From Afipia sp. GAS231 (GTDB taxonomy: Bacteria > Pseudomonadota > Alphaproteobacteria > Rhizobiales > Xanthobacteraceae), in NCBI RefSeq assembly GCF_900103365.1, contig NZ_LT629703.1, forward strand, positions 6,992,501 to 7,056,500: a stretch of DNA of 64,000 nt, read 5' to 3'. The notes below the pieces were generated by a model. It was not told the origin of the DNA and ran no database searches. It was given only the letters and a program-made list of their open reading frames with translations. This document shows positions 1 to 64,000 of the stretch, one piece after another. Within the stretch, counting starts at the first letter, position 1. Every line of letters starts with the position of its first letter. The translations under genes were made by a program, and so were the position numbers.

Positions 1-71
1 CCTTAAGATCGGTCTGAAATTCAAACAGGGGTGTGCGGGTTTACGCTCACCAAGCCGGGGGGCGAAACGTC

Positions 72-920
72 ATGAGATTGATCCTGTTGGGACCGCCCGG
101 TGCGGGCAAGGGGACCCAGGCGCAACGGCTGGTCCAGAAGTACAACATTGTCCAGCTTTCGACCGGCGAAATGTTGCGCGCTGCGGTTGCAGCCGAGACG
201 CCAATCGGCCTGCAGGCCAAGGACATCATGGCCAGCGGCGCGCTGGTGCCGGACGAGATCGTGGTCGGCATCATTTCCGATCGCCTCGACCAGCCCGACA
301 TGAAGAACGGCTTCATCCTCGACGGCTTTCCGCGCACGGTGCCGCAGGCGGCCGCCCTCGATGACCTCCTGAGGAGGAAGCACATGAAGCTCGACGCCGT
401 GGTCGAGCTGCGCGTCAACGAGAGCGCGCTGCTCAACCGCGTCGAGACCCGCGTCGCCGAGATGCGCGCCCGCGGCGAGGAAGTGCGAATCGATGACACG
501 CCGGAAGTGCTGTCCAAGCGCTTGGCGAGCTACCGGACGCTGACCGAGCCGCTGATTCACTATTATTCGGAGCGGCGGAAGCTGTTGACGGTCGACGGCA
601 TGATGACCATCGAGCACGTCACCCGCGAGATCAACCGGATCCTTTCCGCGATCGGGGCGGTGGAACCCAAGGTGGCGGCCCCGGCGAAGGCCGCCAGGCC
701 GGCGGCCAAAAAGGTAGCCAAAACCGCCAAGAAGTCCGCCAAAGCGGCCCCAAAGGCCGGGAAAGCGGCCTCCAGGGTCACCAAAAAGGCAGCCAAGAAG
801 GCCGCCCCCGCCGCCAGGTCCAAGGCCGCCAAGAAGGCCAAAAAAGCAGCAAAAAAGACGGCCAAAAGGGCCGTTCGGCGGCCAGCGAAAAAGGTCACGA
901 AAAAGCGAGCTAAACGCTAG
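72..920 (+). CDS. adk: Adenylate kinase with a long Lys/Ala-rich C-terminal tail
   Basis: Interconverts ATP plus AMP and two ADP in the cytoplasm. The 282-residue product has the P-loop GPPGAGKG at residues 7-14, the AMP-binding TGEMLR at 31-36 and DGFPRT at 84-89, and a short LID without zinc cysteines (about 125-145), as in other alphaproteobacterial enzymes. The kinase domain ends near residue 195. Residues 200-282 are almost only Lys, Ala, Arg and Pro, resembling histone H1 or AlgP tails. ATG at 72 was chosen over the upstream in-frame start at 33 because the family begins at MRLILLG. It is followed by ribosomal protein genes; secY is normally just upstream, but the first 71 bases are too short to confirm it. 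Confidence 0.97.
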
Positions 921-1106
921 GGACGGTTGACGAAACCGTCTTGAATCCTTTAATAAGCCCCGCATCCAAGTCGGATAGTTATTTGACGATGCCGGGCCCC
1001 GAAGAAGATGAGGGGAAGGGCGTCGTGTTCGCGTTTGCGGATACCTGCCCGAGTTAGCACAGAACATAGTCCGGTCCGCGAGGGATCGGCGACAGGAGAG
1101 AAGTCC

Positions 1107-1475
1107 GTGGCCCGTATTGCCGGCGTGAATATCCCGACCAACAAGCGCGTTCTGATCGCGCTCCAGTACATCCATGGTATCGGCCAGAAGAATGCTGCCG
1201 AGATCGTCGAGAAGGTGAAGATCCCGCTGGATCGTCGCGTCAGCCAGCTGAGCGACCAGGAAGTCCTGCAGATCCGCGAAGTGATCGACCGCGACTATCT
1301 GGTCGAGGGCGACCTTCGCCGTGAAGTCGGCATCAACATCAAGCGTCTGATGGACCTCGGCTGCTATCGCGGCCTGCGTCATCGCCGCGGTCTGCCGGTG
1401 CGTGGTCAGCGTACCCACACCAACGCGCGTACGCGCAAGGGCCCGGCCAAGTCGATCGCCGGCAAGAAGAAGTAA
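1107..1475 (+). CDS. rpsM: 30S ribosomal protein S13
   Basis: Small-subunit head protein contacting 16S rRNA, tRNA and the 50S bridge. The 122-residue product starts [13 protein letters not shown] and ends in the basic tail with RTRKGPAK, full length for the family. The start is GTG at 1107, placed by homology and by the AGGAG at 1094-1098; the longer in-frame ORF from 1008 has no family support. The 186-base gap after adk holds no other gene and may carry an internal promoter, although none was clear. First gene of the S13-S11-alpha-L17 run. Confidence 0.98.
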
Positions 1476-1480
1476 ATTCA

Positions 1481-1526
1481 GCGAATAGCGAATGGGGAGT
1501 AGCGAATAGAACTATTCGCTATTCGC
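1481..1526. repeat. Inverted repeat inside the ribosomal operon
   Basis: A perfect 13-base inverted repeat: GCGAATAGCGAAT at 1481-1493 and its complement ATTCGCTATTCGC at 1514-1526, with a nested AGCGAATAG/CTATTCGCT pair at 1501-1520. Further CGAATG-type units flank it. It fills much of the 124-base rpsM-rpsK gap. There is no T-tract, so it is unlikely to be a full terminator; it looks like a dispersed simple palindromic repeat. Confidence 0.8.
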
Positions 1527-1599
1527 CACTAACCATTCGCCGATTAGGTGTAGCCGCTGGCATTACGGCGGCGTTTGAGATCACAGGAAAGGTTTTGGA

Positions 1600-1989
1600 A
1601 TGGGCAAGGACGCCACCCGCATTCGCCGCCGCGAACGCAAGAACATCGCCTCCGGCATCGCGCACGTGAATTCGTCGTTCAACAACACGACCATCACCAT
1701 CACCGACGCGCAGGGCAACACCATTGCCTGGTCGTCGGCCGGCACGATGGGTTTCAAGGGCTCGCGCAAGTCGACCCCTTATGCCGCGCAGGTTGCGGCC
1801 GAAGACGTTTCCAAGAAGGCGCAGGAACACGGCATGCGCACGCTGGAAGTGGAAGTTGCCGGCCCCGGTTCGGGCCGTGAGTCGGCGCTTCGCGCGCTGC
1901 AGGCGGCGGGCTTCACCGTCACATCGATCCGTGACGTGACGACGATCCCGCACAATGGCTGCCGTCCGCGCAAGCGTCGGCGCGTTTGA
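1600..1989 (+). CDS. rpsK: 30S ribosomal protein S11
   Basis: Platform protein of the 30S subunit that helps form the mRNA exit/Shine-Dalgarno cleft. The 129-residue product carries the family core [15 protein letters not shown], the [11 protein letters not shown] segment and the C-terminal [12 protein letters not shown]. An AGGAAAGG lies just upstream of the ATG. Full length. Separated from rpsM by an inverted repeat and from rpoA by 113 bases without a visible gene. Confidence 0.98.
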
Positions 1990-2102
1990 TATTCGATCGC
2001 GGGCGGGGACGTTCCGCCCGCCGATCGGTTTTGGAATTTTGACTGCCGCGGACTGATCCGCGATCTCCAACGCCAGTGATCTGGACGCAGATCGACTGGC
2101 CC

Positions 2103-3134
2103 ATGGGTGACAAAGTGACGATCCAGAAAAATTGGCAAGAACTGATTCGACCGAACAAGCTGCAGGTCACGCCGGGCACCGACGCGGCCCGTTTTGCAAC
2201 CGTCGTCGCCGAGCCGCTCGAGCGCGGCTTCGGCCAGACGCTCGGCAACGCGCTGCGCCGCATTCTTCTCTCGTCGCTGCAAGGTGCAGCGGTGCAGTCG
2301 GTGCACATCGACGGCGTGCTGCACGAGTTCTCCTCGATCGCGGGCGTTCGTGAGGACGTCACCGACATCGTGCTCAACATCAAGGACATCTCGATCAAGA
2401 TGCAGGGCGAAGGCCCCAAGCGCATGGTCGTCAAGAAGTCCGGTCCGGGCGTCGTCACCGCCGGTGACATCCAGACCGTCGGCGACGTCGTGGTGCTCAA
2501 TCCCGACCTGCAGATCTGCACCCTCGACGAGGGCGCGGAAATCCGCATGGAATTCACCGTTGCTTCCGGCAAGGGTTATGTCGCCGCCGAGCGTAACCGT
2601 CCTGAGGACGCGCCGATCGGCCTGATCCCGGTCGACAGCCTGTTCTCGCCCGTGCGCAAGGTCTCCTACAAGGTCGAGAACACCCGCGAGGGCCAGATCC
2701 TCGACTACGACAAGCTGACCATGACGATCGAGACCAACGGCGCGATCACGCCGGAAGACTCGGTGGCCTATGCCGCCCGCATCCTGCAGGACCAGCTCAA
2801 CGTGTTCGTGAACTTCGAAGAGCCGCGCAAGGAAGTGGCGCAGGAGATCATTCCCGATCTCGCGTTCAACCCGGCGTTCCTCAAGAAGGTCGACGAGCTC
2901 GAACTGTCGGTGCGTTCGGCAAACTGCCTGAAGAACGACAACATCGTCTACATCGGCGATCTCGTGCAGAAGTCGGAAGCGGAAATGCTCCGTACCCCGA
3001 ACTTCGGCCGCAAGTCGCTGAACGAGATCAAGGAAGTGCTGGCCCAGATGGGTCTGCATCTCGGCATGGAAGTGCCCGGTTGGCCGCCGGAGAACATCGA
3101 CGAGTTGGCCAAGCGCTTCGAAGACCACTACTGA
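2103..3134 (+). CDS. rpoA: DNA-directed RNA polymerase subunit alpha
   Basis: Alpha subunit that nucleates RNA polymerase assembly and contacts UP elements and activators. 343 residues, with the N-terminal assembly domain including [16 protein letters not shown] and the C-terminal domain with [16 protein letters not shown] at 2103 ([11 protein letters not shown]) was preferred to the in-frame ATG at 2076 because it gives the standard length and N-terminus of this group. Standard alpha-operon position between S11 and L17. Confidence 0.98.
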
Positions 3135-3139
3135 GTTTT

Positions 3140-3220
3140 GTCATTCCGGGGCGATGCGCGAGCATCGAACCCGGAATCTCGAACTTCCGGGTCTGGTCCT
3201 GCGGACCATCCCGGAATGAC
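3140..3220. repeat. Palindromic dispersed repeat, GTCATTCCGGGG family, copy 1
   Basis: Begins GTCATTCCGGGGCGATGCG and ends with the complementary CCCGGAATGAC; internal arms GAACCCGGAA and TTCCGGGTC add further stems. The same family recurs at 63465-63544. It lies in the rpoA-rplQ gap, so it is transcribed within the ribosomal operon. Confidence 0.85.
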
Positions 3221-3296
3221 TGGGGCGAACGCAGGCAGCCCACCTGAGCAACATGTCCGACGAACCGTCGCGACGAAGTAATCAAGGATTAATCCA

Positions 3297-3713
3297 ATGC
3301 GTCACGGCAAGGTTCATCGCAAGCTCAACCGCACCGCGGAACATCGCAAGGCGATGTTCGCCAACATGTGCGCCGCGCTGATCAAGCACGAGCAGATCGT
3401 CACCACGCTGCCGAAGGCCAAGGAATTGCGCCCGATCGTCGAGAAGCTGGTGACCCTCGGCAAGAAGGGCGGTCTCGCCATGCGCCGCCAGGCGATCAGC
3501 GAGATGCGCGACCTCGACCAGGTTCGCAAGCTGTTCGACGTGCTGGCGACCCGCTACAAGGACCGCCAGGGCGGCTATACCCGCATCATCAAGGCCGGCT
3601 TCCGCTACGGCGACAACGCCCCGATGGCGGTGATCGAATTCGTCGACCGCGACGTCGATGCCAAGGGCCTCGATTCCGGCCCGGTGCAGGAAAAGGCCTC
3701 GGAAGCGGCGTAA
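3297..3713 (+). CDS. rplQ: 50S ribosomal protein L17
   Basis: Large-subunit protein near the tunnel exit. 138 residues beginning [20 protein letters not shown], the family signature, with an acidic Ala-rich C-terminal extension (VQEKASEAA) common in alphaproteobacteria. Last gene of the operon: an intrinsic terminator follows 27 bases downstream. Confidence 0.98.
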
Positions 3714-3740
3714 GCCTTTCGCAAGGTTTGAATTTCAAAA

Positions 3741-3766
3741 GCGGCGCCTCCGGGCGCCGCTTTTTT
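3741..3766 (+). terminator. Intrinsic terminator of the alpha operon
   Basis: GCGGCGCC and GGCGCCGC form a GC-rich stem around a short loop, followed directly by six T (3761-3766). It is positioned immediately after rplQ and fits the end of the ribosomal protein transcript. Confidence 0.92.
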
Positions 3767-3784
3767 GTTTGCGACGAAGCCCAT

Positions 3785-3836
3785 AGCGTTTTCAAGCGAA
3801 GCGGGTACCGGTTCGCGTGAAGAAAACGCGTCAAAA
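3785..3836 (+). repeat. Hairpin repeat family A, copy 1
   Basis: Outer stem AGCGTTTTC/GAAAACGC and inner stem GCGAA/TTCGC around a GCGGGTACCGG core, ending GTCAAAA. Same family at 11299-11350 (minus), 34584-34634 and 38920-38951. The architecture is shared with family B (6738-6790, 29164-29216). Confidence 0.9.
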
Positions 3837-3851
3837 ATAAAGAGCCCAAGA

Positions 3852-3920
3852 ATGATCGGCCCGACCATCAACCTGCACGGCATCGAGTTCCGCCCCGTGC
3901 TGCCGCAGGCCGCGTCATAG
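3852..3920 (+). other. Short ORF or gene remnant (22 residues)
   Basis: ATG at 3852 opens a 22-residue reading frame, MIGPTINLHGIEFRPVLPQA plus two residues, ending TAG. It has no convincing ribosome-binding site. It reads like the tail of a decayed protein gene rather than a working micro-gene. The rest of 3837-4014 shows nothing else except the AAGGAGAA ribosome-binding site of the next gene. Confidence 0.25.
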
Positions 3921-4014
3921 GCGATCACCTCGGAGTGAGGTACGATTGCGAGACTGACGATTGCCATCGCGGCAGGCGCTCACGATATCTCCCTCAGCAT
4001 TGAAGGAGAACTTT

Positions 4015-4809
4015 ATGAATATCGATCTTTCCGGAAAGACCGCGCTGGTAACCGGATCCACCGCCGGTATCGGCCATGCGATCGCCAAAGGCCTGGCCGC
4101 GACGGGGGCCGATGTCGTGCTCAACGGGCGGACCAAAGCCAAGGTGGATGCGGCCGTGGCTGCGCTCGCCAAGGAGGTGCCGGATGGCAAGGTTCGCGGG
4201 GTCGCGGCCGACGTCTCGACCGCCGCCGGATGCCAGGCGTTGCTGGCGGCGCTGCCGGAAGTCGATATCCTCATCAACAATGCCGGGATATTCGAGCCCA
4301 AGGGATTCCTCGATATTCCAGATGAAGACTGGAGCCGCTTCTTCGAGGTCAATGTGATGTCGGGAGTGCGGCTGGCGCGCGCTTATCTGCCCGGGATGCT
4401 CAAGCGCAACTGGGGCCGCATCGTCTTCATCTCTTCGGAATCGGCGCTGAACATCCCGAAGGAGATGATTCATTACGGCATGACCAAGACCGCGCAACTG
4501 GCCGTCGCGCGTGGCCTCGCCGAGATGACCCGCGGCACCGCGGTGACGGTCAACTCGGTACTACCGGGGCCTACGATGTCGGAGGGCGTCGAAACCTTCG
4601 TCAAGGATCTCGCCAGACAGAACGGCCAGTCGGTGGAGGAGGCGGCTGCGAATTTCGTCAAGCAGCACCGTCCGAGCTCGCTGCTGCAGCGTTTTGCCAG
4701 CGTCGAGGAGATCGCGAGCATGGTCGTTTACGTCAGCTCGAAGCAAGCTTCCGCCACCAATGGCGCCGCACTTCGTGCCGAAGGCGGCATCATTCAGACG
4801 ATTGCGTGA
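4015..4809 (+). CDS. Short-chain dehydrogenase/reductase (classical SDR)
   Basis: NAD(P)-dependent oxidoreductase of the Rossmann-fold SDR family; substrate unknown. 264 residues with the cofactor motif TGSTAGIG at 13-20, NNAG at 88-91, a Ser near 140 and the catalytic YGMTK (Tyr154, Lys158). The start at 4015 is fixed by AAGGAGAA 6 bases upstream. Its stop is 8 bases before the DUF1330 gene start, so the two are probably co-transcribed. Confidence 0.92.
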   Translation: MNIDLSGKTALVTGSTAGIGHAIAKGLAATGADVVLNGRTKAKVDAAVAALAKEVPDGKVRGVAADVSTAAGCQALLAALPEVDILINNAGIFEPKGFLDIPDEDWSRFFEVNVMSGVRLARAYLPGMLKRNWGRIVFISSESALNIPKEMIHYGMTKTAQLAVARGLAEMTRGTAVTVNSVLPGPTMSEGVETFVKDLARQNGQSVEEAAANFVKQHRPSSLLQRFASVEEIASMVVYVSSKQASATNGAALRAEGGIIQTIA

Positions 4810-4817
4810 GGTTGGCG

Positions 4818-5114
4818 ATGTCGGCCTATGTGATTTCCGAAGTTGACGTGAAGGATGCGGCGGGCTTCGAGGCCTATCGCACCATCGCCGCGAAAGCGAT
4901 TGCGCAGTATGGCGGACGCTATCTCGTCCGTGGCGGTGCTGCGAACGCGGCCGAGGGCGGGCCATCGCCGAAGAACATCATCGTGCTCGAATTTCCGTCG
5001 ATGGAGAAATTGCGCGAGTGGTATGCCTCGCCGGAATACGCCGAGGCACTGAAGCACCGGCGCACCGCGCTGGACCGCCGCTTGATCTTTGTTGAGGGCG
5101 TATTGCCGGCTTGA
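4818..5114 (+). CDS. DUF1330 family protein
   Basis: 98-residue ferredoxin-like alpha/beta-barrel dimer protein of unknown function. Typical DUF1330 features are the N-terminal YVISEVDVKDAAGFEAYR, the GGRYLVRGG strand and the FPSMEKLREWYASPEY segment. ATG at 4818 was chosen over the in-frame ATG at 4806, which overlaps the upstream stop. The tight spacing after the SDR suggests a two-gene operon. Confidence 0.9.
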   Translation: MSAYVISEVDVKDAAGFEAYRTIAAKAIAQYGGRYLVRGGAANAAEGGPSPKNIIVLEFPSMEKLREWYASPEYAEALKHRRTALDRRLIFVEGVLPA

Positions 5115-5127
5115 GTCTTGTCAGTTT

Positions 5128-5222
5128 CGTAGGGTGGGCAAAGCGTTAGCGTGCCCACCATTCAAGCCGCCATCGGGATAGATGGTGGGCACGGCGCATG
5201 CGCGCCTTTGCCCACCCTACGA
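5128..5222. repeat. Palindromic repeat, GTAGGGTGGGC family, copy 1
   Basis: CGTAGGGTGGGCAAAGCG at the left and TTTGCCCACCCTACGA at the right form long complementary arms; GTGCCCACCA and TGGTGGGCAC pair inside. Lies between convergent genes (DUF1330 and the reductase) and may end both transcripts. Related copies: 22621-22719, 23181-23248, 60815-60848. Confidence 0.88.
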
Positions 5223-5226
5223 TCCG

Positions 5227-6240
5227 TTACCACCCCTCCAGCACGATCTTGCCGCGCGACTTGCCGCTCTCCAACAGCGCATGGGCGCGCTTCAGGTTGG
5301 CGGCATTGATGGTCCCGAATGTCTGGTCGAGCGTGGTGCGCAGCACGCCCTTGTCGATGAGGTCGGCGACGTCGTTGAGCAGGTTATGCTGCGCGATCAT
5401 GTCCGGCGTCTGGAACGACGAGCGCGTGAACATCGATTCCCAGTGCACCGAGATCGCCTTGCCCTTGAAGGCGCTCATGGTGAACTCTGGCGGATCGTCG
5501 ATCAGGCCGAATTTGCCCTGCGGCGCCATGAAATCCGCGATCGCCTTGTAATGCTGGTCGGTGAAGGTGAGGCTGGCGACCAGCGCCACTGGCGGCAGTT
5601 TCAGTTTCTCGATCTGCTCCTTCATCGGCTTGCCGTGATCGATCACCGCATGCGCCCCGAGGTCGAGGCACCATTTTTGCGAGTCCGGCCGCGTCGCTGT
5701 CGCGACCACGGTGAGCCCGGTGAGGCGGCGTGCAAGCTGGATCAGGATCGAGCCGACGCCACCGGCGCCGCCGGTGACCAGAAGCGTGCGCGGATCGACG
5801 CTTTTGCCGGGCACGGCGCCGAGCCGATCGAACAGCAGTTCCCACGCGGTGATCGAGGTCAGCGGCAAAGCTGCGGCCTGCGCAAACGACAGCGACTTCG
5901 GCTTGCGGCCTGTGATGCGCTCGTCGACCAGATGGAATTCCGAATTGGTGCCCTGGCGCAGGATCGAGCCGGCGTAGAACACTTCGTCGCCCGGCTTGAA
6001 CAGCGTGACGTCGGGTCCGACCGCATCGACCACGCCGGCGGCGTCGTAACCGAGGATCTTGGTTTCGCCCTCGGGCGGGGCGGCGCGCTTGCGGACCTTG
6101 TAGTCGACCGGGTTGGCCGAGATCGCCTTCACGGCGACGCGGATGTCGCGCCCCTTCGGCTCCGGTTTGGCGGTCTCGAAATCGATCAGCGAATCCGCAT
6201 CCTCAACTGGGAGCGATTTTTTGTATCCGACAGCTTTCAT
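5227..6240 (-). CDS. Zinc-free alcohol dehydrogenase / quinone-oxidoreductase-like protein
   Basis: Medium-chain dehydrogenase/reductase, 337 residues, close to the group annotated as zinc-type alcohol dehydrogenase-like or quinone oxidoreductase (YogA type). It starts MKAVGYKKSL, has the GroES-like domain with SANPVDYKVR (about 41-50) and the NADPH-binding GGAGGVGS at 157-164. The structural and catalytic zinc cysteines of true alcohol dehydrogenases are absent, so a zinc-independent NADPH reductase of a quinone or enone is likely. Transcribed divergently from an HxlR regulator, which probably controls it in response to electrophiles. Confidence 0.9.
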   Translation of the reverse strand: MKAVGYKKSLPVEDADSLIDFETAKPEPKGRDIRVAVKAISANPVDYKVRKRAAPPEGETKILGYDAAGVVDAVGPDVTLFKPGDEVFYAGSILRQGTNSEFHLVDERITGRKPKSLSFAQAAALPLTSITAWELLFDRLGAVPGKSVDPRTLLVTGGAGGVGSILIQLARRLTGLTVVATATRPDSQKWCLDLGAHAVIDHGKPMKEQIEKLKLPPVALVASLTFTDQHYKAIADFMAPQGKFGLIDDPPEFTMSAFKGKAISVHWESMFTRSSFQTPDMIAQHNLLNDVADLIDKGVLRTTLDQTFGTINAANLKRAHALLESGKSRGKIVLEGW

Positions 6241-6353
6241 GCCTGTGTCTCCTGCCTTCTCAAAACGTTGGCTGCTTAACTGTCCTGCTGGTGCTAGATT
6301 GGCAAGTACTGTAAATTTGGGGAACTAGTCCCTGTTTGGATACTATTGGGAAA
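6241..6353. promoter_or_regulatory. Divergent promoter/operator region of reductase and HxlR gene
   Basis: AT-richer than its surroundings. It contains AAGTACTGTAAAT (6304-6316), GGGGAACTAGTCCC (6320-6333) and GGATACTATTGG (6338-6349). TACT/AGTA half-sites are typical of HxlR/YodB-type operators, but the spacing here is not a textbook match. No confident -10/-35 was assigned. Confidence 0.35.
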
Positions 6354-6737
6354 ATGCCCATGAAACGGAAGAATTTTGCCCATCGGCCCGGCTGCGCGGT
6401 CGAGGCTACGCTCGATCTGATCGATGGCAAGTGGAAGGGCGTGATCCTGTTTCACCTGCAGGCCGGTACCCAGCGGTTTGGGGAGTTGCGGCGGCGGATG
6501 CCAGGGATTACCCAGCGCATGCTGACCAAGCAGCTTCGCGCGCTCGAGGAGGACAAACTCGTGATCCGCAAGGTCTATGCCGAGGTGCCGCCGCGGGTCG
6601 AATATACGCTATCGGACATCGGCGAGAGCCTGCGTCCCGTGATCGACACGCTGCGGGCCTGGGGCGAGGGCCATCAGGAAAGGCTATCCTGTGCGCCGGC
6701 GCCCGACGTCATCAGCGCGGCCGATCGCGCCGCTTAG
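6354..6737 (+). CDS. HxlR-family transcriptional regulator
   Basis: Winged-helix DNA-binding protein of about 127 residues. Family features are the RPGC segment with Cys14, the DGKWKGVILFHL helix, and MPGITQRMLTKQLRALEEDKL with the recognition helix. A lone N-terminal Cys is the redox/electrophile sensor in QorR- and YodB-type members. ATG at 6354 was preferred to an upstream TTG at 6336; ATG 6360 is also possible. Divergent from the reductase gene, its likely target. Its TAG stop adjoins a family B repeat. Confidence 0.9.
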   Translation: MPMKRKNFAHRPGCAVEATLDLIDGKWKGVILFHLQAGTQRFGELRRRMPGITQRMLTKQLRALEEDKLVIRKVYAEVPPRVEYTLSDIGESLRPVIDTLRAWGEGHQERLSCAPAPDVISAADRAA

Positions 6738-6790
6738 AGCATGATCCGGAAAAGTGGGTGCCGGTTTTCCGAATAAGATCATGCGCCAAA
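6738..6790 (+). repeat. Hairpin repeat family B, copy 1
   Basis: AGCATGATC/GATCATGC outer stem and CGGAAAA/TTTTCCG inner stem around GTGGGTGCCGG, ending GCCAAA. It starts directly after the TAG stop of the HxlR gene. This is the Rhizobiales-wide AGCATGATCC element (RIME-like). The second copy is at 29164-29216. Confidence 0.9.
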
Positions 6791-6914
6791 AAAAGGATAG
6801 AATGGGATGCCTATTCGAAGACAAAGGCATCTCATTCGCGATCGTGTTTCACTTTGTCTTCTCTCGTTGCGGCCCCGCATTTATATCTGGGGCCATCAAT
6901 TCCAGGATTTTCGC

Positions 6915-8309
6915 ATGAATTTGATTCGCTCGTTCGCCCTGCTGCTGGTCGCCGCCGTCGTTGTAACGCCGGCGTTGGCGCAGGACCGTCGCGTTCCATC
7001 CTCGGGCGCCGAGCTGCGGCTGTCCTACGCGCCGATCGTGCAGCGCGTGCAGCCGGCGGTGGTCAACGTCTACGCCGCCAAGACGGTGCAGAACCGCAAC
7101 CCGCTGCTGGACGATCCGATCTTCCGCCGCTTCTTCGGCGTGCCCGGCCAGCAGCCCGAGCAGATGCAGCGCTCGCTCGGATCCGGCGTGATGGTCGACG
7201 CCTCCGGCCTCGTCGTCACCAACAACCACGTCATCGAAGGCGCCGACCAGGTGAAAGTATCGCTCGCCGACAAGCGCGAATTCGAGGCCGAGATCGTGCT
7301 GAAGGACAGCCGCACCGATCTCGCGGTGTTGCGCCTCAAGGACACCAAAGACAAGTTCGCGACGCTCGACTTCGCCAATTCGGATGAATTGCTGGTCGGC
7401 GACGTCGTGCTCGCGATCGGCAACCCGTTCGGCGTCGGCCAGACTGTGACCCACGGCATCATCTCGGCGCTGGCGCGCACGCAGGTCGGGATCACCGACT
7501 ACCAGTTCTTTATTCAGACCGATGCCGCGATCAATCCCGGCAATTCCGGCGGTGCGCTGGTCGACATGACCGGCAAGCTCGCCGGCATCAACACCGCGAT
7601 CTTCTCGCGCTCCGGCGGTTCGCAGGGCATCGGCTTTGCCATTCCGGCCAACATGGTGCGCGTCGTCGTGGCCTCCGCCAAGGGCGGCGGCAAGGCAGTG
7701 AAGCGGCCGTGGCTGGGCGCGCGGCTGCAGGCAGTGACGCCTGAAATCGCCGAGACGCTGGGGCTGAAGCTGCCGAACGGGGCTCTCGTCGCCAATGTCG
7801 CGCCGAACAGTCCAGCGGCGCGTGCCGGCCTGAAACTGTCCGACCTGATCGTCGCGATCGAGGGGCAGGCGATCGACGATCCCAACGCGTTCGACTATCG
7901 CTTCGCCACGCGTCCGCTGGGCGGCAACGCCCAGATCGACGTGCAGCGCGGCGGCAAGACCGTGAAGCTGACGGTACCGCTGGAAACCGCGCCCGATACC
8001 AACCGCGACGAAATCACGCTCTCCGCGCGCTCGCCGTTCCAGGGCGCCAAGGTCGCCAATATTTCGCCGGCGGTCGCCGACGAGCTGCATCTGGATTCCC
8101 AGACCGAGGGCGTCGTGGTTATTGATCTCGAAGATGGCGGCACCGCCGCCAGCGTCGGATTCCAGAAAGGCGATATCATTCTGGCGGTCAACAACACCAA
8201 GATCGCCAAGACCAGCGATCTCGACAAGGCGTCGAAAGTGGCGTCGAGGCTCTGGCGCATCACCGTGGTGCGCGGCGGCCAGCAGATCAACGTGACGCTG
8301 GGCGGATGA
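6915..8309 (+). CDS. Do/DegP-family periplasmic serine protease
   Basis: Envelope quality-control protease and chaperone. 464 residues. Signal peptide 1-22 ends ALA before Gln23. The trypsin-like domain has His105 (TNNHVIEG), Asp135 (DSRTDLAVL) and Ser211 (NPGNSGGAL). Two PDZ domains follow (about 245-335 and 370-460). ATG at 6915 is chosen because it gives a clean signal peptide; the ORF is open upstream to 6807. Its last bases overlap rarA (ATGA), so the two genes are translationally coupled. Confidence 0.95.
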   Translation: MNLIRSFALLLVAAVVVTPALAQDRRVPSSGAELRLSYAPIVQRVQPAVVNVYAAKTVQNRNPLLDDPIFRRFFGVPGQQPEQMQRSLGSGVMVDASGLVVTNNHVIEGADQVKVSLADKREFEAEIVLKDSRTDLAVLRLKDTKDKFATLDFANSDELLVGDVVLAIGNPFGVGQTVTHGIISALARTQVGITDYQFFIQTDAAINPGNSGGALVDMTGKLAGINTAIFSRSGGSQGIGFAIPANMVRVVVASAKGGGKAVKRPWLGARLQAVTPEIAETLGLKLPNGALVANVAPNSPAARAGLKLSDLIVAIEGQAIDDPNAFDYRFATRPLGGNAQIDVQRGGKTVKLTVPLETAPDTNRDEITLSARSPFQGAKVANISPAVADELHLDSQTEGVVVIDLEDGGTAASVGFQKGDIILAVNNTKIAKTSDLDKASKVASRLWRITVVRGGQQINVTLGG

Positions 8310-9640
8310 GCCCGAAACAGCCCCGCGAAGCGGCCAACCTCTTCGCCGCGGCGGGGATGGAGCAGGACGCGCCGCGGCCGTTGCCGGACCGGCTGCGCCC
8401 GCAGGCGCTGTCCGATGTCGTCGGCCAGGATCACATTCTCGGCCCCGACGGCGCGCTGACGCGGATGCTGGCGACGCGCACGCTGGGTTCGCTGGTGTTC
8501 TGGGGACCGCCCGGCACCGGCAAGACCACGGTGGCGCGGCTGCTGGCGGATGCCACCGAACTGCATTTCGAGCAGATCTCGGCGGTGTTTTCCGGCGTCG
8601 CCGACCTGAAAAAGGTGTTTGACGCCGCGCGTGCCCGCCGCGAGATGGGCAAGGGCACGTTGCTGTTCGTCGACGAGGTGCATCGTTTCAACCGGGCGCA
8701 GCAGGACTCGTTTCTGCCTGTGATGGAAGACGGCACCGTGGTGCTGGTCGGTGCCACCACCGAGAATCCGTCGTTCGAGCTCAACGCCGCTTTGCTGTCG
8801 CGGGCGCGGGTGCTGGTGTTTCATTCGCTCGATCCGCTCGCAGTCGAAAAACTCTACGCCCATGCCGAAAAGGTCCAGGGCAAAAAGCTGCCACTCGATG
8901 CGGAAGCGCGCGCCGTGCTGGTGCGGATGGCCGACGGCGACGGCCGTGCCGCGTTGACCTTGGCCGAAGAAGTCTGGCGCGCCGCGCGCAAGGACGAAGT
9001 GTTCAACGCCGAGCAGTTGCAGGACATCCTGCAGCGCCGGGCGCCGATCTACGACAAATCCGCCGACGGCCATTACAACCTGATTTCGGCGCTGCATAAA
9101 TCGGTGCGCGGCTCCGATCCCGATGCGGCGCTGTATTACCTCGCGCGCATGATGGATGCCGGCGAGGACCCGCTGTTTCTCGCCCGTCGCGTGGTGCGGA
9201 TGGCAGTCGAGGACATTGGCCTTGCCGATCCGCAGGCGCTGGTGATCTGCAACGCCGCCAAGGACGCCTATGATTTTCTCGGCCATCCCGAAGGCGAACT
9301 GGCGATCGCGCAGGCGGTGATCTACCTCGCCACCGCGCCGAAATCCAACGCCGCCTACAAGGCGTTTGGGGCGGCGATGCGCGCGGCCAAGGAGGGCGGT
9401 TCGCTGCTGCCGCCAAAACACATTCTGAACTCGCCGACCAAGCTGATGAAGCAGGAAGGCTATGGCGGCGGCTACGAATACGACCACGATGCGCCGGATG
9501 CGTTCTCCGGCCAGGATTACTTCCCGGAAGCGCTGGGGCGGCAGACGTTTTACGATCCGCCCGACCGCGGTTTTGAGCGCGAAATCCGAAGAAGGCTGGA
9601 TTACTGGGCGAAGCTGCGGAAAGAGCGGACGCAGAAGTAG
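8306..9640 (+). CDS. rarA: Replication-associated recombination protein A (AAA+ ATPase)
   Basis: MgsA/WRNIP1-family clamp-loader-like ATPase acting at stalled replication forks. 444 residues with Walker A GPPGTGKT at 67-74, Walker B LLFVDEVHRF near 114-123, sensor region VGATTENPSFELN, and the C-terminal MgsA domain including DAALYYLARMMDAGEDP. The start overlaps the stop of the protease gene by four bases (ATGA). This Do protease-RarA order is frequent in rhizobia. Confidence 0.97.
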   Translation: MSPKQPREAANLFAAAGMEQDAPRPLPDRLRPQALSDVVGQDHILGPDGALTRMLATRTLGSLVFWGPPGTGKTTVARLLADATELHFEQISAVFSGVADLKKVFDAARARREMGKGTLLFVDEVHRFNRAQQDSFLPVMEDGTVVLVGATTENPSFELNAALLSRARVLVFHSLDPLAVEKLYAHAEKVQGKKLPLDAEARAVLVRMADGDGRAALTLAEEVWRAARKDEVFNAEQLQDILQRRAPIYDKSADGHYNLISALHKSVRGSDPDAALYYLARMMDAGEDPLFLARRVVRMAVEDIGLADPQALVICNAAKDAYDFLGHPEGELAIAQAVIYLATAPKSNAAYKAFGAAMRAAKEGGSLLPPKHILNSPTKLMKQEGYGGGYEYDHDAPDAFSGQDYFPEALGRQTFYDPPDRGFEREIRRRLDYWAKLRKERTQK

Positions 9641-9664
9641 CGGATATGAGTGGTGGGAATTTCG

Positions 9665-10081
9665 CTAGTCCCAATTGCAAACCGTATTGGTCTCAAGTTG
9701 AAAATCTGCAACGTTCGCCGCGCGTTCGCCCATGCATGCATAGAAGCTCGCCTGAAAGGTTTCCCACCCTCCCGCTCCTTCAGTGAGAATTAGGACAGCG
9801 GTAGTTGTTGCTGCAGCCGTAATTGCGCAATTCCTGACCATATCTTCGATATCGGTATCGATGTCGGCTTTTATATAACCGTGGAATTCTTGCGGTCCTG
9901 TCCGGACGGTGGGACTCGGAGTGCCGAAGATTCCGTCATTGTTCCATTCCACTTCTGAACAAGGCACAAGGTTCAACCAGCCGTGCCAGAGCTCTATTTC
10001 TTCAGCGTAAACCACAGTTGGGATGCAAAAAATCGCAGCGACGATCAAATGCAGTAGCTTGGCCCGTCGGCTTAAAATCAT
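9665..10081 (-). CDS. Exported four-cysteine protein of unknown function
   Basis: 138 residues; not recognised. Residues 1-26 look like a signal peptide (basic MILSRRAK, hydrophobic core, PTVVYA before EE). The mature part has four Cys (41, 85, 116, 135), enough for two disulfides, and a small-residue helix ITAAATTTAVLILTEGAGG (87-105) followed by WETFQASFYACM. A GGAGCTG precedes the ATG. The gene and the 160 bases behind it are visibly more AT-rich than the neighbours, suggesting transfer. Could be a secreted effector, toxin-like or stress protein; no evidence decides. Confidence 0.7.
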   Translation of the reverse strand: MILSRRAKLLHLIVAAIFCIPTVVYAEEIELWHGWLNLVPCSEVEWNNDGIFGTPSPTVRTGPQEFHGYIKADIDTDIEDMVRNCAITAAATTTAVLILTEGAGGWETFQASFYACMGERAANVADFQLETNTVCNWD

Positions 10082-10239
10082 ACATTCAGCTCCTGCGGAG
10101 GCTGCTGAGTATAGTAGAATAAAAATACAATCTAAAAATGTGTCACGCGAAAGTCAAGCAACCAGACTGTGGTGTGGTGTGGGCGGCCACATGCGAGAAT
10201 AGTTCGTCTTCGCAAATATATCGCTGCGCTAACGCGCCA

Positions 10240-11178
10240 CTACTTCCCCGTCTTCACAAACTCCAAAATCTCATGCGTCAGCCGCGTATCGGCGGTATTG
10301 ATCGAATACACTTCCGAGATGTGGCTGTGCTGCGGCAGCATGAACGCATGGGCGCAGCCGATCGCGCGCTTGCAGCTTGCCTGCTTCAACAGTTCGTACT
10401 GTTCGACGAAGCGGGGCGGGTCGAGTTCGGCTGATGTGATCATCAGCGGGATCTTTGTCGCCAGCAGGCCCTGCAGCGAGGATCGCTCGGCATAGCGCGA
10501 GGGATCGGAGCCGAAATAGGTGATCTCGGCATCGCCGACCGGCGAGGCCGTCAGGTCGTAAATGCCTGACACCATGACGGCGCCGGCCAGACCGCCGCCT
10601 TTCACATTGTGAAATTCGGGATGCGAGACGTAATTGGCGACGTGAACCGCGCCGGCGGATTGCCCGACGAGGTAGATGCGGCCGGGATCGCCACCGCGCT
10701 CGCCGATCTTGTCGGATACCCATTGCACCACGGCGCCGAGATCCTCGGCGCCTGCCGGGTAGGGTGACTGCGGCGCCAGCCGGTAGGTGGCGTTGACGCC
10801 GACAAAGCCGCTCTTCACCGCCCACAGCATGATGTTGTCGTAGAACGGGGTGCCGGGATTGCGCTTGTTGCCGGCGACGAAGCCGCCGCCATGGATGTAG
10901 ATCAGCACCGGCCGCGCGGCCGAAGTCGTCTCCGGCGTGAAGACGTCGAGCAGGTGCCGCTCAGCCGGGCCGTATTTGACGTCGCGCTCGGTCTTGACGC
11001 CCGTATACGGCTCCTTCTGCTGCATCGGGGCGTAAAGCGCCGCGGTTTTTGGCGGGTCGATGACGCGGCCGATTTCGAGGATTTTCCAGGCCAGATCCTC
11101 CGGCATCGGGGTCTCTGCAAAGGCCGTGCTTGCCGTCAGCGCCGCCACCACCGCCAGGACTGTTTTCGCCAGCGCCAT
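10240..11178 (-). CDS. Exported alpha/beta-hydrolase (esterase/lipase, HGGG type)
   Basis: 312 residues. A signal peptide ending AFA before ETP (residue 21) targets it to the periplasm. The oxyanion-hole motif HGGGF is at 96-100 and the nucleophile Ser174 is in GQSAG, as in hormone-sensitive-lipase/BD-FAE-type esterases; the His is probably in LPQHSHISEVY. GGAGGCGAGGG precedes ATG 11178. The reading frame stays open far upstream (to 12090) only because it is antisense to the next gene. Substrate unknown. Confidence 0.9.
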   Translation of the reverse strand: MALAKTVLAVVAALTASTAFAETPMPEDLAWKILEIGRVIDPPKTAALYAPMQQKEPYTGVKTERDVKYGPAERHLLDVFTPETTSAARPVLIYIHGGGFVAGNKRNPGTPFYDNIMLWAVKSGFVGVNATYRLAPQSPYPAGAEDLGAVVQWVSDKIGERGGDPGRIYLVGQSAGAVHVANYVSHPEFHNVKGGGLAGAVMVSGIYDLTASPVGDAEITYFGSDPSRYAERSSLQGLLATKIPLMITSAELDPPRFVEQYELLKQASCKRAIGCAHAFMLPQHSHISEVYSINTADTRLTHEILEFVKTGK

Positions 11179-11298
11179 CCCTCGCCTCCATGTTTTCTGT
11201 CTGTTTGGGCCAGGATGACCGATGTCAGGGCCAAAAGGTACTGATTTCACCGTGACGATTCGCGGCATTTGGGCTACCCAACGGCTTAGATCCTTTAG

Positions 11299-11350
11299 TT
11301 TTGATGCGTTTTCTTCCCGCGAACCGCTACGCATTTCGCTCGAAAACGCT
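11299..11350 (-). repeat. Hairpin repeat family A, copy 2 (minus orientation)
   Basis: Reads AGCGTTTTCGAGCGAA on the minus strand and ends GAAAACGCATCAAA. The core is diverged (ATGCGTAGCGG) but both stems are intact. It lies in the gap between the divergent hydrolase and pseudouridine synthase genes, 21 bases before the latter's ATG. Confidence 0.85.
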
Positions 11351-11371
11351 TTTGCCGGAGCCGCACCCATC

Positions 11372-12565
11372 ATGAGCCGTCGCGTCAAAAAACCTCTCCG
11401 CCCGGCGGGTGATCGCCCCAAGGGCGCGCGTCCGTATCGGGGCTCGCAGGCCGAGCGGCCGCCGCACCGGACCGGTGGCAAGGCGCCGCCGCGCCATCCG
11501 GTCGCCGCCCCCCGTGCGCCAAAGCCCTTTGTGGCGGAGCCCGAGAAGGTCGTCGTCGAGCCGCCGCCGTTGCCGACAAAAGTCCAGACCGTGGTGGTGA
11601 CGGCGGACGAGAACAACATGCGGGTCGATCGCTTTCTCGAGGCGCGTTTTCCCGGGCTGTCGTTCTCCCATATCCAGCGCATCGTCCGGAAGGGCGAACT
11701 GCGCGTCAACGGCAAGCGCGCCGACAGCAAGGACCGGATCGAGGAGGGGCAGAGCATTCGGATTCCGCCGCTGAAACTCGATACGCCGAAGGCCGCGGGC
11801 CAGCTCTCGGAAGCCGGCGCCAAGACGCTGCAGGCGCTCAAGGACATGATCCTGTTCGAGGACGCCGACGTCATGGTGCTGAACAAGCCCGCAGGCCTGG
11901 CGGTGCAGGGCGGCTCCGGCATTACCCGCAACGTCGACGACATGCTGGAAGTGATGCGCGACGCCAAGGGGCAAAAACCGCGGCTGGTGCACCGGCTCGA
12001 CAAGGAAACCGCAGGCTGCCTGCTGATTGCCAAGACCCGCTTCGCGGCGACCGCGATGACCGGTTCGTTCCGCCATCGCTCGGCGCGCAAGATCTACTGG
12101 GCGCTGGTGGCGGGCGTGCCGAAGCCGAAGCAGGGCCGCATCTCGACGTATCTTGCGAAGGAAGAGAGCGAAGACGACACCATCATGCGGATCGCCAAGC
12201 ACGGCGACGAGGGCGCGAGCCACGCGGTCACGTACTACGCCGTGGTCGAAACCTCCGCCCAAAAGCTCGCCTGGGTGTCGCTGAAGCCGGTGACCGGGCG
12301 AACCCATCAGTTGCGCGCGCATATGGCGCATATCGATCACGCCATCATCGGCGATCCCAAATATTTCAACAAGGAGAACTGGGATTTGCCGGGCGGCCTG
12401 CAGAACCGCCTGCATCTGTTGGCGCGCCGGATCGTGATCCCGCATCCCCGCGGCGGCTTTATCGACGCGTCCGCGCCGCTGCCGCCGCACATGCTGCAGT
12501 CCTGGAACCTGCTTGGGCTCGAAGCCGACCGGTTCGATCCGATCGAGAACGCGCCGGAGGAATAG
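11372..12565 (+). CDS. RluC/RluD-type 23S rRNA pseudouridine synthase
   Basis: Isomerises uridines in rRNA to pseudouridine. 397 residues: a basic Pro-rich N-terminal extension (1-70), an S4 RNA-binding domain (about 72-135), and the RsuA/RluA catalytic domain with RLVHRLDKETAG, catalytic Asp210. The HQLRAHMAHIDHAIIGD segment is typical of RluC. ATG at 11372 was chosen because upstream in-frame sequence is a dispersed repeat. Probably modifies 23S positions 955/2504/2580, but specificity is inferred only. Confidence 0.93.
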   Translation: MSRRVKKPLRPAGDRPKGARPYRGSQAERPPHRTGGKAPPRHPVAAPRAPKPFVAEPEKVVVEPPPLPTKVQTVVVTADENNMRVDRFLEARFPGLSFSHIQRIVRKGELRVNGKRADSKDRIEEGQSIRIPPLKLDTPKAAGQLSEAGAKTLQALKDMILFEDADVMVLNKPAGLAVQGGSGITRNVDDMLEVMRDAKGQKPRLVHRLDKETAGCLLIAKTRFAATAMTGSFRHRSARKIYWALVAGVPKPKQGRISTYLAKEESEDDTIMRIAKHGDEGASHAVTYYAVVETSAQKLAWVSLKPVTGRTHQLRAHMAHIDHAIIGDPKYFNKENWDLPGGLQNRLHLLARRIVIPHPRGGFIDASAPLPPHMLQSWNLLGLEADRFDPIENAPEE

Positions 12566-12586
12566 CGGGTCGTCAGATCGTTTTTC

Positions 12587-12676
12587 GTCATGCCCGGCCT
12601 TGTGCCGGGCATCCACGTCTTTGCAGGTTCGCAGGCAAACAAAGACGTGGATGGCCGGGACAAGCCCGGCCATGAC
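12587..12676. repeat. Palindromic repeat, GTCATGCCCGG family, copy 1
   Basis: GTCATGCCCGGCCTTGTGCC at the left pairs with GGGACAAGCCCGGCCATGAC at the right; ATCCACGTCTTTG and CAAAGACGTGGAT pair inside. Other copies: 14019-14142 and 19291-19375. Confidence 0.9.
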
Positions 12677-12784
12677 GAGGGGGAAGAAGCGCAATAACTG
12701 TCAAACCCGGTACGCCATCATCGGCTATCGCTTGGCCCAAGGTTTTTTGACCCGATCATCGGGTGAAATTCGAGGGCTTTGCGA

Positions 12785-13999
12785 ATGATCCGTCATCTTC
12801 TGCGCGCCGCGCTCTTTCTGTTCCTGATCGGTCAGACGTGCGCCACCGCCAACGCGCAAACGGTCGCGCTGACCGGCGGCAGCATCTACGCCTCGCCGGA
12901 GGCTGCACCGATCGCCGATGCGGTCGTTGTTGTTTCCAAGGGCGTCATCACCGCGATCGGCAGCCGCAGCGAGGTCCAGATCCCCGCGGACGCCCGTGTC
13001 ATCGATTGCACCGGCAAGACCATCGTCGCCGGCTTCTGGAACAGCCATGTCCACTTCACGGAAGCCGTGTGGAGAAATGCCGGTAGCGCGCCGGCGGCTG
13101 CGCTCGAAGCGCACATGCAGGAAATGCTGACACGTTGGGGTTTTACCAGCGTATGGGACCTCGGCTCCGACCCGGATGACGGCTTGCCGCTGCGCCGCCG
13201 CGTCAATTCAGGCGAAGTGCCGGGCCCGAACATCTTCTTTGCCGGCAACATGTTCCCGAAAGGCGGTCATCCCGTCTACATCCCGCGCGAGGTCCCGCTG
13301 CCGGAAGTCTCGACCCCCGAGGAGGCGGCGAAACTGTCGCGCGGCTACCTCGCCATGGGCCTCGATGGCATCAAGCTGTTCACCGGCGCCTTCATGGGTG
13401 ACAAACCCGTCGTCAACATGGAGCCCGCGGTGGCGAAGGCTGCGGTCGACGTCGCGCATGGCCAGGGCAAGCCGGTATTCGCCCATCCGCAAAACAAGGC
13501 CGGCGTGGACACCGTGATCGAGGCCGGCGTCGATGTGCTCGCCCACACCGCGCCCAGTCAATCCGGCTACACGCCGGAGCAACTCGCGCGCTTCAAATCG
13601 CAGAATACCGCGCTGGTTCCGACGCTCTCGCTATTCACCACCGTGGTCCTCGACCCCGGCGTGACCGCGCGTATCGTCGCGGCCGCGGTCGGCCAGCTCA
13701 AGCAGTTTTCGGACAATGGAGGGGTCGTGCTGTTTGGCACCGACATCGGTTTCATCAAGCTCTACGACACCTCGACCGAATATGAGCTGATGCACCGCGC
13801 GCTGTCGGAGAGGCAGGTGCTGGCCTCGCTGACCACCAACCCGGCCACCTATTTCAAGGCGGCGAAGAAGGGCAGGGTCGAGAGGGGGTTCGACGCCGAT
13901 CTCGCGGTACTCGATGGCGATCCCATCGCCGACGTCCATAACCTCGCCAAGGTCGCCTACACCATCCGTGCGGGGCAGGTGATCTACCAGAAGCCCTGA
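12785..13999 (+). CDS. Exported metal-dependent amidohydrolase
   Basis: Imidazolonepropionase-like member of the amidohydrolase superfamily, 404 residues, with a signal peptide ending ANA before Gln25. Metal ligands: His88 and His90 in NSHVH, further His in FAHPQN and LAHTAP, and Asp in FGTDIGF. C-terminal VERGFDADLAVLDGDP is the family beta-sandwich return. ATG 12785 is preferred; an in-frame TTG lies at 12779. Periplasmic location suggests scavenging of peptides, amides or lactones; substrate unknown. Stands alone between two GTCATGCC repeats. Confidence 0.9.
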   Translation: MIRHLLRAALFLFLIGQTCATANAQTVALTGGSIYASPEAAPIADAVVVVSKGVITAIGSRSEVQIPADARVIDCTGKTIVAGFWNSHVHFTEAVWRNAGSAPAAALEAHMQEMLTRWGFTSVWDLGSDPDDGLPLRRRVNSGEVPGPNIFFAGNMFPKGGHPVYIPREVPLPEVSTPEEAAKLSRGYLAMGLDGIKLFTGAFMGDKPVVNMEPAVAKAAVDVAHGQGKPVFAHPQNKAGVDTVIEAGVDVLAHTAPSQSGYTPEQLARFKSQNTALVPTLSLFTTVVLDPGVTARIVAAAVGQLKQFSDNGGVVLFGTDIGFIKLYDTSTEYELMHRALSERQVLASLTTNPATYFKAAKKGRVERGFDADLAVLDGDPIADVHNLAKVAYTIRAGQVIYQKP

Positions 14000-14018
14000 C
14001 GGGCAACTCTTGCTCTCC

Positions 14019-14142
14019 GTCATGCCCGGGCTTGTCCCGGGCATCCACGTCTTCACTACGCTGGCCAAGCAAGACGTGGATGGCCGGGACATAGGCGAGC
14101 GGAAGCGACGCCGTCCTTCAGACGGCTATGCCCGGCCATGAC
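14019..14142. repeat. Palindromic repeat, GTCATGCCCGG family, copy 2 with insertion
   Basis: Left arm GTCATGCCCGGGCTTGTCCC, inner arms ATCCACGTCTT/AAGACGTGGAT, right end GCCCGGCCATGAC. The right side is expanded by about 40 bases carrying its own ACGCCGTCC..GACGGC stem. It lies between convergent genes. Confidence 0.88.
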
Positions 14143-14153
14143 AGGCAAGACTC

Positions 14154-14618
14154 TCAGCGCCGGAACTGGTCCAGAAACATCCGCAACGAGTCGTGCGGGC
14201 TTTCGACGTCCGAAATCACCCAGCCGTCGGGCGCATTGACGACGATAAAATTCAGGGTGATGGCCCGGCCATGGTTGGCGAAGCTGACGGCGACATAGGT
14301 CTTGTCGAACTGCTTGCGCAGGATCGCGGTCGAAACCGGGCCCAGCTTCCAGGTCGGGCTTTGCACCAGAAAGTCGTAGGGCTGATCCCGCGGGGCGGTC
14401 CAGGCGTTGCGCAGGCCTGGATCGAAGAACTGGCGCGCGGTCTCGCCGTCGCGCGGCAGCCCCCTGGAGAGCTCGGCGGCGCCATTGCCGTAGTAGGCAT
14501 AGACGTTGCGGATCAGCGATTCCGGCGAGCGGAACCCGGCCTTGGCCGGCGTGACCCCAAGACAGCCCCCAAGACAGGCCGCGAAAGCGAGAATCAGAAG
14601 ACGCTTCAACGGCTTCAT
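14154..14618 (-). CDS. Exported or lipid-anchored protein of unknown function
   Basis: 154 residues, not firmly recognised. The N-terminus KRLLILAFAACLGGC has a lipobox-like LGGC (Cys19), but a type I site after PAKA (residue 26) is also possible. The mature part, with LIRNVYAYYGNGAAE and a two-strand FANHGRAITLNFIVV region, resembles DUF3828-type small periplasmic domains. ATG 14618 is chosen; an alternative in-frame start is at 14633. Divergent from the ATP12 gene. Confidence 0.75.
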   Translation of the reverse strand: MKPLKRLLILAFAACLGGCLGVTPAKAGFRSPESLIRNVYAYYGNGAAELSRGLPRDGETARQFFDPGLRNAWTAPRDQPYDFLVQSPTWKLGPVSTAILRKQFDKTYVAVSFANHGRAITLNFIVVNAPDGWVISDVESPHDSLRMFLDQFRR

Positions 14619-14692
14619 CGGCTTTCTTTGCACCCACCGATATCGTATTGTAACACCTAGATTATCACTATCTTCCGGAAGCCGAAAACCGC

Positions 14693-15466
14693 ATGCGTGA
14701 ACTATTCGATGAAGTCGCCGGCCAATCTCCGTTCGATCCGGAGGAGGCGGTCCGGCGCGCCACGCGCACGCCGCAGCGCAAGCGCTTTTACAAGGCCGCC
14801 GGCTTTGCCGAGGCGGAGGGCGGCTTTGCCGTCACCCTCGACGGCAAGCCGATCCGCACGCCTTCCGGCCGCCACGTCGTCGCACCTCACCGCGGGATCG
14901 CCGAGGCGATCGCCGCGGAATGGGAGGCGCAGGTCGAGACCATCGATCCCCTGACCATGCCGTTGACGCGCTTTGCCAACAGCGTTGCCGAAGTCGGCGA
15001 CCGCACCGATGCGGTGGCCGACGACGCCGCGAAATATCTCGGCACCGACCTCTTGTTCTACCGCGCCGGCCATCCCGAAGCGCTGGTGGCCAGGGAGGCC
15101 GCGCATTGGGACCCGGTGCTGTCCTGGGCGGCGAACGAGCTCGGGGCCCATTTCATTCTCTCCGAGGGCATCGTGCATGTCACCCAGCCGAAGCAGGCGA
15201 TCAAGGCGGCGCGGGCGATGTTTCCGGCCGACCCCTGGCAGGTCGCAGCCCTCCATGTGGTGACGACCCTGACCGGTTCGGCGCTGCTGGCGCTGGCGCT
15301 GCTGCACGGGGTGCTGGACCAGGAGCAGGTCTGGGCCGCCGCTTATGTCGACGAAGACTGGAACATCGAAAAATGGGGCCTCGACGAGGAAGTCGCGGCC
15401 CGCCGCGCCGCGCGTCTGGTCGATTTCAGGGCCGCGGCGACCATCCTGAAGGCGCTGAAGGGCTGA
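14693..15466 (+). CDS. ATP12-family F1-ATPase assembly chaperone
   Basis: 257 residues. Homologue of mitochondrial Atp12p, which binds the F1 alpha subunit before assembly; alphaproteobacteria commonly carry it. Family features are RKRFYKAAGF near 29-38, VTLDGKPIRTPSG, EWEAQVETIDPLTMPLTRFANS, LLFYRAGHP, and the C-terminal VDEDWNIEKWGLDEEVAARR. Full length, ATG at 14693. It lies 3.3 kb downstream of the RluC gene, with an unrelated hydrolase in between. Confidence 0.93.
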   Translation: MRELFDEVAGQSPFDPEEAVRRATRTPQRKRFYKAAGFAEAEGGFAVTLDGKPIRTPSGRHVVAPHRGIAEAIAAEWEAQVETIDPLTMPLTRFANSVAEVGDRTDAVADDAAKYLGTDLLFYRAGHPEALVAREAAHWDPVLSWAANELGAHFILSEGIVHVTQPKQAIKAARAMFPADPWQVAALHVVTTLTGSALLALALLHGVLDQEQVWAAAYVDEDWNIEKWGLDEEVAARRAARLVDFRAAATILKALKG

Positions 15467-15564
15467 TTAGCTTGCTGGGTTAACGAGAGGTTTACGCCGC
15501 CGGGGTAGGTTTCGGGCTTCAAGTTCTGGACTTCAGATTCCGGATCTGGCCGAGACCTCGAGAC

Positions 15565-17187
15565 ATGGCGATTTCGATCAATCCCGTGAATCCCGTGACT
15601 GCCGCCCAACAGGTTGGCGGCGTGGCGCCGGAGCTCGTGTTGCAGCCGGGCAGCGTGGTCAACGCCCAGGTCCTGCAGATTCTCTCCGCCGATCTGGTGC
15701 GGATCGCGATCGCCAACCTCACGATCGACGTCGGTACGCAAATTCCGCTGCAGCAGGGACAGGCGCTGCAACTGGCGGTCTCGAACACCAGCGACGGCAT
15801 CCGCCTCGCGCTGGTCGGGCAGGGCGGCGATGCGGCCGGTGCCTCGCCGGATGCCGTGACGCTGTCACCTGATGTGCAGGTCGATGCCGCCAATCGTCCG
15901 ACCATCGTCGCGCCAAAGAGCGTGCTGACGCCGGTCGAGCGCGCGGCGGTGTCGGCGGCGGCGCAGAGCGCGGCCACCGAACAGAACAGTCTCGCGCCGT
16001 TGTTTGCCAATCTCGGCGCCGCGGCATCCTCAGGCAATCTGCCGCCGAAACTGCAGCAGGCGATTGCGCAGGTGCTGGCGCAGCAGACCAGCCTCGATCA
16101 AAACCTCGACGGCGGCGACATCAAAACGGCGTTTCAGAAATCAGGCATCTTGCTGGAGGCTTCGCTGGCGTCCGGTTCGGTTCCGCCATCAGGCGCGCCC
16201 GACCTGAAGGCCGCGCTGATCGTGCTGCGTCAGACGCTGCAAACGGCGCTCGGCACCAGTGCTGCGGTCACAGCGCCGACGGCGTCGGTTGCGGCGCAGG
16301 CGGCGACGCAAACCGCTTCGGCGGCGCCGAGTGTTGCGCCGTCAAGTGTTACGTCGTCAGGTCTTGCGCCGTCTTCACTCGAACTCGATGTCCAGGAAAT
16401 ACTGCTGCCGCAGGCGCGCCTGGCTGTAGCTGAGGATCTCGTGCAAACCGCTGTCGGCGGCCGCAGCGCGCTGGCGGCGGCCCTGCACGCCGGACCGACC
16501 GCAGGCGCGACCTTGAACCTGTTGCAGGAAGCGCTGCAGGAACTCGGCAATCCGGCGCGGCTTGCCGCCACGCTGAAGGACATCCGTGACGGCGACGTCA
16601 CCATCCATACCAATACGCCGCCGCCGCCGTTCCGCGGCTCGGCACCGACACCGCAGCCGATCGCTTCACCCTCGATTGCGCCTGATGCGCCGCTCTCGAC
16701 CACTGCGCACCATCTGCTCGACAACACCGATGCCGCGATCGCGCGGCAAACCCTGCTGCAGGTCGCCTCGCTGCCAGACCGTATCGACGCCGCGGGGCCG
16801 CGCATCGACACCACGGCGCCAAACTGGAATTTCGAGATTCCGTTCGTGACGCCGCAGGGCACGGCGATGGCGCAGTTCGAGATTTCCCGCGACGGCGGCG
16901 GCGAAGGCGTCGAGGCCGCCAAGCGGGTGTGGCGGGCGCGCTTCTCGATCGACGTCGAACCGTCAGGCCCGATCCATGCGCAGATTTCGCTGGTCGGTGA
17001 CAAGACCTCGGTGCGGATGTGGGCGGAACGGCCCGCGACCGCGGCACAGCTGCGCGCCGGTGCCCCGCAACTGAGCAAGCAGCTCAGCCGCGCCGAACTT
17101 CAACCCGGCGACATCGTGATCCGCGACGGTAACCCGCCCCAGGCAGCCCCCGCACGCGCCGGGCATTTTCTGGACCGCGCGCTATGA
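15565..17187 (+). CDS. FliK-like flagellar hook-length control protein
   Basis: 540 residues. The middle is low-complexity, rich in Ala, Thr, Pro and Gln. The C-terminal region (about 410-525) has the Flg_hook/FliK_C character: a two-strand [17 protein letters not shown] segment, then a helix with [17 protein letters not shown]. In FliK this domain contacts FlhB and switches secretion from hook to filament proteins. Its stop overlaps the next gene (ATGA), an FlhB C-terminal-like protein, supporting a joint role. No other flagellar gene is in the window. Confidence 0.75.
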
Positions 17188-17450
17188 GCGTCGATGTCAG
17201 GAATCAGCTCGCGGTCGCGCTGCATTATGACAAGACCGGTGCGCCGCGGGTCACCGCCAAGGGCAAGGGCGTCATCGGCGCCAAGATCATCGAAATCGCC
17301 AAACAGCACGACATCCCGATCGAAGAGAACGAGGTGCTGGCGGGCGCCTTGTCCAATGTCGAACTCGGCGATGAAATCCCGGCGGACCTGTACAAGGCGG
17401 TGGCCGAAGTCCTGATTTTCGTGCTTCGGCTGTCGGGCAAAATCCGCTAG
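17184..17450 (+). CDS. FlhB C-terminal-domain-like protein (FhlB/FlhX type)
   Basis: 88 residues matching only the cytosolic C-terminal domain of FlhB/Ysc[24 protein letters not shown] followed by [14 protein letters not shown] and the [15 protein letters not shown] helix. The NPTH autocleavage site of true FlhB is absent, as in stand-alone paralogues that can replace the cleaved FlhB-C fragment. Overlaps the FliK-like gene by 4 bases, so it is translationally coupled to it. Confidence 0.88.
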
Positions 17451-17542
17451 AAACCCGTCCAATCCAGCCCTCGCTGTCATCGTATTACCACGATGCCGTC
17501 CACATCGTTCCCACGCCATTCAACCAGCCCGGATACCAACCC

Positions 17543-18361
17543 GTGATCCATCGTCGCCATGCGCTCGGTCTGTTTGCCGCCGCCAGCCTGTTGCCGTCGC
17601 GTAGCTTTGCCAACGTCTCCTACCAGCGCAGCGAATTTCGCGAGGATCTCGCCAAGCGGTTTTTCGATCTCGGCACCGAGGGCACCTTCGTCGGCTACAA
17701 GGTCGACGACTACCTGATCATCGCCAGCGACAAGGTGCGCTCGGGCGAGGCCAAGCTGCCGGCCTCGACCTTCAAGATTCCGAATTCGATCATTGCGCTG
17801 GAAACCGGCGTGGTCGCCGATCCCGACAAGGACGTTTTCAAGTGGGACGGCGTGACCCGCAGCATCGAAGCCTGGAACAAGGACCACACCTTGCGCTCGG
17901 CGATCGCGGTCTCCGCGGTGCCGGTCTATCAGGAGATCGCCCGCCGCATTGGCGCCGAGCGGATGCAGAAATATGTCGACCTGCTTGACTACGGCAACCG
18001 CGACATCGGCGGCGGCATCGACCAGTTCTGGCTGACCGGCAATATGCGCATCGACCCGATCCAGCAGGTCGATTTTGTCGATCGCCTGCGGCGCGGCGTG
18101 CTGCCGGTTTCCAAGCGCAGCCAGGATCTGGTGGGGGACATTTTGCCGGTGACGAAAGTCGGCGACGCCACCATCCGCGCCAAGAGCGGTCTCTTGGGCG
18201 CGGAGGTCGGCAAGCCTTCGCTCGGCTGGATGGTCGGTTGGGCCGAGAAGGGCAGCCAGCAGACCGTGTTCGCGATGAACATGGATGTGCGCGATCCCAG
18301 CCAGATCCCGGCGCGCATGACGGTGACGCAGCAGTGCCTCACCGATATCGTGGCGATCTGA
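17543..18361 (+). CDS. Class D (OXA-type) beta-lactamase with a Tat-like signal
   Basis: 272 residues. All class D active-site motifs are present: Ser75-Thr-Phe-Lys78, Ser124-Ala-Val126, Tyr150-Gly-Asn152, Trp163 and Lys214-Ser-Gly216. It should hydrolyse penicillin-type beta-lactams through an acyl-Ser75 intermediate, if expressed. The leader HRRHALGLFAAASLL resembles a twin-arginine signal; a Sec signal is possible. The start is GTG. No mobile element or integron flanks it, so it appears intrinsic to the chromosome. Confidence 0.92.
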   Translation: MIHRRHALGLFAAASLLPSRSFANVSYQRSEFREDLAKRFFDLGTEGTFVGYKVDDYLIIASDKVRSGEAKLPASTFKIPNSIIALETGVVADPDKDVFKWDGVTRSIEAWNKDHTLRSAIAVSAVPVYQEIARRIGAERMQKYVDLLDYGNRDIGGGIDQFWLTGNMRIDPIQQVDFVDRLRRGVLPVSKRSQDLVGDILPVTKVGDATIRAKSGLLGAEVGKPSLGWMVGWAEKGSQQTVFAMNMDVRDPSQIPARMTVTQQCLTDIVAI

Positions 18362-18380
18362 CGGGCTGACCTGCACTTCG

Positions 18381-18506
18381 CCTCTCCCGCTTGCGGGGGA
18401 GGCCGACGCGCTCGAAGAGCGAGGCGGGTGGGGGCTCTCTCCACGGAGGGAATCTCGATGCGGAGGCACCCCCACCCCAACCCTCCCCCGCAAGCGGGAG
18501 AGGGAG
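18381..18506. repeat. Palindromic repeat, CCTCTCCCGCTTGCGGG family
   Basis: Left arm CCTCTCCCGCTTGCGGGGGA and right arm CCCCCGCAAGCGGGAGAGG pair over about 20 bases; GGCGGGTGGGGG and CCCCCACCCC pair inside. It fills most of the gap between the beta-lactamase gene and the next gene. Confidence 0.88.
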
Positions 18507-18612
18507 CGCAGTGCCGATGTCGCCGCATCTTGGATCTCATATGCGATTGCCTAGCTGGCGCGCGGGAGCGAGCTGAACTAGCATTTCCTCACAAGAACAA
18601 ACGGAGGAAATC

Positions 18613-19269
18613 ATGCCCGCATCGTCGCTCTGGATGTCGTCTCTCGTGGTCGCGGCCGCCGGCGGCTGGTTTGCCGCCACGATGTTTGCGGCTCCCGCCA
18701 CCAGCAAGGAGCCGCGCTTCCCGCAGCTCACCATGGATCAGCTCGACGAGAAGCAGAAGCCGCTCGGCGAGCAGATCATGAAGGTCTCCAGCGTCGGCCT
18801 CGGCGGGCCGTATAATCCGATGATCCGCAGCCCGGTGCTGGGCCAGCGGCTGTACGATCTGTTCTATTACCTGCGCTGGCAGACCTCGGTGCCGACCAAG
18901 CTCAACGAGTTCGCGATCCTGGTGATCGGCCGGCAATGGCGCTCGCAGGTCGAATGGTTTGCGCATGCGCCGCTGGCGGCCAAGGCCGGGCTGTCGGCCG
19001 ACATCATCGCTGACCTCAAGGCCGGCAAGCGTCCGTCCGGCATGGCCGAGGACGAGGCGCTGGTTTACGATTTCGTCACTGAACTGACGACCACGCAAAA
19101 GGTCTCCGACGAAACCTATGCGAGGGCCAAGAAGGTGTTCAACGATCAGCAGATCGTCGATCTCACCGCGGTCGCCGGTAACTACGTCATGGTAGCGATG
19201 CTGCTGGCGATGGCGGAAGAGACTGTCCCTCCCGGCAAGGAGCCGCCGTTCAAGGTCGGGGAGAAGTAG
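18613..19269 (+). CDS. Exported carboxymuconolactone decarboxylase-like (AhpD-fold) protein
   Basis: 218 residues. N-terminal hydrophobic segment (about 5-27) is a signal peptide or anchor. The CMD/AhpD-like helical fold is indicated by KLNEFAILVIGRQWRSQVEWFAHAPLAAKAG and VYDFVTELTTTQKVSDETYARA. The AhpD CxxC pair is absent, so peroxidase-reductase activity is unlikely; a lyase or structural role is possible. ACGGAGGAAATC directly before ATG 18613 is a strong ribosome-binding site. Confidence 0.88.
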   Translation: MPASSLWMSSLVVAAAGGWFAATMFAAPATSKEPRFPQLTMDQLDEKQKPLGEQIMKVSSVGLGGPYNPMIRSPVLGQRLYDLFYYLRWQTSVPTKLNEFAILVIGRQWRSQVEWFAHAPLAAKAGLSADIIADLKAGKRPSGMAEDEALVYDFVTELTTTQKVSDETYARAKKVFNDQQIVDLTAVAGNYVMVAMLLAMAEETVPPGKEPPFKVGEK

Positions 19270-19290
19270 GGGCTCGGAATTCTCCAAGTC

Positions 19291-19375
19291 GTCATGCCCG
19301 GGCTTGACCCGGGCATCCACGTTCTTCGATCGCCAGAAGTAAGTCGTGGATGGCCGGGTCAAGCCCGGCCATGAC
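19291..19375. repeat. Palindromic repeat, GTCATGCCCGG family, copy 3
   Basis: GTCATGCCCGGGCTTGACCC and GGGTCAAGCCCGGCCATGAC are complementary arms; ATCCACG and CGTGGAT pair inside. Lies between two convergent genes. Confidence 0.9.
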
Positions 19376-19389
19376 GAGATGGGGTTGCC

Positions 19390-20391
19390 TCATCCCAGCT
19401 TGAACAGCGCCTGCAAAAACTCGCTCACGGCCTTGCGCGCTTCCATCGCAGTGGCCGGATTGCCGCCGACATGCGGGCCGAGTTCGATGCAGGCATCCTT
19501 GTAGCTGAACGGCGCTTGCGTATCGGCGTTCATCAGGACGCCGCCTTCGCCTTCTTTCAAATGACAATTGCGCGCGGTCTGCGCGCCTGACGATACCGAC
19601 GTGGTGTTGGTGCCGAGCAGGCCGGAATCGAAGCCATGCGGCGAGTCCGGATATTCGGTCAGCGTCACGTCGCGCTTGGCGTCCTGCAGCCGCGCCAGAT
19701 AGGCCTTGCAGCTTGCGACGGGATTGTAATCGTCGGGCGTGCCGTGAAAGATCCGGATCGGTGCGGCGGCGACCTCGGTGTCTGACGCGTAGGTGGTCGA
19801 ACAGTCCGGATAGAACGGGATGTAGCCGGCGAATGTTGCGCCCGACTTGTTCCAGAGCTTGTGGAAGCGGTCGAGGCTGGCATAGAGCGCGGCCTGGCCG
19901 CCGCGGGAGAATCCCATCAGCACGATGCGGTCGGGATCGACCCGCGGATGCTTCGCCAGGATTTCCAGCGAGCGGTAGATGTCGACGATCAGGTTGAGCC
20001 GGCCGAGCAGGGCCTGGTTGGGGCCGACCACCGTCAGCCCGCGGCCGGAAAAACCGTCGATCACGAAGGTCGAAATCCCCATCGCGTTGAACTGATGCAC
20101 CCAGGCTTCAATGGTCGAACTGACGCCGCTCGAGCCGTGCATCAGCACCACCACCGGCAGCTTGCCGGTGCCCTGCGCGACGCGGAATTCGCCGGCGACG
20201 GTGACCGGCTTGCCGTTGGCGTCGCCGGACAGGAACTGCTGGTCGGAGATGGTCAGCGACGGGATCGCGTAGATCTCGACGCGGGCGGCCATCTCCTTGG
20301 GAATCGATTGCGCGTTGGTCTCGATGCAGGTGAGCCAAACGCCGGTGCAAAAGATCGCCGCCGTGACGGCGACGCGCCAGTCTGCCTGCAT
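19390..20391 (-). CDS. Exported dienelactone-hydrolase-family protein
   Basis: 333 residues, alpha/beta-hydrolase. A signal peptide ends ETNA before Gln (about residue 27). Nucleophile Ser162 sits in GFSRGG, the acid is probably in HGTPDDY and the His in SPHGFDS. ATG 20391 was chosen because TTGGGGGAAACG just upstream is its ribosome-binding site, although the frame is open to a TTG at 20403. Six Cys in the mature part suggest disulfides in the periplasm. Substrate unknown. Confidence 0.88.
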   Translation of the reverse strand: MQADWRVAVTAAIFCTGVWLTCIETNAQSIPKEMAARVEIYAIPSLTISDQQFLSGDANGKPVTVAGEFRVAQGTGKLPVVVLMHGSSGVSSTIEAWVHQFNAMGISTFVIDGFSGRGLTVVGPNQALLGRLNLIVDIYRSLEILAKHPRVDPDRIVLMGFSRGGQAALYASLDRFHKLWNKSGATFAGYIPFYPDCSTTYASDTEVAAAPIRIFHGTPDDYNPVASCKAYLARLQDAKRDVTLTEYPDSPHGFDSGLLGTNTTSVSSGAQTARNCHLKEGEGGVLMNADTQAPFSYKDACIELGPHVGGNPATAMEARKAVSEFLQALFKLG

Positions 20392-20465
20392 CGTTTCCCC
20401 CAAAAGCGGCTGTTATTGAATCCCGTCAGCCTTTGGAGAGAGTACAGCAAGCAGCCAATCGGCTG

Positions 20466-20933
20466 TCAATTCGGCTGCTTCCCGATCCGCCCTAGATGGG
20501 TAAACCCGAAACCGGCGGCGTATTTCAAACCATAGCCGAGCATGCGGTCGAAGCCGATATGGGCCAGCCAGATCATCGCGATCGAGAGCACCAGCGGCGA
20601 AGAGGCGGCAAATCCGAACGTCATCATCGCCATCGGCGCCAGGTAGCTGTGGGCGGCATTGTAGATCATGGCGCCGAACTTGGGTCCGGCGAGATAGGCT
20701 GCAAAGCTGAGGTCGGGCGCGAGGAACAGGATGGCATAGATCCACCACGATCCGTCCCAGACCCCGTACAGCAGCGTCATCCCCGCAAACAGCGCCAGCC
20801 CCTCCAGCCGGAGCAGCGTTCGCACGCCGCCGGAGGCGGCGCCCGGGCCTTCGGTGGCCCGGCCTTCGGTGCCCGGGCCGATAGTGCCCGGGCCGACAGT
20901 GCCCGTCGTGTCGGCGTTTGCAGTATCGGTCAT
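20466..20933 (-). CDS. DUF4260 membrane protein
   Basis: 155 residues. The first about 36 are a Gly/Pro/Thr/Glu-rich repeat (units like [11 protein letters not shown]) encoded by degenerate GGCCCGGGCAC units at 20845-20905. The rest, from [15 protein letters not shown], is the DUF4260 core with about four membrane segments and conserved [15 protein letters not shown] and [27 protein letters not shown] precedes the ATG. Function unknown. The repeat-coded N-terminus is unusual for the family. Confidence 0.9.
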
Positions 20934-21068
20934 GAAGTCCCCTTCAGGTCAGGCAGCGGATATAAGGGCCGCGGGGCGGCGGTACCAGATGCCGGGAGGG
21001 GTGTTTCCGGTTCGGAAAAGGCCGTGTTAGAAGGCCCTCAAATCGGTAGCCAAGACGGGCGGAAGCAG

Positions 21069-22601
21069 ATGAAAGATATTTTGGACACCCTCGAAGAACG
21101 GCGCGCCGGCGCCAAGCTCGGCGGCGGCGAAAAGCGCATCGAGGCGCAGCACGCCCGCGGCAAGCTGACCGCGCGGGAGCGCATCGAGCTCTTGCTCGAC
21201 AAGGGCTCGTTCGAGGAATTCGACATGTTCGTCGAGCACCGCTCCACCGAATTCGGCATGGAGAAGAACAAGATCCCCGGCGACGGCGTCGTCACCGGCT
21301 GGGGCACCGTCAACGGCCGCAAGACTTTTGTGTTCGCCAAGGATTTTACCGTGTTCGGCGGCTCGCTGTCCGAGACCCACGCGCTGAAGATCACCAAACT
21401 GCAGGACATGGCGATGAAGGCGCGGGCGCCGATCATCGGGCTCTATGACGCCGGCGGCGCGCGCATCCAGGAAGGTGTCGCCGCGCTGGCGGGCTATTCC
21501 TATGTGTTCCGCCGCAACGTCATTGCATCCGGCGTGATCCCGCAGATCTCCGTCATCATGGGTCCCTGCGCCGGCGGCGACGTCTATTCGCCTGCCATGA
21601 CCGACTTCATCTTCATGGTGAAGAACACGAGCTACATGTTCGTCACCGGCCCCGACGTGGTCAAGACCGTCACCAACGAAGTCGTGACCGCCGAAGAACT
21701 CGGCGGCGCCTCGGTGCACGCGACGCGCTCCTCGATCGCCGACGGCGCCTTCGAGAACGACGTCGAGACGCTGTTGCAGATGCGCCGGCTGATCGATTTC
21801 CTGCCGTCCAACAACACCGACGGCGTGCCGGAATGGCCGAGCTTCGACGACATCGAACGCGTCGACATGTCGCTGGATACGCTGATCCCCGACAATCCGA
21901 ACAAGCCCTACGACATGAAGGAGCTGATCCTGAAAGTCGTGGACGAGGGCGACTTCTTCGAGATTTCGGAGACCTTTGCCAGGAACATCGTCACCGGTTT
22001 CGGCCGCATCGCCGGCCGCACCGTCGGCTTCGTCGCCAACCAGCCGATGGTGCTGGCGGGCGTGCTCGATAGCGATGCCTCGCGCAAGGCGGCGCGCTTC
22101 GTGCGTTTCTGCGACGCCTTCAACATTCCGATCGTGACGTTTGTGGACGTGCCGGGCTTCCTGCCGGGCACCGCGCAGGAATACGGCGGCCTGATCAAGC
22201 ACGGCGCCAAACTGCTGTTCGCCTATTCGCAGTGCACGGTGCCGCTCGTCACCGTCATCACCCGCAAGGCCTATGGCGGCGCGTTCGACGTGATGGCGTC
22301 AAAGGAAATCGGCGCCGACATGAACTACGCCTGGCCGACCGCGCAGATCGCCGTGATGGGCGCGAAGGGCGCGGTGGAGATCATCTTCCGCAGCGACATC
22401 GGCGACTCCGATGCGATCGCCGCGCGCACCAAGGAATACGAGGACCGTTTCCTGTCACCGTTCATCGCCGCCGAACGCGGCTATCTCGACGACGTCATCA
22501 TGCCGCACTCGACCCGCAAGCGCATCGCCCGCGCGCTGGCGATGCTGAAAGACAAGCATGTCGAGATCCCGATGAAGAAGCACGACAATTTGCCGTTGTG
22601 A
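21069..22601 (+). CDS. pccB: Acyl-CoA carboxylase beta (carboxyltransferase) subunit, propionyl-CoA type
   Basis: 510 residues. Transfers CO2 from carboxybiotin to propionyl- or a related acyl-CoA. Both crotonase-like halves are present: the N-half with [18 protein letters not shown] and [13 protein letters not shown] oxyanion-hole segments, the C-half with [17 protein letters not shown] and [18 protein letters not shown] at 21069 matches the family start [12 protein letters not shown]; the frame is open upstream only antisense to the DUF4260 gene. No alpha (biotin) subunit is adjacent, so pccA must lie elsewhere. Methylcrotonyl-CoA specificity is less likely but not excluded. Confidence 0.93.
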
Positions 22602-22620
22602 GATTCTGCGACGCGCCAGC

Positions 22621-22719
22621 TTCGTAGGGTGGGTTAGGCGAAGCCGTAACCCACCGAAGTCTTGCCGCGCGGACGGCTCAGCCGGTGGGTTACGCCTTCG
22701 GCTAACCCACCCTACGAAG
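22621..22719. repeat. Palindromic repeat, GTAGGGTGGG family, copy 2
   Basis: Arms TTCGTAGGGTGGGTTAGGCG and CTAACCCACCCTACGAA extend over 36 bases with two mismatches. Each arm contains its own small GGCGAAGCC-type palindrome. Located between the convergent pccB and small exported-protein genes, where it may act as a bidirectional terminator. Confidence 0.9.
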
Positions 22720-22743
22720 CTGCAAAGCCGGCAATGATCGAGA

Positions 22744-22992
22744 TCACCAGCGCGTAGCCTGCGCGGTCCGCTCCGTCGTGCCTTTCAAACATTCGCGCGC
22801 GGCCTCGATCTGCGCATCGGTTGCGCCGTGACTTCGCGCCCACATTTCTGCTGCCGAAGCCGAATACTTTGCCACGTAAACCCGGACCATCGCGCAGGAC
22901 ATGCGCTGCACGACGCCTCGTTCGGCAAGCGCTTCGGATGGTGGTGAAAGAGATAACGTCAGCGCAACAGCGCCAATTCCACGCAACAGCAT
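22744..22992 (-). CDS. Small exported protein with two cysteines
   Basis: 82 residues; function unknown. Signal peptide 1-23 ends EALA before Glu. The mature 59 residues contain VQRMSCAMVRVYVAKYSAS and a second Cys in EARECLK (Cys33 and Cys68), which could form one disulfide in the periplasm. Helix-rich composition. A GGGGG precedes the ATG. Small exported proteins of this type are, to my knowledge, frequent in Bradyrhizobium. Confidence 0.7.
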   Translation of the reverse strand: MLLRGIGAVALTLSLSPPSEALAERGVVQRMSCAMVRVYVAKYSASAAEMWARSHGATDAQIEAARECLKGTTERTAQATRW

Positions 22993-23180
22993 GGTGCCCC
23001 CGTTAGTATCGATGTGAATTACCCCGGAGGCAGAGAATCAGAGTTCGTTCTGATCCGCAAATTAAACTGACGCGCAGAACGAGCTGTCACCAGGAATTGG
23101 TGTAACGGCGCGCCAATCGAAGAGTCGCTGAAAAAGTTCCTGCATGGAACTCATCGGGACCAATCGCAGATCGTGACTTT

Positions 23181-23248
23181 GGTGGGTTACGCCTTCCGCC
23201 TTCGCTCTACGAGCTACGGCGGACAAGTCGGCTGACCCACCCTACGAA
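23181..23248. repeat. Palindromic repeat, GTAGGGTGGG family, copy 3 with TTCCGCCTTCGCTC insert
   Basis: Ends GGTGGGTTACGCC and GACCCACCCTACGAA belong to the GTAGGGTGGG family. Inside is TTCCGCCTTCGCTC..GAGCTACGGCGGACAAGTCG, which recurs alone at 27538-27572. The region 22993-23180 shows no gene. Confidence 0.8.
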
Positions 23249-23252
23249 GCGT

Positions 23253-25208
23253 TCACTGCCCCAGCTTCGCCAGCGTCCCCAGCTTGGCCGCTTCGATCGA
23301 GCGTGCTGCATCCTCTTCCAACAGCAATCGTTCCGCGACGGCACGCGCGGCCTCGCGCTTCACCGCCGCGACATACGCCGCATCATCCGCATAGCGCGCC
23401 TCGATCGACGGCCGTGGGTCGTTGGCGTCTTTCCTTGCGGCTTCCGTCGGCGCGAACGGCAACACCGCGCCTTGCAATGGATAGAACGCGGTGGGGCCGT
23501 AACCTGCGGCGCGGGGATTCCAGCCGGTATAGGTCGCTCGCGGAACCGCCAGCGCCAGCAGGTGCACGCCTGCGATCGCCATGCCGTCGGTGTCCGCGCG
23601 CGGCACGAACACGGGGTAGCCGCCGATCTCCTTGGGTGGCAGCACGCTCTGGTCGGAGAATTCAGCCGTCGTGTATCTCGCGGCATAGGGCAGGCCGGGG
23701 ATGTTCGAGGGCACCGCGCCTTCGGCCGGCACCAGCGTGCCCTGGGCGCGCATCGGTACGCGGCTGGCGGGCGGGGTGACGCCGTCGCGGATCCAACTGT
23801 CGAGATCGGACAGCAGCGCCCGCATCGGCGCACCCGAATGCATCGGGTTCTGCGGCAGCGCCATCGCGGGCACGGCGTGCATGCGGTCGTTGGGTCCGGC
23901 GAAATGCGGCGTGCCCGCGATCATGTAGGCGCGGACATTGTCGGGGAGGTCGAGGTGATTGCCCTGCAAGTCGGTCACCAGTAGCGAGGCATGCGAGGCC
24001 CACCATTCGTGCTCGCTGTCGGTCTGCATCACCTTCGGGCAGGTGGCGTTCAGCGAACAGCGGCGCAGCAGACCGTCGGTGCGGCCGGTGAGGGGATCGC
24101 TCAAGCTCGCATAGGTGAACGGGAACAGGTCGGCCTGCCAGGCCGGGTCCTGTGGGTGGCGCGGGTTGCGGCCGGGCTGGCCGAACCGCAGGTTGGTCGC
24201 CATTCGCCGTGTGCCCGCGATATGCGGCATCAGCCCGTCGAACACGACGCGGCCTTCGGTGTCTTCGTTGAAACCGAGATAGAGGAAGTCGCGCAGGAAT
24301 CGCCCGGACTGCGAGACGCCGAAGCCGATCGCGCGGTTGACCTGCGGGTTCAGCCCTGCGAGCAGAGGATTGGCGGAACTGCGGTCGTGCCGCAGGAAAC
24401 TTGCGACGTCGCGCACGGCTGCGAACGATAGGCCCAGCAGCGCCGGATCGCGCGCCGTATACGTGACTTCATAGAGCGCGCCGGCATCGAAACCCTCCGG
24501 CCGCGTGATCTCGACCGTGGTCGGATCGACCAGCCGCACCGCAAGTTTTGCCGGCGTCCGCCGCGGATCCGCCCAGGCGGCGCGGACGGTGACGGCAAGG
24601 TTGGCCGGATCCGCCGCCGGCCAGGTCAGCGTGGCGCGCGCCGGGCTGGTGGTGTTGTCGAACACGAATTCTTCGCGAACCGGTCCGGTGACGCCTTTCA
24701 GCACCGGTGCGGCCAGCGCCATCTGCCCCGGCTTGGACGGAATGTCGGCCTGCCAGCCGACCCAGACCATCGTAAAACCCTGGCGGTGCAGGAAGCCGAT
24801 GCCGGCATCGTCGGCGGCCTCGGCGCGGTTGGCGCCGGGCTGAGCGGAGTCGTCGAATAGCTGCGGCGCGAGTTTCCGGCCGCGGTTCGGCACTTCGAGC
24901 AGCAGCGTGCCGTTGCCATGGGTGGGGTCGGCCGGGCGCAGGATCACGACGTCGGCGGTGGCTTCGACCCGCCCGTCCGCGTTGCGCCGCGCCAGGGCAA
25001 TATCGGCGATGACGGCGTTGCGGTCGTCGGCCGGATCGAGCGCGATGGTGGCCCGTGCGGTGATCCGCTCGTAAGGCCCGACCTCGCCAAAACTGCGGCC
25101 CGCGAAGGCCGGCACGCGTTCGAGTACATCGAACTTGACGACCTGCGCCGCTAGCGCGGTTGGGAAAGTGCAGGCTGCGGCGATGACGAAAGCCACGATC
25201 TTGCGCAT
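23253..25208 (-). CDS. Large exported alpha/beta-hydrolase-domain protein
   Basis: 651 residues with a signal peptide (1-20, ending ALA). It belongs to the group annotated as alpha/beta hydrolase domain-containing (Abhydrolase_10 type): an N-terminal beta-rich part, LEVPNRGRKL near 104-113, the nucleophile in GVSQSGRFLRD near 297-307, and SEHEWWASHASL and AGTPHFAGP further on. Probably a periplasmic esterase; no substrate can be named. Monocistronic by spacing. Confidence 0.88.
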   Translation of the reverse strand: MRKIVAFVIAAACTFPTALAAQVVKFDVLERVPAFAGRSFGEVGPYERITARATIALDPADDRNAVIADIALARRNADGRVEATADVVILRPADPTHGNGTLLLEVPNRGRKLAPQLFDDSAQPGANRAEAADDAGIGFLHRQGFTMVWVGWQADIPSKPGQMALAAPVLKGVTGPVREEFVFDNTTSPARATLTWPAADPANLAVTVRAAWADPRRTPAKLAVRLVDPTTVEITRPEGFDAGALYEVTYTARDPALLGLSFAAVRDVASFLRHDRSSANPLLAGLNPQVNRAIGFGVSQSGRFLRDFLYLGFNEDTEGRVVFDGLMPHIAGTRRMATNLRFGQPGRNPRHPQDPAWQADLFPFTYASLSDPLTGRTDGLLRRCSLNATCPKVMQTDSEHEWWASHASLLVTDLQGNHLDLPDNVRAYMIAGTPHFAGPNDRMHAVPAMALPQNPMHSGAPMRALLSDLDSWIRDGVTPPASRVPMRAQGTLVPAEGAVPSNIPGLPYAARYTTAEFSDQSVLPPKEIGGYPVFVPRADTDGMAIAGVHLLALAVPRATYTGWNPRAAGYGPTAFYPLQGAVLPFAPTEAARKDANDPRPSIEARYADDAAYVAAVKREAARAVAERLLLEEDAARSIEAAKLGTLAKLGQ

Positions 25209-25377
25209 GGGCCTGCTTCCTCCCGGGTGACGCCGGAAGGTTTGCCCCTCCTTGTGCGTTAGTTTCGTCTCTGCCCGATTTTAGGCAGCATTGCCGTTAT
25301 TGTCGATCAGGCCGCGCGTCGCGCCGGACGCAGGGCAGCTGTGTCACCCGAATTTCTCAGCAAGGGGAGCTTGCGCC

Positions 25378-25824
25378 ATGTCTACCCTGTTCGCCTTCCT
25401 GCATCACCTCGCGGCCTTTACGCTGGTAGCGGCGCTGGCGGTGGAGTTCACGCTGATCCGGCAGGAACTGACGCTGGCCTCGGCGCGGCGGCTGCAGGTC
25501 ACGGACATGGTGCTCGGCATCGCCGCCGGCTTCCTGTTGATCGTAGGTCTTTGCCGGGTGTTCTTCTTCGAGAAGGGCTCCGACTATTATTTCCACAGCC
25601 ATGCTTTCCTTGCGAAATTCTCGATCTTCATCGTGGTCGGGCTGTTGTCTGTGATCCCGACCGTCGAATTTCTGTCATGGAACAAGCCGCTGCGGGATGG
25701 GCAGGTGCCTAAGGTCAGCGCCAAGCAGCTACGGCTGGTGACCGTGATCATTCATGGCGAGCTGTTCGCGATCGCCCTCATCCTGCTCTGCGCCGCGATC
25801 ATGGCGCGGGGCGGCTGGGTGTGA
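25378..25824 (+). CDS. DUF2214 membrane protein
   Basis: 148 residues with four predicted membrane segments: about 6-26, 42-63, 78-98 and 122-143. Conserved His in LHHLAAF, HSHAFLAKF and IIHGELF suggest metal or heme binding, as in other small multi-His membrane families. AAGGGGAGC precedes ATG 25378. Function unknown; monocistronic. Confidence 0.88.
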   Translation: MSTLFAFLHHLAAFTLVAALAVEFTLIRQELTLASARRLQVTDMVLGIAAGFLLIVGLCRVFFFEKGSDYYFHSHAFLAKFSIFIVVGLLSVIPTVEFLSWNKPLRDGQVPKVSAKQLRLVTVIIHGELFAIALILLCAAIMARGGWV

Positions 25825-25961
25825 GGCGTTGCCGGGTGCCAATTTCAGCCCCGCGTCACCCTTCCGCCTGCGCGGGCGGTCGTATATGAGAGAATTGCTC
25901 AACTTGACGGTGGTTTGGTCCAAAATCGCGACCTGACGCTTGGTATTCAACCGGAGATGGC

Positions 25962-27518
25962 ATGGCAATTCGATTGACGACGGTGCGATCCACGGTGGCG
26001 ATGCGGCGTTGGGTTCCTCTCGCGATTGTGATGCTCGGGACTTCAGCTGCGCTGACCGCCGTCGCTCAAGCGAAACCGCCGCGCCCGGCGGCCCCCGTCG
26101 AGGCCACCGCGCCACGCGAGGCCGGTGAGCCGATCATGGCGATCGTCTCGATCAAGAGCCAGAAGGTGACATTCTACGACGCCGACGGCTGGATCCTGCG
26201 CGCGCCGGTCTCGACCGGCACCACCGGACGGGAGACGCCGGCCGGCGTCTTCGCCCTGATCGAGAAGGACAAGGACCACCATTCGAGCCTCTATGACGAT
26301 GCCTGGATGCCGAACATGCAGCGCATCACCTGGAACGGTGTCGCGTTGCACGGCGGTCCGCTGCCCGGCTATGCGGCCTCGCACGGTTGCGTGCGGATGC
26401 CGTTCGGCTTTGCGGAAAAACTGTTCGACAAGACCCATATCGGCATGCGGGTGATCATTTCACCTGAGGACGCCGAGCCGGTCGAGTTCTCGCATCCGTC
26501 GCTGTTCGTGCCGAAGCCGGACGTGATCGCGGCAGCTCCTGCCAAGGCCGAGGCGCTGCCGCGCGAGGCGGCGGAGGCTGCCAAGGCGGCCGACGAGGCG
26601 AAGAAAGCGGCCGCGACGGCGACGCGCGAGACCGCCACGCTGACCGCGTCGTTGAAGAAGCTGGAAGGGCTCAAGAAGCGCGCTGATGCCGAGGCCGCCT
26701 ATGCCGACAAGGCACTCGCCGCCGCCAAGACCGACCAGGCGAAGGCAAAGGCCGAGGAGTTCAAGGAGAAGGCAGAGGCCAAGGCTACCGAGGCGGGGAC
26801 ACAGCTCGACACGGCCAGGAACGATTCAAAGGCGAAGCTCGATGCTCTCGCTGCAGCCAAGGATGCGGTCAAGACGACCCAGGCCAAGAAGGCCGAGACT
26901 GCCAAGGCGGCGCTCGACGCCAGGCTCGCGATGGAGCCGGTATCGGTCTACGTCAGCCGCTCGACGCAAAAACTTTACGTGCGGCGTAACACCCACAAGC
27001 CGGCGCCGGACGGCGGCGGCGAGGTGTTCGATACCACCATCGAGCTTCCCATCACGATCCGCGACCCCAACAAGCCGATCGGCACGCACATCTTTACCGC
27101 GATGGCGAAGAACGACGCCGGCCTGCGCTGGAGCGTCGTCACCATCGACCACGGCGACGAAGCCAAGGACGCGCTCGACCGCATCACCATGCCGCAGGAG
27201 ATCCTCGACCGCATCGCGCCTACGGCCGTGCCACGATCCTCGATCGTGATTTCGGACGAGCCGCTGAGCAGCGAGACCAACTATCGCACCGAGTTCGTCG
27301 CAGTCCTGAGCAACCAGCCCCAGGGCGGCTTCATCACGCGCAAGCCCACGGCCAACGTCCTCGTTGCGGACGACGGCAGCAACGACGGCTGGGGCTTCTT
27401 TTTCGGGCGCAGTCCGGAACCGCAGCCTGTGAATCCGCGGCAGCGGGGCGGCCAGCAATACTATCGTCAGGTGCAACCGCAGCCGTACTATCAGCGGCAA
27501 TGGCAGCCGGGCTGGTAG
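25962..27518 (+). CDS. L,D-transpeptidase (YkuD) with a second, degenerate domain
   Basis: 518 residues, exported. YkuD domain at about 58-170 with the catalytic SHGCVRM (His141, Cys143, Arg145), expected to make 3-3 peptidoglycan links or attach proteins. An Ala/Lys/Glu-rich coiled-coil segment spans about 195-325. Residues 325-455 (VSVYVSRSTQKLYVRR, then LPITIRDPNKPIGTHIF) look like a second YkuD-type fold without the HxxC catalytic motif. The C-terminus is Gln/Pro/Tyr-rich. GGAGATGGC precedes the ATG. Confidence 0.92.
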   Translation: MAIRLTTVRSTVAMRRWVPLAIVMLGTSAALTAVAQAKPPRPAAPVEATAPREAGEPIMAIVSIKSQKVTFYDADGWILRAPVSTGTTGRETPAGVFALIEKDKDHHSSLYDDAWMPNMQRITWNGVALHGGPLPGYAASHGCVRMPFGFAEKLFDKTHIGMRVIISPEDAEPVEFSHPSLFVPKPDVIAAAPAKAEALPREAAEAAKAADEAKKAAATATRETATLTASLKKLEGLKKRADAEAAYADKALAAAKTDQAKAKAEEFKEKAEAKATEAGTQLDTARNDSKAKLDALAAAKDAVKTTQAKKAETAKAALDARLAMEPVSVYVSRSTQKLYVRRNTHKPAPDGGGEVFDTTIELPITIRDPNKPIGTHIFTAMAKNDAGLRWSVVTIDHGDEAKDALDRITMPQEILDRIAPTAVPRSSIVISDEPLSSETNYRTEFVAVLSNQPQGGFITRKPTANVLVADDGSNDGWGFFFGRSPEPQPVNPRQRGGQQYYRQVQPQPYYQRQWQPGW

Positions 27519-27726
27519 CACATCGTCGGAGACTACTTCCGCCTTCGCTCGTTGAGCTACGGCGGACGAGTCGCCTGCGCGCGCAATCAAAAATTCATGT
27601 CGCGCGCTGCGACAAAATGGCGCGACGGGCAAATCACCAAAAGTCTGTCCAGCCCTTCGGATAAAAATATTTCTGTTGAGCCGTCGGGCAAATCAGTCGT
27701 TTAACTCCGCTTGTCTCCCGCGACGA

Positions 27727-28050
27727 GAGGGGCGCTCGCGATCGTCACGACGTGCGGTGAGATGCGGTGGACGCAGGGTCACGACTGACGAGCGTGGCTT
27801 TCGCGTACGGCGAAATCGTTTGGGTCCGACGCCCCGGTGCTGGCGTCAAGTCGGTGGAAGCGAAAGCTGAGGTCGATGATGGTGGCAAGAAAGCCGGTCA
27901 CCAGGACGAACTCGTATAAGCCGTAAAGCCATTGCGCAGGGAAGGCCGGAGGCTCTCCGCTGAACCTGTATGCTCGTGTGCAGCATTCTTACTAACATGG
28001 CACGCGAGACCGCGGGTGCAGCGCGCATCCGGTCTTCCCTGCGCCCTCTA
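27727..28050 (+). repeat. Long dispersed repeat (about 325 bp), copy 1
   Basis: Runs from AGGGGCGCTCGCGATCGTCA to GGTCTTCCCTGCGCCCTCTA. The second copy is at 63620-63947 in opposite orientation, closely similar over its whole length. Its last third can fold into a long hairpin: GCGCAGGGAAGGCCGG (27934-27949) pairs with CCGGTCTTCCCTGCGC (28029-28044). No transposase or credible ORF. I recognise it as an element frequent in Bradyrhizobium intergenic DNA, from memory only. Confidence 0.9.
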
Positions 28051-28129
28051 TTTTCGAGGGCCAAGGTTTCTAGCAAAACTCCGGGCGCTATGCGCCGCGA
28101 GATCGCGAAGCCGTATTCAGAGCTATCAA

Positions 28130-28214
28130 CGTCATTGCGAGGAGCGAAGCGACGCGGCAATCCATTTCGCCGCACAAAGAAAGACTGGATTGCTTCGCTT
28201 CGCTCGCAATGACG
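28130..28214. repeat. Palindromic repeat, CGTCATTGCGAG family
   Basis: Left arm CGTCATTGCGAGGAGCGAAG and right arm CTTCGCTCGCAATGACG; GCAATCC and GGATTGC pair inside. Only copy in the window. Confidence 0.85.
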
Positions 28215-28258
28215 GGGAGATTTTGGTGCCCGGTCATCTGACGGCGGCCACGACGTCG

Positions 28259-28354
28259 TTAGAGAACGAACATCGTCAATTGATAAAGCGCATAGGCGAC
28301 TTCGAAGCCGACCAGAACCAGGGCTGCGATCATCAAATAAAAGCTGAAATGCAT
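28259..28354 (-). CDS. Possible 31-residue single-membrane-helix protein
   Basis: MHFSFYLMIAALVLVGFEVA followed by YALYQLTMFVL: one clear hydrophobic helix. The frame continues upstream to 28555 (98 residues), but that part looks non-coding and overlaps another small ORF. No strong ribosome-binding site precedes the inner ATG. Proposed because of the membrane-like composition and the similar small ORF next to it. Confidence 0.4.
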   Translation of the reverse strand: MHFSFYLMIAALVLVGFEVAYALYQLTMFVL

Positions 28355-28524
28355 GAAGGGCTTGAAACCAAATAATTTCGCGACCTGCGCCGACCTTGCG
28401 CCAAGGACGCCAACCAAATTCACTGCGTGTCGGGACACGCGAGCGTCCGGCGATACGGCCGTATGCAACTGGGAACAGAGGGCCTCCGCCGCCGCGGAAG
28501 CGTCCCGTCCGTTCAGATGCCTTG

Positions 28525-28623
28525 TCAGATGCCCTGGAAAATCTTGATTCCCCACAGCACCACGACGATGGCCGATACCAGCGTGGCCGCCGTCAACACA
28601 CTCTCTAAGGAAGCTACTCTCAT
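28525..28623 (-). CDS. Possible 32-residue single-membrane-helix protein
   Basis: MRVASLESVLTAATLVSAIV then VVLWGIKIFQGI, an amphipathic start followed by a hydrophobic helix and a Lys near the end. GGAGAG lies 7-12 bases before the ATG, a good ribosome-binding site. Same strand as the 31-residue ORF 170 bases downstream. Small membrane proteins like this are often missed by annotation; function unknown. Confidence 0.5.
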   Translation of the reverse strand: MRVASLESVLTAATLVSAIVVVLWGIKIFQGI

Positions 28624-28819
28624 GACACTCTCCGCTTCCTACCCCGCTCAGCGGTCTAAATGATTCGGCGATTCCGCGGCAATCGTGCGGTTACGATTGC
28701 CTTAATGTCGTTGACGATTGTGGTTTGCAGGCCACATATCTCCGTAAGTTCCCGTATGAAGTTCGTGATATCAAGAGTTCCGCACTGATACCGCTCCAAA
28801 AACAACAAGAGGAAACTCC

Positions 28820-29164
28820 ATGGCACGCGTGCGCTGCATCACTGAAATGGGCATGGGCGTCGATGTTCACGGCAAGGACGCCACCAAGGCCGCCAAGCGC
28901 GCCGTCTCCGACGCTATCAGACATTCCAGCCTCGGTTTCTTCCGCATGCTGGGCAAGACCGCCAAGGACATGTTCGTCGACGTCACCATCGCCGTGCCCG
29001 ATCCGAGCCTGGTCGATACCGCTGCGGTCGCCAAGGAACTGCCCTACGGCACCATCACCGTCACGGCCGTGAAGGGCGGGCTGGAAATTCCCGCCGAAAC
29101 CGGCGGTGACTCCGTCGTCATTGCCAACGCCGCCGTCATCGTCAGCCTCGACGACGGCAGGTAA
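28820..29164 (+). CDS. Lin0512-family protein
   Basis: 114 residues, beginning MARVRCITEMGMGVDVHGKD, with AAKRAVSDAIRHSSLGFFR and DVTIAVPDPSLVD, the hallmarks of the conserved Lin0512 family (unknown function, cyclic-hydrolase-like alpha/beta fold). AGAGGAAACTCC precedes the ATG. It is followed after one repeat by an IlvD/Edd-like dehydratase on the same strand; the two may share a pathway. The 196 bases before it likely hold the promoter, but no clear boxes were seen. Confidence 0.9.
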   Translation: MARVRCITEMGMGVDVHGKDATKAAKRAVSDAIRHSSLGFFRMLGKTAKDMFVDVTIAVPDPSLVDTAAVAKELPYGTITVTAVKGGLEIPAETGGDSVVIANAAVIVSLDDGR

Positions 29165-29216
29165 GCATGATCCGGAAAAGTGGACACCGGTTTTCCGAAA
29201 AAGATCATGCTCAAAA
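29164..29216 (+). repeat. Hairpin repeat family B, copy 2
   Basis: AGCATGATCCGGAAAA, core GTGGACACCGG, TTTTCCGAAAAAGATCATGC. It begins at the last base of the TAA stop of the Lin0512 gene. Stems are identical to copy 1 (6738-6790); only the loop differs. Confidence 0.9.
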
Positions 29217-29255
29217 TAAACTAGCCGTCCATCACAACGAGATCGTGAGCCCATC

Positions 29256-30974
29256 ATGACAGAAGACAGCAGTGCCTATTGGAAGCGATCGCGGGTCGAA
29301 CTGCGCGCCGCCGGCTTCGATCCCGACCGCGCCGCGCAGACCAGCGCGGTGGTGACGATCGCCAGCGCCTGGACCAACGCCCATCGCTGCAACAACCGCG
29401 TCCGCACCATCAGCGATCTGCTCATAGAAATTCTGGCCGAGCGCGGCGGGCAGGGCCTGGTCGTCGGCGCACCCGCGGTGTCTGATGCGTTGACCCAGGG
29501 CACGCCGACGGCGGGCTACAGTCTCGCGTCCCGCGACGTCGTCGCCGACTGTTTCGAGATCGGCCACTACGCCCACCATGGCGACGCCATGATCGTGATT
29601 TCCGGCTGCGACAAGACCGGCGCCGCGGCGCTGATGCCGCTGGCGCGGACCAATGCCTTCGGGCTCGTGCTCTATCCCGGCACCAGTTCGCCGGGGAGCG
29701 TCTCCTTCGGCGCCTGGGCCAGCAAGGGTAATAATCTCACGATCATGGATTATGCTGAGGCGCGCGCCGCCAACGAGTCCGGCCGCATTCCCGAGGCGGA
29801 ATTGCTCGAAGTCGAGCGCAACGTGATGCCGGGCAGCGGCACCTGCGGGGCAATGTTCACGGCCAACACCATGAGCACGATTGCGGAAGCGATCGGCATG
29901 ATGTTGCCGCGCGGCGCCTCGCATCCCGCCGACTACAACGCCCGCAGCGATATCCATGCCGACGTCCGCGCCCAGGCGCGCGCCTCGGTCGATGCGCTCT
30001 ATCGATTGATGGAAGCCGGTATCCGGCCGCGCGACATCATGACCGAACGCGCTTTCGAGAATGCGATCACGACCGTCTACGCAATGGGCGGCTCGACCAA
30101 CATGTACCTGCATCTGCTGGCGGTCGCCCGCGAGGCGCAGGTGCCGATCGGAATCGAGCGCATCCAGCAAATCGGCGAGCGGGTGCCGCTACTGGCCAAT
30201 CTGCAACCGCACGGCCCGTTCGCGATGGGCAGCCTGCATGCGATCGGCGGCGTGCCGGTCGTGATGAAGGAACTGCTGCGCGCCGGCCTGCTGCATGGCG
30301 ACGTCATGACGGTGACCGGCAAGACGCTGGCGGAAAATCTCGCCGCGGTTCCGACGCTGGACCAGATGGCACCCCAGCAGATCGTGCTCCCGGTGGAAAA
30401 GCCGATCGCGCCGCCCAACAATCACATCAGCGTTCTGAAGGGCAATCTGGCGCCGGAGAGTTGCCTGCTGAAACTGTCGGGCAAGGTGCTCGAAAAGGGC
30501 CAGTTCCGCGGCACCGCGCGCGTGTTCGAATCCGAGGCCGGGACCATGGCGGCGATCCGCGCCGGCGACATCAAGCCGGGCAATGTCATCGTGGTCCGCA
30601 ATGTCGGCCCGGTCGGCGGGCCCGGCATGCCCGAAATGGTGATGCTGACGATTCAGTTGCAGGGGCGGGGCCTCGGCGAGGATGTCGCGCTGATCACCGA
30701 CGGCCGCTTTTCCGGCGTCTCGCACGGCATTCTGATCGGCCATGTCTCGCCGGAAGCGGCGCGGGGCGGTCCGATCGCGGCGGTGCGCGACGGCGACGTC
30801 ATCGTGATCGATCCCGGCGCCCGCACCGTGAACCTCGAAGTGCCAGCGGAAGAAATTGCCCGGCGCATGGCCGATTGGCGCGAGCCGAATTCCGTCAAGC
30901 AGGTGCGCAGGGGATCGGTGCACGACAAATACATCCGGCTAGTGTCGTCGGCGCATTACGGCTGCGTGCTGTGA
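29256..30974 (+). CDS. IlvD/Edd-family dehydratase
   Basis: 572 residues, Fe-S dehydratase family that includes dihydroxy-acid dehydratase, phosphogluconate dehydratase and sugar-acid dehydratases. Candidate cluster ligands: Cys45 (AHRCNN), Cys118 (SGCDK) and Cys197 ([12 protein letters not shown]). The catalytic Ser region is [10 protein letters not shown]. The usual CNxH at the first ligand is CNNR here, so this is probably a paralogue with another substrate (sugar acid or hydroxy acid) rather than the branched-chain amino acid enzyme. Downstream of the Lin0512 gene; a GNAT gene follows after 22 bases. Confidence 0.85.
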
Positions 30975-30996
30975 CGGGGCGGGCGTAGAGTTTTCC

Positions 30997-31677
30997 ATGC
31001 CGCATCCGCTCGATCATCCGATCTGGACCGCGTTGACGACCCGGCAACAGGCGCTGGCCGAAGGCGGCGACGAGGCACGGCGCTATCCCACCGCGATCAC
31101 GCCGTTCGCGGACATGCCGGAACTATCGCCGCGCGGGTTTGCAAGCCTCGGCGCGATGATGCTGGGCTCCGAGATCGCGGTGCTGTTCACGCCCGACCCC
31201 GTGACGGTGCCGGCCGAATTCAAGATGCTGCTGGCCGAGCCAGGCGAGCAGATGATCGGGACGCCGGCCGACGTTCCGGCAGGCGATGTCGACATTCTCA
31301 CGCTCGGCGTTGCCGACGTTCCCGACATGATGGCGTTGACCGCGCTGACAAAACCCGGTCCGTTCAGCGCGCGCACGCACGAACTCGGGACCTTCCTCGG
31401 CATCCGCGTCGGCGGCGAACTGGTTGCGATGGCTGGCGAGCGCATGAAGCCCGCCGATTACACCGAGATGACGGCGGTCTGTGTCCATCCGGCGCACCGC
31501 GGCCACGGCTACGGGCAAATCCTGCTGTCTGCGATTTCCCGTCAGATTACGGCGCGCGGCGAAATCCCGTTCCTGCATGTCTTCACCAGCAACGCCTCAG
31601 CCATCGCGCTCTATCGCCGCCAGAGCATGGAAATCCGACGTCGGTTTCATGTGACGGTGTTGCAGAAGCAGGTGTGA
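30997..31677 (+). CDS. GNAT-family N-acetyltransferase
   Basis: 226 residues. The C-terminal half is a FR47-like GNAT domain with the acetyl-CoA pyrophosphate loop HRGHGYGQ and the AIALYRR helix; the N-terminal about 110 residues are a family-specific extension. Substrate unknown. It starts 22 bases after the dehydratase stop and could be co-transcribed with it. Confidence 0.88.
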   Translation: MPHPLDHPIWTALTTRQQALAEGGDEARRYPTAITPFADMPELSPRGFASLGAMMLGSEIAVLFTPDPVTVPAEFKMLLAEPGEQMIGTPADVPAGDVDILTLGVADVPDMMALTALTKPGPFSARTHELGTFLGIRVGGELVAMAGERMKPADYTEMTAVCVHPAHRGHGYGQILLSAISRQITARGEIPFLHVFTSNASAIALYRRQSMEIRRRFHVTVLQKQV

Positions 31678-31751
31678 TTGGACGGGCGTTATATCAGAGA
31701 AAATTACAACCCATACTTGTCGCAATTATTCGTTCATGATATGTTCTATCT

Positions 31752-32306
31752 ATGGACGCGTATTCAAGCAGCAATGATGCCCGGTTGTTTCTCGCAGCCA
31801 TTCCCGACGCGGCCACCGCGGCTCGAATCCACCAGTTGGCCGGCGTTCTCAAGGGCGCTCACCGATTCAGCGGCAAACCGATCGAACCCGAGCGCCTGCA
31901 CGTTTCGTTGTTCTTTCTAAGCGGTTTGCCGCAGCAGGAAATCCGGGAGGCATGCGCAGCTGCTGCGGACGTGCGGATCAAACCGTTCGAGGTTTCGTTC
32001 GACCGCACCGCGAGCTTTCGCGGCAAGCGTGGCAGTCGCCCGTTTGTGTTGGTCGGAGATAAGGGTCTTCAGCCGCTGACGTCATTTCGTCGAATGCTCG
32101 GCGATGCGATGCTGCGAAGAGGTCTGAGGTGGGTGACGAACACCAATTTCACACCTCATGTCACGCTGCTCTATGACGCCCGTAGCGTGGAAGAGTATCC
32201 GATCGAGCCGATCTCCTGGACCGTGAACGAGTTTGTGCTCATTCAAAGCCTGAGCGGCCATGATTATCTGGCGCGGTGGCCGCTGGAGGCGCGAGCTGTT
32301 GCGTGA
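31752..32306 (+). CDS. thpR: 2'-5' RNA ligase-like 2H phosphoesterase
   Basis: 184 residues. The two catalytic HxS/HxT motifs are His50-Val-Ser and His136-Val-Thr (LHVSLFF and PHVTLLYD). Enzymes of this family hydrolyse or form 2',5' phosphodiester links or cyclic phosphates in RNA. Its 3' end overlaps the convergent HAD gene by 68 bases. Full length; start ATG 31752. Confidence 0.9.
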   Translation: MDAYSSSNDARLFLAAIPDAATAARIHQLAGVLKGAHRFSGKPIEPERLHVSLFFLSGLPQQEIREACAAAADVRIKPFEVSFDRTASFRGKRGSRPFVLVGDKGLQPLTSFRRMLGDAMLRRGLRWVTNTNFTPHVTLLYDARSVEEYPIEPISWTVNEFVLIQSLSGHDYLARWPLEARAVA

Positions 32307-32913
32307 TCTCCGCCATCGAGCTGAAGAAGTGCGTCGGCTCCGCCGCCTGCAACGCGGCAGGAAAGGCATAACCCCAGCCGACCGCACCCGAGGCCATGCC
32401 GGCGGCGCGCGCGGCTTCGATGTCGCGGATCTCGTCGCCGATGCAGATGGTGTCCGCGGGTCTGGTTCCGAAGTGGCGTGCCACGCGCCGGAATTTGCTG
32501 TGCTTGCCGAAGATCGTGGCGCCGCAGTCGAAGCGGGAGATCAGGCCTGCGGTGAGGCCGAGTACGCGACGGACGGATTCCTCGCTATCGGAGCTGACGA
32601 TGGCGGTCTGGATGCCGAGGCGCTGCAGGTCGGCGAGCAATGTCGCAACGCCATCGAACAGCGATATCTCGCCGGCCGCGGCGAGCTTGCGCTTTCGCAT
32701 GTCGCTGACGATCGCCGGCAGCCGCCACATCGGCACATTGAGCCGCGTCATGATCTGCCGGGCGGACATCATGCGCAGTCCCTCGATCTCGTCAGCGCCA
32801 ACCGGCGCCAGAGCGAACCGCGCGATCATGTCCTGAAAGGAGGCGCGCAACCACGGCAGCGAGTTCGCCAGTGTGCCGTCGAAGTCGAAAATCGCGAGGC
32901 GATAGCGGGGCAT
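32239..32913 (-). CDS. HAD-family hydrolase (phosphoglycolate phosphatase-like)
   Basis: 224 residues. Motif I is FDFDGTLANS with nucleophile Asp10 and Asp12, motif II VSSDS, then Lys in GKHSKF and motif IV GDEIRDIEAA. A helical cap domain lies at about 20-95. Likely a small-molecule phosphatase; substrate unknown. The C-terminal 22 codons lie antisense to the RNA ligase gene; this end, PPAATAPDNHGRS, is beyond the core fold. Confidence 0.9.
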   Translation of the reverse strand: MPRYRLAIFDFDGTLANSLPWLRASFQDMIARFALAPVGADEIEGLRMMSARQIMTRLNVPMWRLPAIVSDMRKRKLAAAGEISLFDGVATLLADLQRLGIQTAIVSSDSEESVRRVLGLTAGLISRFDCGATIFGKHSKFRRVARHFGTRPADTICIGDEIRDIEAARAAGMASGAVGWGYAFPAALQAAEPTHFFSSMAEITQQLAPPAATAPDNHGRSGFE

Positions 32914-32928
32914 TTGAAATCGGCGGCT

Positions 32929-33798
32929 CTACGTGTCGTCGCCGAAATAGGCCGGCTTGCCGGTGGTCCAGGTCTCGCCCCACAGTTGCCCGCCGCCATC
33001 CACCGTCAGCATTTCACCGGTGACGAATTTGCCAGACGGGGCGGCGAAATAGACGCAGGCCTCGGCCACGTCGAACGTCGTTCCGGTCCGCATCATCGGG
33101 TTGGAGCGGGGGTAGGCGGCGCGGGCTTCCGGCGAATAGACGTTCCAGCCCTCGGTCTCGATCACCCCGGGCGCCACGCAGTTCACCCGGATGCCGAGCG
33201 GCGCCCATTCGACGGCGACCGCGCGCGACAGGCCGATCACGCCGCTGCGCGCCGCGATGGTGTGCGCGATGCCATAGAGCCCATGCGTGGTGACGACCAC
33301 GATGTTGACGATGCTGCCGGGGTGCTTGTGGTCGCGCCAGCGCTGCGCCGCCGCCTGCATCATGTACCAGGTGCCGTTCAGATTGGTGTTGATGACGGCG
33401 TTCCAGCCCTTCACCGAAAAGTCGATCGCGGCCTGCGGAAATTGCCCGCCGGCGCTGTTGATCAGGTGGTCGATGCGCCCATGCGCGGCCCAGACGGCGT
33501 CGAACAGCGCGTTGACTGCGTCGGGTTCGCGGATATCAGCGAGGTAGGCGGACGCCTTGAAATCGCGGCCGGCCATTTCAGTGACCAGCGCGTCGAGCCT
33601 GGCTTGATTGCGCCCGACGACGGCGACATGCGCGCCCAAGCGTGCGAACAGCCAGGCAATCGCCCGTCCGATGCCGCCGGCGCCGCCGGATATGACGACC
33701 ACCCGGTCCTTCAGCGCATCGCTTGCGAAAACCGTCGGATGAACCGCGAGCTCCGCGTCGGTCAGGCCGAGTTTCGCAGCCGCTGGATCATCAGTCAT
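32929..33798 (-). CDS. SDR-fold oxidoreductase lacking the usual YxxxK
   Basis: 289 residues, Rossmann fold with SGGAGGIGR at 37-45 and NSAG at 114-117. It resembles SDRs of the 2,4-dienoyl-CoA reductase/peroxisomal enoyl reductase type. Aligning the IAARSGVIGL helix with the usual YAAAKAG places Thr180 and Arg184 where Tyr and Lys are expected. It may use a different catalytic set or be non-catalytic. ATG 33798 preferred; an in-frame TTG is at 33810. It starts 16 bases upstream of the HAD gene and is likely in one operon with it. Confidence 0.88.
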   Translation of the reverse strand: MTDDPAAAKLGLTDAELAVHPTVFASDALKDRVVVISGGAGGIGRAIAWLFARLGAHVAVVGRNQARLDALVTEMAGRDFKASAYLADIREPDAVNALFDAVWAAHGRIDHLINSAGGQFPQAAIDFSVKGWNAVINTNLNGTWYMMQAAAQRWRDHKHPGSIVNIVVVTTHGLYGIAHTIAARSGVIGLSRAVAVEWAPLGIRVNCVAPGVIETEGWNVYSPEARAAYPRSNPMMRTGTTFDVAEACVYFAAPSGKFVTGEMLTVDGGGQLWGETWTTGKPAYFGDDT

Positions 33799-33878
33799 GG
33801 ACAGGGTCAACCCTTGTTATGTGCGGCATCAGCCGTACATTAACCGCGACACAGAAACCAAGCAAAGAACGAGTTTGA

Positions 33879-34583
33879 ATGTCCGATCTCTCCGCTTTCC
33901 CGATCACCAAACGCTGGCCCGCCAAACATCCCGACCGCCTTCAGCTCTATTCGTTGCCGACTCCGAACGGCGTCAAGGTCTCGATCATGCTGGAAGAGAT
34001 CGGGCTGCCTTACGAGGTGCACCTGGTCGACTTCAATAAGGACGACCAGAAGACGCCGGAATTTCTGTCGTTGAACCCGAACGGCAAGATCCCCGCAATC
34101 GTCGATCCGGATGGACCGGGCGGCAAGCCGTTGGGGCTGTTCGAGTCCGGGGCGATTCTGCAATATCTCGCCGAGAAGACCGGCAAGCTGTTGCCGGCGG
34201 ATCCCGCGCGGCGGTACCAGGCCATCCAGTGGCTGCACTTTCAGATGGGCGGCATCGGGCCGATGTTCGGTCAGGTCGGCTTCTTCCACAAATTCGCCGG
34301 CAAGGACTATGACGACAAGCGGCCGCTGGAGCGCTATGTCGCGGAGTCGAAGCGCTTGCTCGGCGTGCTGGAGACCTGGCTTGCCGGGCGGCAGTGGATC
34401 ATGGACGACGAATACAGCATCGCCGACATTTCGATGCTGGGCTGGGTACGCAATCTGATCGGCTTCTACGGCGCGCGCGAATTGGTCGCGTTCGATACGC
34501 TCAAGCACGTCCCTGTATGGCTGGAGCGCGGCCTGGCGAGGCCGGCGGTGCAGCGTGGGCTCGATATTCCCAAGCGTCCCTAG
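33879..34583 (+). CDS. Glutathione S-transferase family protein (YghU/YfcG type)
   Basis: 234 residues. N-terminal thioredoxin-like domain with PTPNGVKVSIMLEEIGLPYE and the GSH-binding GKIPAIVD and FESGAI, then the helical domain with WLHFQMGGIGPMFGQ. These features mark the Nu-class (YghU/YfcG) proteins, which act as disulfide-bond oxidoreductases on glutathione. The TAG stop is the first triplet of a composite repeat. Confidence 0.92.
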   Translation: MSDLSAFPITKRWPAKHPDRLQLYSLPTPNGVKVSIMLEEIGLPYEVHLVDFNKDDQKTPEFLSLNPNGKIPAIVDPDGPGGKPLGLFESGAILQYLAEKTGKLLPADPARRYQAIQWLHFQMGGIGPMFGQVGFFHKFAGKDYDDKRPLERYVAESKRLLGVLETWLAGRQWIMDDEYSIADISMLGWVRNLIGFYGARELVAFDTLKHVPVWLERGLARPAVQRGLDIPKRP

Positions 34584-34679
34584 AGCGTTTTCAAGCGAAG
34601 TGGCCCCCGGTTCGCGTTAAGAAAACGCGTCAAACAAAAGAATAGAACCCGGTTCTGATTTCATCAGAACCGGGTTCTA
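34584..34679. repeat. Composite A-K repeat between convergent GST and dsbB genes
   Basis: Family A hairpin (34584-34634, core GTGGCCCCCGG) followed by a perfect 17-base inverted repeat: TAGAACCCGGTTCTGAT (34643-34659), loop TTC, ATCAGAACCGGGTTCTA (34663-34679). The left edge abuts the GST TAG and the right edge contains the dsbB stop (CTA on plus strand). The long stem may act as a bidirectional terminator although no T-tract follows. Same arrangement at 38920-39001. Confidence 0.92.
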
Positions 34680-35126
34680 GGACGCGTGCCTGAGCAGTTC
34701 GTAGACAACAGGGTTATCGGCGCAGGCACTGAGGCCGCATTCCAGCAGCGTCGTCGCCACGTTGGCCGCCGTCAGCGCGATGGCGGCGACAAAGCCGATC
34801 AGCGCCCAGCTATAGTAATGATAACCCAGCAGCGCCGAACCGTAGCCGGTGTCGCCGGGCAGGATGTGCAGCAGCACCTGCCGTGTCGATGCGACCGCGC
34901 CGGCCACCGCCGCCAGCAGCGATATCGCATAATGGCTGGGGCGCGGGCCGAAGCGGATGTTGAGGATCGGCCCGACGGCGAGCGTCGCAAACAGGATGCG
35001 CTGCAATAGACACAGCGGGCAGGGCAGTTCGTGCAGCATGAACTGCGCCGCAAAGGCCGCCGCCAGCACCAGCGCGACCGCGTAGAGGCTGAGGGCATTG
35101 AGCGTGACGGCGCGCGTCTGGGTCAT
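34677..35126 (-). CDS. DsbB-like disulfide-bond formation protein
   Basis: 149 residues with four membrane segments (about 12-32, 40-58, 66-86, 104-128). Cys36 and Cys39 form the CPLC quinone-reactive pair after helix 1. The second periplasmic loop, where canonical DsbB has its second Cys pair, has none; the only other Cys are 130 and 135, after helix 4. So it is a divergent DsbB subtype with a different partner or route. Preceded by a DUF5993 gene with a 7-base gap. Confidence 0.9.
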   Translation of the reverse strand: MTQTRAVTLNALSLYAVALVLAAAFAAQFMLHELPCPLCLLQRILFATLAVGPILNIRFGPRPSHYAISLLAAVAGAVASTRQVLLHILPGDTGYGSALLGYHYYSWALIGFVAAIALTAANVATTLLECGLSACADNPVVYELLRHAS

Positions 35127-35133
35127 GGATTCC

Positions 35134-35292
35134 TCAGAACGACAGCTTCAGCGTATCGGTAGCGTGGTGCAGATAGGTTGCAACGCACGCGATCAGGACG
35201 GCGGCGAACAGGCCAAGCGCCCACGGCCGCGGACCGCGCCAGGCGGCCAGCATCACGACGGCGACGGCGAGAAACAACAGGGTGAATTCCAT
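35134..35292 (-). CDS. DUF5993 small membrane protein
   Basis: 52 residues. Starts MEFTLLFLAVAVVMLAAWRG, then a second hydrophobic segment (ALGLFAAVLIACVA), and ends HHATDTLKLSF, the conserved end of DUF5993 proteins. Two membrane helices. It is encoded 7 bases before the dsbB-like gene on the same strand, the association expected for this family, so it probably works with that protein in disulfide chemistry. Confidence 0.85.
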   Translation of the reverse strand: MEFTLLFLAVAVVMLAAWRGPRPWALGLFAAVLIACVATYLHHATDTLKLSF

Positions 35293-35421
35293 ATCCGGTC
35301 CGGCAGCGAATGATGCCTCAGTCTATGATAGATTCGACGCGCAGCCACACGAATTTGATTGTCCGCACGCGTCTCGCTATTCCATGATAGGCGAAATTCA
35401 AAGATCCGGTCGGGGTGTCCC

Positions 35422-36741
35422 ATGACAGCAGAAACGATCCGCCCCGCCGTCCGTCATCAGCCGTGGTACAAGATTCTTTACATTCAGGTCCTGATCGCGA
35501 TCGGGCTCGGCGTTCTGATCGGCCGGTTCTATCCGGATCTGGGCAAGGAGCTGAAGCCGCTCGGCGACGGGTTCATCGCCTTGATCAAGATGATGATTGC
35601 GCCGGTGATCTTCTGCACCGTCGTGCATGGCATCTCGTCGATGGGCGATCTGAAGCGGGTCGGCCGGGTCGGACTAAAGGCCCTGATCTATTTCGAGGCG
35701 GTCTCGACGGTGGCGCTTGCCATCGGCCTGATCGTCGGCGAAGTGCTGCAGCCCGGTCACGGCTTCAACATCGATCCGGCGACGATCGACCCCAAATCGG
35801 TGGCGACCTATGTCACCAAGGCCAAGGAAGAAGGCATCGTCGCTCATTTGCTCGGGATCATTCCCGACAGCTACTTCGGCGCGCTCGCCCGCGGCGACCT
35901 GCTGCAGGTCCTGCTGGTGTCGATCCTCTCGGGCTTTGCCGTGGCGTTCCTTGGCAAGGCCGGCGAGCCGATTTCCCATGCCGTCGACCAGGCCGCCAAG
36001 ATGTTCTTCCGCATCATCCGCATGATCGTTCGCCTGGCGCCGTTGGGCGCTTTCGGCGCGATGGCGTTCACCGTCGGCGCCTATGGCCTCAATTCGCTGT
36101 GGAACCTGATCGCGCTGATCGCGACCTTCTATCTCACCAGCATTCTGTTCGTGTTGATCGTGCTGGGTTCGATTGCGCGGCTTTCGGGATTCTCGATCAT
36201 TCGCTTCATCCTCTACATCAAGGATGAGCTGCTGATCGTGCTCGGAACCTCGTCCTCGGAAACCGTGCTGCCACAGATGATCCAGAAAATGGAGCATCTC
36301 GGCGCGTCGCGGCCGGTGGTCGGTCTCGTCATTCCTACCGGCTACAGTTTCAATCTCGACGGCACCAACATCTACATGACGCTGGCGACGCTGTTCCTGG
36401 CGCAGGCGACCAATACCCATCTGACGATCTGGCAGGAACTCGGCATTCTCGGCATCGCCATCATCACCTCGAAAGGCGCTTCCGGCGTCACCGGCGCGGG
36501 CTTCATCACGCTGGCGGCGACGCTCTCGATCGTGCCTGACATACCGATCCAGTCGATCGCCATTCTGGTCGGCATCGACAAGTTCATGAGCGAATGCCGC
36601 GCGCTGACCAATCTGATCGGCAACGGCGTTGCCTGCATTGTCATCAGCCGCTCGGAGGGCGAACTGGACAAGGACATGCTGCACGAAGCCATGGCGCATC
36701 CGATCGAATTGGGCGAAGCCCTCGAGCCGGGTGCGGCGTAG
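35422..36741 (+). CDS. dctA: C4-dicarboxylate transporter DctA
   Basis: 439 residues, sodium/proton:dicarboxylate symporter of the DAACS (GltPh-fold) family, inner membrane. Key segments: [17 protein letters not shown], the Ser-rich re-entrant loop [11 protein letters not shown], and the substrate-binding [15 protein letters not shown]. In rhizobia it imports succinate, fumarate and malate, the carbon source in nodules. ATG 35422 gives the family N-terminus. No sigma-54 site (TGGCAC..TTGC) and no dctBD genes were seen nearby, so control may be remote or different. Confidence 0.95.
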
Positions 36742-36761
36742 ACGGCGCCGAGACGCCGTCT
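36740..36761. terminator. Candidate bidirectional terminator hairpin after dctA
   Basis: AGACGGCG (36740-36747) and CGCCGTCT (36754-36761) form an 8-base perfect stem with loop CCGAGA. It starts within the dctA stop codon and lies between convergent genes. No T-run follows, so a Rho-dependent or weak terminator is more likely. Confidence 0.45.
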
Positions 36762-36790
36762 CGCGGTTTGCGCTCGTTGCCCGGAGTGCG

Positions 36791-38314
36791 CTACGGGTGC
36801 TCCTCCCGTTTCCTCGGCCCGCTCGAGGCCTTCAGTTCCGCGATACGCGACGGGCTGACGGAGGTCGACGCGTACTGGTTCTGGGTGGATTGCTGGGCGG
36901 CGGTCTTCGGTCTGCCCTTCGAGGCAAAGTAATGTTCGAGATGCTTTGCGATCTGCGTCTTCATGAACTGCTTGGCCTGCGCCGGATCCTGGATGTCCTG
37001 GGTGCGTAGCGGATTGCGTTGTTCTGGGTGCGGGTCGAGGTGCACGGTTCCGTTGAGAACTTCCCGGGCCATCGGATCCAGCGGCTGCGGCTGGACTGGA
37101 GCTGCGACGTCGGGCGTAGTGGTTCGCCAGGTGTGCGTGCCATCATCGACGAGATATTTGGCCGTCAGCTTGGCGGCGTTGGCATCGCGCTTGGTCAGGA
37201 AGCCGCCGGGCAATTGCAGGGCGTCAATGATCGAGCCGGGGATGGTCGAGTGGCTATAGACCGTCGAATCGACGCCGGGCTTGAACCAGGGCGAGATCAA
37301 TATTGCGGGGACGCGCAACCCGAGCCGTTTGAAGTCGAACGGAACGAGAAACGACGGGTCCGCGGTGCCGTCGATGCCGTCGGGTGACACCGTCGCCGGC
37401 GGCGGCACATGGTCGAAATAACCGCCATGTTCGTCGAACACGATGATCAGCAGGGTCTTCTTCCAGACGGCGGGCTGCGAGCGCAGGGCTCCATAAACGT
37501 CGGCCACCAGCTTTTCGGCCGGCCGCACGTCGGCAGGGGCATGCATGCTGTTGGTGGGATGCTGCGGCGAGTTGATAAAGGCCGGCGTAATGAACGAGTA
37601 GGTCGCGAGCTTGTCGCCGGCGACGTCGCTGACGAAGTTGCCTTCGAACGGGACGTGATTGGTCTCGTTCTTCTGGAGGTAGGGGTACAGTTCGAGGATG
37701 TCGTCCTGGTCGTGATAGTAACTGCGCCACGACCGCGACGGATCGGCATTGATGCGATCATAGAGCGTCTTGCAGTTGAATTTCGGCTTCCAGTCGGCGT
37801 TATAGGTATAGCCCTGCGAGGTTGCCGCATGCACGTAAGCGCGGTTGGGCATGGTCGGGCCCGGCACGTCGGCGAACCAGCGGTCGCACAGCACGAAGTT
37901 CTTTGCCAAAGTGGACAGTACGGGGAGCTGCACCGGATCGAAGGCGTTCATCACCTGCTGCAATTCGCTCGTCGTCGGCTCGCGTTTCAGGTCGTAGGCG
38001 AGGGAGGTTTTGAAGGACGCAACGAAGCCGTTCAGTGGCGGCGTCGCGGCTGCAACGGCTGCGCTCGGCTTGGTGACGCCGAACAGTTGCTCGTTGGTCT
38101 GCTTGAGGCTGTGCGACGGGCCTTGCCCGATGGCGGTGTAGTCACCGCCCTTGCTGGATTTGAATGTCCCGCTGCTGGTGTCGCCGGGCTTCAGATAATT
38201 GACGCCGCCTTTTTTCGAGAGTCCGTCGCCAATCCCGAGGTATCCGAACAGGTGGTCAAAGGATCGATTTTCCAGCATCAGCACGACAAAGTGGTCGAAG
38301 AGCAGTTTGGTCAT
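36791..38314 (-). CDS. Phosphoesterase/phospholipase C-family protein
   Basis: 507 residues of the phosphoesterase family that includes non-haemolytic phospholipase C and AcpA. N-terminal VVLMLENRSFDHLFGYLG is the conserved metal-binding block; IIVFDEHGGYFDHVPPP and SPWFKPGV are further family motifs. There is no signal peptide, unlike secreted phospholipases. ATG 38314 was chosen because TTTGGAGGCTTTC just upstream is its ribosome-binding site. Substrate, lipid or other phosphodiester, not decided. Confidence 0.9.
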   Translation of the reverse strand: MTKLLFDHFVVLMLENRSFDHLFGYLGIGDGLSKKGGVNYLKPGDTSSGTFKSSKGGDYTAIGQGPSHSLKQTNEQLFGVTKPSAAVAAATPPLNGFVASFKTSLAYDLKREPTTSELQQVMNAFDPVQLPVLSTLAKNFVLCDRWFADVPGPTMPNRAYVHAATSQGYTYNADWKPKFNCKTLYDRINADPSRSWRSYYHDQDDILELYPYLQKNETNHVPFEGNFVSDVAGDKLATYSFITPAFINSPQHPTNSMHAPADVRPAEKLVADVYGALRSQPAVWKKTLLIIVFDEHGGYFDHVPPPATVSPDGIDGTADPSFLVPFDFKRLGLRVPAILISPWFKPGVDSTVYSHSTIPGSIIDALQLPGGFLTKRDANAAKLTAKYLVDDGTHTWRTTTPDVAAPVQPQPLDPMAREVLNGTVHLDPHPEQRNPLRTQDIQDPAQAKQFMKTQIAKHLEHYFASKGRPKTAAQQSTQNQYASTSVSPSRIAELKASSGPRKREEHP

Positions 38315-38547
38315 GAAAGCCTCCAAATGCCAGGGCAGCGGTTGCAGGATCAGGGCCGCGGGCTGCGCAGCGGGGATCGATGTGATATCGAGGCCGGCAA
38401 ATACTTTCTGAGTGAACTATCAAAGGTTGAAAAGAAGGAAGATACATCCGAAGGCCACGTCATTCAAGTACGGGGTTCGTCCCCGGTGGCCGGAGTCGGC
38501 GAAATAATCAGCAACAATCAAATCTCTCGATGGGGGGCGGGCGCGCG

Positions 38548-38919
38548 ATGACGATCACGATCTACGGTATCAAGAACTGTGACACCATGAAGAAGGCCCG
38601 TGCCTGGCTCGATGGCCACGGCATCGCCTACGACTTTCACGACTACAAGACCGCAGGCATTGCCAAGGACAAGCTCAAGCAGTGGTCCGACGAACTTGGC
38701 TGGGAAACATTGCTCAACCGCGCCGGCACCACCTTTCGCAAGCTGCCCGATAGCGACAAGGAAGGTCTCAACGAGCGCAAGGCGCTGGCGCTGATGGCGG
38801 CGCAACCGTCGATGATCAAGCGTCCGGTGCTCGACGTCGGCGGAAAATTGCTGGCCGGATTCAAGCCGGAGATTTATGCAAAGGAAGTGCCGTCGAAGTC
38901 GGGCAGCCGCAAAGCCTAG
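38548..38919 (+). CDS. ArsC/Spx-family reductase (YffB type)
   Basis: 123 residues, thioredoxin fold. The YGIKNCDTMKKA block with Cys11 and the later NRAGTTFRKL and SMIKRPVLD segments are those of YffB, a glutathione-dependent thiol reductase-like protein; the three-Cys/Arg set of true arsenate reductases is not complete. ATG 38548 with GGGGGGCGGG upstream. Its TAG stop abuts a composite repeat. 38315-38547 contains no gene. Confidence 0.88.
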   Translation: MTITIYGIKNCDTMKKARAWLDGHGIAYDFHDYKTAGIAKDKLKQWSDELGWETLLNRAGTTFRKLPDSDKEGLNERKALALMAAQPSMIKRPVLDVGGKLLAGFKPEIYAKEVPSKSGSRKA

Positions 38920-39001
38920 AGCGTTTTCGAGCGAAGAGAAAACGCGTCAAAGCAAGAAACCAGAGCCCGGGTCTGATTCAATCAGAACCGATAAGGCTCT
39001 A
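38920..39001. repeat. Composite A-K repeat between convergent ArsC-like and PAS_5 genes
   Basis: Shortened family A hairpin (38920-38951; outer stem AGCGTTTTC/GAAAACGC kept, core deleted), then the K unit from AGAGCCCGGGTCTGATTC to GGCTCTAG. As at 34584-34679, the left edge follows the in-frame TAG of the plus-strand gene and the right edge (CTA at 38999-39001) is the stop of the minus-strand gene. Confidence 0.9.
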
Positions 39002-39622
39002 GTCGAGTTCGACGACTTCATCGGAGGCGCTCGGGTTTGCCCGGGCCGAGGCGGCGTCGCGATCGATGACCGCGCTGACCAGGGTCACCGGCAGCGCCTT
39101 GGGCTGCAGGCCCATCAGGTTGTTGATCTTGAAGCCGCCCTCGATGCTGATGCTCTTGTAGGAGCCGACGATCTGCTCGACAGCCTCGCCGCCGCCGAAC
39201 GGCAGCAACAGCCGCTCATAGGATACGTCCTTGCCGTCCTCGTCCTGCACCATCGAGATCGAGTAGGCCGGCCGCTTGTGCGCCAGGCAGGTGCGGTACA
39301 GCGTCATCACATTGGCATATCGCGCCGGCCCGATGGCTTCGTCGAGAAAGCGGTTGGTTCGCTTCGACGGCTCGACGTGCTCGTTGCCGTAAATGGCGGT
39401 CAGCCTTGCGCCTTCCTGGGTGATCCGGAAGCGCGCCTCGTCGCCCTGGCCGACGACGTCGAATCCCATCATGTCGGCGAGTTCGTCGGCGACGCGGTCC
39501 GGCTGGAAATCATGGAGCAGGGGCAACGGGCGATGCCTGGCCGCGGCGCGCAGCCACGTGTTCAGCAGATAGCGCTGCCGGATCGATCGGACCACCGAGG
39601 GGTCGGAACCGGCAAATGCCAT
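38999..39622 (-). CDS. PAS_5-type domain protein (paralogue 1)
   Basis: 207 residues, all occupied by the alphaproteobacterial PAS_5-like domain: VRSIRQRYLLNTWLRAA near the start, a SISMVQDEDGKDVSYERLLLPF strand pair, then GGFKINNLMG. Ligand and partner unknown; no output domain is fused. ATG 39622 was chosen. It lies 5 bases after the stop of a paralogue with the same architecture, so it arose by tandem duplication and is co-transcribed. Confidence 0.85.
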   Translation of the reverse strand: MAFAGSDPSVVRSIRQRYLLNTWLRAAARHRPLPLLHDFQPDRVADELADMMGFDVVGQGDEARFRITQEGARLTAIYGNEHVEPSKRTNRFLDEAIGPARYANVMTLYRTCLAHKRPAYSISMVQDEDGKDVSYERLLLPFGGGEAVEQIVGSYKSISIEGGFKINNLMGLQPKALPVTLVSAVIDRDAASARANPSASDEVVELD

Positions 39623-39627
39623 CGCCT

Positions 39628-40266
39628 TCAACCGAATTCGAGCACGTCGCCCGACGGAATGCGGCCGGGGACGCGATGGAAGAGCTCGCGGTCGATGATG
39701 GTGCGAAGCTTGGGTATCGGCAGTTGGTCGCTTCCGCGCATCAGGTTCCTGATCTCGAAGCCGCCATCCTCGCTGATGGTCTTCAGCGATGCGATGATGT
39801 GGGTGACGCCGTCGCTTTCCGAGAACGGCAAAAGCAGCCGCTCATACGCAACGATTCGCCCGTAGACGTCATCGATATTGGCGATGGTATAGGCGGGCAG
39901 GCGGCGCGCGATGCATTCGTAGTAGACCGGCATCACGATCGGCGCGAGCCTGGCGCCGAGATACTCGTCGAGGTAGCGGCCCTTGCCGGAGCTGCCATAG
40001 GCGCTCGACATTCGGGTGCCGTCACTCTGGATCGTCAGGCGCGGTGGCTGTTGGCGCGCATCGACGGTGCAGTAGACGAGGTCGGGTTGTTCTTCCTCGA
40101 TTCGCTCCGGTTGATATTCATCGATGTGCGGCAGCGACTGGTTGCGGGCATAAAGCCGCAGCCAGGTGTTCAGCAGGTCGCGCTGCTTGATCGATTTGAC
40201 GACCGACGGTTGGGCGCTTTCAAATTCCAAGGCCGCAATCCTTGCCCATGTAAATCGCGTGATCAT
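39628..40266 (-). CDS. PAS_5-type domain protein (paralogue 2)
   Basis: 212 residues. Shares with the next gene VKSIKQRDLLNTWLRLYAR, IANIDDVYGRIVAYERLLLP and GGFEIRNLMRG. ATG 40266; the frame stays open upstream to 41397, but that part is antisense to the ABC transporter gene. First gene of a two-gene operon transcribed away from the Liv-type transporter. Confidence 0.85.
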   Translation of the reverse strand: MITRFTWARIAALEFESAQPSVVKSIKQRDLLNTWLRLYARNQSLPHIDEYQPERIEEEQPDLVYCTVDARQQPPRLTIQSDGTRMSSAYGSSGKGRYLDEYLGARLAPIVMPVYYECIARRLPAYTIANIDDVYGRIVAYERLLLPFSESDGVTHIIASLKTISEDGGFEIRNLMRGSDQLPIPKLRTIIDRELFHRVPGRIPSGDVLEFG

Positions 40267-40587
40267 CCGCCCGAGGCGGAAATATTCTATGAAAGCGGCG
40301 GATCTCAGCAAAACACCGTTAACGATGACTTTCCGGCGCGGACCGGTTAGCCGAAAGCCGCTGGCGGATCGACCAAACCGGCCGGTGGCGCAATTCGACT
40401 TTTGGCGGGCTCGGAACCGGGGCGTACCCCCGCCCGTGCCCTGCTTTCCACCTTGCCTAATCCCCGCCGTTGACGGCATATTCCGGCCCGGAGGCGGCAG
40501 GCTCGGGACAGTTTCCAAGAACGTCCAGGAGAGCCTGCGCGACAGGGAAAAATTGGCCACGCGCGAGGGGACTTCGCGGCTGGGCCG
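40267..40587. promoter_or_regulatory. Divergent intergenic region between PAS_5 pair and transporter operon
   Basis: 321 bases without a supported gene. It should hold the promoters for both directions. ACCGGTTAGCC (40343-40353) and ACCGGCCGGTGG are visible as partial palindromes, but no convincing promoter or operator could be assigned. Confidence 0.4.
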
Positions 40588-41358
40588 ATGGGGGAAATTT
40601 GTTTGGCTGATGAGTTCATTCTCGAAACCCACGGATTGACCAAGGAATTCGCGGGTTTCTTTGCCGTTCGCGACGTTGCCCTCAAGGTGCGCCGCGGCAG
40701 CATTCATGCGTTGATCGGGCCCAACGGCGCCGGCAAGACGACGTGCTTCAATCTTCTGACCAAGTTCCTGAAGCCCTCGGCAGGCCAGATCCTGTACAAG
40801 GGCAAGGACATCACCGCGATGGCGCCGGCGGATGTGGCCCGCCTCGGCCTGGTGCGTTCGTTCCAGATCTCGGCGGTGTTTCCGCACCTGACGGCGCTGG
40901 AGAACGTACGGGTCGCATTGCAGCGCCAGCACGGCTCTTCGTTCGACTTCTGGCGCTCCAAGACCGTGCTCGACCGTTTCAACGGCCGCGCTCATGAGCT
41001 GCTGAACGACGTGGGCCTGAGCGAATTTTCCAACACGCCGGCCGTCGAGATGCCCTATGGGCGCAAGCGCGCGCTTGAAATTGCGACGACGCTGGCGCTC
41101 GACCCGGAAATGATGCTGCTCGACGAGCCGATGGCCGGCATGGGTCACGAGGACATCGACAAGGTCGCGGCGCTGATCAAGCGAATTTCGGCGAAGTACA
41201 CCATCCTGATGGTCGAGCATAATCTGAACGTGGTGGCCAACCTCTCCGACACCATCACGGTATTGACGCGCGGCCAGGTGCTGGCGGAAGGCAATTACGC
41301 CGAACTGTCCAAGGACGAACGCGTCAAGGAAGCCTATCTGGGGGCCGGTCATGACTGA
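40588..41358 (+). CDS. livG: Liv-type ABC transporter ATP-binding protein LivG
   Basis: 256 residues, one of the two ATPases of a branched-chain amino acid-type (HAAT) importer. Walker A GPNGAGKT at 44-51, Q-loop FQISAVFPHLT, signature region PYGRKRALEIA, Walker B MMLLDEP, and the LivG-type H-loop MVEHNLN. ATG 40588 is used, but TTG at 40603 (giving LADEFILETHG) has the better-placed GGGGGA. Overlaps livF by 8 bases. Confidence 0.93.
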   Translation: MGEICLADEFILETHGLTKEFAGFFAVRDVALKVRRGSIHALIGPNGAGKTTCFNLLTKFLKPSAGQILYKGKDITAMAPADVARLGLVRSFQISAVFPHLTALENVRVALQRQHGSSFDFWRSKTVLDRFNGRAHELLNDVGLSEFSNTPAVEMPYGRKRALEIATTLALDPEMMLLDEPMAGMGHEDIDKVAALIKRISAKYTILMVEHNLNVVANLSDTITVLTRGQVLAEGNYAELSKDERVKEAYLGAGHD

Positions 41359-42094
41359 TTTGAAAATGGCCGAGGCCGCAACCAAACCCGCGGGCACACA
41401 GGTTCTTTCGGTTCAGGATCTGCAAGCCTGGTACGGCGAATCCCACATTCTTCACGGCGTCAATTTCAATGTGAACGCCGGCGAAGTGGTCACGTTGCTC
41501 GGCCGCAACGGCGCCGGCAAGACCACGACGCTGAAATCGATCATGGGGATCATCGGCAAGCGCACCGGCTCGATCCGCTTCGACAACCAGGACATCATCC
41601 GCACCTCGTCCGACAGGATTGCGCGGATGGGGATTGCCTTCTGTCCGGAGGAGCGCGGTATTTTCGCCAGCCTCGACGTGCGCGAAAACCTGTTGCTGCC
41701 GCCGATCGTGCGCTCCGGCGGGCTGTCGCTCGACCAGATTTTTGATCTTTTCCCGAACCTCAAGGAGCGCCTGAACAGCCAAGGCACAAAACTTTCGGGC
41801 GGCGAACAGCAGATGCTGGCGATCGCCAGGATCCTGCGCACCGGCGCGCGCTTCCTGATGCTGGACGAGCCGACCGAGGGGCTGGCGCCCGTCATCATCC
41901 AGCAGATCGGCCACACCATCGCGCGGCTGAAGTCGGAAGGTTTCACGATCCTCCTGGTCGAGCAGAATTTCCGCTTCGCCTCGACGGTCGCTGATCGCTA
42001 CTACATCGTCGAGCACGGCAAGGTGATCGACGGATTTGCCAATTCCGAGCTGTCGTCCAACATGGACAAGCTCCACACCTATCTCGGCGTCTGA
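41351..42094 (+). CDS. livF: Liv-type ABC transporter ATP-binding protein LivF
   Basis: 247 residues, partner ATPase of LivG. Walker A GRNGAGKT at 51-58, signature LSGGEQQMLAIAR, Walker B FLMLDEP, and LLVEQNFRFA. The first 18 residues are an extra leader before the usual start. Its start overlaps livG and the binding-protein gene follows after 39 bases: operon livG-livF-binding protein-livH-livM. Confidence 0.94.
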   Translation: MTDLKMAEAATKPAGTQVLSVQDLQAWYGESHILHGVNFNVNAGEVVTLLGRNGAGKTTTLKSIMGIIGKRTGSIRFDNQDIIRTSSDRIARMGIAFCPEERGIFASLDVRENLLLPPIVRSGGLSLDQIFDLFPNLKERLNSQGTKLSGGEQQMLAIARILRTGARFLMLDEPTEGLAPVIIQQIGHTIARLKSEGFTILLVEQNFRFASTVADRYYIVEHGKVIDGFANSELSSNMDKLHTYLGV

Positions 42095-42133
42095 TCCGCA
42101 CAACGCCCGCAAGCAGTTTTTACGGAGAAAAGT

Positions 42134-43354
42134 ATGAAACATCGTATTTCAACCCTTATCCTCGGCACCGCCCTGGCATTGGCCGCGAATGGCGGCGCTC
42201 TGGCGCAGGACAAGGCCATCAAGGTCGGCGTCCTCACCGACAATTCCGGGCTTTATTCCGATCTCGGCGGCGCCGGCTCGACGCTGGCGGCGCAGATGGC
42301 GATCGAAGACTCCGGGATGGCAGCCAAAGGCTGGAAGATCGACCTGATTTCGGCCGACCATCAGAACAAGCCGGACATCGCCACCACCATCGCGCGCCAA
42401 TGGATCGACGTCGAGAAGGTCGACGTCCTGATGGACGTGCTCAATTCCGGCGTTGCCCTTGCGGTCAATAACGTCGTGAAGGAAAAAAACAGTGTGATGA
42501 TCAACTCGGGCGCCGCGAGTTCCGATCTCACCAACGCCCAGTGCACGCCGAATACGGTTCACTGGACCTACGATACCTACATGCTGGCCCACAGCACCGG
42601 TGCGGCGCTGGTCAAGGCCGGTGGCGACACCTGGTACTTCCTCACGGCCGATTACGCCTTCGGCGCGGCGCTTGAGCGCGACACCACGGCCGTCGTCCTC
42701 GCCTCCGGCGGCAAGGTGGTCGGTAGCGTGAAACATCCGCTCAATTCATCGGACTTCTCGTCCTTCCTGCTGCAGGCCCAGGCGTCGAAGGCCAAGATCA
42801 TCGGCATGGCCAACGCCGGCGGCGACACCACCAACACGATCAAGCAGGCTGCCGAATTCGGCATCGTCTCGGGTGGGCAGAAGCTCGCGGGATTGCTGCT
42901 GTTCATCAGTGACGTGCACTCGCTTGGTCTGAACGTCGCGCAGGGCCTCAACCTGAGTTCGACGTTCTATTGGGACATGAACGATCAGACCCGGGCGTTC
43001 TCCAAGCGCTTCGCCGATCGCATGAAGACCAAGGCGATGCCGACAATGGTGCAGGCGGGCGTCTATTCCGGGCTGCTGCATTATTTCAAGGCGCTCGACG
43101 CCCTCGGCGGCAATCCGCATGACGGTGCCAAGGAGGTCGCGAAGATGAAGGAGCTTCCGACCGACGATGCGCTGTTCGGCAAGGGCAGCATTCAGCCGAA
43201 CGGCCGGGCGCTTCATCCGGCCTACCTGTTCGAGGTCAAGAAGCCGTCCGAATCCAAGGGGCCGTGGGACTATTACAAGCTGATCGGAACCACCCCGGCG
43301 GACCAGGCGTTCAGGCCGCTTTCGGAAAGTGCGTGTCCGCTTCTGAAGAAGTAG
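42134..43354 (+). CDS. Liv-type periplasmic substrate-binding protein
   Basis: 406 residues, periplasmic binding fold type I. Signal peptide 1-25 ends ALAQ. KVGVLTDNSGLYSDLGG and DHQNKPDIATTIARQWI are family segments. It delivers substrate to the LivGFHM complex encoded around it. Sequence type is the broad HAAT group, so the ligand may be an amino acid, amide, urea or aromatic acid. A close paralogue stands alone at 60867-62093. ACGGAGAAAAGT precedes the ATG. Confidence 0.94.
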   Translation: MKHRISTLILGTALALAANGGALAQDKAIKVGVLTDNSGLYSDLGGAGSTLAAQMAIEDSGMAAKGWKIDLISADHQNKPDIATTIARQWIDVEKVDVLMDVLNSGVALAVNNVVKEKNSVMINSGAASSDLTNAQCTPNTVHWTYDTYMLAHSTGAALVKAGGDTWYFLTADYAFGAALERDTTAVVLASGGKVVGSVKHPLNSSDFSSFLLQAQASKAKIIGMANAGGDTTNTIKQAAEFGIVSGGQKLAGLLLFISDVHSLGLNVAQGLNLSSTFYWDMNDQTRAFSKRFADRMKTKAMPTMVQAGVYSGLLHYFKALDALGGNPHDGAKEVAKMKELPTDDALFGKGSIQPNGRALHPAYLFEVKKPSESKGPWDYYKLIGTTPADQAFRPLSESACPLLKK

Positions 43355-43425
43355 TGGCGAAGCCCCGTCGGTGGTGTGCCGCCGGATGTCGCCGGTCAAG
43401 CGAATGGACGATGTGAGATAAATTC

Positions 43426-44289
43426 ATGCAAGCTCTTTACGCACAGCTTTTGGTGGGACTGATCAACGGATCGTTCTACGCGCTGCTCAGTCTCGGGCTC
43501 GCCGTGATCTTCGGCATGCTCAACATCATCAATTTCGCCCATGGCGCCGTCTACATGATGGGCGCGTTCGTCGCGTATTTCCTTCTGAGCCTGGGCGGCC
43601 TCGGCTACTGGTGGGCGCTGATCATCGCGCCCATCGTGGTCGGCATCTTCGGCATGATCCTGGAACGAACCATGCTGCAGTGGCTGTCGGGTCTCGACCA
43701 CCTCTATGGCCTGCTGCTGACCTTCGGCATGGCGCTGATCATTCAGGGCGTGTTCCAGAATTACTTCGGCTCGTCGGGTCTGCCTTACGCGATCCCCGAT
43801 GAACTGAAGGGCGGCATGAATCTCGGCTTCATGTTCCTGCCGATCTACCGCGGCTGGGTCGTGATCTTCTCGCTGATCGTCTGCATTGCCACCTGGTACC
43901 TGATCGAGCGGACCCGGCTTGGCGCTTACTTGCGCGCCGCGACGGAAAACCCGACTTTGGTGCGCGCGTTCGGCGTCAACGTGCCGCGGATGATCACGCT
44001 GACCTACGGGCTCGGCGTCGGTCTCGCGGCGCTGGCCGGCGTGTTGTCCGCACCGATCAACCAGGTCCGGCCGCTGATGGGCGCCGATCTGATCATTGTG
44101 GTGTTCGCGGTGGTGGTGATCGGCGGCATGGGGTCGATCATGGGCTCGATCATCACGGGCTTTGCGCTCGGCGTGATCGAGGGACTGACCAAATACTTTT
44201 ATCCCGAGGCTTCCAACACCGTGGTCTTCGTCCTGATGGTGCTGGTGTTGCTGGTGAAGCCAACGGGACTGACCGGACGGGCGGCCTGA
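43426..44289 (+). CDS. livH: Liv-type ABC permease LivH
   Basis: 287 residues, inner-membrane permease with about eight helices. Begins MQALYAQLLVGLINGSFYAL; LGLAVIFGMLNIINFAHGA and RAFGVNVPRMITLTYGLGVGLA (around the coupling loop) are characteristic of LivH. Third membrane-system gene of the operon; livM follows after one base. Confidence 0.95.
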   Translation: MQALYAQLLVGLINGSFYALLSLGLAVIFGMLNIINFAHGAVYMMGAFVAYFLLSLGGLGYWWALIIAPIVVGIFGMILERTMLQWLSGLDHLYGLLLTFGMALIIQGVFQNYFGSSGLPYAIPDELKGGMNLGFMFLPIYRGWVVIFSLIVCIATWYLIERTRLGAYLRAATENPTLVRAFGVNVPRMITLTYGLGVGLAALAGVLSAPINQVRPLMGADLIIVVFAVVVIGGMGSIMGSIITGFALGVIEGLTKYFYPEASNTVVFVLMVLVLLVKPTGLTGRAA

Positions 44290-44290
44290 C

Positions 44291-45259
44291 ATGAGCGCAT
44301 TGACTGACGACACACTCCCGGTAACGCCGCGCGCGCTGCGCGACGAGATGATCGTGTTCGCCTTGATGGCGGTGCTGCTGGGTGTCGTGCCCTGGACCGG
44401 CATCTATCCGTTCTTCGTGATGCAGGCGTTGTGCTTTGCGCTGCTGGCCTGCGCATTCAATTTGCTGATCGGCTATGGCGGTCTGCTTTCATTCGGCCAT
44501 GCGATGTTTCTCGGCACCGCGGGCTATGTCTGCGCGCATGCGCTGAAGGTCTGGGGACTGTCCCCCGAACTCGGCATCCTGGCCGGCACCGCGGGTGCGG
44601 CGGCGCTCGGCGTCATCACCGGACTGGTCGCGATCCGCCGCCAGGGCATCTACTTCTCGATGATCACGCTGGCGCTGTCGCAGCTTTTGTATTTCATCTA
44701 TCTGCAGACCCCGTTCACCCACGGCGAAGACGGCATTCAGGGCATCCCGCAGGGCCACTTGTTCGGGATTTTCGACCTCTCCAAGCCGATCGTGCTCTAT
44801 TACGTGGTGCTGGCCGGCTTCCTCGGCGGATTCCTGCTGATCTATCGCACAATCAACTCGCCGTTCGGCGAGGTGCTGAAAGCGATCCGCGAGAACGAGC
44901 CGCGCGCGGTCTCGCTGGGTTACAAGACCGACCAGTACAAGCTGGTGGCCTATATCCTGTCCGGAACCATCGCGGGTTTTGCCGGTTCGCTAAAAGTGTT
45001 CGTGGCGCAGAACGCCTCGCTCACCGACGTGCACTGGTCGATGTCCGGTGAAATCGTGCTGATGACCCTGGTCGGCGGCTTGGGGACCGTGTTTGGTCCG
45101 GTGGTCGGCGCCTTCGTCATCATCGCCATGCAGCAATATCTGGCAGGTTTCGGCCAGTGGGTGACGGTGATCCAAGGCGGGATCTTCGTGGCCTGCGTGC
45201 TGATGTTCCGCCGCGGCGTGATCGGCGAGATCGCGCATTTTTTCCGACGATCGCTCTAA
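44291..45259 (+). CDS. livM: Liv-type ABC permease LivM
   Basis: 322 residues, second permease of the importer. Family segments FNLLIGYGGLLSFGHAMFLG, the coupling region FGEVLKAIRENEPRAVSLGY and GAFVIIAMQQYL. Starts one base after the livH stop. Last gene of the operon; a Pho box for the next genes lies 95 bases downstream. Confidence 0.95.
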   Translation: MSALTDDTLPVTPRALRDEMIVFALMAVLLGVVPWTGIYPFFVMQALCFALLACAFNLLIGYGGLLSFGHAMFLGTAGYVCAHALKVWGLSPELGILAGTAGAAALGVITGLVAIRRQGIYFSMITLALSQLLYFIYLQTPFTHGEDGIQGIPQGHLFGIFDLSKPIVLYYVVLAGFLGGFLLIYRTINSPFGEVLKAIRENEPRAVSLGYKTDQYKLVAYILSGTIAGFAGSLKVFVAQNASLTDVHWSMSGEIVLMTLVGGLGTVFGPVVGAFVIIAMQQYLAGFGQWVTVIQGGIFVACVLMFRRGVIGEIAHFFRRSL

Positions 45260-45353
45260 ACCAACCGGTTTTGGCGGCTTTTTCGGCCCCACAAAGCGGT
45301 GGATGACCGGGTTCCCGGGACCTGCCGTGGCGCGCTTTGCTCTCGAATGGTCT

Positions 45354-45371
45354 ATGACAGTTTTGTGACGG
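45354..45371 (+). promoter_or_regulatory. Pho box upstream of DUF47-pit
   Basis: ATGACAG-TTTT-GTGACGG; read on the minus strand it is CCGTCAC-AAAA-CTGTCAT, two 7-base PhoB half-sites at 11-base spacing, the standard Pho box layout. It lies about 40-60 bases before the DUF47 gene. In Sinorhizobium meliloti the equivalent orfA-pit operon is repressed by PhoB, so repression at low phosphate is the expected effect here. Confidence 0.8.
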
Positions 45372-45410
45372 GTCGCCCGGCGGCCCTGCCAGAACGATGG
45401 ATTGTTGCCG

Positions 45411-46058
45411 ATGCTGATGCGCTGGTTTCGTGCCTTCCTGCCCAAGGAAGAGCGGTTTTTCGAGCTGTTTGACCGCCATGCCCAGACCGTCGTGCAGGGC
45501 GCAACGGCATTGCAGGACATGCTGCGCGGCGGCGACGAGACGCCGGTGTTCTGCCAGCGCGTCAACCAGTTCGAGAACGAGGCCGACGGCATCACCCGCG
45601 AAGTGCTGACCGCCGTCCGCCGCACCTTCATCACCCCATTCGACCGCGTCGACATCAAGAACCTGATCACCTCGATGGATGATGCCATCGACCAGATGCA
45701 GCAGACCGCAAAGGCGGTGGTGCTGTTCGAGGTCCGCACCTTCGAGCCGCCGATGCGCGAGATCGGAACCTTGCTGGTCGAATGCGCCAACCTGGTCGGC
45801 CGCGCGTTGCCGCTGATGCAGTCGATCGGCGAAAACGTCGCGATGCTGACCGCGATCACCGAAGAACTCGGCAAGCTGGAAGGCCGCGTCGACGACCTCC
45901 ACGATATCGGGCTGAAGGAGCTGTTCCTCAAGCATCGCAATGCCAACGCCATGGATTTCGTGGTCGGCGCCGAAATCTACAAGCACCTCGAAAAGGTTGC
46001 GGACCGGTTCGACGACGTCGCCAACGAGATCAACAGTATCGTCATCGAACAGGTATAG
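45411..46058 (+). CDS. DUF47 (PhoU-like) Pit accessory protein
   Basis: 215 residues, helical PhoU-like protein, cytoplasmic. Features: FFELFDRHAQTVVQGA, FENEADGITREVL, FITPFDRVDIKNLI and EIYKHLEKVADRFDDVANEIN. Such proteins accompany Pit transporters and modulate phosphate uptake. ATG 45411 is used; ATG 45417 and a TTG at 45402 are alternatives. It is 14 bases ahead of pit, in the orfA-pit arrangement of rhizobia, behind a Pho box. Confidence 0.92.
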   Translation: MLMRWFRAFLPKEERFFELFDRHAQTVVQGATALQDMLRGGDETPVFCQRVNQFENEADGITREVLTAVRRTFITPFDRVDIKNLITSMDDAIDQMQQTAKAVVLFEVRTFEPPMREIGTLLVECANLVGRALPLMQSIGENVAMLTAITEELGKLEGRVDDLHDIGLKELFLKHRNANAMDFVVGAEIYKHLEKVADRFDDVANEINSIVIEQV

Positions 46059-46072
46059 GGCAGGGCCGCGCA

Positions 46073-47077
<1,005 letters not shown>

Positions 47078-47392
47078 TCAGGTGACCAGCTTGAGCCCCA
47101 CGATGCCGGCAACGATCAGACCGATGCTCGCCAGGCGAAGCCCGGAAGCCGGTTCGCCGAACAGGAAGATGCCGAGTATCGCCGTTCCCACAGCGCCGAT
47201 CCCGGTCCATACCGCATAGGCGGTTCCGATCGACAATGTTTTCAGCGCCAATCCGAGCAGGAGCACGCTTCCGGCCATGGCCGCGAGCGTCAGGACCGAC
47301 GGGGTCAGCCGCGTAAAGCCTTCGGTGTATTTCAGGCCGACGGCCCAGCAGATTTCCAGCAGACCAGCGGCAAACAACACAGCCCACGCCAT
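47078..47392 (-). CDS. SMR-family guanidinium exporter (SugE/Gdx)
   Basis: 104 residues, four membrane helices, small multidrug resistance family. Central Glu13 lies in [18 protein letters not shown], which is the SugE/Gdx rather than EmrE pattern; Gdx proteins exchange guanidinium for protons. The gene is preceded by a guanidine-II-type riboswitch, which independently supports this function. ATG 47392 is used; the longer frame to 47488 runs through the riboswitch. Confidence 0.93.
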
Positions 47393-47461
47393 GACGAACC
47401 CTTCATTTACAGGCAGGGTCGTCCCCGCGGATGATGTGCTGATCGGAAGGCCGTCCTTCCG
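47393..47461 (-). promoter_or_regulatory. Guanidine-II (mini-ykkC) riboswitch
   Basis: On the minus strand two hairpins with ACGR loops: CGGAAGG-ACGG-CCTTCCG (47461-47444, seven pairs) and GCGGGG-ACGA-CCCTGC (47428-47413, six pairs with one G-U), joined by 15 bases. The ribosome-binding region GAAGGGTTCGTC lies at 47404-47393 just before the ATG. GACGACCCT of the second hairpin (47423-47415) can pair with AGGGTTCGTC, giving a mutually exclusive structure that would hide the ribosome-binding site. Ligand binding should favour the hairpins and allow translation. Confidence 0.9.
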
Positions 47462-47546
47462 CCCCGGATATGGGGCTTGCACCGGCATGGCGCAATTGCC
47501 AAATCACCCTTGATTGCGCCGGTTTTCCCTGCCAAACGCTCGCTTC

Positions 47547-49166
47547 ATGTCCGACATCGCTGTTCCCATCGAATCGCCGTCCCGGTCGCCGCTTTCAGAC
47601 GAAGTGGCGCGGCGGCGGACCTTTGCCATCATTTCGCATCCTGACGCCGGCAAGACCACGCTGACTGAAAAGCTGCTGCTGTTCGGCGGCGCCATCAACC
47701 TGGCCGGCCAGGTCAAGGCCAAGGGCGAACGGCGCAATACCCGCTCCGACTGGATGAAGATCGAGCGCGAGCGCGGCATCTCGGTCGTGACCTCGGTGAT
47801 GACGTTCGAATTCCAGGACCTCGTCTTCAACCTCCTGGACACACCGGGCCATGAGGACTTTTCGGAAGATACTTACCGGACGCTGACTGCGGTCGACTCC
47901 GCGGTCATGGTGATCGACGCCGCCAAGGGCATCGAGGCGCGCACCCGAAAACTGTTCGAGGTGTGCCGGTTGCGCGACATCCCGATCATTACCTTCATCA
48001 ACAAGATGGACCGCGAGAGCCGCGATACCTTCGATCTCTTGGACGAGATCGAAAAGACGCTGGCGCTCGACACCACGCCGATGACCTGGCCGGTCGGCCG
48101 CGGCCGCGACTTCCTCGGCACCTATGACGTCATCAATGGCGGCGTGCGGCTGCTGGAAGGCGGCGGCGCCAAGACTGGTGCTGCGCAACAGATCGACATC
48201 GCCGAACTCGCCGGCCGCAACGCCAATCTCGACGTCGCCGAGATCAAGGACGAGCTGGCGCTGGTGTCGGAAGCCTGCAAGCCGTTTGACCTCGCGGCAT
48301 TTCGCGAAGGCCATCTGACGCCGGTCTATTTCGGCAGCGCGCTGCGCAATTTCGGCGTCGGCGATTTGCTGGAAGGTCTCGGCAAGTTCGCGCCGCCGCC
48401 GCGTGCGCAGGATTCCAACCTGCGCAAGGTCGAGGCCGCCGAGCCGCGCATGAGCGCCTTCGTGTTCAAGATCCAGGCCAACATGGATCCGAACCACCGC
48501 GACCGCATCGCATTCGCGCGGCTGTGCTCGGGCAAGCTCGTTCGCGGCATGAAGGCGAAGCTGGTGCGCACCGGCAAGAACATGTCGCTGTCGTCGCCGC
48601 AATTCTTCTTCGCCCAGGATCGCTCGGTGGCGGACGAGGCGTTTGCCGGCGACGTCGTCGGCATTCCCAACCACGGCACCTTGCGGATCGGCGATACGCT
48701 GACCGAGGGCGAGGACATCACCTTCGTCGGCGTTCCCTCCTTTGCGCCGGAAATCGTTCGCCGCGTCCGCCTAACCGATGCGATGAAGGCCAAGAAGCTG
48801 AAAGAAGCGCTGCAGCAGATGTCGGAAGAGGGCGTGGTGCAGGTGTTCCGGCCGCGCGACGGCGCGCCGGCGCTGGTCGGCGTCGTCGGCCCGCTGCAGC
48901 TCGACGTGCTCAAGGCCCGGCTCGACGCGGAATATTCGCTGCCGGTGGAATTCGAAGTTTCGGAATTCCAGCTGGCGCGCTGGATTTCCTCCGACGACCG
49001 CAAGAAGCTCGACGCCTTCGTTGCCGCCAACAATTCCGGCATCGCCGACGACGTCGACGGCGACCCGGTCTTCATGGCCAAGAACGAATTCTATCTCGGC
49101 TACACCCGCGAGCGCGCCGAGGGCATCAATTTTTCGAACGTCAAGGACGTGAAGAAAAAGGCGTAG
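47547..49166 (+). CDS. prfC: Peptide chain release factor 3
   Basis: 539 residues, translational GTPase that recycles RF1/RF2 from the ribosome. G1 is SHPDAGKTTLTEKLL, G3 DTPGHEDFSEDTYRTL and G4 NKMDRESRD; the RF3 C-terminal domain ends around FLGYTRERAEG. ATG 47547 matches the family start; the frame is open to 47514. Monocistronic. Confidence 0.96.
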   Translation: MSDIAVPIESPSRSPLSDEVARRRTFAIISHPDAGKTTLTEKLLLFGGAINLAGQVKAKGERRNTRSDWMKIERERGISVVTSVMTFEFQDLVFNLLDTPGHEDFSEDTYRTLTAVDSAVMVIDAAKGIEARTRKLFEVCRLRDIPIITFINKMDRESRDTFDLLDEIEKTLALDTTPMTWPVGRGRDFLGTYDVINGGVRLLEGGGAKTGAAQQIDIAELAGRNANLDVAEIKDELALVSEACKPFDLAAFREGHLTPVYFGSALRNFGVGDLLEGLGKFAPPPRAQDSNLRKVEAAEPRMSAFVFKIQANMDPNHRDRIAFARLCSGKLVRGMKAKLVRTGKNMSLSSPQFFFAQDRSVADEAFAGDVVGIPNHGTLRIGDTLTEGEDITFVGVPSFAPEIVRRVRLTDAMKAKKLKEALQQMSEEGVVQVFRPRDGAPALVGVVGPLQLDVLKARLDAEYSLPVEFEVSEFQLARWISSDDRKKLDAFVAANNSGIADDVDGDPVFMAKNEFYLGYTRERAEGINFSNVKDVKKKA

Positions 49167-49232
49167 GCGAGGGCACACTGCCCGCCCCAATTCCAGTACG
49201 CCGCGGCCTCTCCATAAATCACTGATGTCTCT

Positions 49233-49287
49233 GGAATACTGGGTCGCCCGCCCAGTGCGCAATTGCGCACAAGGCGGGCGATGACAG
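49233..49287. repeat. Palindromic repeat with GTGCGCAATTGCGCAC core
   Basis: Perfect 16-base palindrome GTGCGCAATTGCGCAC (49255-49270) nested in arms CGCCCGCC/GGCGGGCG and ending ATGACAG. Looks like a dispersed palindromic element; only copy in the window. Confidence 0.8.
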
Positions 49288-49318
49288 TTGTGGGTTGGGC
49301 CAGCCTCATCCCACTCAT

Positions 49319-49333
49319 GCATCCAGTGGATGC
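49319..49333. promoter_or_regulatory. Palindromic operator candidate 1 (crotonase/TetR locus)
   Basis: Perfect palindrome GCATCCA-G-TGGATGC. A near-identical site lies 70 bases downstream. Candidate binding site of the TetR-type regulator encoded after the crotonase gene. Confidence 0.55.
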
Positions 49334-49388
49334 CTCCATGCGCAGCCCGCCGAATCAAGCCTCTTGCGCGGCTCCGTGTCATCCTAAA

Positions 49389-49403
49389 ATATCCACTGGA
49401 TGC
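49389..49403. promoter_or_regulatory. Palindromic operator candidate 2 (crotonase/TetR locus)
   Basis: ATATCCA-C-TGGATGC, matching site 1 in 12 of 15 positions, 22 bases before the crotonase ATG and just ahead of its AAAGGGAGG ribosome-binding site. A repressor bound here would block the promoter or early transcription. Confidence 0.6.
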
Positions 49404-49425
49404 TTTAACAAAAAGGGAGGCACCC

Positions 49426-50151
49426 ATGACTGATCTTGCGACTTATTCCCGTTCCGGCCCCGTCAGCACCATCTTGATGGATGACGGCAAGGCGAATGTG
49501 ATGTCGGTTGCGATGCTGAACGCGCTGCATGCGGCGTTCGACCAGGCCGAAAGAGACAAGACCGTCGTGATCCTGAAAGCGCGGGGAAAGCACTTTTCCG
49601 GCGGGTTCGATCTCGGCGTTTTCGCCAAGGGCAGCGCCGAGGATCAATATCGGATGATGAAGGCGGGCGCCGAACTGGCGCTGCGTATCCTGTCGTTTCC
49701 GACGCCTGTTGTGGCCGCCTGCCAGGGCAATGCGTTCCCGATGGGCGCCTTCCTGATCATGTCCAGCGATCACCGTATTGCCACCGAAGGCAATTACCGG
49801 ATCGGCATGAACGAGGTTGCGATCGGGCTGACCGTGCCGCGGTTTGCGATCGAGATCGCGCGGCAGCGGCTGACGCCGGCCTATTTCTCCAGGGTGGTGA
49901 TGACGGCGGAAATGTTCGGCCCGGTGGAGGCCGTCACCGCCGGGTTCTTCGACCGGGTGGTGCCGGCGGAGGCGTTGGATCGAAGTGCCGAGGAGGCAGC
50001 CCAGGCGCTTGCCACGCTCAACATGGCGGGCCATGCCGCCACCAAGGCGCGGGCGCGCGGCGCGGTCATCAAGATGATCCGCGCCATGATCGACGAGGAT
50101 ATTACGCCGCAGTACGGCAATGATCGCGTTGCCAGCCGGGCTTCGGCCTGA
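49426..50151 (+). CDS. Crotonase/enoyl-CoA hydratase-family protein
   Basis: 241 residues. Oxyanion-hole segments are KHFSGGFDLGVF and GNAFPMGAFLIMSSDHRIA; the acidic residue of NEVAIGL occupies the usual catalytic Glu region. Likely acts on an enoyl- or other acyl-CoA in fatty or aromatic acid breakdown. AAAGGGAGG precedes ATG 49426, which also ends a pair of palindromes. A TetR gene follows 57 bases later on the same strand. Confidence 0.92.
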   Translation: MTDLATYSRSGPVSTILMDDGKANVMSVAMLNALHAAFDQAERDKTVVILKARGKHFSGGFDLGVFAKGSAEDQYRMMKAGAELALRILSFPTPVVAACQGNAFPMGAFLIMSSDHRIATEGNYRIGMNEVAIGLTVPRFAIEIARQRLTPAYFSRVVMTAEMFGPVEAVTAGFFDRVVPAEALDRSAEEAAQALATLNMAGHAATKARARGAVIKMIRAMIDEDITPQYGNDRVASRASA

Positions 50152-50208
50152 GTGAGGAAGGCGTCATCGCCCGGTGGCGTTACGGCGGCTAGCTTTGTAT
50201 GAAGGGAT

Positions 50209-50766
50209 ATGACCGCAAAACCGCGCCGGGCGACCTACCGCCATGGCAACCTGAAGTCCGAAGCCCTGAAGGCCGCCACCCGCCTGGTGGCCACATCAGG
50301 CCATGAACGGCTGAGCTTGCGCGAGGTCGCGGATGCCGTCGGCGTCGCGCATCGCTCGCTGTACAATCATTTCGCCGACCGCGAGGCGCTGCTCGATGCG
50401 GTCGCGGCCGATGCCTACACCAGGCTCGCGGCGATCCTGGTCAAGGCGAAGACCCCTGACGATTACACCGCGAAATATGTCCGGTTCGCGCTGGCCAACC
50501 GCGCGCTCTATGCGCTGATGACGAGCCGCCCGCATGCCACCATGAAGCACAATCCGCCGCTGCAGCAGGCCGTCCACAAGGTCATTACCGAGGCGATGCG
50601 GATCTTCTGCCAGGACATCAAGACCCCGGCCGAGCGGCGCCGCGCCGTGATGAAGGTCTATATCACCCTGTATGGCGGCATTTCGCTCTACGCCACCGGG
50701 GTGCTCGACCAACCGAGCGAGAAGGCGCTGATCGCGGAACTCTCCGCCATGAACGCCCGGCCATGA
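50209..50766 (+). CDS. TetR-family transcriptional regulator
   Basis: 185 residues. N-terminal HTH at about 20-66 with LSLREVADAVGVAHRSLYNHFADREAL; the ligand domain contains ALYALMTSRPHATMKHNP and belongs to the TetR_C WHG-like group. Encoded directly downstream of the crotonase gene, it likely represses that gene, possibly through the two palindromes at 49319-49403, with an acyl-CoA as inducer. Confidence 0.93.
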   Translation: MTAKPRRATYRHGNLKSEALKAATRLVATSGHERLSLREVADAVGVAHRSLYNHFADREALLDAVAADAYTRLAAILVKAKTPDDYTAKYVRFALANRALYALMTSRPHATMKHNPPLQQAVHKVITEAMRIFCQDIKTPAERRRAVMKVYITLYGGISLYATGVLDQPSEKALIAELSAMNARP

Positions 50767-50877
50767 ACCCGGTCATATGAACGCGAGGATGTGAACGCCA
50801 TCAGCCTTGATGCCGACCAACGCACGGATCAAGTTCAGCACCGATAAGGCCTGGACCCACCAGCAAGGGACCATCGC

Positions 50878-51477
50878 ATGTTCTGGCGCGCCATCATCTG
50901 CCTGATCGCCCTGTATGTCGGAGTGGGTCCGGCCGCTGCCCGGCCGCGCCATATCGATGCCACGCCGTTTTCGCCTGCACCCTGCAGCGTGCTCGATAAC
51001 CGGCCATGCACGCCGTCGTTTTGCAGCGTGTTCAACCACGGGCCGTGCATTCCCGAGATCGATTATCCCTATGGCGAAAACCTGCAACTGACGATCGAGG
51101 CCGTGCCGCCGCAGGATCAGGCCGCGAAATATCAAAAGCCCGACCACGATCTCGACACCATCGGCGACCTGTTTGCAGCACTGCGTTCCTGCTGGACGCC
51201 GCCGGCGGCCGATAGTGCGCGCGAGGGCATGCAGATGTCAGTGCGGTTCAGCTTCCGGCGATCGGGCGAGATCATCGCCGCGCCGCGCCTGACCTATTCC
51301 ACCGCCGGGGTTTCCGCGGATACCCGCGCCACTTACCTCAAGGCCATCAACGCCTCGCTGGACGGCTGCATGCCCCTGAAATTCACCGGCGGCCTCGGCG
51401 GCGCGCTGGCCGGGCGGCCGATCGCGATCCGCTATGTCGACAATCGCGAGCTGGGCAAACAGTCCGGCACCCCCTGA
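50878..51477 (+). CDS. Exported Cys-rich protein of unknown function
   Basis: 199 residues. Signal peptide 1-21 ends AAA before Arg. An N-terminal duplicated motif follows: CSVLDNRPC (Cys36-Cys44) and CSVFNHGPC (Cys49-Cys57), each a Cys-x7-Cys loop, then PEIDYPYGENLQL. The C-terminal about 100 residues, with SVRFSFRRSGEIIAAPRLTY and INASLDGCMPLKF, resemble a TonB C-terminal-like fold. Probably periplasmic or outer-membrane associated. Function unknown. Confidence 0.8.
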   Translation: MFWRAIICLIALYVGVGPAAARPRHIDATPFSPAPCSVLDNRPCTPSFCSVFNHGPCIPEIDYPYGENLQLTIEAVPPQDQAAKYQKPDHDLDTIGDLFAALRSCWTPPAADSAREGMQMSVRFSFRRSGEIIAAPRLTYSTAGVSADTRATYLKAINASLDGCMPLKFTGGLGGALAGRPIAIRYVDNRELGKQSGTP

Positions 51478-51624
51478 TCCCTGCGGCTTAATCCACCACC
51501 GTTTCGCGGCGCGTTACGTAAGCCCTCCCTAGAGGACGGCAATGGGGTAACGTGCATTTTCGCGCATTGCGGGCCGAGCCCCTAAAGTGATACGCGGTTA
51601 GCCGGAAACGGGCTGCACACGGGG

Positions 51625-52218
51625 ATGGACGTCATGGGACTGCTGGTGATGATCCTGGGCCTGATCCTGTTTTTGGGCGTCCATACGCTCACCACGCAGC
51701 GCGATCTGCGCGCGCGGTTTGTCACCTCGATGGGCGAGGGCGGCTACAAGATTTTCTACGCGCTGGTTTCGCTCGCCGGCTTGGCGCTGATCGCCTGGGG
51801 TTTTGCCGAGTATCGCGCAACCGGCTGGATCGATGTCTGGAATCCGCCGAAGGCGTTCAAGCATATCACTGTCGCGCTGATGCTGCCGGCGGTCATTCTG
51901 GTGGTCGCCTCCTATCTCCGTGGCCGCATCTATACGACGCTGAAACATCCGATGCTGGCGGGCGTCAAGTTGTGGGCGGCGGCGCATCTGCTCGCCAATG
52001 GCGATCTCGGCTCGATCATTCTGTTCGGCTCGTTCCTGGCGTGGGCGGTGTTCGACCGCATCTCGCTCAAACATCGCCCCGACGCCGGCGCCCCGCCGAT
52101 TCCGGTCGGCGGTCCCGCCAACGACCTGATCGCGATCGCGGTCGGCGTCGTGGCCTATCTGGCGCTCGCCTTCGCGTTCCACCCGGTCGTGATCGGCGTC
52201 CCCGTGTTCGGAGTCTGA
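51625..52218 (+). CDS. NnrU-family membrane protein
   Basis: 197 residues, about six membrane helices. [16 protein letters not shown] and [21 protein letters not shown] are the NnrU signatures. NnrU is linked to nitric-oxide/denitrification metabolism in other alphaproteobacteria and is related to isoprenoid-isomerase-like membrane proteins; no denitrification gene is in the window. ATG 51625 is used; ATG 51634 has the better GGGGA spacing. One base separates it from panB. Confidence 0.9.
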
Positions 52219-52219
52219 C

Positions 52220-53041
52220 ATGTCGGTTCAGTCGGCCATCAAGCGCAAAACTGCGCCGGATATTCGTGCGCGCAAGAACGGCGAGCCGATCGTGATGCTG
52301 ACCTCCTACCACGCCCATACTGCGTCGCTGGTCGATCGCTATTGCGACGTCATCCTGGTCGGCGATTCCCTCGGCAATGTCATGCACGGCTTTGAGACCA
52401 CGGTGCCGGTGACGCTCGAGATGATGATCCTGCAGGGCCGTGCCGTCATGCGCGGCTCGCTGCATGCGCTTGTGGTGGTCGACATGCCGTTCGGCTCCTA
52501 CGAGGCGTCGAAAGAGCAGGCGTTCCATTCCGCGGTGCGGATCCTGAAGGAGACCCATTGCGGCGCGGTGAAGCTGGAAGGCGGGGCGCGGATGGCGGAG
52601 ACCATCGCGTTCCTGTCCGAGCGTGGCGTCCCCGTGATGGGCCATATCGGACTGACGCCGCAATCGATCAACACGCTGGGCTCGTTTCGCGCGCAGGGCC
52701 GCGACGAAGCGAGCTGGGAGCCGATCCTGAACGACGCGCGCGCGATCTCGGAAGCCGGCGCGTTTTCGGTCGTGATCGAGGCGGTCGCCGAGCCGCTGGC
52801 GCGCAAGATCACCGAAACGATCGCCATCCCCACCATCGGTATCGGCGCCAGTGCCGCCTGTGACGGCCAGGTGCTGGTGCTGGAAGACATGCTGGGGCTG
52901 TCGCCGCGGACCCCGAAATTCGTCCGCCGTTACGGCAATCTCGGACCCGCGATCGAAGCGGCCATCGAAGGTTACGCCACCGACGTCCGCTCGCGGGCTT
53001 TCCCGGGGCCGGAGCATGTCTACGAGATGAAGAAGAGCTGA
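52220..53041 (+). CDS. panB: 3-methyl-2-oxobutanoate hydroxymethyltransferase
   Basis: 273 residues. Makes ketopantoate from alpha-ketoisovalerate and methylenetetrahydrofolate, the first step to pantothenate and CoA. Metal and substrate motifs are [27 protein letters not shown] and [11 protein letters not shown]; the catalytic Glu is in [10 protein letters not shown]. It lies in an operon-like row with nnrU-like and acyl-CoA synthetase genes (1- and 11-base gaps). panC is not in the window. Confidence 0.96.
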
Positions 53042-53052
53042 AGAGGGCCGCC

Positions 53053-54651
53053 ATGGACTGGTCGCAGCACTCCATTCCCTTGATGCGGCTCGAGGCGCGC
53101 TTCGGCGATCGCATGGTCCCAGCGTTTTGCGAGCGGCCGAAAAGCATCTGGGGAATGGTGGCCGATGCCGCAGCCGGCAATCCCGACGGCGAGGCGCTGG
53201 TCTGCGGTGGCAGGCGGATGAACTGGCAGGAGGTCGCGCAGCGATCCCAGGCGATCGCGGCCGGATTCGGCAAACTCGGACTGCAGCGCGGCGACCGGGT
53301 CGCGGTGCTGCTCGGCAACCGCATCGAATTCGTGCTGACGATGTTCGCCGCGGCCCATGCCGGTCTGGTGACCGTGCTACTTTCCACCCGGCAGCAAAAG
53401 CCCGAGATCGCTTATGTCTTGACCGATTGCGGCGCAAAGCTCCTGATCCACGAGGCCGCACTGGCCGGGCGCGTGCCCGATGCGCGCGACGTTCCCGATC
53501 TGGCGTTTCGTATCGCCGTCGACGACGATCCAAAAGCCTCGCGCTTTTCCGAACTCGCCGATCACGCACCGGCGGCGACGCCGGTCGAGGTCGGCGAAGA
53601 AGATACCGCGATGATCCTCTACACCTCGGGCACGACAGGTAAGCCCAAGGGCGCGATGCTGGCGCATTGCACCATCATTCATTCCTCGATGGTGTTCGTG
53701 TCGTGTCTCAAGCTGACCGCGACCGATCGCTCGATCGCCGCCGTGCCGCTCGGACATGTCACCGGCGTCGTTGCCAACATCACGACCATGCTGCGCTGTG
53801 CCGGTGCGCTGATCATCATGCCGGAGTTCAAGGCCGCGGAGTATCTGAAGGTCGCCGCGCGCGAGCGTGTCACCTACACCGTGATGGTGCCGGCGATGTA
53901 CAATCTCTGCCTGCTGCAGCCCGATTTCGACAGCTACGACCTGTCGAGCTGGCGGATCGGCGGTTTCGGCGGCGCGCCGATGCCGGTCGCGACGATCGAA
54001 CGGCTGGACGCCAGAATTCCCGGCCTCAAGCTGATCAATTGCTACGGCGCGACCGAGACCACGTCGCCCTCGACCATGATGCCCGGCGAATTGACCGCAA
54101 GCCATATCGACAGCGTCGGATTGCCCTGTCCGGGTACGGAAATCATCGCCATGAGTGCGGACGGGCATCAGTTGCCATCAGGCGAAATCGGCGAGCTCTG
54201 GATTCGCAGCGCGTCGGTCATCAAAGGCTACTGGAACAATCCGAAGGCGACGGCGGAGAGTTTTACGGCCGGCTTCTGGCATTCGGGCGATCTCGGTTCG
54301 GTGGATGCCGAGAATTTCGTTCGCGTGTTCGACCGCCAGAAGGACATGATCAACCGCGGCGGCCTGAAGATTTACTCCGCCGAGGTCGAGTCGGTGCTTT
54401 CAGGCCATCCCGCGGTGGTCGAGAGTGCGATCATCGCCAAACCATGCCCGGTGCTGGGCGAGCGGGTGCATGCCGTCGTGGTGACTCGCAATCCCGTCGG
54501 CGTCGATGTGCTGCGCGCGTGGTGCGCCGAGCGGCTGTCGGATTACAAGGTGCCGGAGACCATCGATCTCACGTCAGATCCGCTGCCGCGCAATGCCAAC
54601 GGCAAGGTGATGAAGCGGCAGTTGCGGGACGCGTGGGCGGCGCGGGCGTAG
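53053..54651 (+). CDS. Acyl-CoA synthetase (class I adenylate-forming enzyme)
   Basis: 532 residues. Activates a carboxylic acid with ATP and loads it on CoA. The AMP-binding P-loop YTSGTTGKPKGAM is at about 191-203, followed by the NCYGATETTS motif and the A8 hinge DRQKDMINRGGLKIYSAEVE; the catalytic Lys is in NANGKVMKR. The chain length or aromatic specificity cannot be read from sequence. Immediately behind panB, with AGAGGGCCGCC as ribosome-binding site. Confidence 0.93.
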   Translation: MDWSQHSIPLMRLEARFGDRMVPAFCERPKSIWGMVADAAAGNPDGEALVCGGRRMNWQEVAQRSQAIAAGFGKLGLQRGDRVAVLLGNRIEFVLTMFAAAHAGLVTVLLSTRQQKPEIAYVLTDCGAKLLIHEAALAGRVPDARDVPDLAFRIAVDDDPKASRFSELADHAPAATPVEVGEEDTAMILYTSGTTGKPKGAMLAHCTIIHSSMVFVSCLKLTATDRSIAAVPLGHVTGVVANITTMLRCAGALIIMPEFKAAEYLKVAARERVTYTVMVPAMYNLCLLQPDFDSYDLSSWRIGGFGGAPMPVATIERLDARIPGLKLINCYGATETTSPSTMMPGELTASHIDSVGLPCPGTEIIAMSADGHQLPSGEIGELWIRSASVIKGYWNNPKATAESFTAGFWHSGDLGSVDAENFVRVFDRQKDMINRGGLKIYSAEVESVLSGHPAVVESAIIAKPCPVLGERVHAVVVTRNPVGVDVLRAWCAERLSDYKVPETIDLTSDPLPRNANGKVMKRQLRDAWAARA

Positions 54652-54675
54652 AGGATCGCCACCGGCCGATGCGCA

Positions 54676-54798
54676 TCAAATTCCTCGGGAATGTCGATCG
54701 ATCACCACTGCATCGGGATGGGACACGATCGTCATGAACCAGACGAGGCTTCCAGCCAGCGCCCAAAATGTATCCCAGTAAACCCAGTTCATGACCAT
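54676..54798 (-). CDS. Possible 40-residue membrane protein
   Basis: MVMNWVYWDTFWALAGSLVW followed by FMTIVSHPDAVVIDRHSRGI: one aromatic-rich hydrophobic helix. It starts inside the last codons of the upstream hypothetical gene (overlap 54789-54798), which would allow translational coupling. An alternative start is ATG 54792. No homology recognised. Confidence 0.35.
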   Translation of the reverse strand: MVMNWVYWDTFWALAGSLVWFMTIVSHPDAVVIDRHSRGI

Positions 54799-55142
54799 GC
54801 TTGGGTCCCACCCTGGTGGCCTGCTTTGGTTACGCTTGACGCCCTGCTGACGAACTCCTGCAGGTAAGCAGGTACATCGTGTCCTTCGATGTCGCAGCGA
54901 CAGCAAATTTCCTGCGCCACAAATTTCGAGAGGTCGTCGCTCCAGTGTTCGATCGTATTGAAAGCCAATACCTCGATTGGGTCACAGAATTGTCCCGCAA
55001 GAAGGTCGGAAATGACAGTCTCGATGTCCGTCCGCTCAACGTTCCCAGCGATATCATCTGGTGCATGTGGTCTGGGCGCTTCTACAACAACATAGATGGT
55101 TTGATCGGCCCCGAAGGGGACATTGGGTAGAAATCCGTGCAT
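54789..55142 (-). CDS. Conserved hypothetical protein (Bradyrhizobium paralogue family)
   Basis: 117 residues. DIETVISDLLAGQFCDP, VLAFNTIEHWSDD and VPAYLQEFVSR follow a pattern that I recall from many Bradyrhizobium paralogues (D.ETVI.DLL.GQ..P...VAFNT.E.W..D). Function unknown. ATG 55142 with GGAGTAGAGGCA upstream was chosen; the frame is open to 55214. Its codon use is less GC-biased than the neighbours. Confidence 0.65.
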   Translation of the reverse strand: MHGFLPNVPFGADQTIYVVVEAPRPHAPDDIAGNVERTDIETVISDLLAGQFCDPIEVLAFNTIEHWSDDLSKFVAQEICCRCDIEGHDVPAYLQEFVSRASSVTKAGHQGGTQAWS

Positions 55143-55264
55143 TGCCTCTACTCCAGCGAATGCGGATTCAAGCGAATGGCGGCGCGAAAGTTCCCGGGCG
55201 CGATGACATTTCAACGGTTGCGGCCCGCAGTGACATCCGCCGCGCTACGCCTCTCGGGAAGGCG

Positions 55265-56125
55265 TCAGAGCTTCGGCGCGCTGCCCTTGGGCGCCGTCTT
55301 ATCGTTGTGGTCGGCCGCGATGGCCTCGTTGTCGATCGCGGTGGCGCTGACGACGAGTTTGGTATCGAGCAGCGTGAATTGCGCGATCCCGACCCGGTCC
55401 GGCGGGGTGCCCGGTATCAGTTGTACGCTCAATACGCCGTCGCAATTGGCGCCCTTGGCCTCGTCAAACATGGCGCTCAGCGTCTTCGCCTTGGCCTGTG
55501 CGCGCTTGACGACGGCCACGCAACTGCCGCGGACGGTCTCGCCGTTGAGCTTGACCGCGGCGCGCGGATCGAGCGGCTTGTCGATGGCGTCGATCGCGGC
55601 CGCTTCCTTGTATTTGGTGCCGGAGGAAATCACCGAGCCCGAGCGGTAGATGTAATAGAGGTGCTGATCGCCGACGATGGTGGGCGCGCCGTATTTGCCC
55701 ATGATCTCCTTGATCATGTCGGCTTTTGCCGGCTGCTGGTCCGGCGCGAAGGTCAGGTTGCGGGCGATGAAATAGGCGCGATTGCCGCTCGCTGGTGCGG
55801 AAAAGCTGCCCGACAGCAACTCGCCGGTCTGCTTGGGGCCAGCGGGGAGATTGAAATTCACAGCGGCGACGAAGCTGGCGCCGGCGTCGCCGAGTTTCTG
55901 TTGCTGGACGTCGACCTTGGCGTCGGCATGCCCCTTGAAACGCGTCTCGAAGGCGGCGCGCGCGGATTCAGCCGTCGCGTCCGTGGAGACGCCCAGGATG
56001 TCGGGCCGCAGTTTCCCGGTGAACGCGGTCTCGGGTGATTTTGGTTTGGCGTCGGAGGCCAGCGATGCCGCGGGCAGGGCGGCCGGCCCCATGGCGAAAA
56101 TGAGAAACAGGGCACGGCGAAGCAT
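55265..56125 (-). CDS. Exported hypothetical protein
   Basis: 286 residues, signal peptide ending SLASD (about residue 25). The mature protein starts KPKSPETAF and contains DILGVSTDATAESARAAFET, a repeated-Ala/Lys region, and a pair of Cys (GSCVAVVKRAQ and GANCDGVLSV). No known domain recognised. ATG 56125 is preferred to 56155. Monocistronic, divergent from the YfgM-Der cluster. Confidence 0.8.
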   Translation of the reverse strand: MLRRALFLIFAMGPAALPAASLASDAKPKSPETAFTGKLRPDILGVSTDATAESARAAFETRFKGHADAKVDVQQQKLGDAGASFVAAVNFNLPAGPKQTGELLSGSFSAPASGNRAYFIARNLTFAPDQQPAKADMIKEIMGKYGAPTIVGDQHLYYIYRSGSVISSGTKYKEAAAIDAIDKPLDPRAAVKLNGETVRGSCVAVVKRAQAKAKTLSAMFDEAKGANCDGVLSVQLIPGTPPDRVGIAQFTLLDTKLVVSATAIDNEAIAADHNDKTAPKGSAPKL

Positions 56126-56155
56126 GAACCACCCCAGAAAACAAAATGAAACCAA

Positions 56156-56387
56156 GGAATAATAGGGCGCGATTACGTCAAGTTTTGAACGGCGATGTCA
56201 ACATTCTCAGAACATTCTGCAGGGGACGGCGTGACACCGGCCCTTAAGCCGGACCGTTAACGCTTTGATCCGGCTCGCTTTGCCTTGCCACCGCCATATC
56301 GTTAGGGTAACGCCGCCGCCATGCGGGGATTGGGCGCGTGGCGTAGCTCACATGATCGCGTTTCCCCAGGGGATGGGATAGCCTTAA
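56156..56387. promoter_or_regulatory. Divergent upstream region of the YfgM-lipoprotein-Der cluster
   Basis: 232 bases without a gene. The promoters of the exported-protein gene (minus) and the YfgM-like gene (plus) should lie here. No clear -35/-10 pair or operator was recognised; CCAGGGGATGGGATAG sits just before the GTG start. Confidence 0.4.
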
Positions 56388-57041
56388 GTGTCTGAATTAT
56401 TTGACGAAGTAGACGAGGATGTCCGCCGCGACCAGCTCAAGAAGCTGTGGGAGCAATACTCGATTTATATCATCGCGGGCGCGCTGTTGATTGTCGCGTC
56501 TGTGGGCGGCTGGCGTGGCTACCAGTACGTGGAAGCCAAGAGGGCCGCCGAGGCTGGCGCTGCCTTCGACAAGGCTGTGGAGCTCTCTGAGGCCAACAAG
56601 CACACCGAGGCCGAAGCGGGCTTCGCCGAACTGGTCGCCAAGGGGCCGGCTGGATACCGCGTGCTGGCCCGGCTACGCATGGCGGCTGAAGTTGCCAACC
56701 GCGATCCGGCGGCGGCCGCAAAGATGTTCGACGAGATTACCGCCGACCGCAGCGTCGGCGCTGCCGAGCAGGACCTGGCGCGGATTCGCGCGGCCCAGTT
56801 GCTGCTGGAAACCACGACCTATCCCAACATGAAAGCGCGCCTCGAGGCTGCCGCAGCACCGGGCGCGACGTTCCGCCATACCGCGCGCGAGCTGCTGGCG
56901 CTGTCGGCCTGGCGTGCCAACGACGCCGCGGCGGCGCGGCAATGGCTTGATCTGATTGCCAATGACGGCGAGACGCCGCCAAGCCTGCGCTCGCGTGCCG
57001 AGGCGCTGCAGGCCCTGCTGCCGCCGGTCGCCAAAAGCTGA
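56388..57041 (+). CDS. YfgM-like tetratricopeptide membrane protein
   Basis: 217 residues. Cytosolic N-terminus SELFDEVDEDVRRDQLKKLW, one membrane helix (about 25-44), then a periplasmic TPR-like domain (TPR_21). YfgM interacts with the SecYEG translocon and periplasmic chaperones in E. coli. The start is GTG 56388. Followed by a lipoprotein gene and der, the same order as yfgM-bamB-der in gammaproteobacteria. Confidence 0.9.
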   Translation: MSELFDEVDEDVRRDQLKKLWEQYSIYIIAGALLIVASVGGWRGYQYVEAKRAAEAGAAFDKAVELSEANKHTEAEAGFAELVAKGPAGYRVLARLRMAAEVANRDPAAAAKMFDEITADRSVGAAEQDLARIRAAQLLLETTTYPNMKARLEAAAAPGATFRHTARELLALSAWRANDAAAARQWLDLIANDGETPPSLRSRAEALQALLPPVAKS

Positions 57042-57063
57042 CGAGACTGAACGAGAACCGCCC

Positions 57064-57606
57064 ATGCGCCGTCCGCAACGTTTGATCGCAGCCACCGTCC
57101 TCGTCGCGCTTTCCAGCGCGCTGGCGGGCTGCGGCAGCATGGGCAATTTCGATCCGTCCGATTTGCTCGACTTCCTCGACACCAAGAAGAAGCTGCCGGG
57201 CGACCGCAAGCCGGTTTTCCCCGAGGGTGTGCCGGGCCTCGAGCAGGGTGTGCCGAAGGATCTCTACAAGGGCTCCCGCCAGATCGACGATCAGAATCCG
57301 CAGGTGGCTACCGCTCCGGCCGCGCCGCCGCCGGAAGAGCCGAAGTCGAAGCGGGGCGCCAAATCGAAGGGCAAGCCGACCGCTGTTAGCCCCGCGCCGG
57401 CTGCTGAGCCCGCCGCGGCTGCCGACCCCGAGGAAGAGGGCAGCACCGCCGCCGCGCCGCCGGCGCCCAAGCCCAAGAAGATCGTGCGCAAGCGCACCAC
57501 CGCGCCGCCGTCGGATACCCCCGCCGCGCAGTCGACCGCGCCTGCCGCGCAACAATCCGCCGCCCCGTTCCCGGCTCCGGTGCCGAGCGGCACGTTCACG
57601 CGCTGA
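57064..57606 (+). CDS. Pro/Ala-rich lipoprotein
   Basis: 180 residues. Signal peptide with lipobox LAGC, acylated Cys22. Residues 25-70 (MGNFDPSDLLDFLDTKKKLPGD, VPGLEQGVPKDLY) are conserved-looking; from about 80 onward it is low-complexity Pro, Ala, Lys. It occupies the position of bamB between yfgM-like and der, but no beta-propeller is present, so it is not BamB. Possibly a periplasm-spanning anchor. ATG 57064, 22 bases after the YfgM-like stop. Confidence 0.85.
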   Translation: MRRPQRLIAATVLVALSSALAGCGSMGNFDPSDLLDFLDTKKKLPGDRKPVFPEGVPGLEQGVPKDLYKGSRQIDDQNPQVATAPAAPPPEEPKSKRGAKSKGKPTAVSPAPAAEPAAAADPEEEGSTAAAPPAPKPKKIVRKRTTAPPSDTPAAQSTAPAAQQSAAPFPAPVPSGTFTR

Positions 57607-57629
57607 GTTTCATTTTTTCATCGATTGAC

Positions 57630-57650
57630 ACGCCCTTCAGAAAAGGGCGT
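57630..57650. terminator. Hairpin between lipoprotein gene and der
   Basis: ACGCCCTT (57630-57637) and AAGGGCGT (57643-57650) form an 8-base perfect stem with loop CAGAA, 12 bases before the der ATG. No T-run follows on the plus strand. It may attenuate, process or separate the transcripts. Confidence 0.4.
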
Positions 57651-57661
57651 TAGGATCATTT

Positions 57662-59044
57662 ATGTCGTTCACGATTGCCATCATCGGCCGGCCCAATGTC
57701 GGAAAATCGACGCTGTTCAATCGGCTGGTCGGGCAGAAGCTCGCGCTGGTCGATAACGAACCCGGCGTGACCCGCGACCGCCGCGAGGGCGAGGGGCGTC
57801 TCGGCGATCTCGAATTCACGTTGATCGACACCGCAGGCCTCGACGAGGGCGCCAAGGGCTCGCTGACCGCGCGGATGCAGGAGCAAACCGAAGTCGCGAT
57901 TGGCCTGGCCGACGCGCTGATGTTCGTGTTCGACGCCCGCGCCGGCCTGACGCCGAACGATCGCGCCTTCGCCGATTTCGCCCGCCGCGCCAACAAGCCG
58001 GTGGTGCTGGTCGCCAACAAGAGCGAGGGCAAGCACGGCGAACTCGGCGCCATGGAATCCTACGCGCTGGGCCTGGGCGATCCGATCCAGATTTCGGCCG
58101 AGCATGGCGAAGGCCTGAGCGATCTCTACGACGCGCTGCGGGTCTTGATGCCCGAGCCGGTCGAAGCGGAGGAGTTCGACGACGACGACATCATCGAAAC
58201 CGATGAGGAAATCGCGCAACGTCCGATCCGCGTCGCCATCGTCGGCCGGCCCAATGCCGGCAAGTCGACGCTGATCAATCATCTGCTCGGCGAGGAACGG
58301 CTCCTGACCAGCCCCGAGGCCGGCACCACGCGCGATTCCATTTCCGTGGAGATTACCTGGCAGGGCCGTGAATTCCGCGTGTTCGACACCGCCGGATTGC
58401 GGCGTCGTTCGCGGATCGAGGAGAAGCTGGAAAAGCTTTCGGTTGCCGATGCGCTGCGCGCGGTGCGCTTTGCCGAAGTCGTCGTGCTGATGATGGACTC
58501 GCAGAACCGGTTCGAGGAGCAGGACCTGCGGATCGCCGACCTGATCGAGCGCGAGGGCCGCGCGCTGGTGCTGGCGGTCAACAAATGGGATTTGATGGAG
58601 AAGAAAGGCAGCCTGATTTCGGCGCTTCGCATCGATACCGATCATTTGTTGCCGCAGGTGAAGGGCGCGCCCGTCGTCGCCGTTTCGGGCCTGATGGGCG
58701 AGGGCATCGATCGGCTGATGACCGCGATCGAACAGGCCTATGCGGTGTGGAACAAGCGCGTGCCGACGGCCACCCTCAATCGCTGGTTCGAGCAGGCGGT
58801 CGACGCCAATCCGCCGCCCGCGGTGTCGGGCCGCCGGCTGAAGCTGAACTACATCACCCAGGCCAAGGCGCGGCCGCCGAGCTTCATCCTGTTCTGCTCG
58901 CGCGCCGATGCGGTGCCGACATCCTACCTGCGCTACCTCACCAACAGCATGCGCGAGGCGTTCGAGCTGCCGGGAACGCCGGTGCGGATTTCGCTGCGTG
59001 AGAAGGCCAATCCGTTCGCCCACAAGCGCAAGCGGCCGTCATGA
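57662..59044 (+). CDS. der: Ribosome biogenesis GTPase Der (EngA)
   Basis: 460 residues, essential GTPase for 50S assembly. Two tandem GTPase domains: first P-loop GRPNVGKST (8-16) with DTAG and NKSEG; second GRPNAGKST with DTAG and NKWD. KH-like C-terminal domain contains [17 protein letters not shown]. It overlaps the following transporter gene by four bases (ATGA). Confidence 0.97.
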
Positions 59045-60291
59045 GCGAACAGGCGTCCGCGCCCGCCGCCGACATGCCGCCGGTGCGCAACGCCGCGGCC
59101 GCCTTCATTTTCGTCACCATCCTGCTCGACATGCTGGCGCTGGGCCTGATCATTCCGGTGCTGCCGAAGCTGGTGGAGAGCTTTGTCGACAACGATACCG
59201 CGAGTGCGGCGCGGATCTTCGGACTGTTCGGCACCGCGTGGGCGCTGATGCAGTTCCTGTTCTCGCCGATCCTCGGTGCGCTGTCGGACCGGTTCGGCCG
59301 CAGGCCGGTGGTGCTGCTGTCGAATTTCGGGCTGGCGCTGGACTACGTGCTGATGGCGCTGGCGCCGTCGCTGACCTGGCTGTTCATCGGCCGGGTAATC
59401 TCAGGCATCACCTCGGCCAGCATCTCGACCGCTTTCGCCTACATCGCCGACGTGACGCCGCCGGAGCGGCGCGCCGCAGTGTTCGGCAAGATCGGCGCGG
59501 CATTCGGCGCCGGGTTCATCCTGGGGCCGGCGCTCGGCGGTCTGCTCGGCGGTATGGATCCGCGGCTGCCGTTCTGGATCGCCGCAGGCCTGAGTTTTAC
59601 CAACACGCTGTACGGCTGGCTGATCCTGCCGGAATCGCTGCCCGCGGAGCGGCGTTCGCCGTTTCGCTGGAAGAGCGCCAATCCGCTTGGGGCATTGCAT
59701 CTGCTGCGCTCCAACCGGATTCTCGCCGGACTGTCGCTGGCGAATTTTTTTGGCCAGGTCGCCCATGTGGTGCTGCCCTCGACCTTCGTGCTCTACGCCA
59801 CCTATCGATATGGCTGGGGCACGGCCACCGTTGGGCTGACGCTGGCGCTGGTCGGCGTCTGCTCCATGGTGGTGCAGGGCGCAGGCGTCGGCCCGATCGT
59901 CAAACGCTTCGGCGAGCGACGTACGCTGTTGGTTGGGCTGGCTGCCGGAGCGCTCGGGTTTTTCATCTATGGGGCGGCCCCGACCGGGGAGTTGTTCTGG
60001 GTCGGCATCCCCGTGATGTCGCTCTGGGGCGTCGCCGGTGCGGCGATCCAGGCGCTGACCACGCAAATGGTGGCGCCGGACCAGCAGGGCCAGTTGCAGG
60101 GCGCTACGAATAGCGTGAACAGCATCGCCCAGCTTGTCGGGCCGTTTCTGTTCACGCTGACCTTCGCTTATTTCATCAGCGGCAGCGCGCCGCTGAAATT
60201 GCCGGGCGCACCGTTCCTGCTGGCGGCGGCCCTGCTGCTGCTGGCGCTGCTGATCGCGTGGCGCACGCTTTCGATCGCGAAGGCCCGCTAG
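59041..60291 (+). CDS. MFS drug-efflux transporter (TetA-type)
   Basis: 416 residues with about 12 membrane helices. Motif [13 protein letters not shown] in loop 2-3, [13 protein letters not shown] and [20 protein letters not shown] are those of TCR/TetA-type antiporters. Substrate unknown; the N-terminus [13 protein letters not shown] is an extra leader. Its ATG overlaps the der stop, so its translation depends on der. Its TAG stop directly abuts the convergent gene's stop (TAGCTA). Confidence 0.92.
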
Positions 60292-60687
60292 CTAGTCTGT
60301 CGCGGGCACCGAATGATGTTCGTGCGTGACGCGCCAGTCGCCGTCGACCTTGCGCAGTCCGATAGTCAGCCTGAACAGGAGCCCGCTATCGGTGTTGGAC
60401 ACGCACCGCATGGTAGCGACGGCGAAGGCGACTTCGTCGCCGGCCGTGATCGTGAGTTCCTCGATGTCGAAGGCTTGCCCCGATGTGCGGCAACTGAAGA
60501 ACAGATCCCACGTTTTCTTGTACTCATCCAGTCCGCGTGACTGGAACGGCGGCGGAACGTCGAACATCACGATGTCGCGGTCGTGGTGGGCAAGAATGCC
60601 GGGGAGATCGTGGCGGCGGACCGCGTCCGCCCACGCTTCGACAAGCGCCTTGATTTGAATTTCAGCCGCCTGGCTCTGCTGCATCAT
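60292..60687 (-). CDS. SnoaL/NTF2-like protein
   Basis: 131 residues of the cone-shaped NTF2/SnoaL fold: AEIQIKALVEAWADAVRRHD, DIVMFDVPPPFQSRGLDEYK, and the C-terminal VDGDWRVTHEHHS. Such proteins are isomerases, hydrolases or binding proteins (ketosteroid-isomerase-like). ATG 60687; the frame is open to 60846. Zero bases separate it from the convergent MFS gene. Confidence 0.9.
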   Translation of the reverse strand: MMQQSQAAEIQIKALVEAWADAVRRHDLPGILAHHDRDIVMFDVPPPFQSRGLDEYKKTWDLFFSCRTSGQAFDIEELTITAGDEVAFAVATMRCVSNTDSGLLFRLTIGLRKVDGDWRVTHEHHSVPATD

Positions 60688-60814
60688 GGCGCTCGCTCCG
60701 AATGTCTGCTGATTGGCATCCCCAGGACGAATGGACGAACGCCGATCCGACACGCGGAGCAGATTTTTTCGGGCCGCAGGTCGCGGAGGCGACAGGGTGG
60801 CAACCTGGATGGAA

Positions 60815-60848
60815 GGGTGGGCATACGCTGACGCGCTTTTGCCCACCC
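60815..60848. repeat. Palindromic repeat, GTAGGGTGGGC family, partial copy
   Basis: GGGTGGGCATACGCTGACGC and TTTGCCCACCC: short arms of the family seen at 5128-5222, lacking the outer parts. Lies ahead of the SnoaL-like gene and behind the binding-protein gene. Confidence 0.75.
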
Positions 60849-60866
60849 GATGTTCGGGCTACACCA

Positions 60867-62093
60867 TTACTTCTTCACCAGCGGACACTCGCTGGCCTCA
60901 AGCGGCTTGGCGGCGTCCTCCGGTGAGATCGTGGCGATCAGCTTGTAATAATCCCACGGGCCTTTCGATTCTTCCGGCTTCTTCACTTCGAACAGATAGG
61001 CCGGGATGATGCGGCGGCCGTCGGCGCGGAGCGGACCTTTGCCAAACAGCGGATCGTCGGTCGGCAGCTCCTTCATCTTGGCCACGACCTTGGCGCCGTC
61101 ATGCGGATTGCCGCCGAGCGCTTCCAGCGCTTTGAGGTAGTGCAAAATGGCCGCGTAGTTGCCAGCTTGAGTCATCGACGGCTTGGCATGATTGGCCGCC
61201 TTTTCCTGAAAACGCGCTGACCACGCACGAGTCTGATCGTTCAGATCCCAGTAGAAGGATTCGGTGAAGGTCAGGCCCTGCGCGGTTTTCAAGCCGAGCG
61301 AGTGCACGTCATTGATGAACAGCAGCAGCGCGGCGAGCTTCTGGCCGCCGGCGACGATGCCGAACTCGGCGGCCTGCTTGATCGCGTTGGTGGTGTCGCC
61401 GCCGGCGTTCGCGAGGCCGATGATCTTGGCCTTCGACGATTGCGCTTGCAGCAGGAAGGACGAGAAATCCGAGGTGTTGAGCGGATGCTTGACGCCGCCC
61501 AGCACCTTGCCGCCGTTGGCGGTGACGACCGCGGTGGTGTCGCGCTCCAGTGCCGCACCGAACGCGTAATCGGCGGTCAGGAAGAACCAGCTGTCGCCGC
61601 CGGCCTTGGTCAGCGCCTTGCCGGTGCCGGTGGCCAGCATGTAGGTATCGTAGGTGTAGGAGACGGTGTTCGGTGTGCAGGCCTTGCCGGTCAGATCGGC
61701 GCTGGCCGCGCCCGAGTTGAGCAGGATTGCGTTCTTTTCCTTGACGAGATTGCTGACAGCGAGCGCCACGCCGGAGTTCGGCGTATCCGAGACGACATCC
61801 ACCTTCTCGGTGTCGATCCATTGCCGCGCGATGTTGACGCCGACATCAGGCTTGTTCTGGTGATCGCCGCTCAACACGTCGATTTTCCAGCCCTTGGCGC
61901 GCAGGCCGGAATCCTCGACGGCCATGTTGATTGCGGTCACGGCACCCGGACCGTTGATGTCGGCATAGAGGCTCGACATGTCGGTGAGCACGCCGATCTT
62001 GGCGGTCTTGTCCTGGGCGTAAGCCGGGGCGGCGAGGCCGACGCCGGCGACAGTGAGCAACGCGGCAAGGCGCCGCGCATTAATTGTATTCAT
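60867..62093 (-). CDS. Orphan Liv-type substrate-binding protein
   Basis: 408 residues, signal peptide ending AYAQ (26). Very similar throughout to the binding protein at 42134-43354: GVLTDMSSLYADINGPG, DHQNKPDVGVNIARQWID, TADYAFGAALERDTTAVV and AGGDTTNAIKQAAEFGIV are shared almost word for word. No transporter genes lie nearby, so it may feed the LivGFHM complex of this window with another ligand or act as a sensor. Confidence 0.93.
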   Translation of the reverse strand: MNTINARRLAALLTVAGVGLAAPAYAQDKTAKIGVLTDMSSLYADINGPGAVTAINMAVEDSGLRAKGWKIDVLSGDHQNKPDVGVNIARQWIDTEKVDVVSDTPNSGVALAVSNLVKEKNAILLNSGAASADLTGKACTPNTVSYTYDTYMLATGTGKALTKAGGDSWFFLTADYAFGAALERDTTAVVTANGGKVLGGVKHPLNTSDFSSFLLQAQSSKAKIIGLANAGGDTTNAIKQAAEFGIVAGGQKLAALLLFINDVHSLGLKTAQGLTFTESFYWDLNDQTRAWSARFQEKAANHAKPSMTQAGNYAAILHYLKALEALGGNPHDGAKVVAKMKELPTDDPLFGKGPLRADGRRIIPAYLFEVKKPEESKGPWDYYKLIATISPEDAAKPLEASECPLVKK

Positions 62094-62195
62094 CGATTTC
62101 CTCCATCAGGGGTAGCCGGGCGGCTCTCTTGGCGGAGCCGTCCCGGCGTTGAACTGGGGGCTGTCTAGTGAATCCCGGCGCCCCCGGCAATCCGC

Positions 62196-63350
62196 CTATC
62201 GTAGCGCGTCTGACGTCAGCTTGAACTTCTGGATGCGCTTGCCGGTATCGACCTCGCCGGTATAGAGGCTGCCCTTGGCATCCACCGCCATGGTGTGGAC
62301 CCAGTGGAATTGACCGGCGCTGCGGCCGTTGCTGCCGAAATGGCCGGCCACGCTGCCGTCCTCGCGCTTCAGCACCCGGATTTCGTTGTTGGCGCCGTCG
62401 GCGCTCAACAGCCAGGTCTGCTTCGGATCGGGCCAGATCACGACGTCCCAGACTGCGCCGTTGGCGAGCGTATTCTTCTCGTAGAACCACTCTTTGACGA
62501 AGGTGCCGTCCTTCTTGAAGACCTGGATACGGTTGTTGGTGCGGTCGCAGACATAGACCAGTCCGTCATTGGCAACCTTCACGCAATGCACGGGATTGCC
62601 GAACTGCTGCGCCACCGGCGCCTTCGGATCGTAAGGCGGCTGCTTGTCGTCAACAGGCGGCTTGCCATAGGCGCCCCAGTACCGCTTGTAGGCGCCGGTG
62701 GTGGCATCGAACACGATGACGCGCCGGTTGCCGTAACCGTCGGCGACGTAGACTTCGTTGGCGTCCTTGTCGACGGTGACCTCGGCGGGCCTGCCGAGCT
62801 GGGTGGTGTCGTTGCTTCCCTTGGCGGGTGCGATCTTGCCGATCTGCAGCACGAACTTGCCGTCGGGCGTGAACTTGAGGATCTGGCTGTCGTCGTTGGC
62901 GTTGCCGGTCAGCCAGACAAATCCGCCGCTGACTTCGATGCCGTGTTCGTTGCCGAACCACTGATAGCCTTCGCCGGGGCCGCCCCACGAACGCAGCAGA
63001 TTGCCGTCGGCATCGAACTCCAGCACCGGTGGCGCCGGGACGCAGCATTTGGTGCGCGTCGGGGTGAGCGCCGCGGCCTTCTCGTCGTCGGTCAGCGAGC
63101 GCGGACGCTGAAACACCCAGATGTGTCCCTCCGCGTCTGATGTGATGCCGCCGACCTGTCCCATGATCCAGTTGTTCGGCAGCGCCTTCGGCCAGGATGC
63201 GTCAACGGCGAAGGTCGGGACGTCGCCGGCCTGCGCGCTGCGCATCGACAGCGGCGCGCCGATCAGCACGACAGCGGCGGCACAGGCGGCGATGGTTTTG
63301 GTGAAATGCTGGATGGCGGGTATCGAGCGCGCGCGATGTTGCATCGGCAT
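62196..63350 (-). CDS. Exported NHL-repeat beta-propeller protein
   Basis: 384 residues. Long signal peptide ending AQA (41). The rest consists of NHL-type blades: GRPAEVTVDKDANEVYVADG, GNRRVIVFDATTGAY, VYVCDRTNNRIQVFKKDG and GQFHWVHTMAVDAKG. Resembles peptidyl-alpha-hydroxyglycine alpha-amidating lyase-like proteins of bacteria; function in this organism unknown. Three clustered Cys (KCCVPAP) are near residue 90. GGGAGC precedes ATG 63350; upstream in-frame sequence runs through repeats and is not coding. Confidence 0.9.
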   Translation of the reverse strand: MPMQHRARSIPAIQHFTKTIAACAAAVVLIGAPLSMRSAQAGDVPTFAVDASWPKALPNNWIMGQVGGITSDAEGHIWVFQRPRSLTDDEKAAALTPTRTKCCVPAPPVLEFDADGNLLRSWGGPGEGYQWFGNEHGIEVSGGFVWLTGNANDDSQILKFTPDGKFVLQIGKIAPAKGSNDTTQLGRPAEVTVDKDANEVYVADGYGNRRVIVFDATTGAYKRYWGAYGKPPVDDKQPPYDPKAPVAQQFGNPVHCVKVANDGLVYVCDRTNNRIQVFKKDGTFVKEWFYEKNTLANGAVWDVVIWPDPKQTWLLSADGANNEIRVLKREDGSVAGHFGSNGRSAGQFHWVHTMAVDAKGSLYTGEVDTGKRIQKFKLTSDALR

Positions 63351-63464
63351 GGGTTGCTCCCTTGATTTTTCTGACGGGTTTTTTCCCGCTTGGCGTGCAG
63401 TCAATCGTGGGGAGGGGCGCAAGTCAACGGTTTGCCCGTTTGCCGTCATTGCGACGTAACCGCT

Positions 63465-63544
63465 GTCATTCCGGGGCGATGCGAAGCATCGAACCCGGAA
63501 GTTCGAGATTCCGGGTTCGCCGCGTTGCGGCGCCCCGGAATGAC
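63465..63544. repeat. Palindromic dispersed repeat, GTCATTCCGGGG family, copy 2
   Basis: GTCATTCCGGGGCGATGCGA to CGCCCCGGAATGAC, with GAACCCGGAA/TTCCGGGTTC inside. Same family as 3140-3220. Confidence 0.88.
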
Positions 63545-63619
63545 GGCGGATAGATACGACTTCACTGTCTCGCAGCATGCTTTGCCCGAGTTTTTCCATT
63601 TCATCTGCCCTCCGAAACA

Positions 63620-63947
63620 TAGAGGGCGCAGGGAAGACCGGGTGCGCGCCGCACCCGCGGTCTTGCGTGCGATAGTTGCAACAAAATGGCGCACGCAAGC
63701 ATACAGGTTTGGCGGAGGCATCCGGCCTTCCCTGCGCAATGGCTTTACGGCTTATACGAGATCGTCCTGGTGACCCTGCTTTTTGTGACACCATCGCTCT
63801 CGGGCAGCGTTGGCCGCCTTCGAACTTGACGCCTGCATCGGGGCGTCGGACCCAAACGATTTCACCGTACGCAAATGCCACGCTCGTCAGTCGTAGCCTC
63901 GCGTCCACCGCATCTCTCCGCACGTCGTGACGATCGCGAGCGCCCCT
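63620..63947 (-). repeat. Long dispersed repeat (about 325 bp), copy 2, inverted
   Basis: Starts TAGAGGGCGCAGGGAAGACC and ends CGATCGCGAGCGCCCCTTG. Reverse complement of 27727-28050 with scattered differences. The hairpin arms GCGCAGGGAAGACCGG and CCGGCCTTCCCTGCGC are kept; the one differing pair keeps complementarity or G-U pairing. Confidence 0.9.
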
Positions 63948-63981
63948 TGTGTCGGCAAAAACTGGCAGAATGTGCGAACGG

Positions 63982-64000
63982 GCGGTTGAATCAGAACCGC
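63982..64000. repeat. Partial K-type repeat at the window end
   Basis: CGGTTGAATCAGAACCG resembles the TTCTGATTTCATCAGAACC units at 34643-34679 and 38962-39000. Cut by the window edge. Confidence 0.5.

What the first reader, a model, noticed from the sequence alone, without database searches (positions are those of the whole stretch)
47393..47461. Guanidine-II riboswitch with a visible translation-control switch
Two hairpins with ACGG and ACGA loops precede a SugE/Gdx gene on the minus strand. The loop and 3' arm of the second hairpin (GACGACCCT) can pair instead with the ribosome-binding region (AGGGTTCGTC), nine pairs with one bulge. So both the ligand-bound and the masked state can be read from sequence, and the riboswitch supports assigning the exporter to guanidinium. 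The riboswitch class is known; the switch model is my inference.
Basis: partly seen in the sequence, partly recalled or inferred. Interest (0 to 1): 0.7.

Follow-up and report, generated by a model that had tools for sequence, protein, structure and literature searches.

The report
Guanidine riboswitch masking gdx start
A known type of RNA switch that senses guanidine sits in front of a guanidine-export gene, and part of its ligand-binding hairpin is complementary to the gene's ribosome landing site, a masking design kept in many relatives but not yet tested by experiment.

Summary
Confirmed. Window 47462-47414 (-) scores as Rfam Guanidine-II (37.8 bits, cut-off 32), directly upstream of a SugE/Gdx gene (47078-47392). 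Alone it is only modestly improbable (7 of 229 control start sites do as well); conservation makes the case. In the genus (Bradyrhizobium by inference) 50 of 67 gdx leaders have a strong P2-to-RBS duplex (control 2.5%); 0 of 9 leaders of another gene with the same riboswitch do. Outside the genus 14 of 70 SMR leaders have it (control 5.0%), in 10 of 27 families. Against: no compensatory double changes in the genus, and P1 is the predicted masking partner in 14 of 69 leaders against 50 of 69 for P2. Huang et al. 2017 already proposed exclusive P2/RBS pairing for Gloeobacter, so the kind of switch is known; comparative support and its restriction to SMR genes are added. Side result, possibly newer: 23 SMR leaders have a P1 hexaloop C[CA]ACG[ACT]; none of the 23 reaches Rfam's cut-off.

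The parts
47414..47462 (-). Guanidine-II (mini-ykkC) riboswitch aptamer, P1 + linker + P2
   Evidence: RF01068, 37.8 bits, cut-off 32
47444..47461 (-). P1 hairpin: 7-bp stem, loop ACGG 47454-47451
   Evidence: sequence; paired in the minimum-energy fold
47413..47428 (-). P2 hairpin (ON state): 6-bp stem with one G.U, loop ACGA 47422-47419
   Evidence: sequence; 67 of 67 aligned genus gdx leaders form all six pairs
47415..47423 (-). anti-RBS: P2 loop and 3' arm, GACGACCCT
   Evidence: pairs with 47402-47393 in the minimum-energy fold; conserved in relatives
47393..47402 (-). masked ribosome-binding region AGGGTTCGTC (SD-like GAAGGG 47404-47399 plus spacer)
   Evidence: sequence; complement of P2 loop and 3' arm with one bulged T
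47078..47392 (-). gdx/sugE, 104 aa, SMR-family guanidinium exporter (predicted)
   Evidence: NF008512 SugE 145.7 bits, cut-off 126; Pfam PF00893; best solved relative 6wk5_B, E 1.5e-29 (that 6wk5 is Gdx-Clo is recalled); E13, W16, S42, Y59, W62 present

Best explanation
A translational ON switch of the guanidine-II class controlling a guanidinium exporter. Without guanidinium, the P2 loop and 3' arm pair with the SD and the spacer up to the start codon, in a local hairpin that needs P2 to be open; P1 stays folded. With guanidinium, P1 and P2 both fold and their ACGR loops kiss around two ligands, which takes away the very nucleotides that mask the RBS, so gdx is translated. Shown here: aptamer, gene, complementarity, conservation against controls, predicted folds. 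From the literature: ligand binding and kissing in relatives. Inferred: that masking by P2 is the main OFF state here, and that ligand shifts it. The large predicted energy gap suggests the choice is made during transcription, before the RBS emerges, rather than at equilibrium.
For: RF01068 hit. P2 x RBS duplex <= -14 kcal/mol in 50 of 67 genus SMR leaders against 2.5% of control pairings and 3.3% of spacer-shuffled; 0 of 9 leaders of other genes in the genus (control 8.6%, so under one expected); 14 of 70 SMR leaders elsewhere against 5.0% and 4.3%; 2 of 53 non-SMR leaders elsewhere against 5.3% and 3.9%. NCGT in the 11 bases before the start in 46 of 67, 0 of 9, 19 of 70, 4 of 53, control 14 of 229. 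In the 67-leader alignment the SD-to-ATG spacer keeps 0.77 pairwise identity against 0.59 (linker) and 0.56 (P2-to-SD spacer). The nine masking pairs form in 95.5% of cells against 22.9-68.7% when slid. Free folding pairs the P2 loop C with the RBS at probability >= 0.5 in 50 of 69 leaders, window included. Of 9 gdx orthologues in genus genomes without an Rfam hit, 7 keep GGGTCGTC; none of 19 other SMR genes found in that search has it (read by eye). E. coli strain with a deletion over P2 has constitutively raised gdx transcript (PMC13064478, passages).
Against: No pair with changes on both sides inside the genus, so no covariation; the shuffle control does not discriminate because P2 hardly varies. 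In the window itself, shuffling only the spacer reaches the same energy in 843 of 5000 tries. P1 pairs with the RBS as well or better in many relatives and is the predicted partner in 14 of 69. Outside the genus the base facing loop R is not clearly matched: of 19 SMR leaders with NCGT, A with T 2, A with C 2, A with G 5, G with C 5, G with T 2, G with G 2, G with A 1. OFF is predicted 9.1 kcal/mol better than ON for the window, more than equilibrium ligand binding would easily repay (my judgement). The genus leaders are not independent. No experiment on this RNA.
Confidence: 0.65

Rival explanations
1. P1, not P2, masks the RBS: the P1 loop and its pyrimidine 3' arm (CCTTCC) pair with the RBS over a longer range, alone or in exchange with P2.
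For: P1 x RBS wobble-allowed runs of >= 10 pairs in 41 of 199 leaders against 0.5% in control; P1 duplex <= -14 in 53 of 67 genus SMR leaders against 5.9% of control; P1 loop paired with the RBS at probability >= 0.5 in 14 of 69 leaders, for example L059, L069-L073, L175.
Against: In the window the P1 duplex is weaker than P2 (-12.0 against -14.4) and the minimum-energy fold keeps P1 and opens P2. P2 is the predicted partner in 50 of 69. P1's 3' arm is itself SD-complementary: spacer-shuffled P1 duplexes reach -14 in 14.9%.
Confidence: 0.17
2. The RBS is masked by the 5' flank or the linker, as proposed for P. aeruginosa and E. coli.
For: Published models and P. aeruginosa mutants (PMC9561414, passages; PMC9094411, passages). 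In the same genus, leaders of DUF1989 genes can pair 5' AGCTCC with the SD GGAGC.
Against: In the window the 5' flank gives -10.0 and the linker -6.7 against -14.4 for P2; the linker is poorly conserved (0.59).
Confidence: 0.08
3. The complementarity is a frozen ancestral sequence without a role in switching.
For: The genus leaders are related and show no double changes; some orthologues keep the RBS mirror although P1 is damaged (L216, L218).
Against: Linker and P2-to-SD spacer have drifted while the RBS spacer has drifted less; enrichment recurs in SMR leaders of other families but not in leaders of other genes.
Confidence: 0.1

Closest known systems
Guanidine-II (mini-ykkC) riboswitch, Rfam RF01068
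   Same: Two GC-rich hairpins with ACGR loops, short linker, close to the start codon of an SMR gene; score over the cut-off.
   Different: Nothing found in the aptamer; only the expression platform is specified further.
Gloeobacter violaceus guanidine-II (Huang et al. 2017, PMC5486947, passages read)
   Same: Authors note a potential stem-loop overlapping P2 and the ribosome-binding site, exclusive with the folded riboswitch.
   Different: Stated there for one sequence; here compared with controls over 199 leaders, with the ligand loop itself as part of the mask.
E. coli sugE/gdx guanidine-II
   Same: Same class and gene; a strain with a deletion over P2 has constitutively raised gdx transcript (PMC13064478, passages read).
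   Different: Published models put the anti-SD in the linker (PMC9094411, PMC9300104, passages read). The eight f242 SMR leaders of the survey lack CGT before the start; that f242 is the family of E. coli is a guess.
P. aeruginosa guanidine-II (RelE assay, PMC9561414, passages read)
   Same: Translational ON switch, SD sequestered without ligand.
   Different: Sequestration by a P0 helix of flanking sequences, not by P2.
SMR exporter 6wk5 (recalled to be Gdx-Clo)
   Same: Full-length alignment; by my residue count E13, W16, S42, Y59, W62 shared.
   Different: Transport by the window's protein not tested; the call labels 6wk5 only as an SMR-family multidrug resistance protein.

Membership tests
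Guanidine-II riboswitch (RF01068) | Covariance-model score over the curated cut-off | tested here: met
   37.8 against 32 bits
Guanidine-II riboswitch (RF01068) | Two hairpins, each with an ACGR loop closed by G-C | tested here: met
   ACGG and ACGA, both closed by G-C
Guanidine-II riboswitch (RF01068) | Upstream of a guanidine exporter or guanidine-metabolism gene | tested here: met
   SugE/Gdx, 21 bases after the end of the aptamer hit
Guanidine-II riboswitch (RF01068) | Conserved upstream of orthologous genes | tested here: met
   matches in 71 of 149 relatives; 67 distinct genus SMR leaders
Guanidine-II riboswitch (RF01068) | Binds guanidinium, cooperatively, with loop kissing | not testable with these tools
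   needs in-line probing
P2-to-RBS translational masking | P2 loop/3' arm complementary to the RBS beyond chance in orthologues | tested here: met
   50 of 67 against 2.5% and 3.3% controls
P2-to-RBS translational masking | Compensatory changes between P2 and RBS | tested here: inconclusive
   0 double changes in 67 leaders, P2 nearly invariant; one case by eye outside the genus, in the 3' arm (L076)
Gdx (guanidinium-exporting SMR) | SugE/Gdx model and W16 | tested here: met
   NF008512 145.7 over 126; W16, described as conserved in Gdx but Gly or Ala in Qac (PMC7695847, passages)
Gdx (guanidinium-exporting SMR) | Guanidinium/proton antiport | not testable with these tools
   needs a transport assay

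The most novel reading that the evidence does not exclude
SMR exporter genes have evolved the RBS as an antisense copy of the ligand-binding loop, so that sensing and masking compete for the same nucleotides, while other genes with the same aptamer use other platforms; and in another SMR group the P1 loop has become C[CA]ACG[ACT], an undescribed guanidine-II variant (23 leaders, none over Rfam's cut-off) whose changed pocket either senses a different guanidino compound or serves only as kissing partner.
Probability: 0.35. Interest if true: 0.7.

Novelty: new member of a known kind. Interest (0 to 1): 0.42.

Why it matters
Published models place the anti-SD of guanidine-II riboswitches in different parts of the leader in different species. 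A conserved design in which the ligand-binding loop itself is part of the anti-RBS can be tested directly and would explain how so small an aptamer controls translation. The hexaloop variants offer a second test: whether the class has changed its ligand.

Tried and rejected
Covariation of P2 with the RBS inside the genus: not found. Covariation of loop R with the RBS base outside the genus: not clear. Linker or 5'-flank masking in the window: weaker. A second guanidine sensor in the genome: no Guanidine-I hit in the own genome and one Guanidine-II; classes III and IV were not searched genome-wide. Reading every loop-RBS match as switching: rejected, since non-SMR leaders are at control level. 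Promoter and terminator scan of 47380-47560: one promoter-like site on the plus strand, nothing on the minus strand. Of 210 loci from the RF01068 searches, 199 distinct leaders were counted; dropped were seven that my parser could not read (L021, L088, L105, L106, L136, L141, L188) and four identical leaders (L013, L014, L103, L192). Gene starts were chosen by script; four leaders stayed unassigned (L084, L091, L092, L147). The folding set of 69 holds the 67 genus leaders plus L087 and L179. Part of my control start sites come from the same loci or genus as the test set.

Literature limits: Sherlock 2017, Reiss and Strobel 2017, Focht 2023 and Weinberg 2007 are not held, so the P2/RBS idea or the loop variants may be in them. 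Paper searches that touched the question.

Full report
WHAT IS THERE. On the minus strand a divergent intergenic region separates prfC (start 47547, peptide chain release factor 3) from a 104-aa SMR gene (47392-47078). It holds the window's one Rfam gathering hit, Guanidine-II, 47462-47414, 37.8 bits. P1 has loop ACGG, P2 loop ACGA. The SD-like GAAGGG (47404-47399) is followed by TTCGTC and ATG.

THE GENE. SugE equivalog score 145.7 over a cut-off of 126, closest solved structure 6wk5 (E 1.5e-29; recalled to be Gdx-Clo). E13, W16, S42, Y59 and W62 are present. W16 is described as conserved in Gdx and Gly or Ala in Qac proteins (PMC7695847, passages). The guanidinium assignment therefore does not rest on the riboswitch alone. 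Transport is not tested.

SURVEY. RF01068 was searched in 149 relatives (71 with matches), 385 genomes of the class (39) and 398 of the phylum (84), with filters that lose some weak matches. These gave 210 loci, of which 199 distinct leaders were read: 137 SMR, 25 DUF1989, 21 carboxylase, 12 PACE, 4 unassigned (classes assigned by similarity to the window's protein or by sequence motifs, examples of each checked in Pfam).

COMPLEMENTARITY AGAINST CONTROLS. Duplex energy of P2 loop and 3' arm with the 16 bases before the start, at <= -14 kcal/mol: genus SMR 50 of 67; genus other genes 0 of 9; other SMR 14 of 70; other non-SMR 2 of 53. With the same P2 segments, 227 control start sites gave 2.5%, 8.6%, 5.0% and 5.3%, and spacer-shuffled own sites 3.3%, 0%, 4.3% and 3.9%. 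The genus sequences are related, so 67 is not 67 independent cases. The 14 other SMR cases fall in 10 of 27 families: f207, f118, f24, f20, f233, f45, f259, f89, f237, f260. A simpler count, NCGT within 11 bases before the start, gives 46 of 67, 0 of 9, 19 of 70, 4 of 53 and 14 of 229 controls; Fisher 3e-25 for genus SMR, 7e-6 for other SMR, 0.45 for other non-SMR. For the window alone the signal is modest (see the observation check).

CONSERVATION PATTERN. In the alignment of 67 genus gdx leaders the linker (0.59 pairwise identity) and the P2-to-SD spacer (0.56) drift, P2 is 0.99, SD 0.96 and the SD-to-ATG spacer 0.77. Exactly GGGTCGTC is present in 29 of 67; 13 of 67 carry an extra base, as the window does. 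The nine masking pairs form in 95.5% of cells, 22.9-68.7% when slid; no pair changes on both sides. The 23 G.U cells at the fourth pair are partly an effect of gap placement in leaders with the extra base. P2 itself is invariant except G.U to A.U in two leaders. It keeps a G.U wobble whose U would pair with an A of the SD in the OFF state; that this explains the wobble is my inference.

NATURAL CONTROLS. In 21 genus genomes without an Rfam hit (not all such genomes), 17 have SMR genes. Nine orthologues (79-88% identity) keep a recognisable leader; 7 of 9 keep GGGTCGTC. None of the 19 other SMR genes found there (50-70%) has it (read by eye). In the same genus the DUF1989 leaders have another possible partner, AGCTCC upstream of P1 with the SD GGAGC (7 of 9 at -10.0 kcal/mol, L001 and L050 weaker).

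FOLDING. Free folding of 69 leaders (67 of the genus plus L087 and L179) pairs the P2 loop C with the RBS at probability >= 0.5 in 50 of 69 and the P1 loop C in 14 of 69. Mean SD unpaired fraction is 0.08 free and 0.29 with P1 and P2 enforced, so the SD is partly paired even then; the enforced state is a median 6.7 kcal/mol worse, 9.1 for the window. These energies contain neither the kissing loops nor the ligand. A gap of that size points to a kinetic decision during transcription; that is inference.

P1 AS RIVAL. P1's loop and 3' arm pair with the RBS over 10 or more positions, wobble allowed, in 41 of 199 leaders. In the window P1 is weaker than P2 (-12.0 against -14.4) and stays folded. 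A mixed or exchanging mask is possible.

LITERATURE. Huang 2017 (PMC5486947, passages) says of G. violaceus that a stem-loop overlapping P2 and the RBS could form and would exclude the folded riboswitch. E. coli papers place the anti-SD in the linker (PMC9094411 and PMC9300104, passages). P. aeruginosa uses P0 (PMC9561414, passages). A review speaks of the RBS being held in the apo aptamer and freed by ligand (PMC10907184, passages). An E. coli strain with a 20-bp deletion over P2 has constitutively raised gdx by RNA-seq, the deletion being the presumed cause (PMC13064478, passages), as expected if P2 is needed for OFF. So the kind of mechanism is known or proposed; the gene-specific comparative support is what I add. 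I did not see the latter in the listings of searches or in the passages read, with key papers not held.

SIDE RESULT. A pattern scan for P2 plus mirrored RBS in named genomes returned 119 stretches (the scan stopped at its limit): 61 with canonical P1 and an SMR gene, 12 with an SMR gene and a P1-like hairpin with hexaloop C[CA]ACG[ACT], 6 SMR without an intact P1, 1 canonical P1 without SMR, 39 neither. A model of the 12 (R1) hit 7 of 385 class and 21 of 398 phylum genomes. Among its 25 loci, 11 more hexaloop leaders before SMR genes were found by script and three looser ones by eye (L359, L363, L376); six had a canonical P1 (L360, L373, L375, L377, L380, L382) and five could not be read (L362, L364, L378, L379, L381). 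None of the 23 (12 + 11) reaches the Guanidine-II cut-off in direct scans (9, L321, 13); L374 alone has a sub-threshold match, 21.6 bits against 32, reaching from its linker to P2. In the alignment of the 23 three P1' stem pairs change on both sides (1 of 500 shuffles does as well; slides +1 to +3 give 1-2), but the outermost of these is unpaired in 15 of 23 and the other two rest on one sequence each, so covariation support is thin. On a tree of 96 SMR proteins all 22 variant rows lie outside a clade of 59 canonical rows (99/87), mixed with 12 canonical rows, at least 7 changes (the bootstrap had not settled). In the crystal structure the G before the loop is the floor under guanidine and A7, C8, G9 form the pocket and the kissing pairs. 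The variant puts C[CA] between that G and A7 and, as defined by my search, never has G at position 10, so the pocket should differ while ACG could still kiss. A 2025 paper on vertebrate aptamers says that hairpins departing from the consensus might partner with a consensus hairpin to form one pocket (PMC12335538, passages). The loops of this class were called less rigidly conserved in 2010 (PMC2864571, passages). Ligand unknown. In the R1-found set the P2 x RBS duplex is <= -12 in 6 of 11 against 18% of control pairings, a weak signal.

VERDICT. A genuine guanidine-II riboswitch of the ordinary class before gdx, with a well-supported though untested P2-to-RBS mask.

Noticed in passing
L255, L259, L275, L290, L298, L302, L305, L309, L316, L321, L342, L357, L358, L361, L365-L372, L374: 23 SMR leaders with canonical P2 but a P1 hairpin with hexaloop C[CA]ACG[ACT]; none reaches Rfam's Guanidine-II cut-off. 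Clustered outside a large canonical SMR clade.
   Followed up: partly
L028, L035, L049, L097, L099, L107, L140, L159, L199, L201, L202, L204: Guanidine-II riboswitches before PACE-type efflux genes (12 of 199 leaders, 8 families, motif-assigned; L049 checked: PF05232, NF033664). A paper search for PACE with guanidine riboswitch listed 11 papers, none of which by its listing treats this; only the hit in PMC12186494 was looked at, an author name. Possible guanidinium export by PACE proteins.
   Followed up: no
L001, L004, L005, L007, L011, L012, L018, L019, L050: Same genus, DUF1989 gene (L011 checked: UAAP1 model) with guanidine-II: possible masking partner is the 5' flank AGCTCC with the SD GGAGC, the GGAGC being repeated in the linker in most; a different platform from gdx.
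   Followed up: partly
L211, L216, L218, L219, L268, L272, L319: Bradyrhizobium gdx leaders with a damaged P1 (loop ACGC, ACGT or lost, or mispaired stem) or damaged P2 (L219), the others with P2 and mirrored RBS intact; these may be stuck OFF or decaying.
   Followed up: no
   Followed up: no
window 45402-47077 (+): TIGR00153-like gene (below its cut-off) and a PHO4-family phosphate transporter run convergent to gdx.
   Followed up: no
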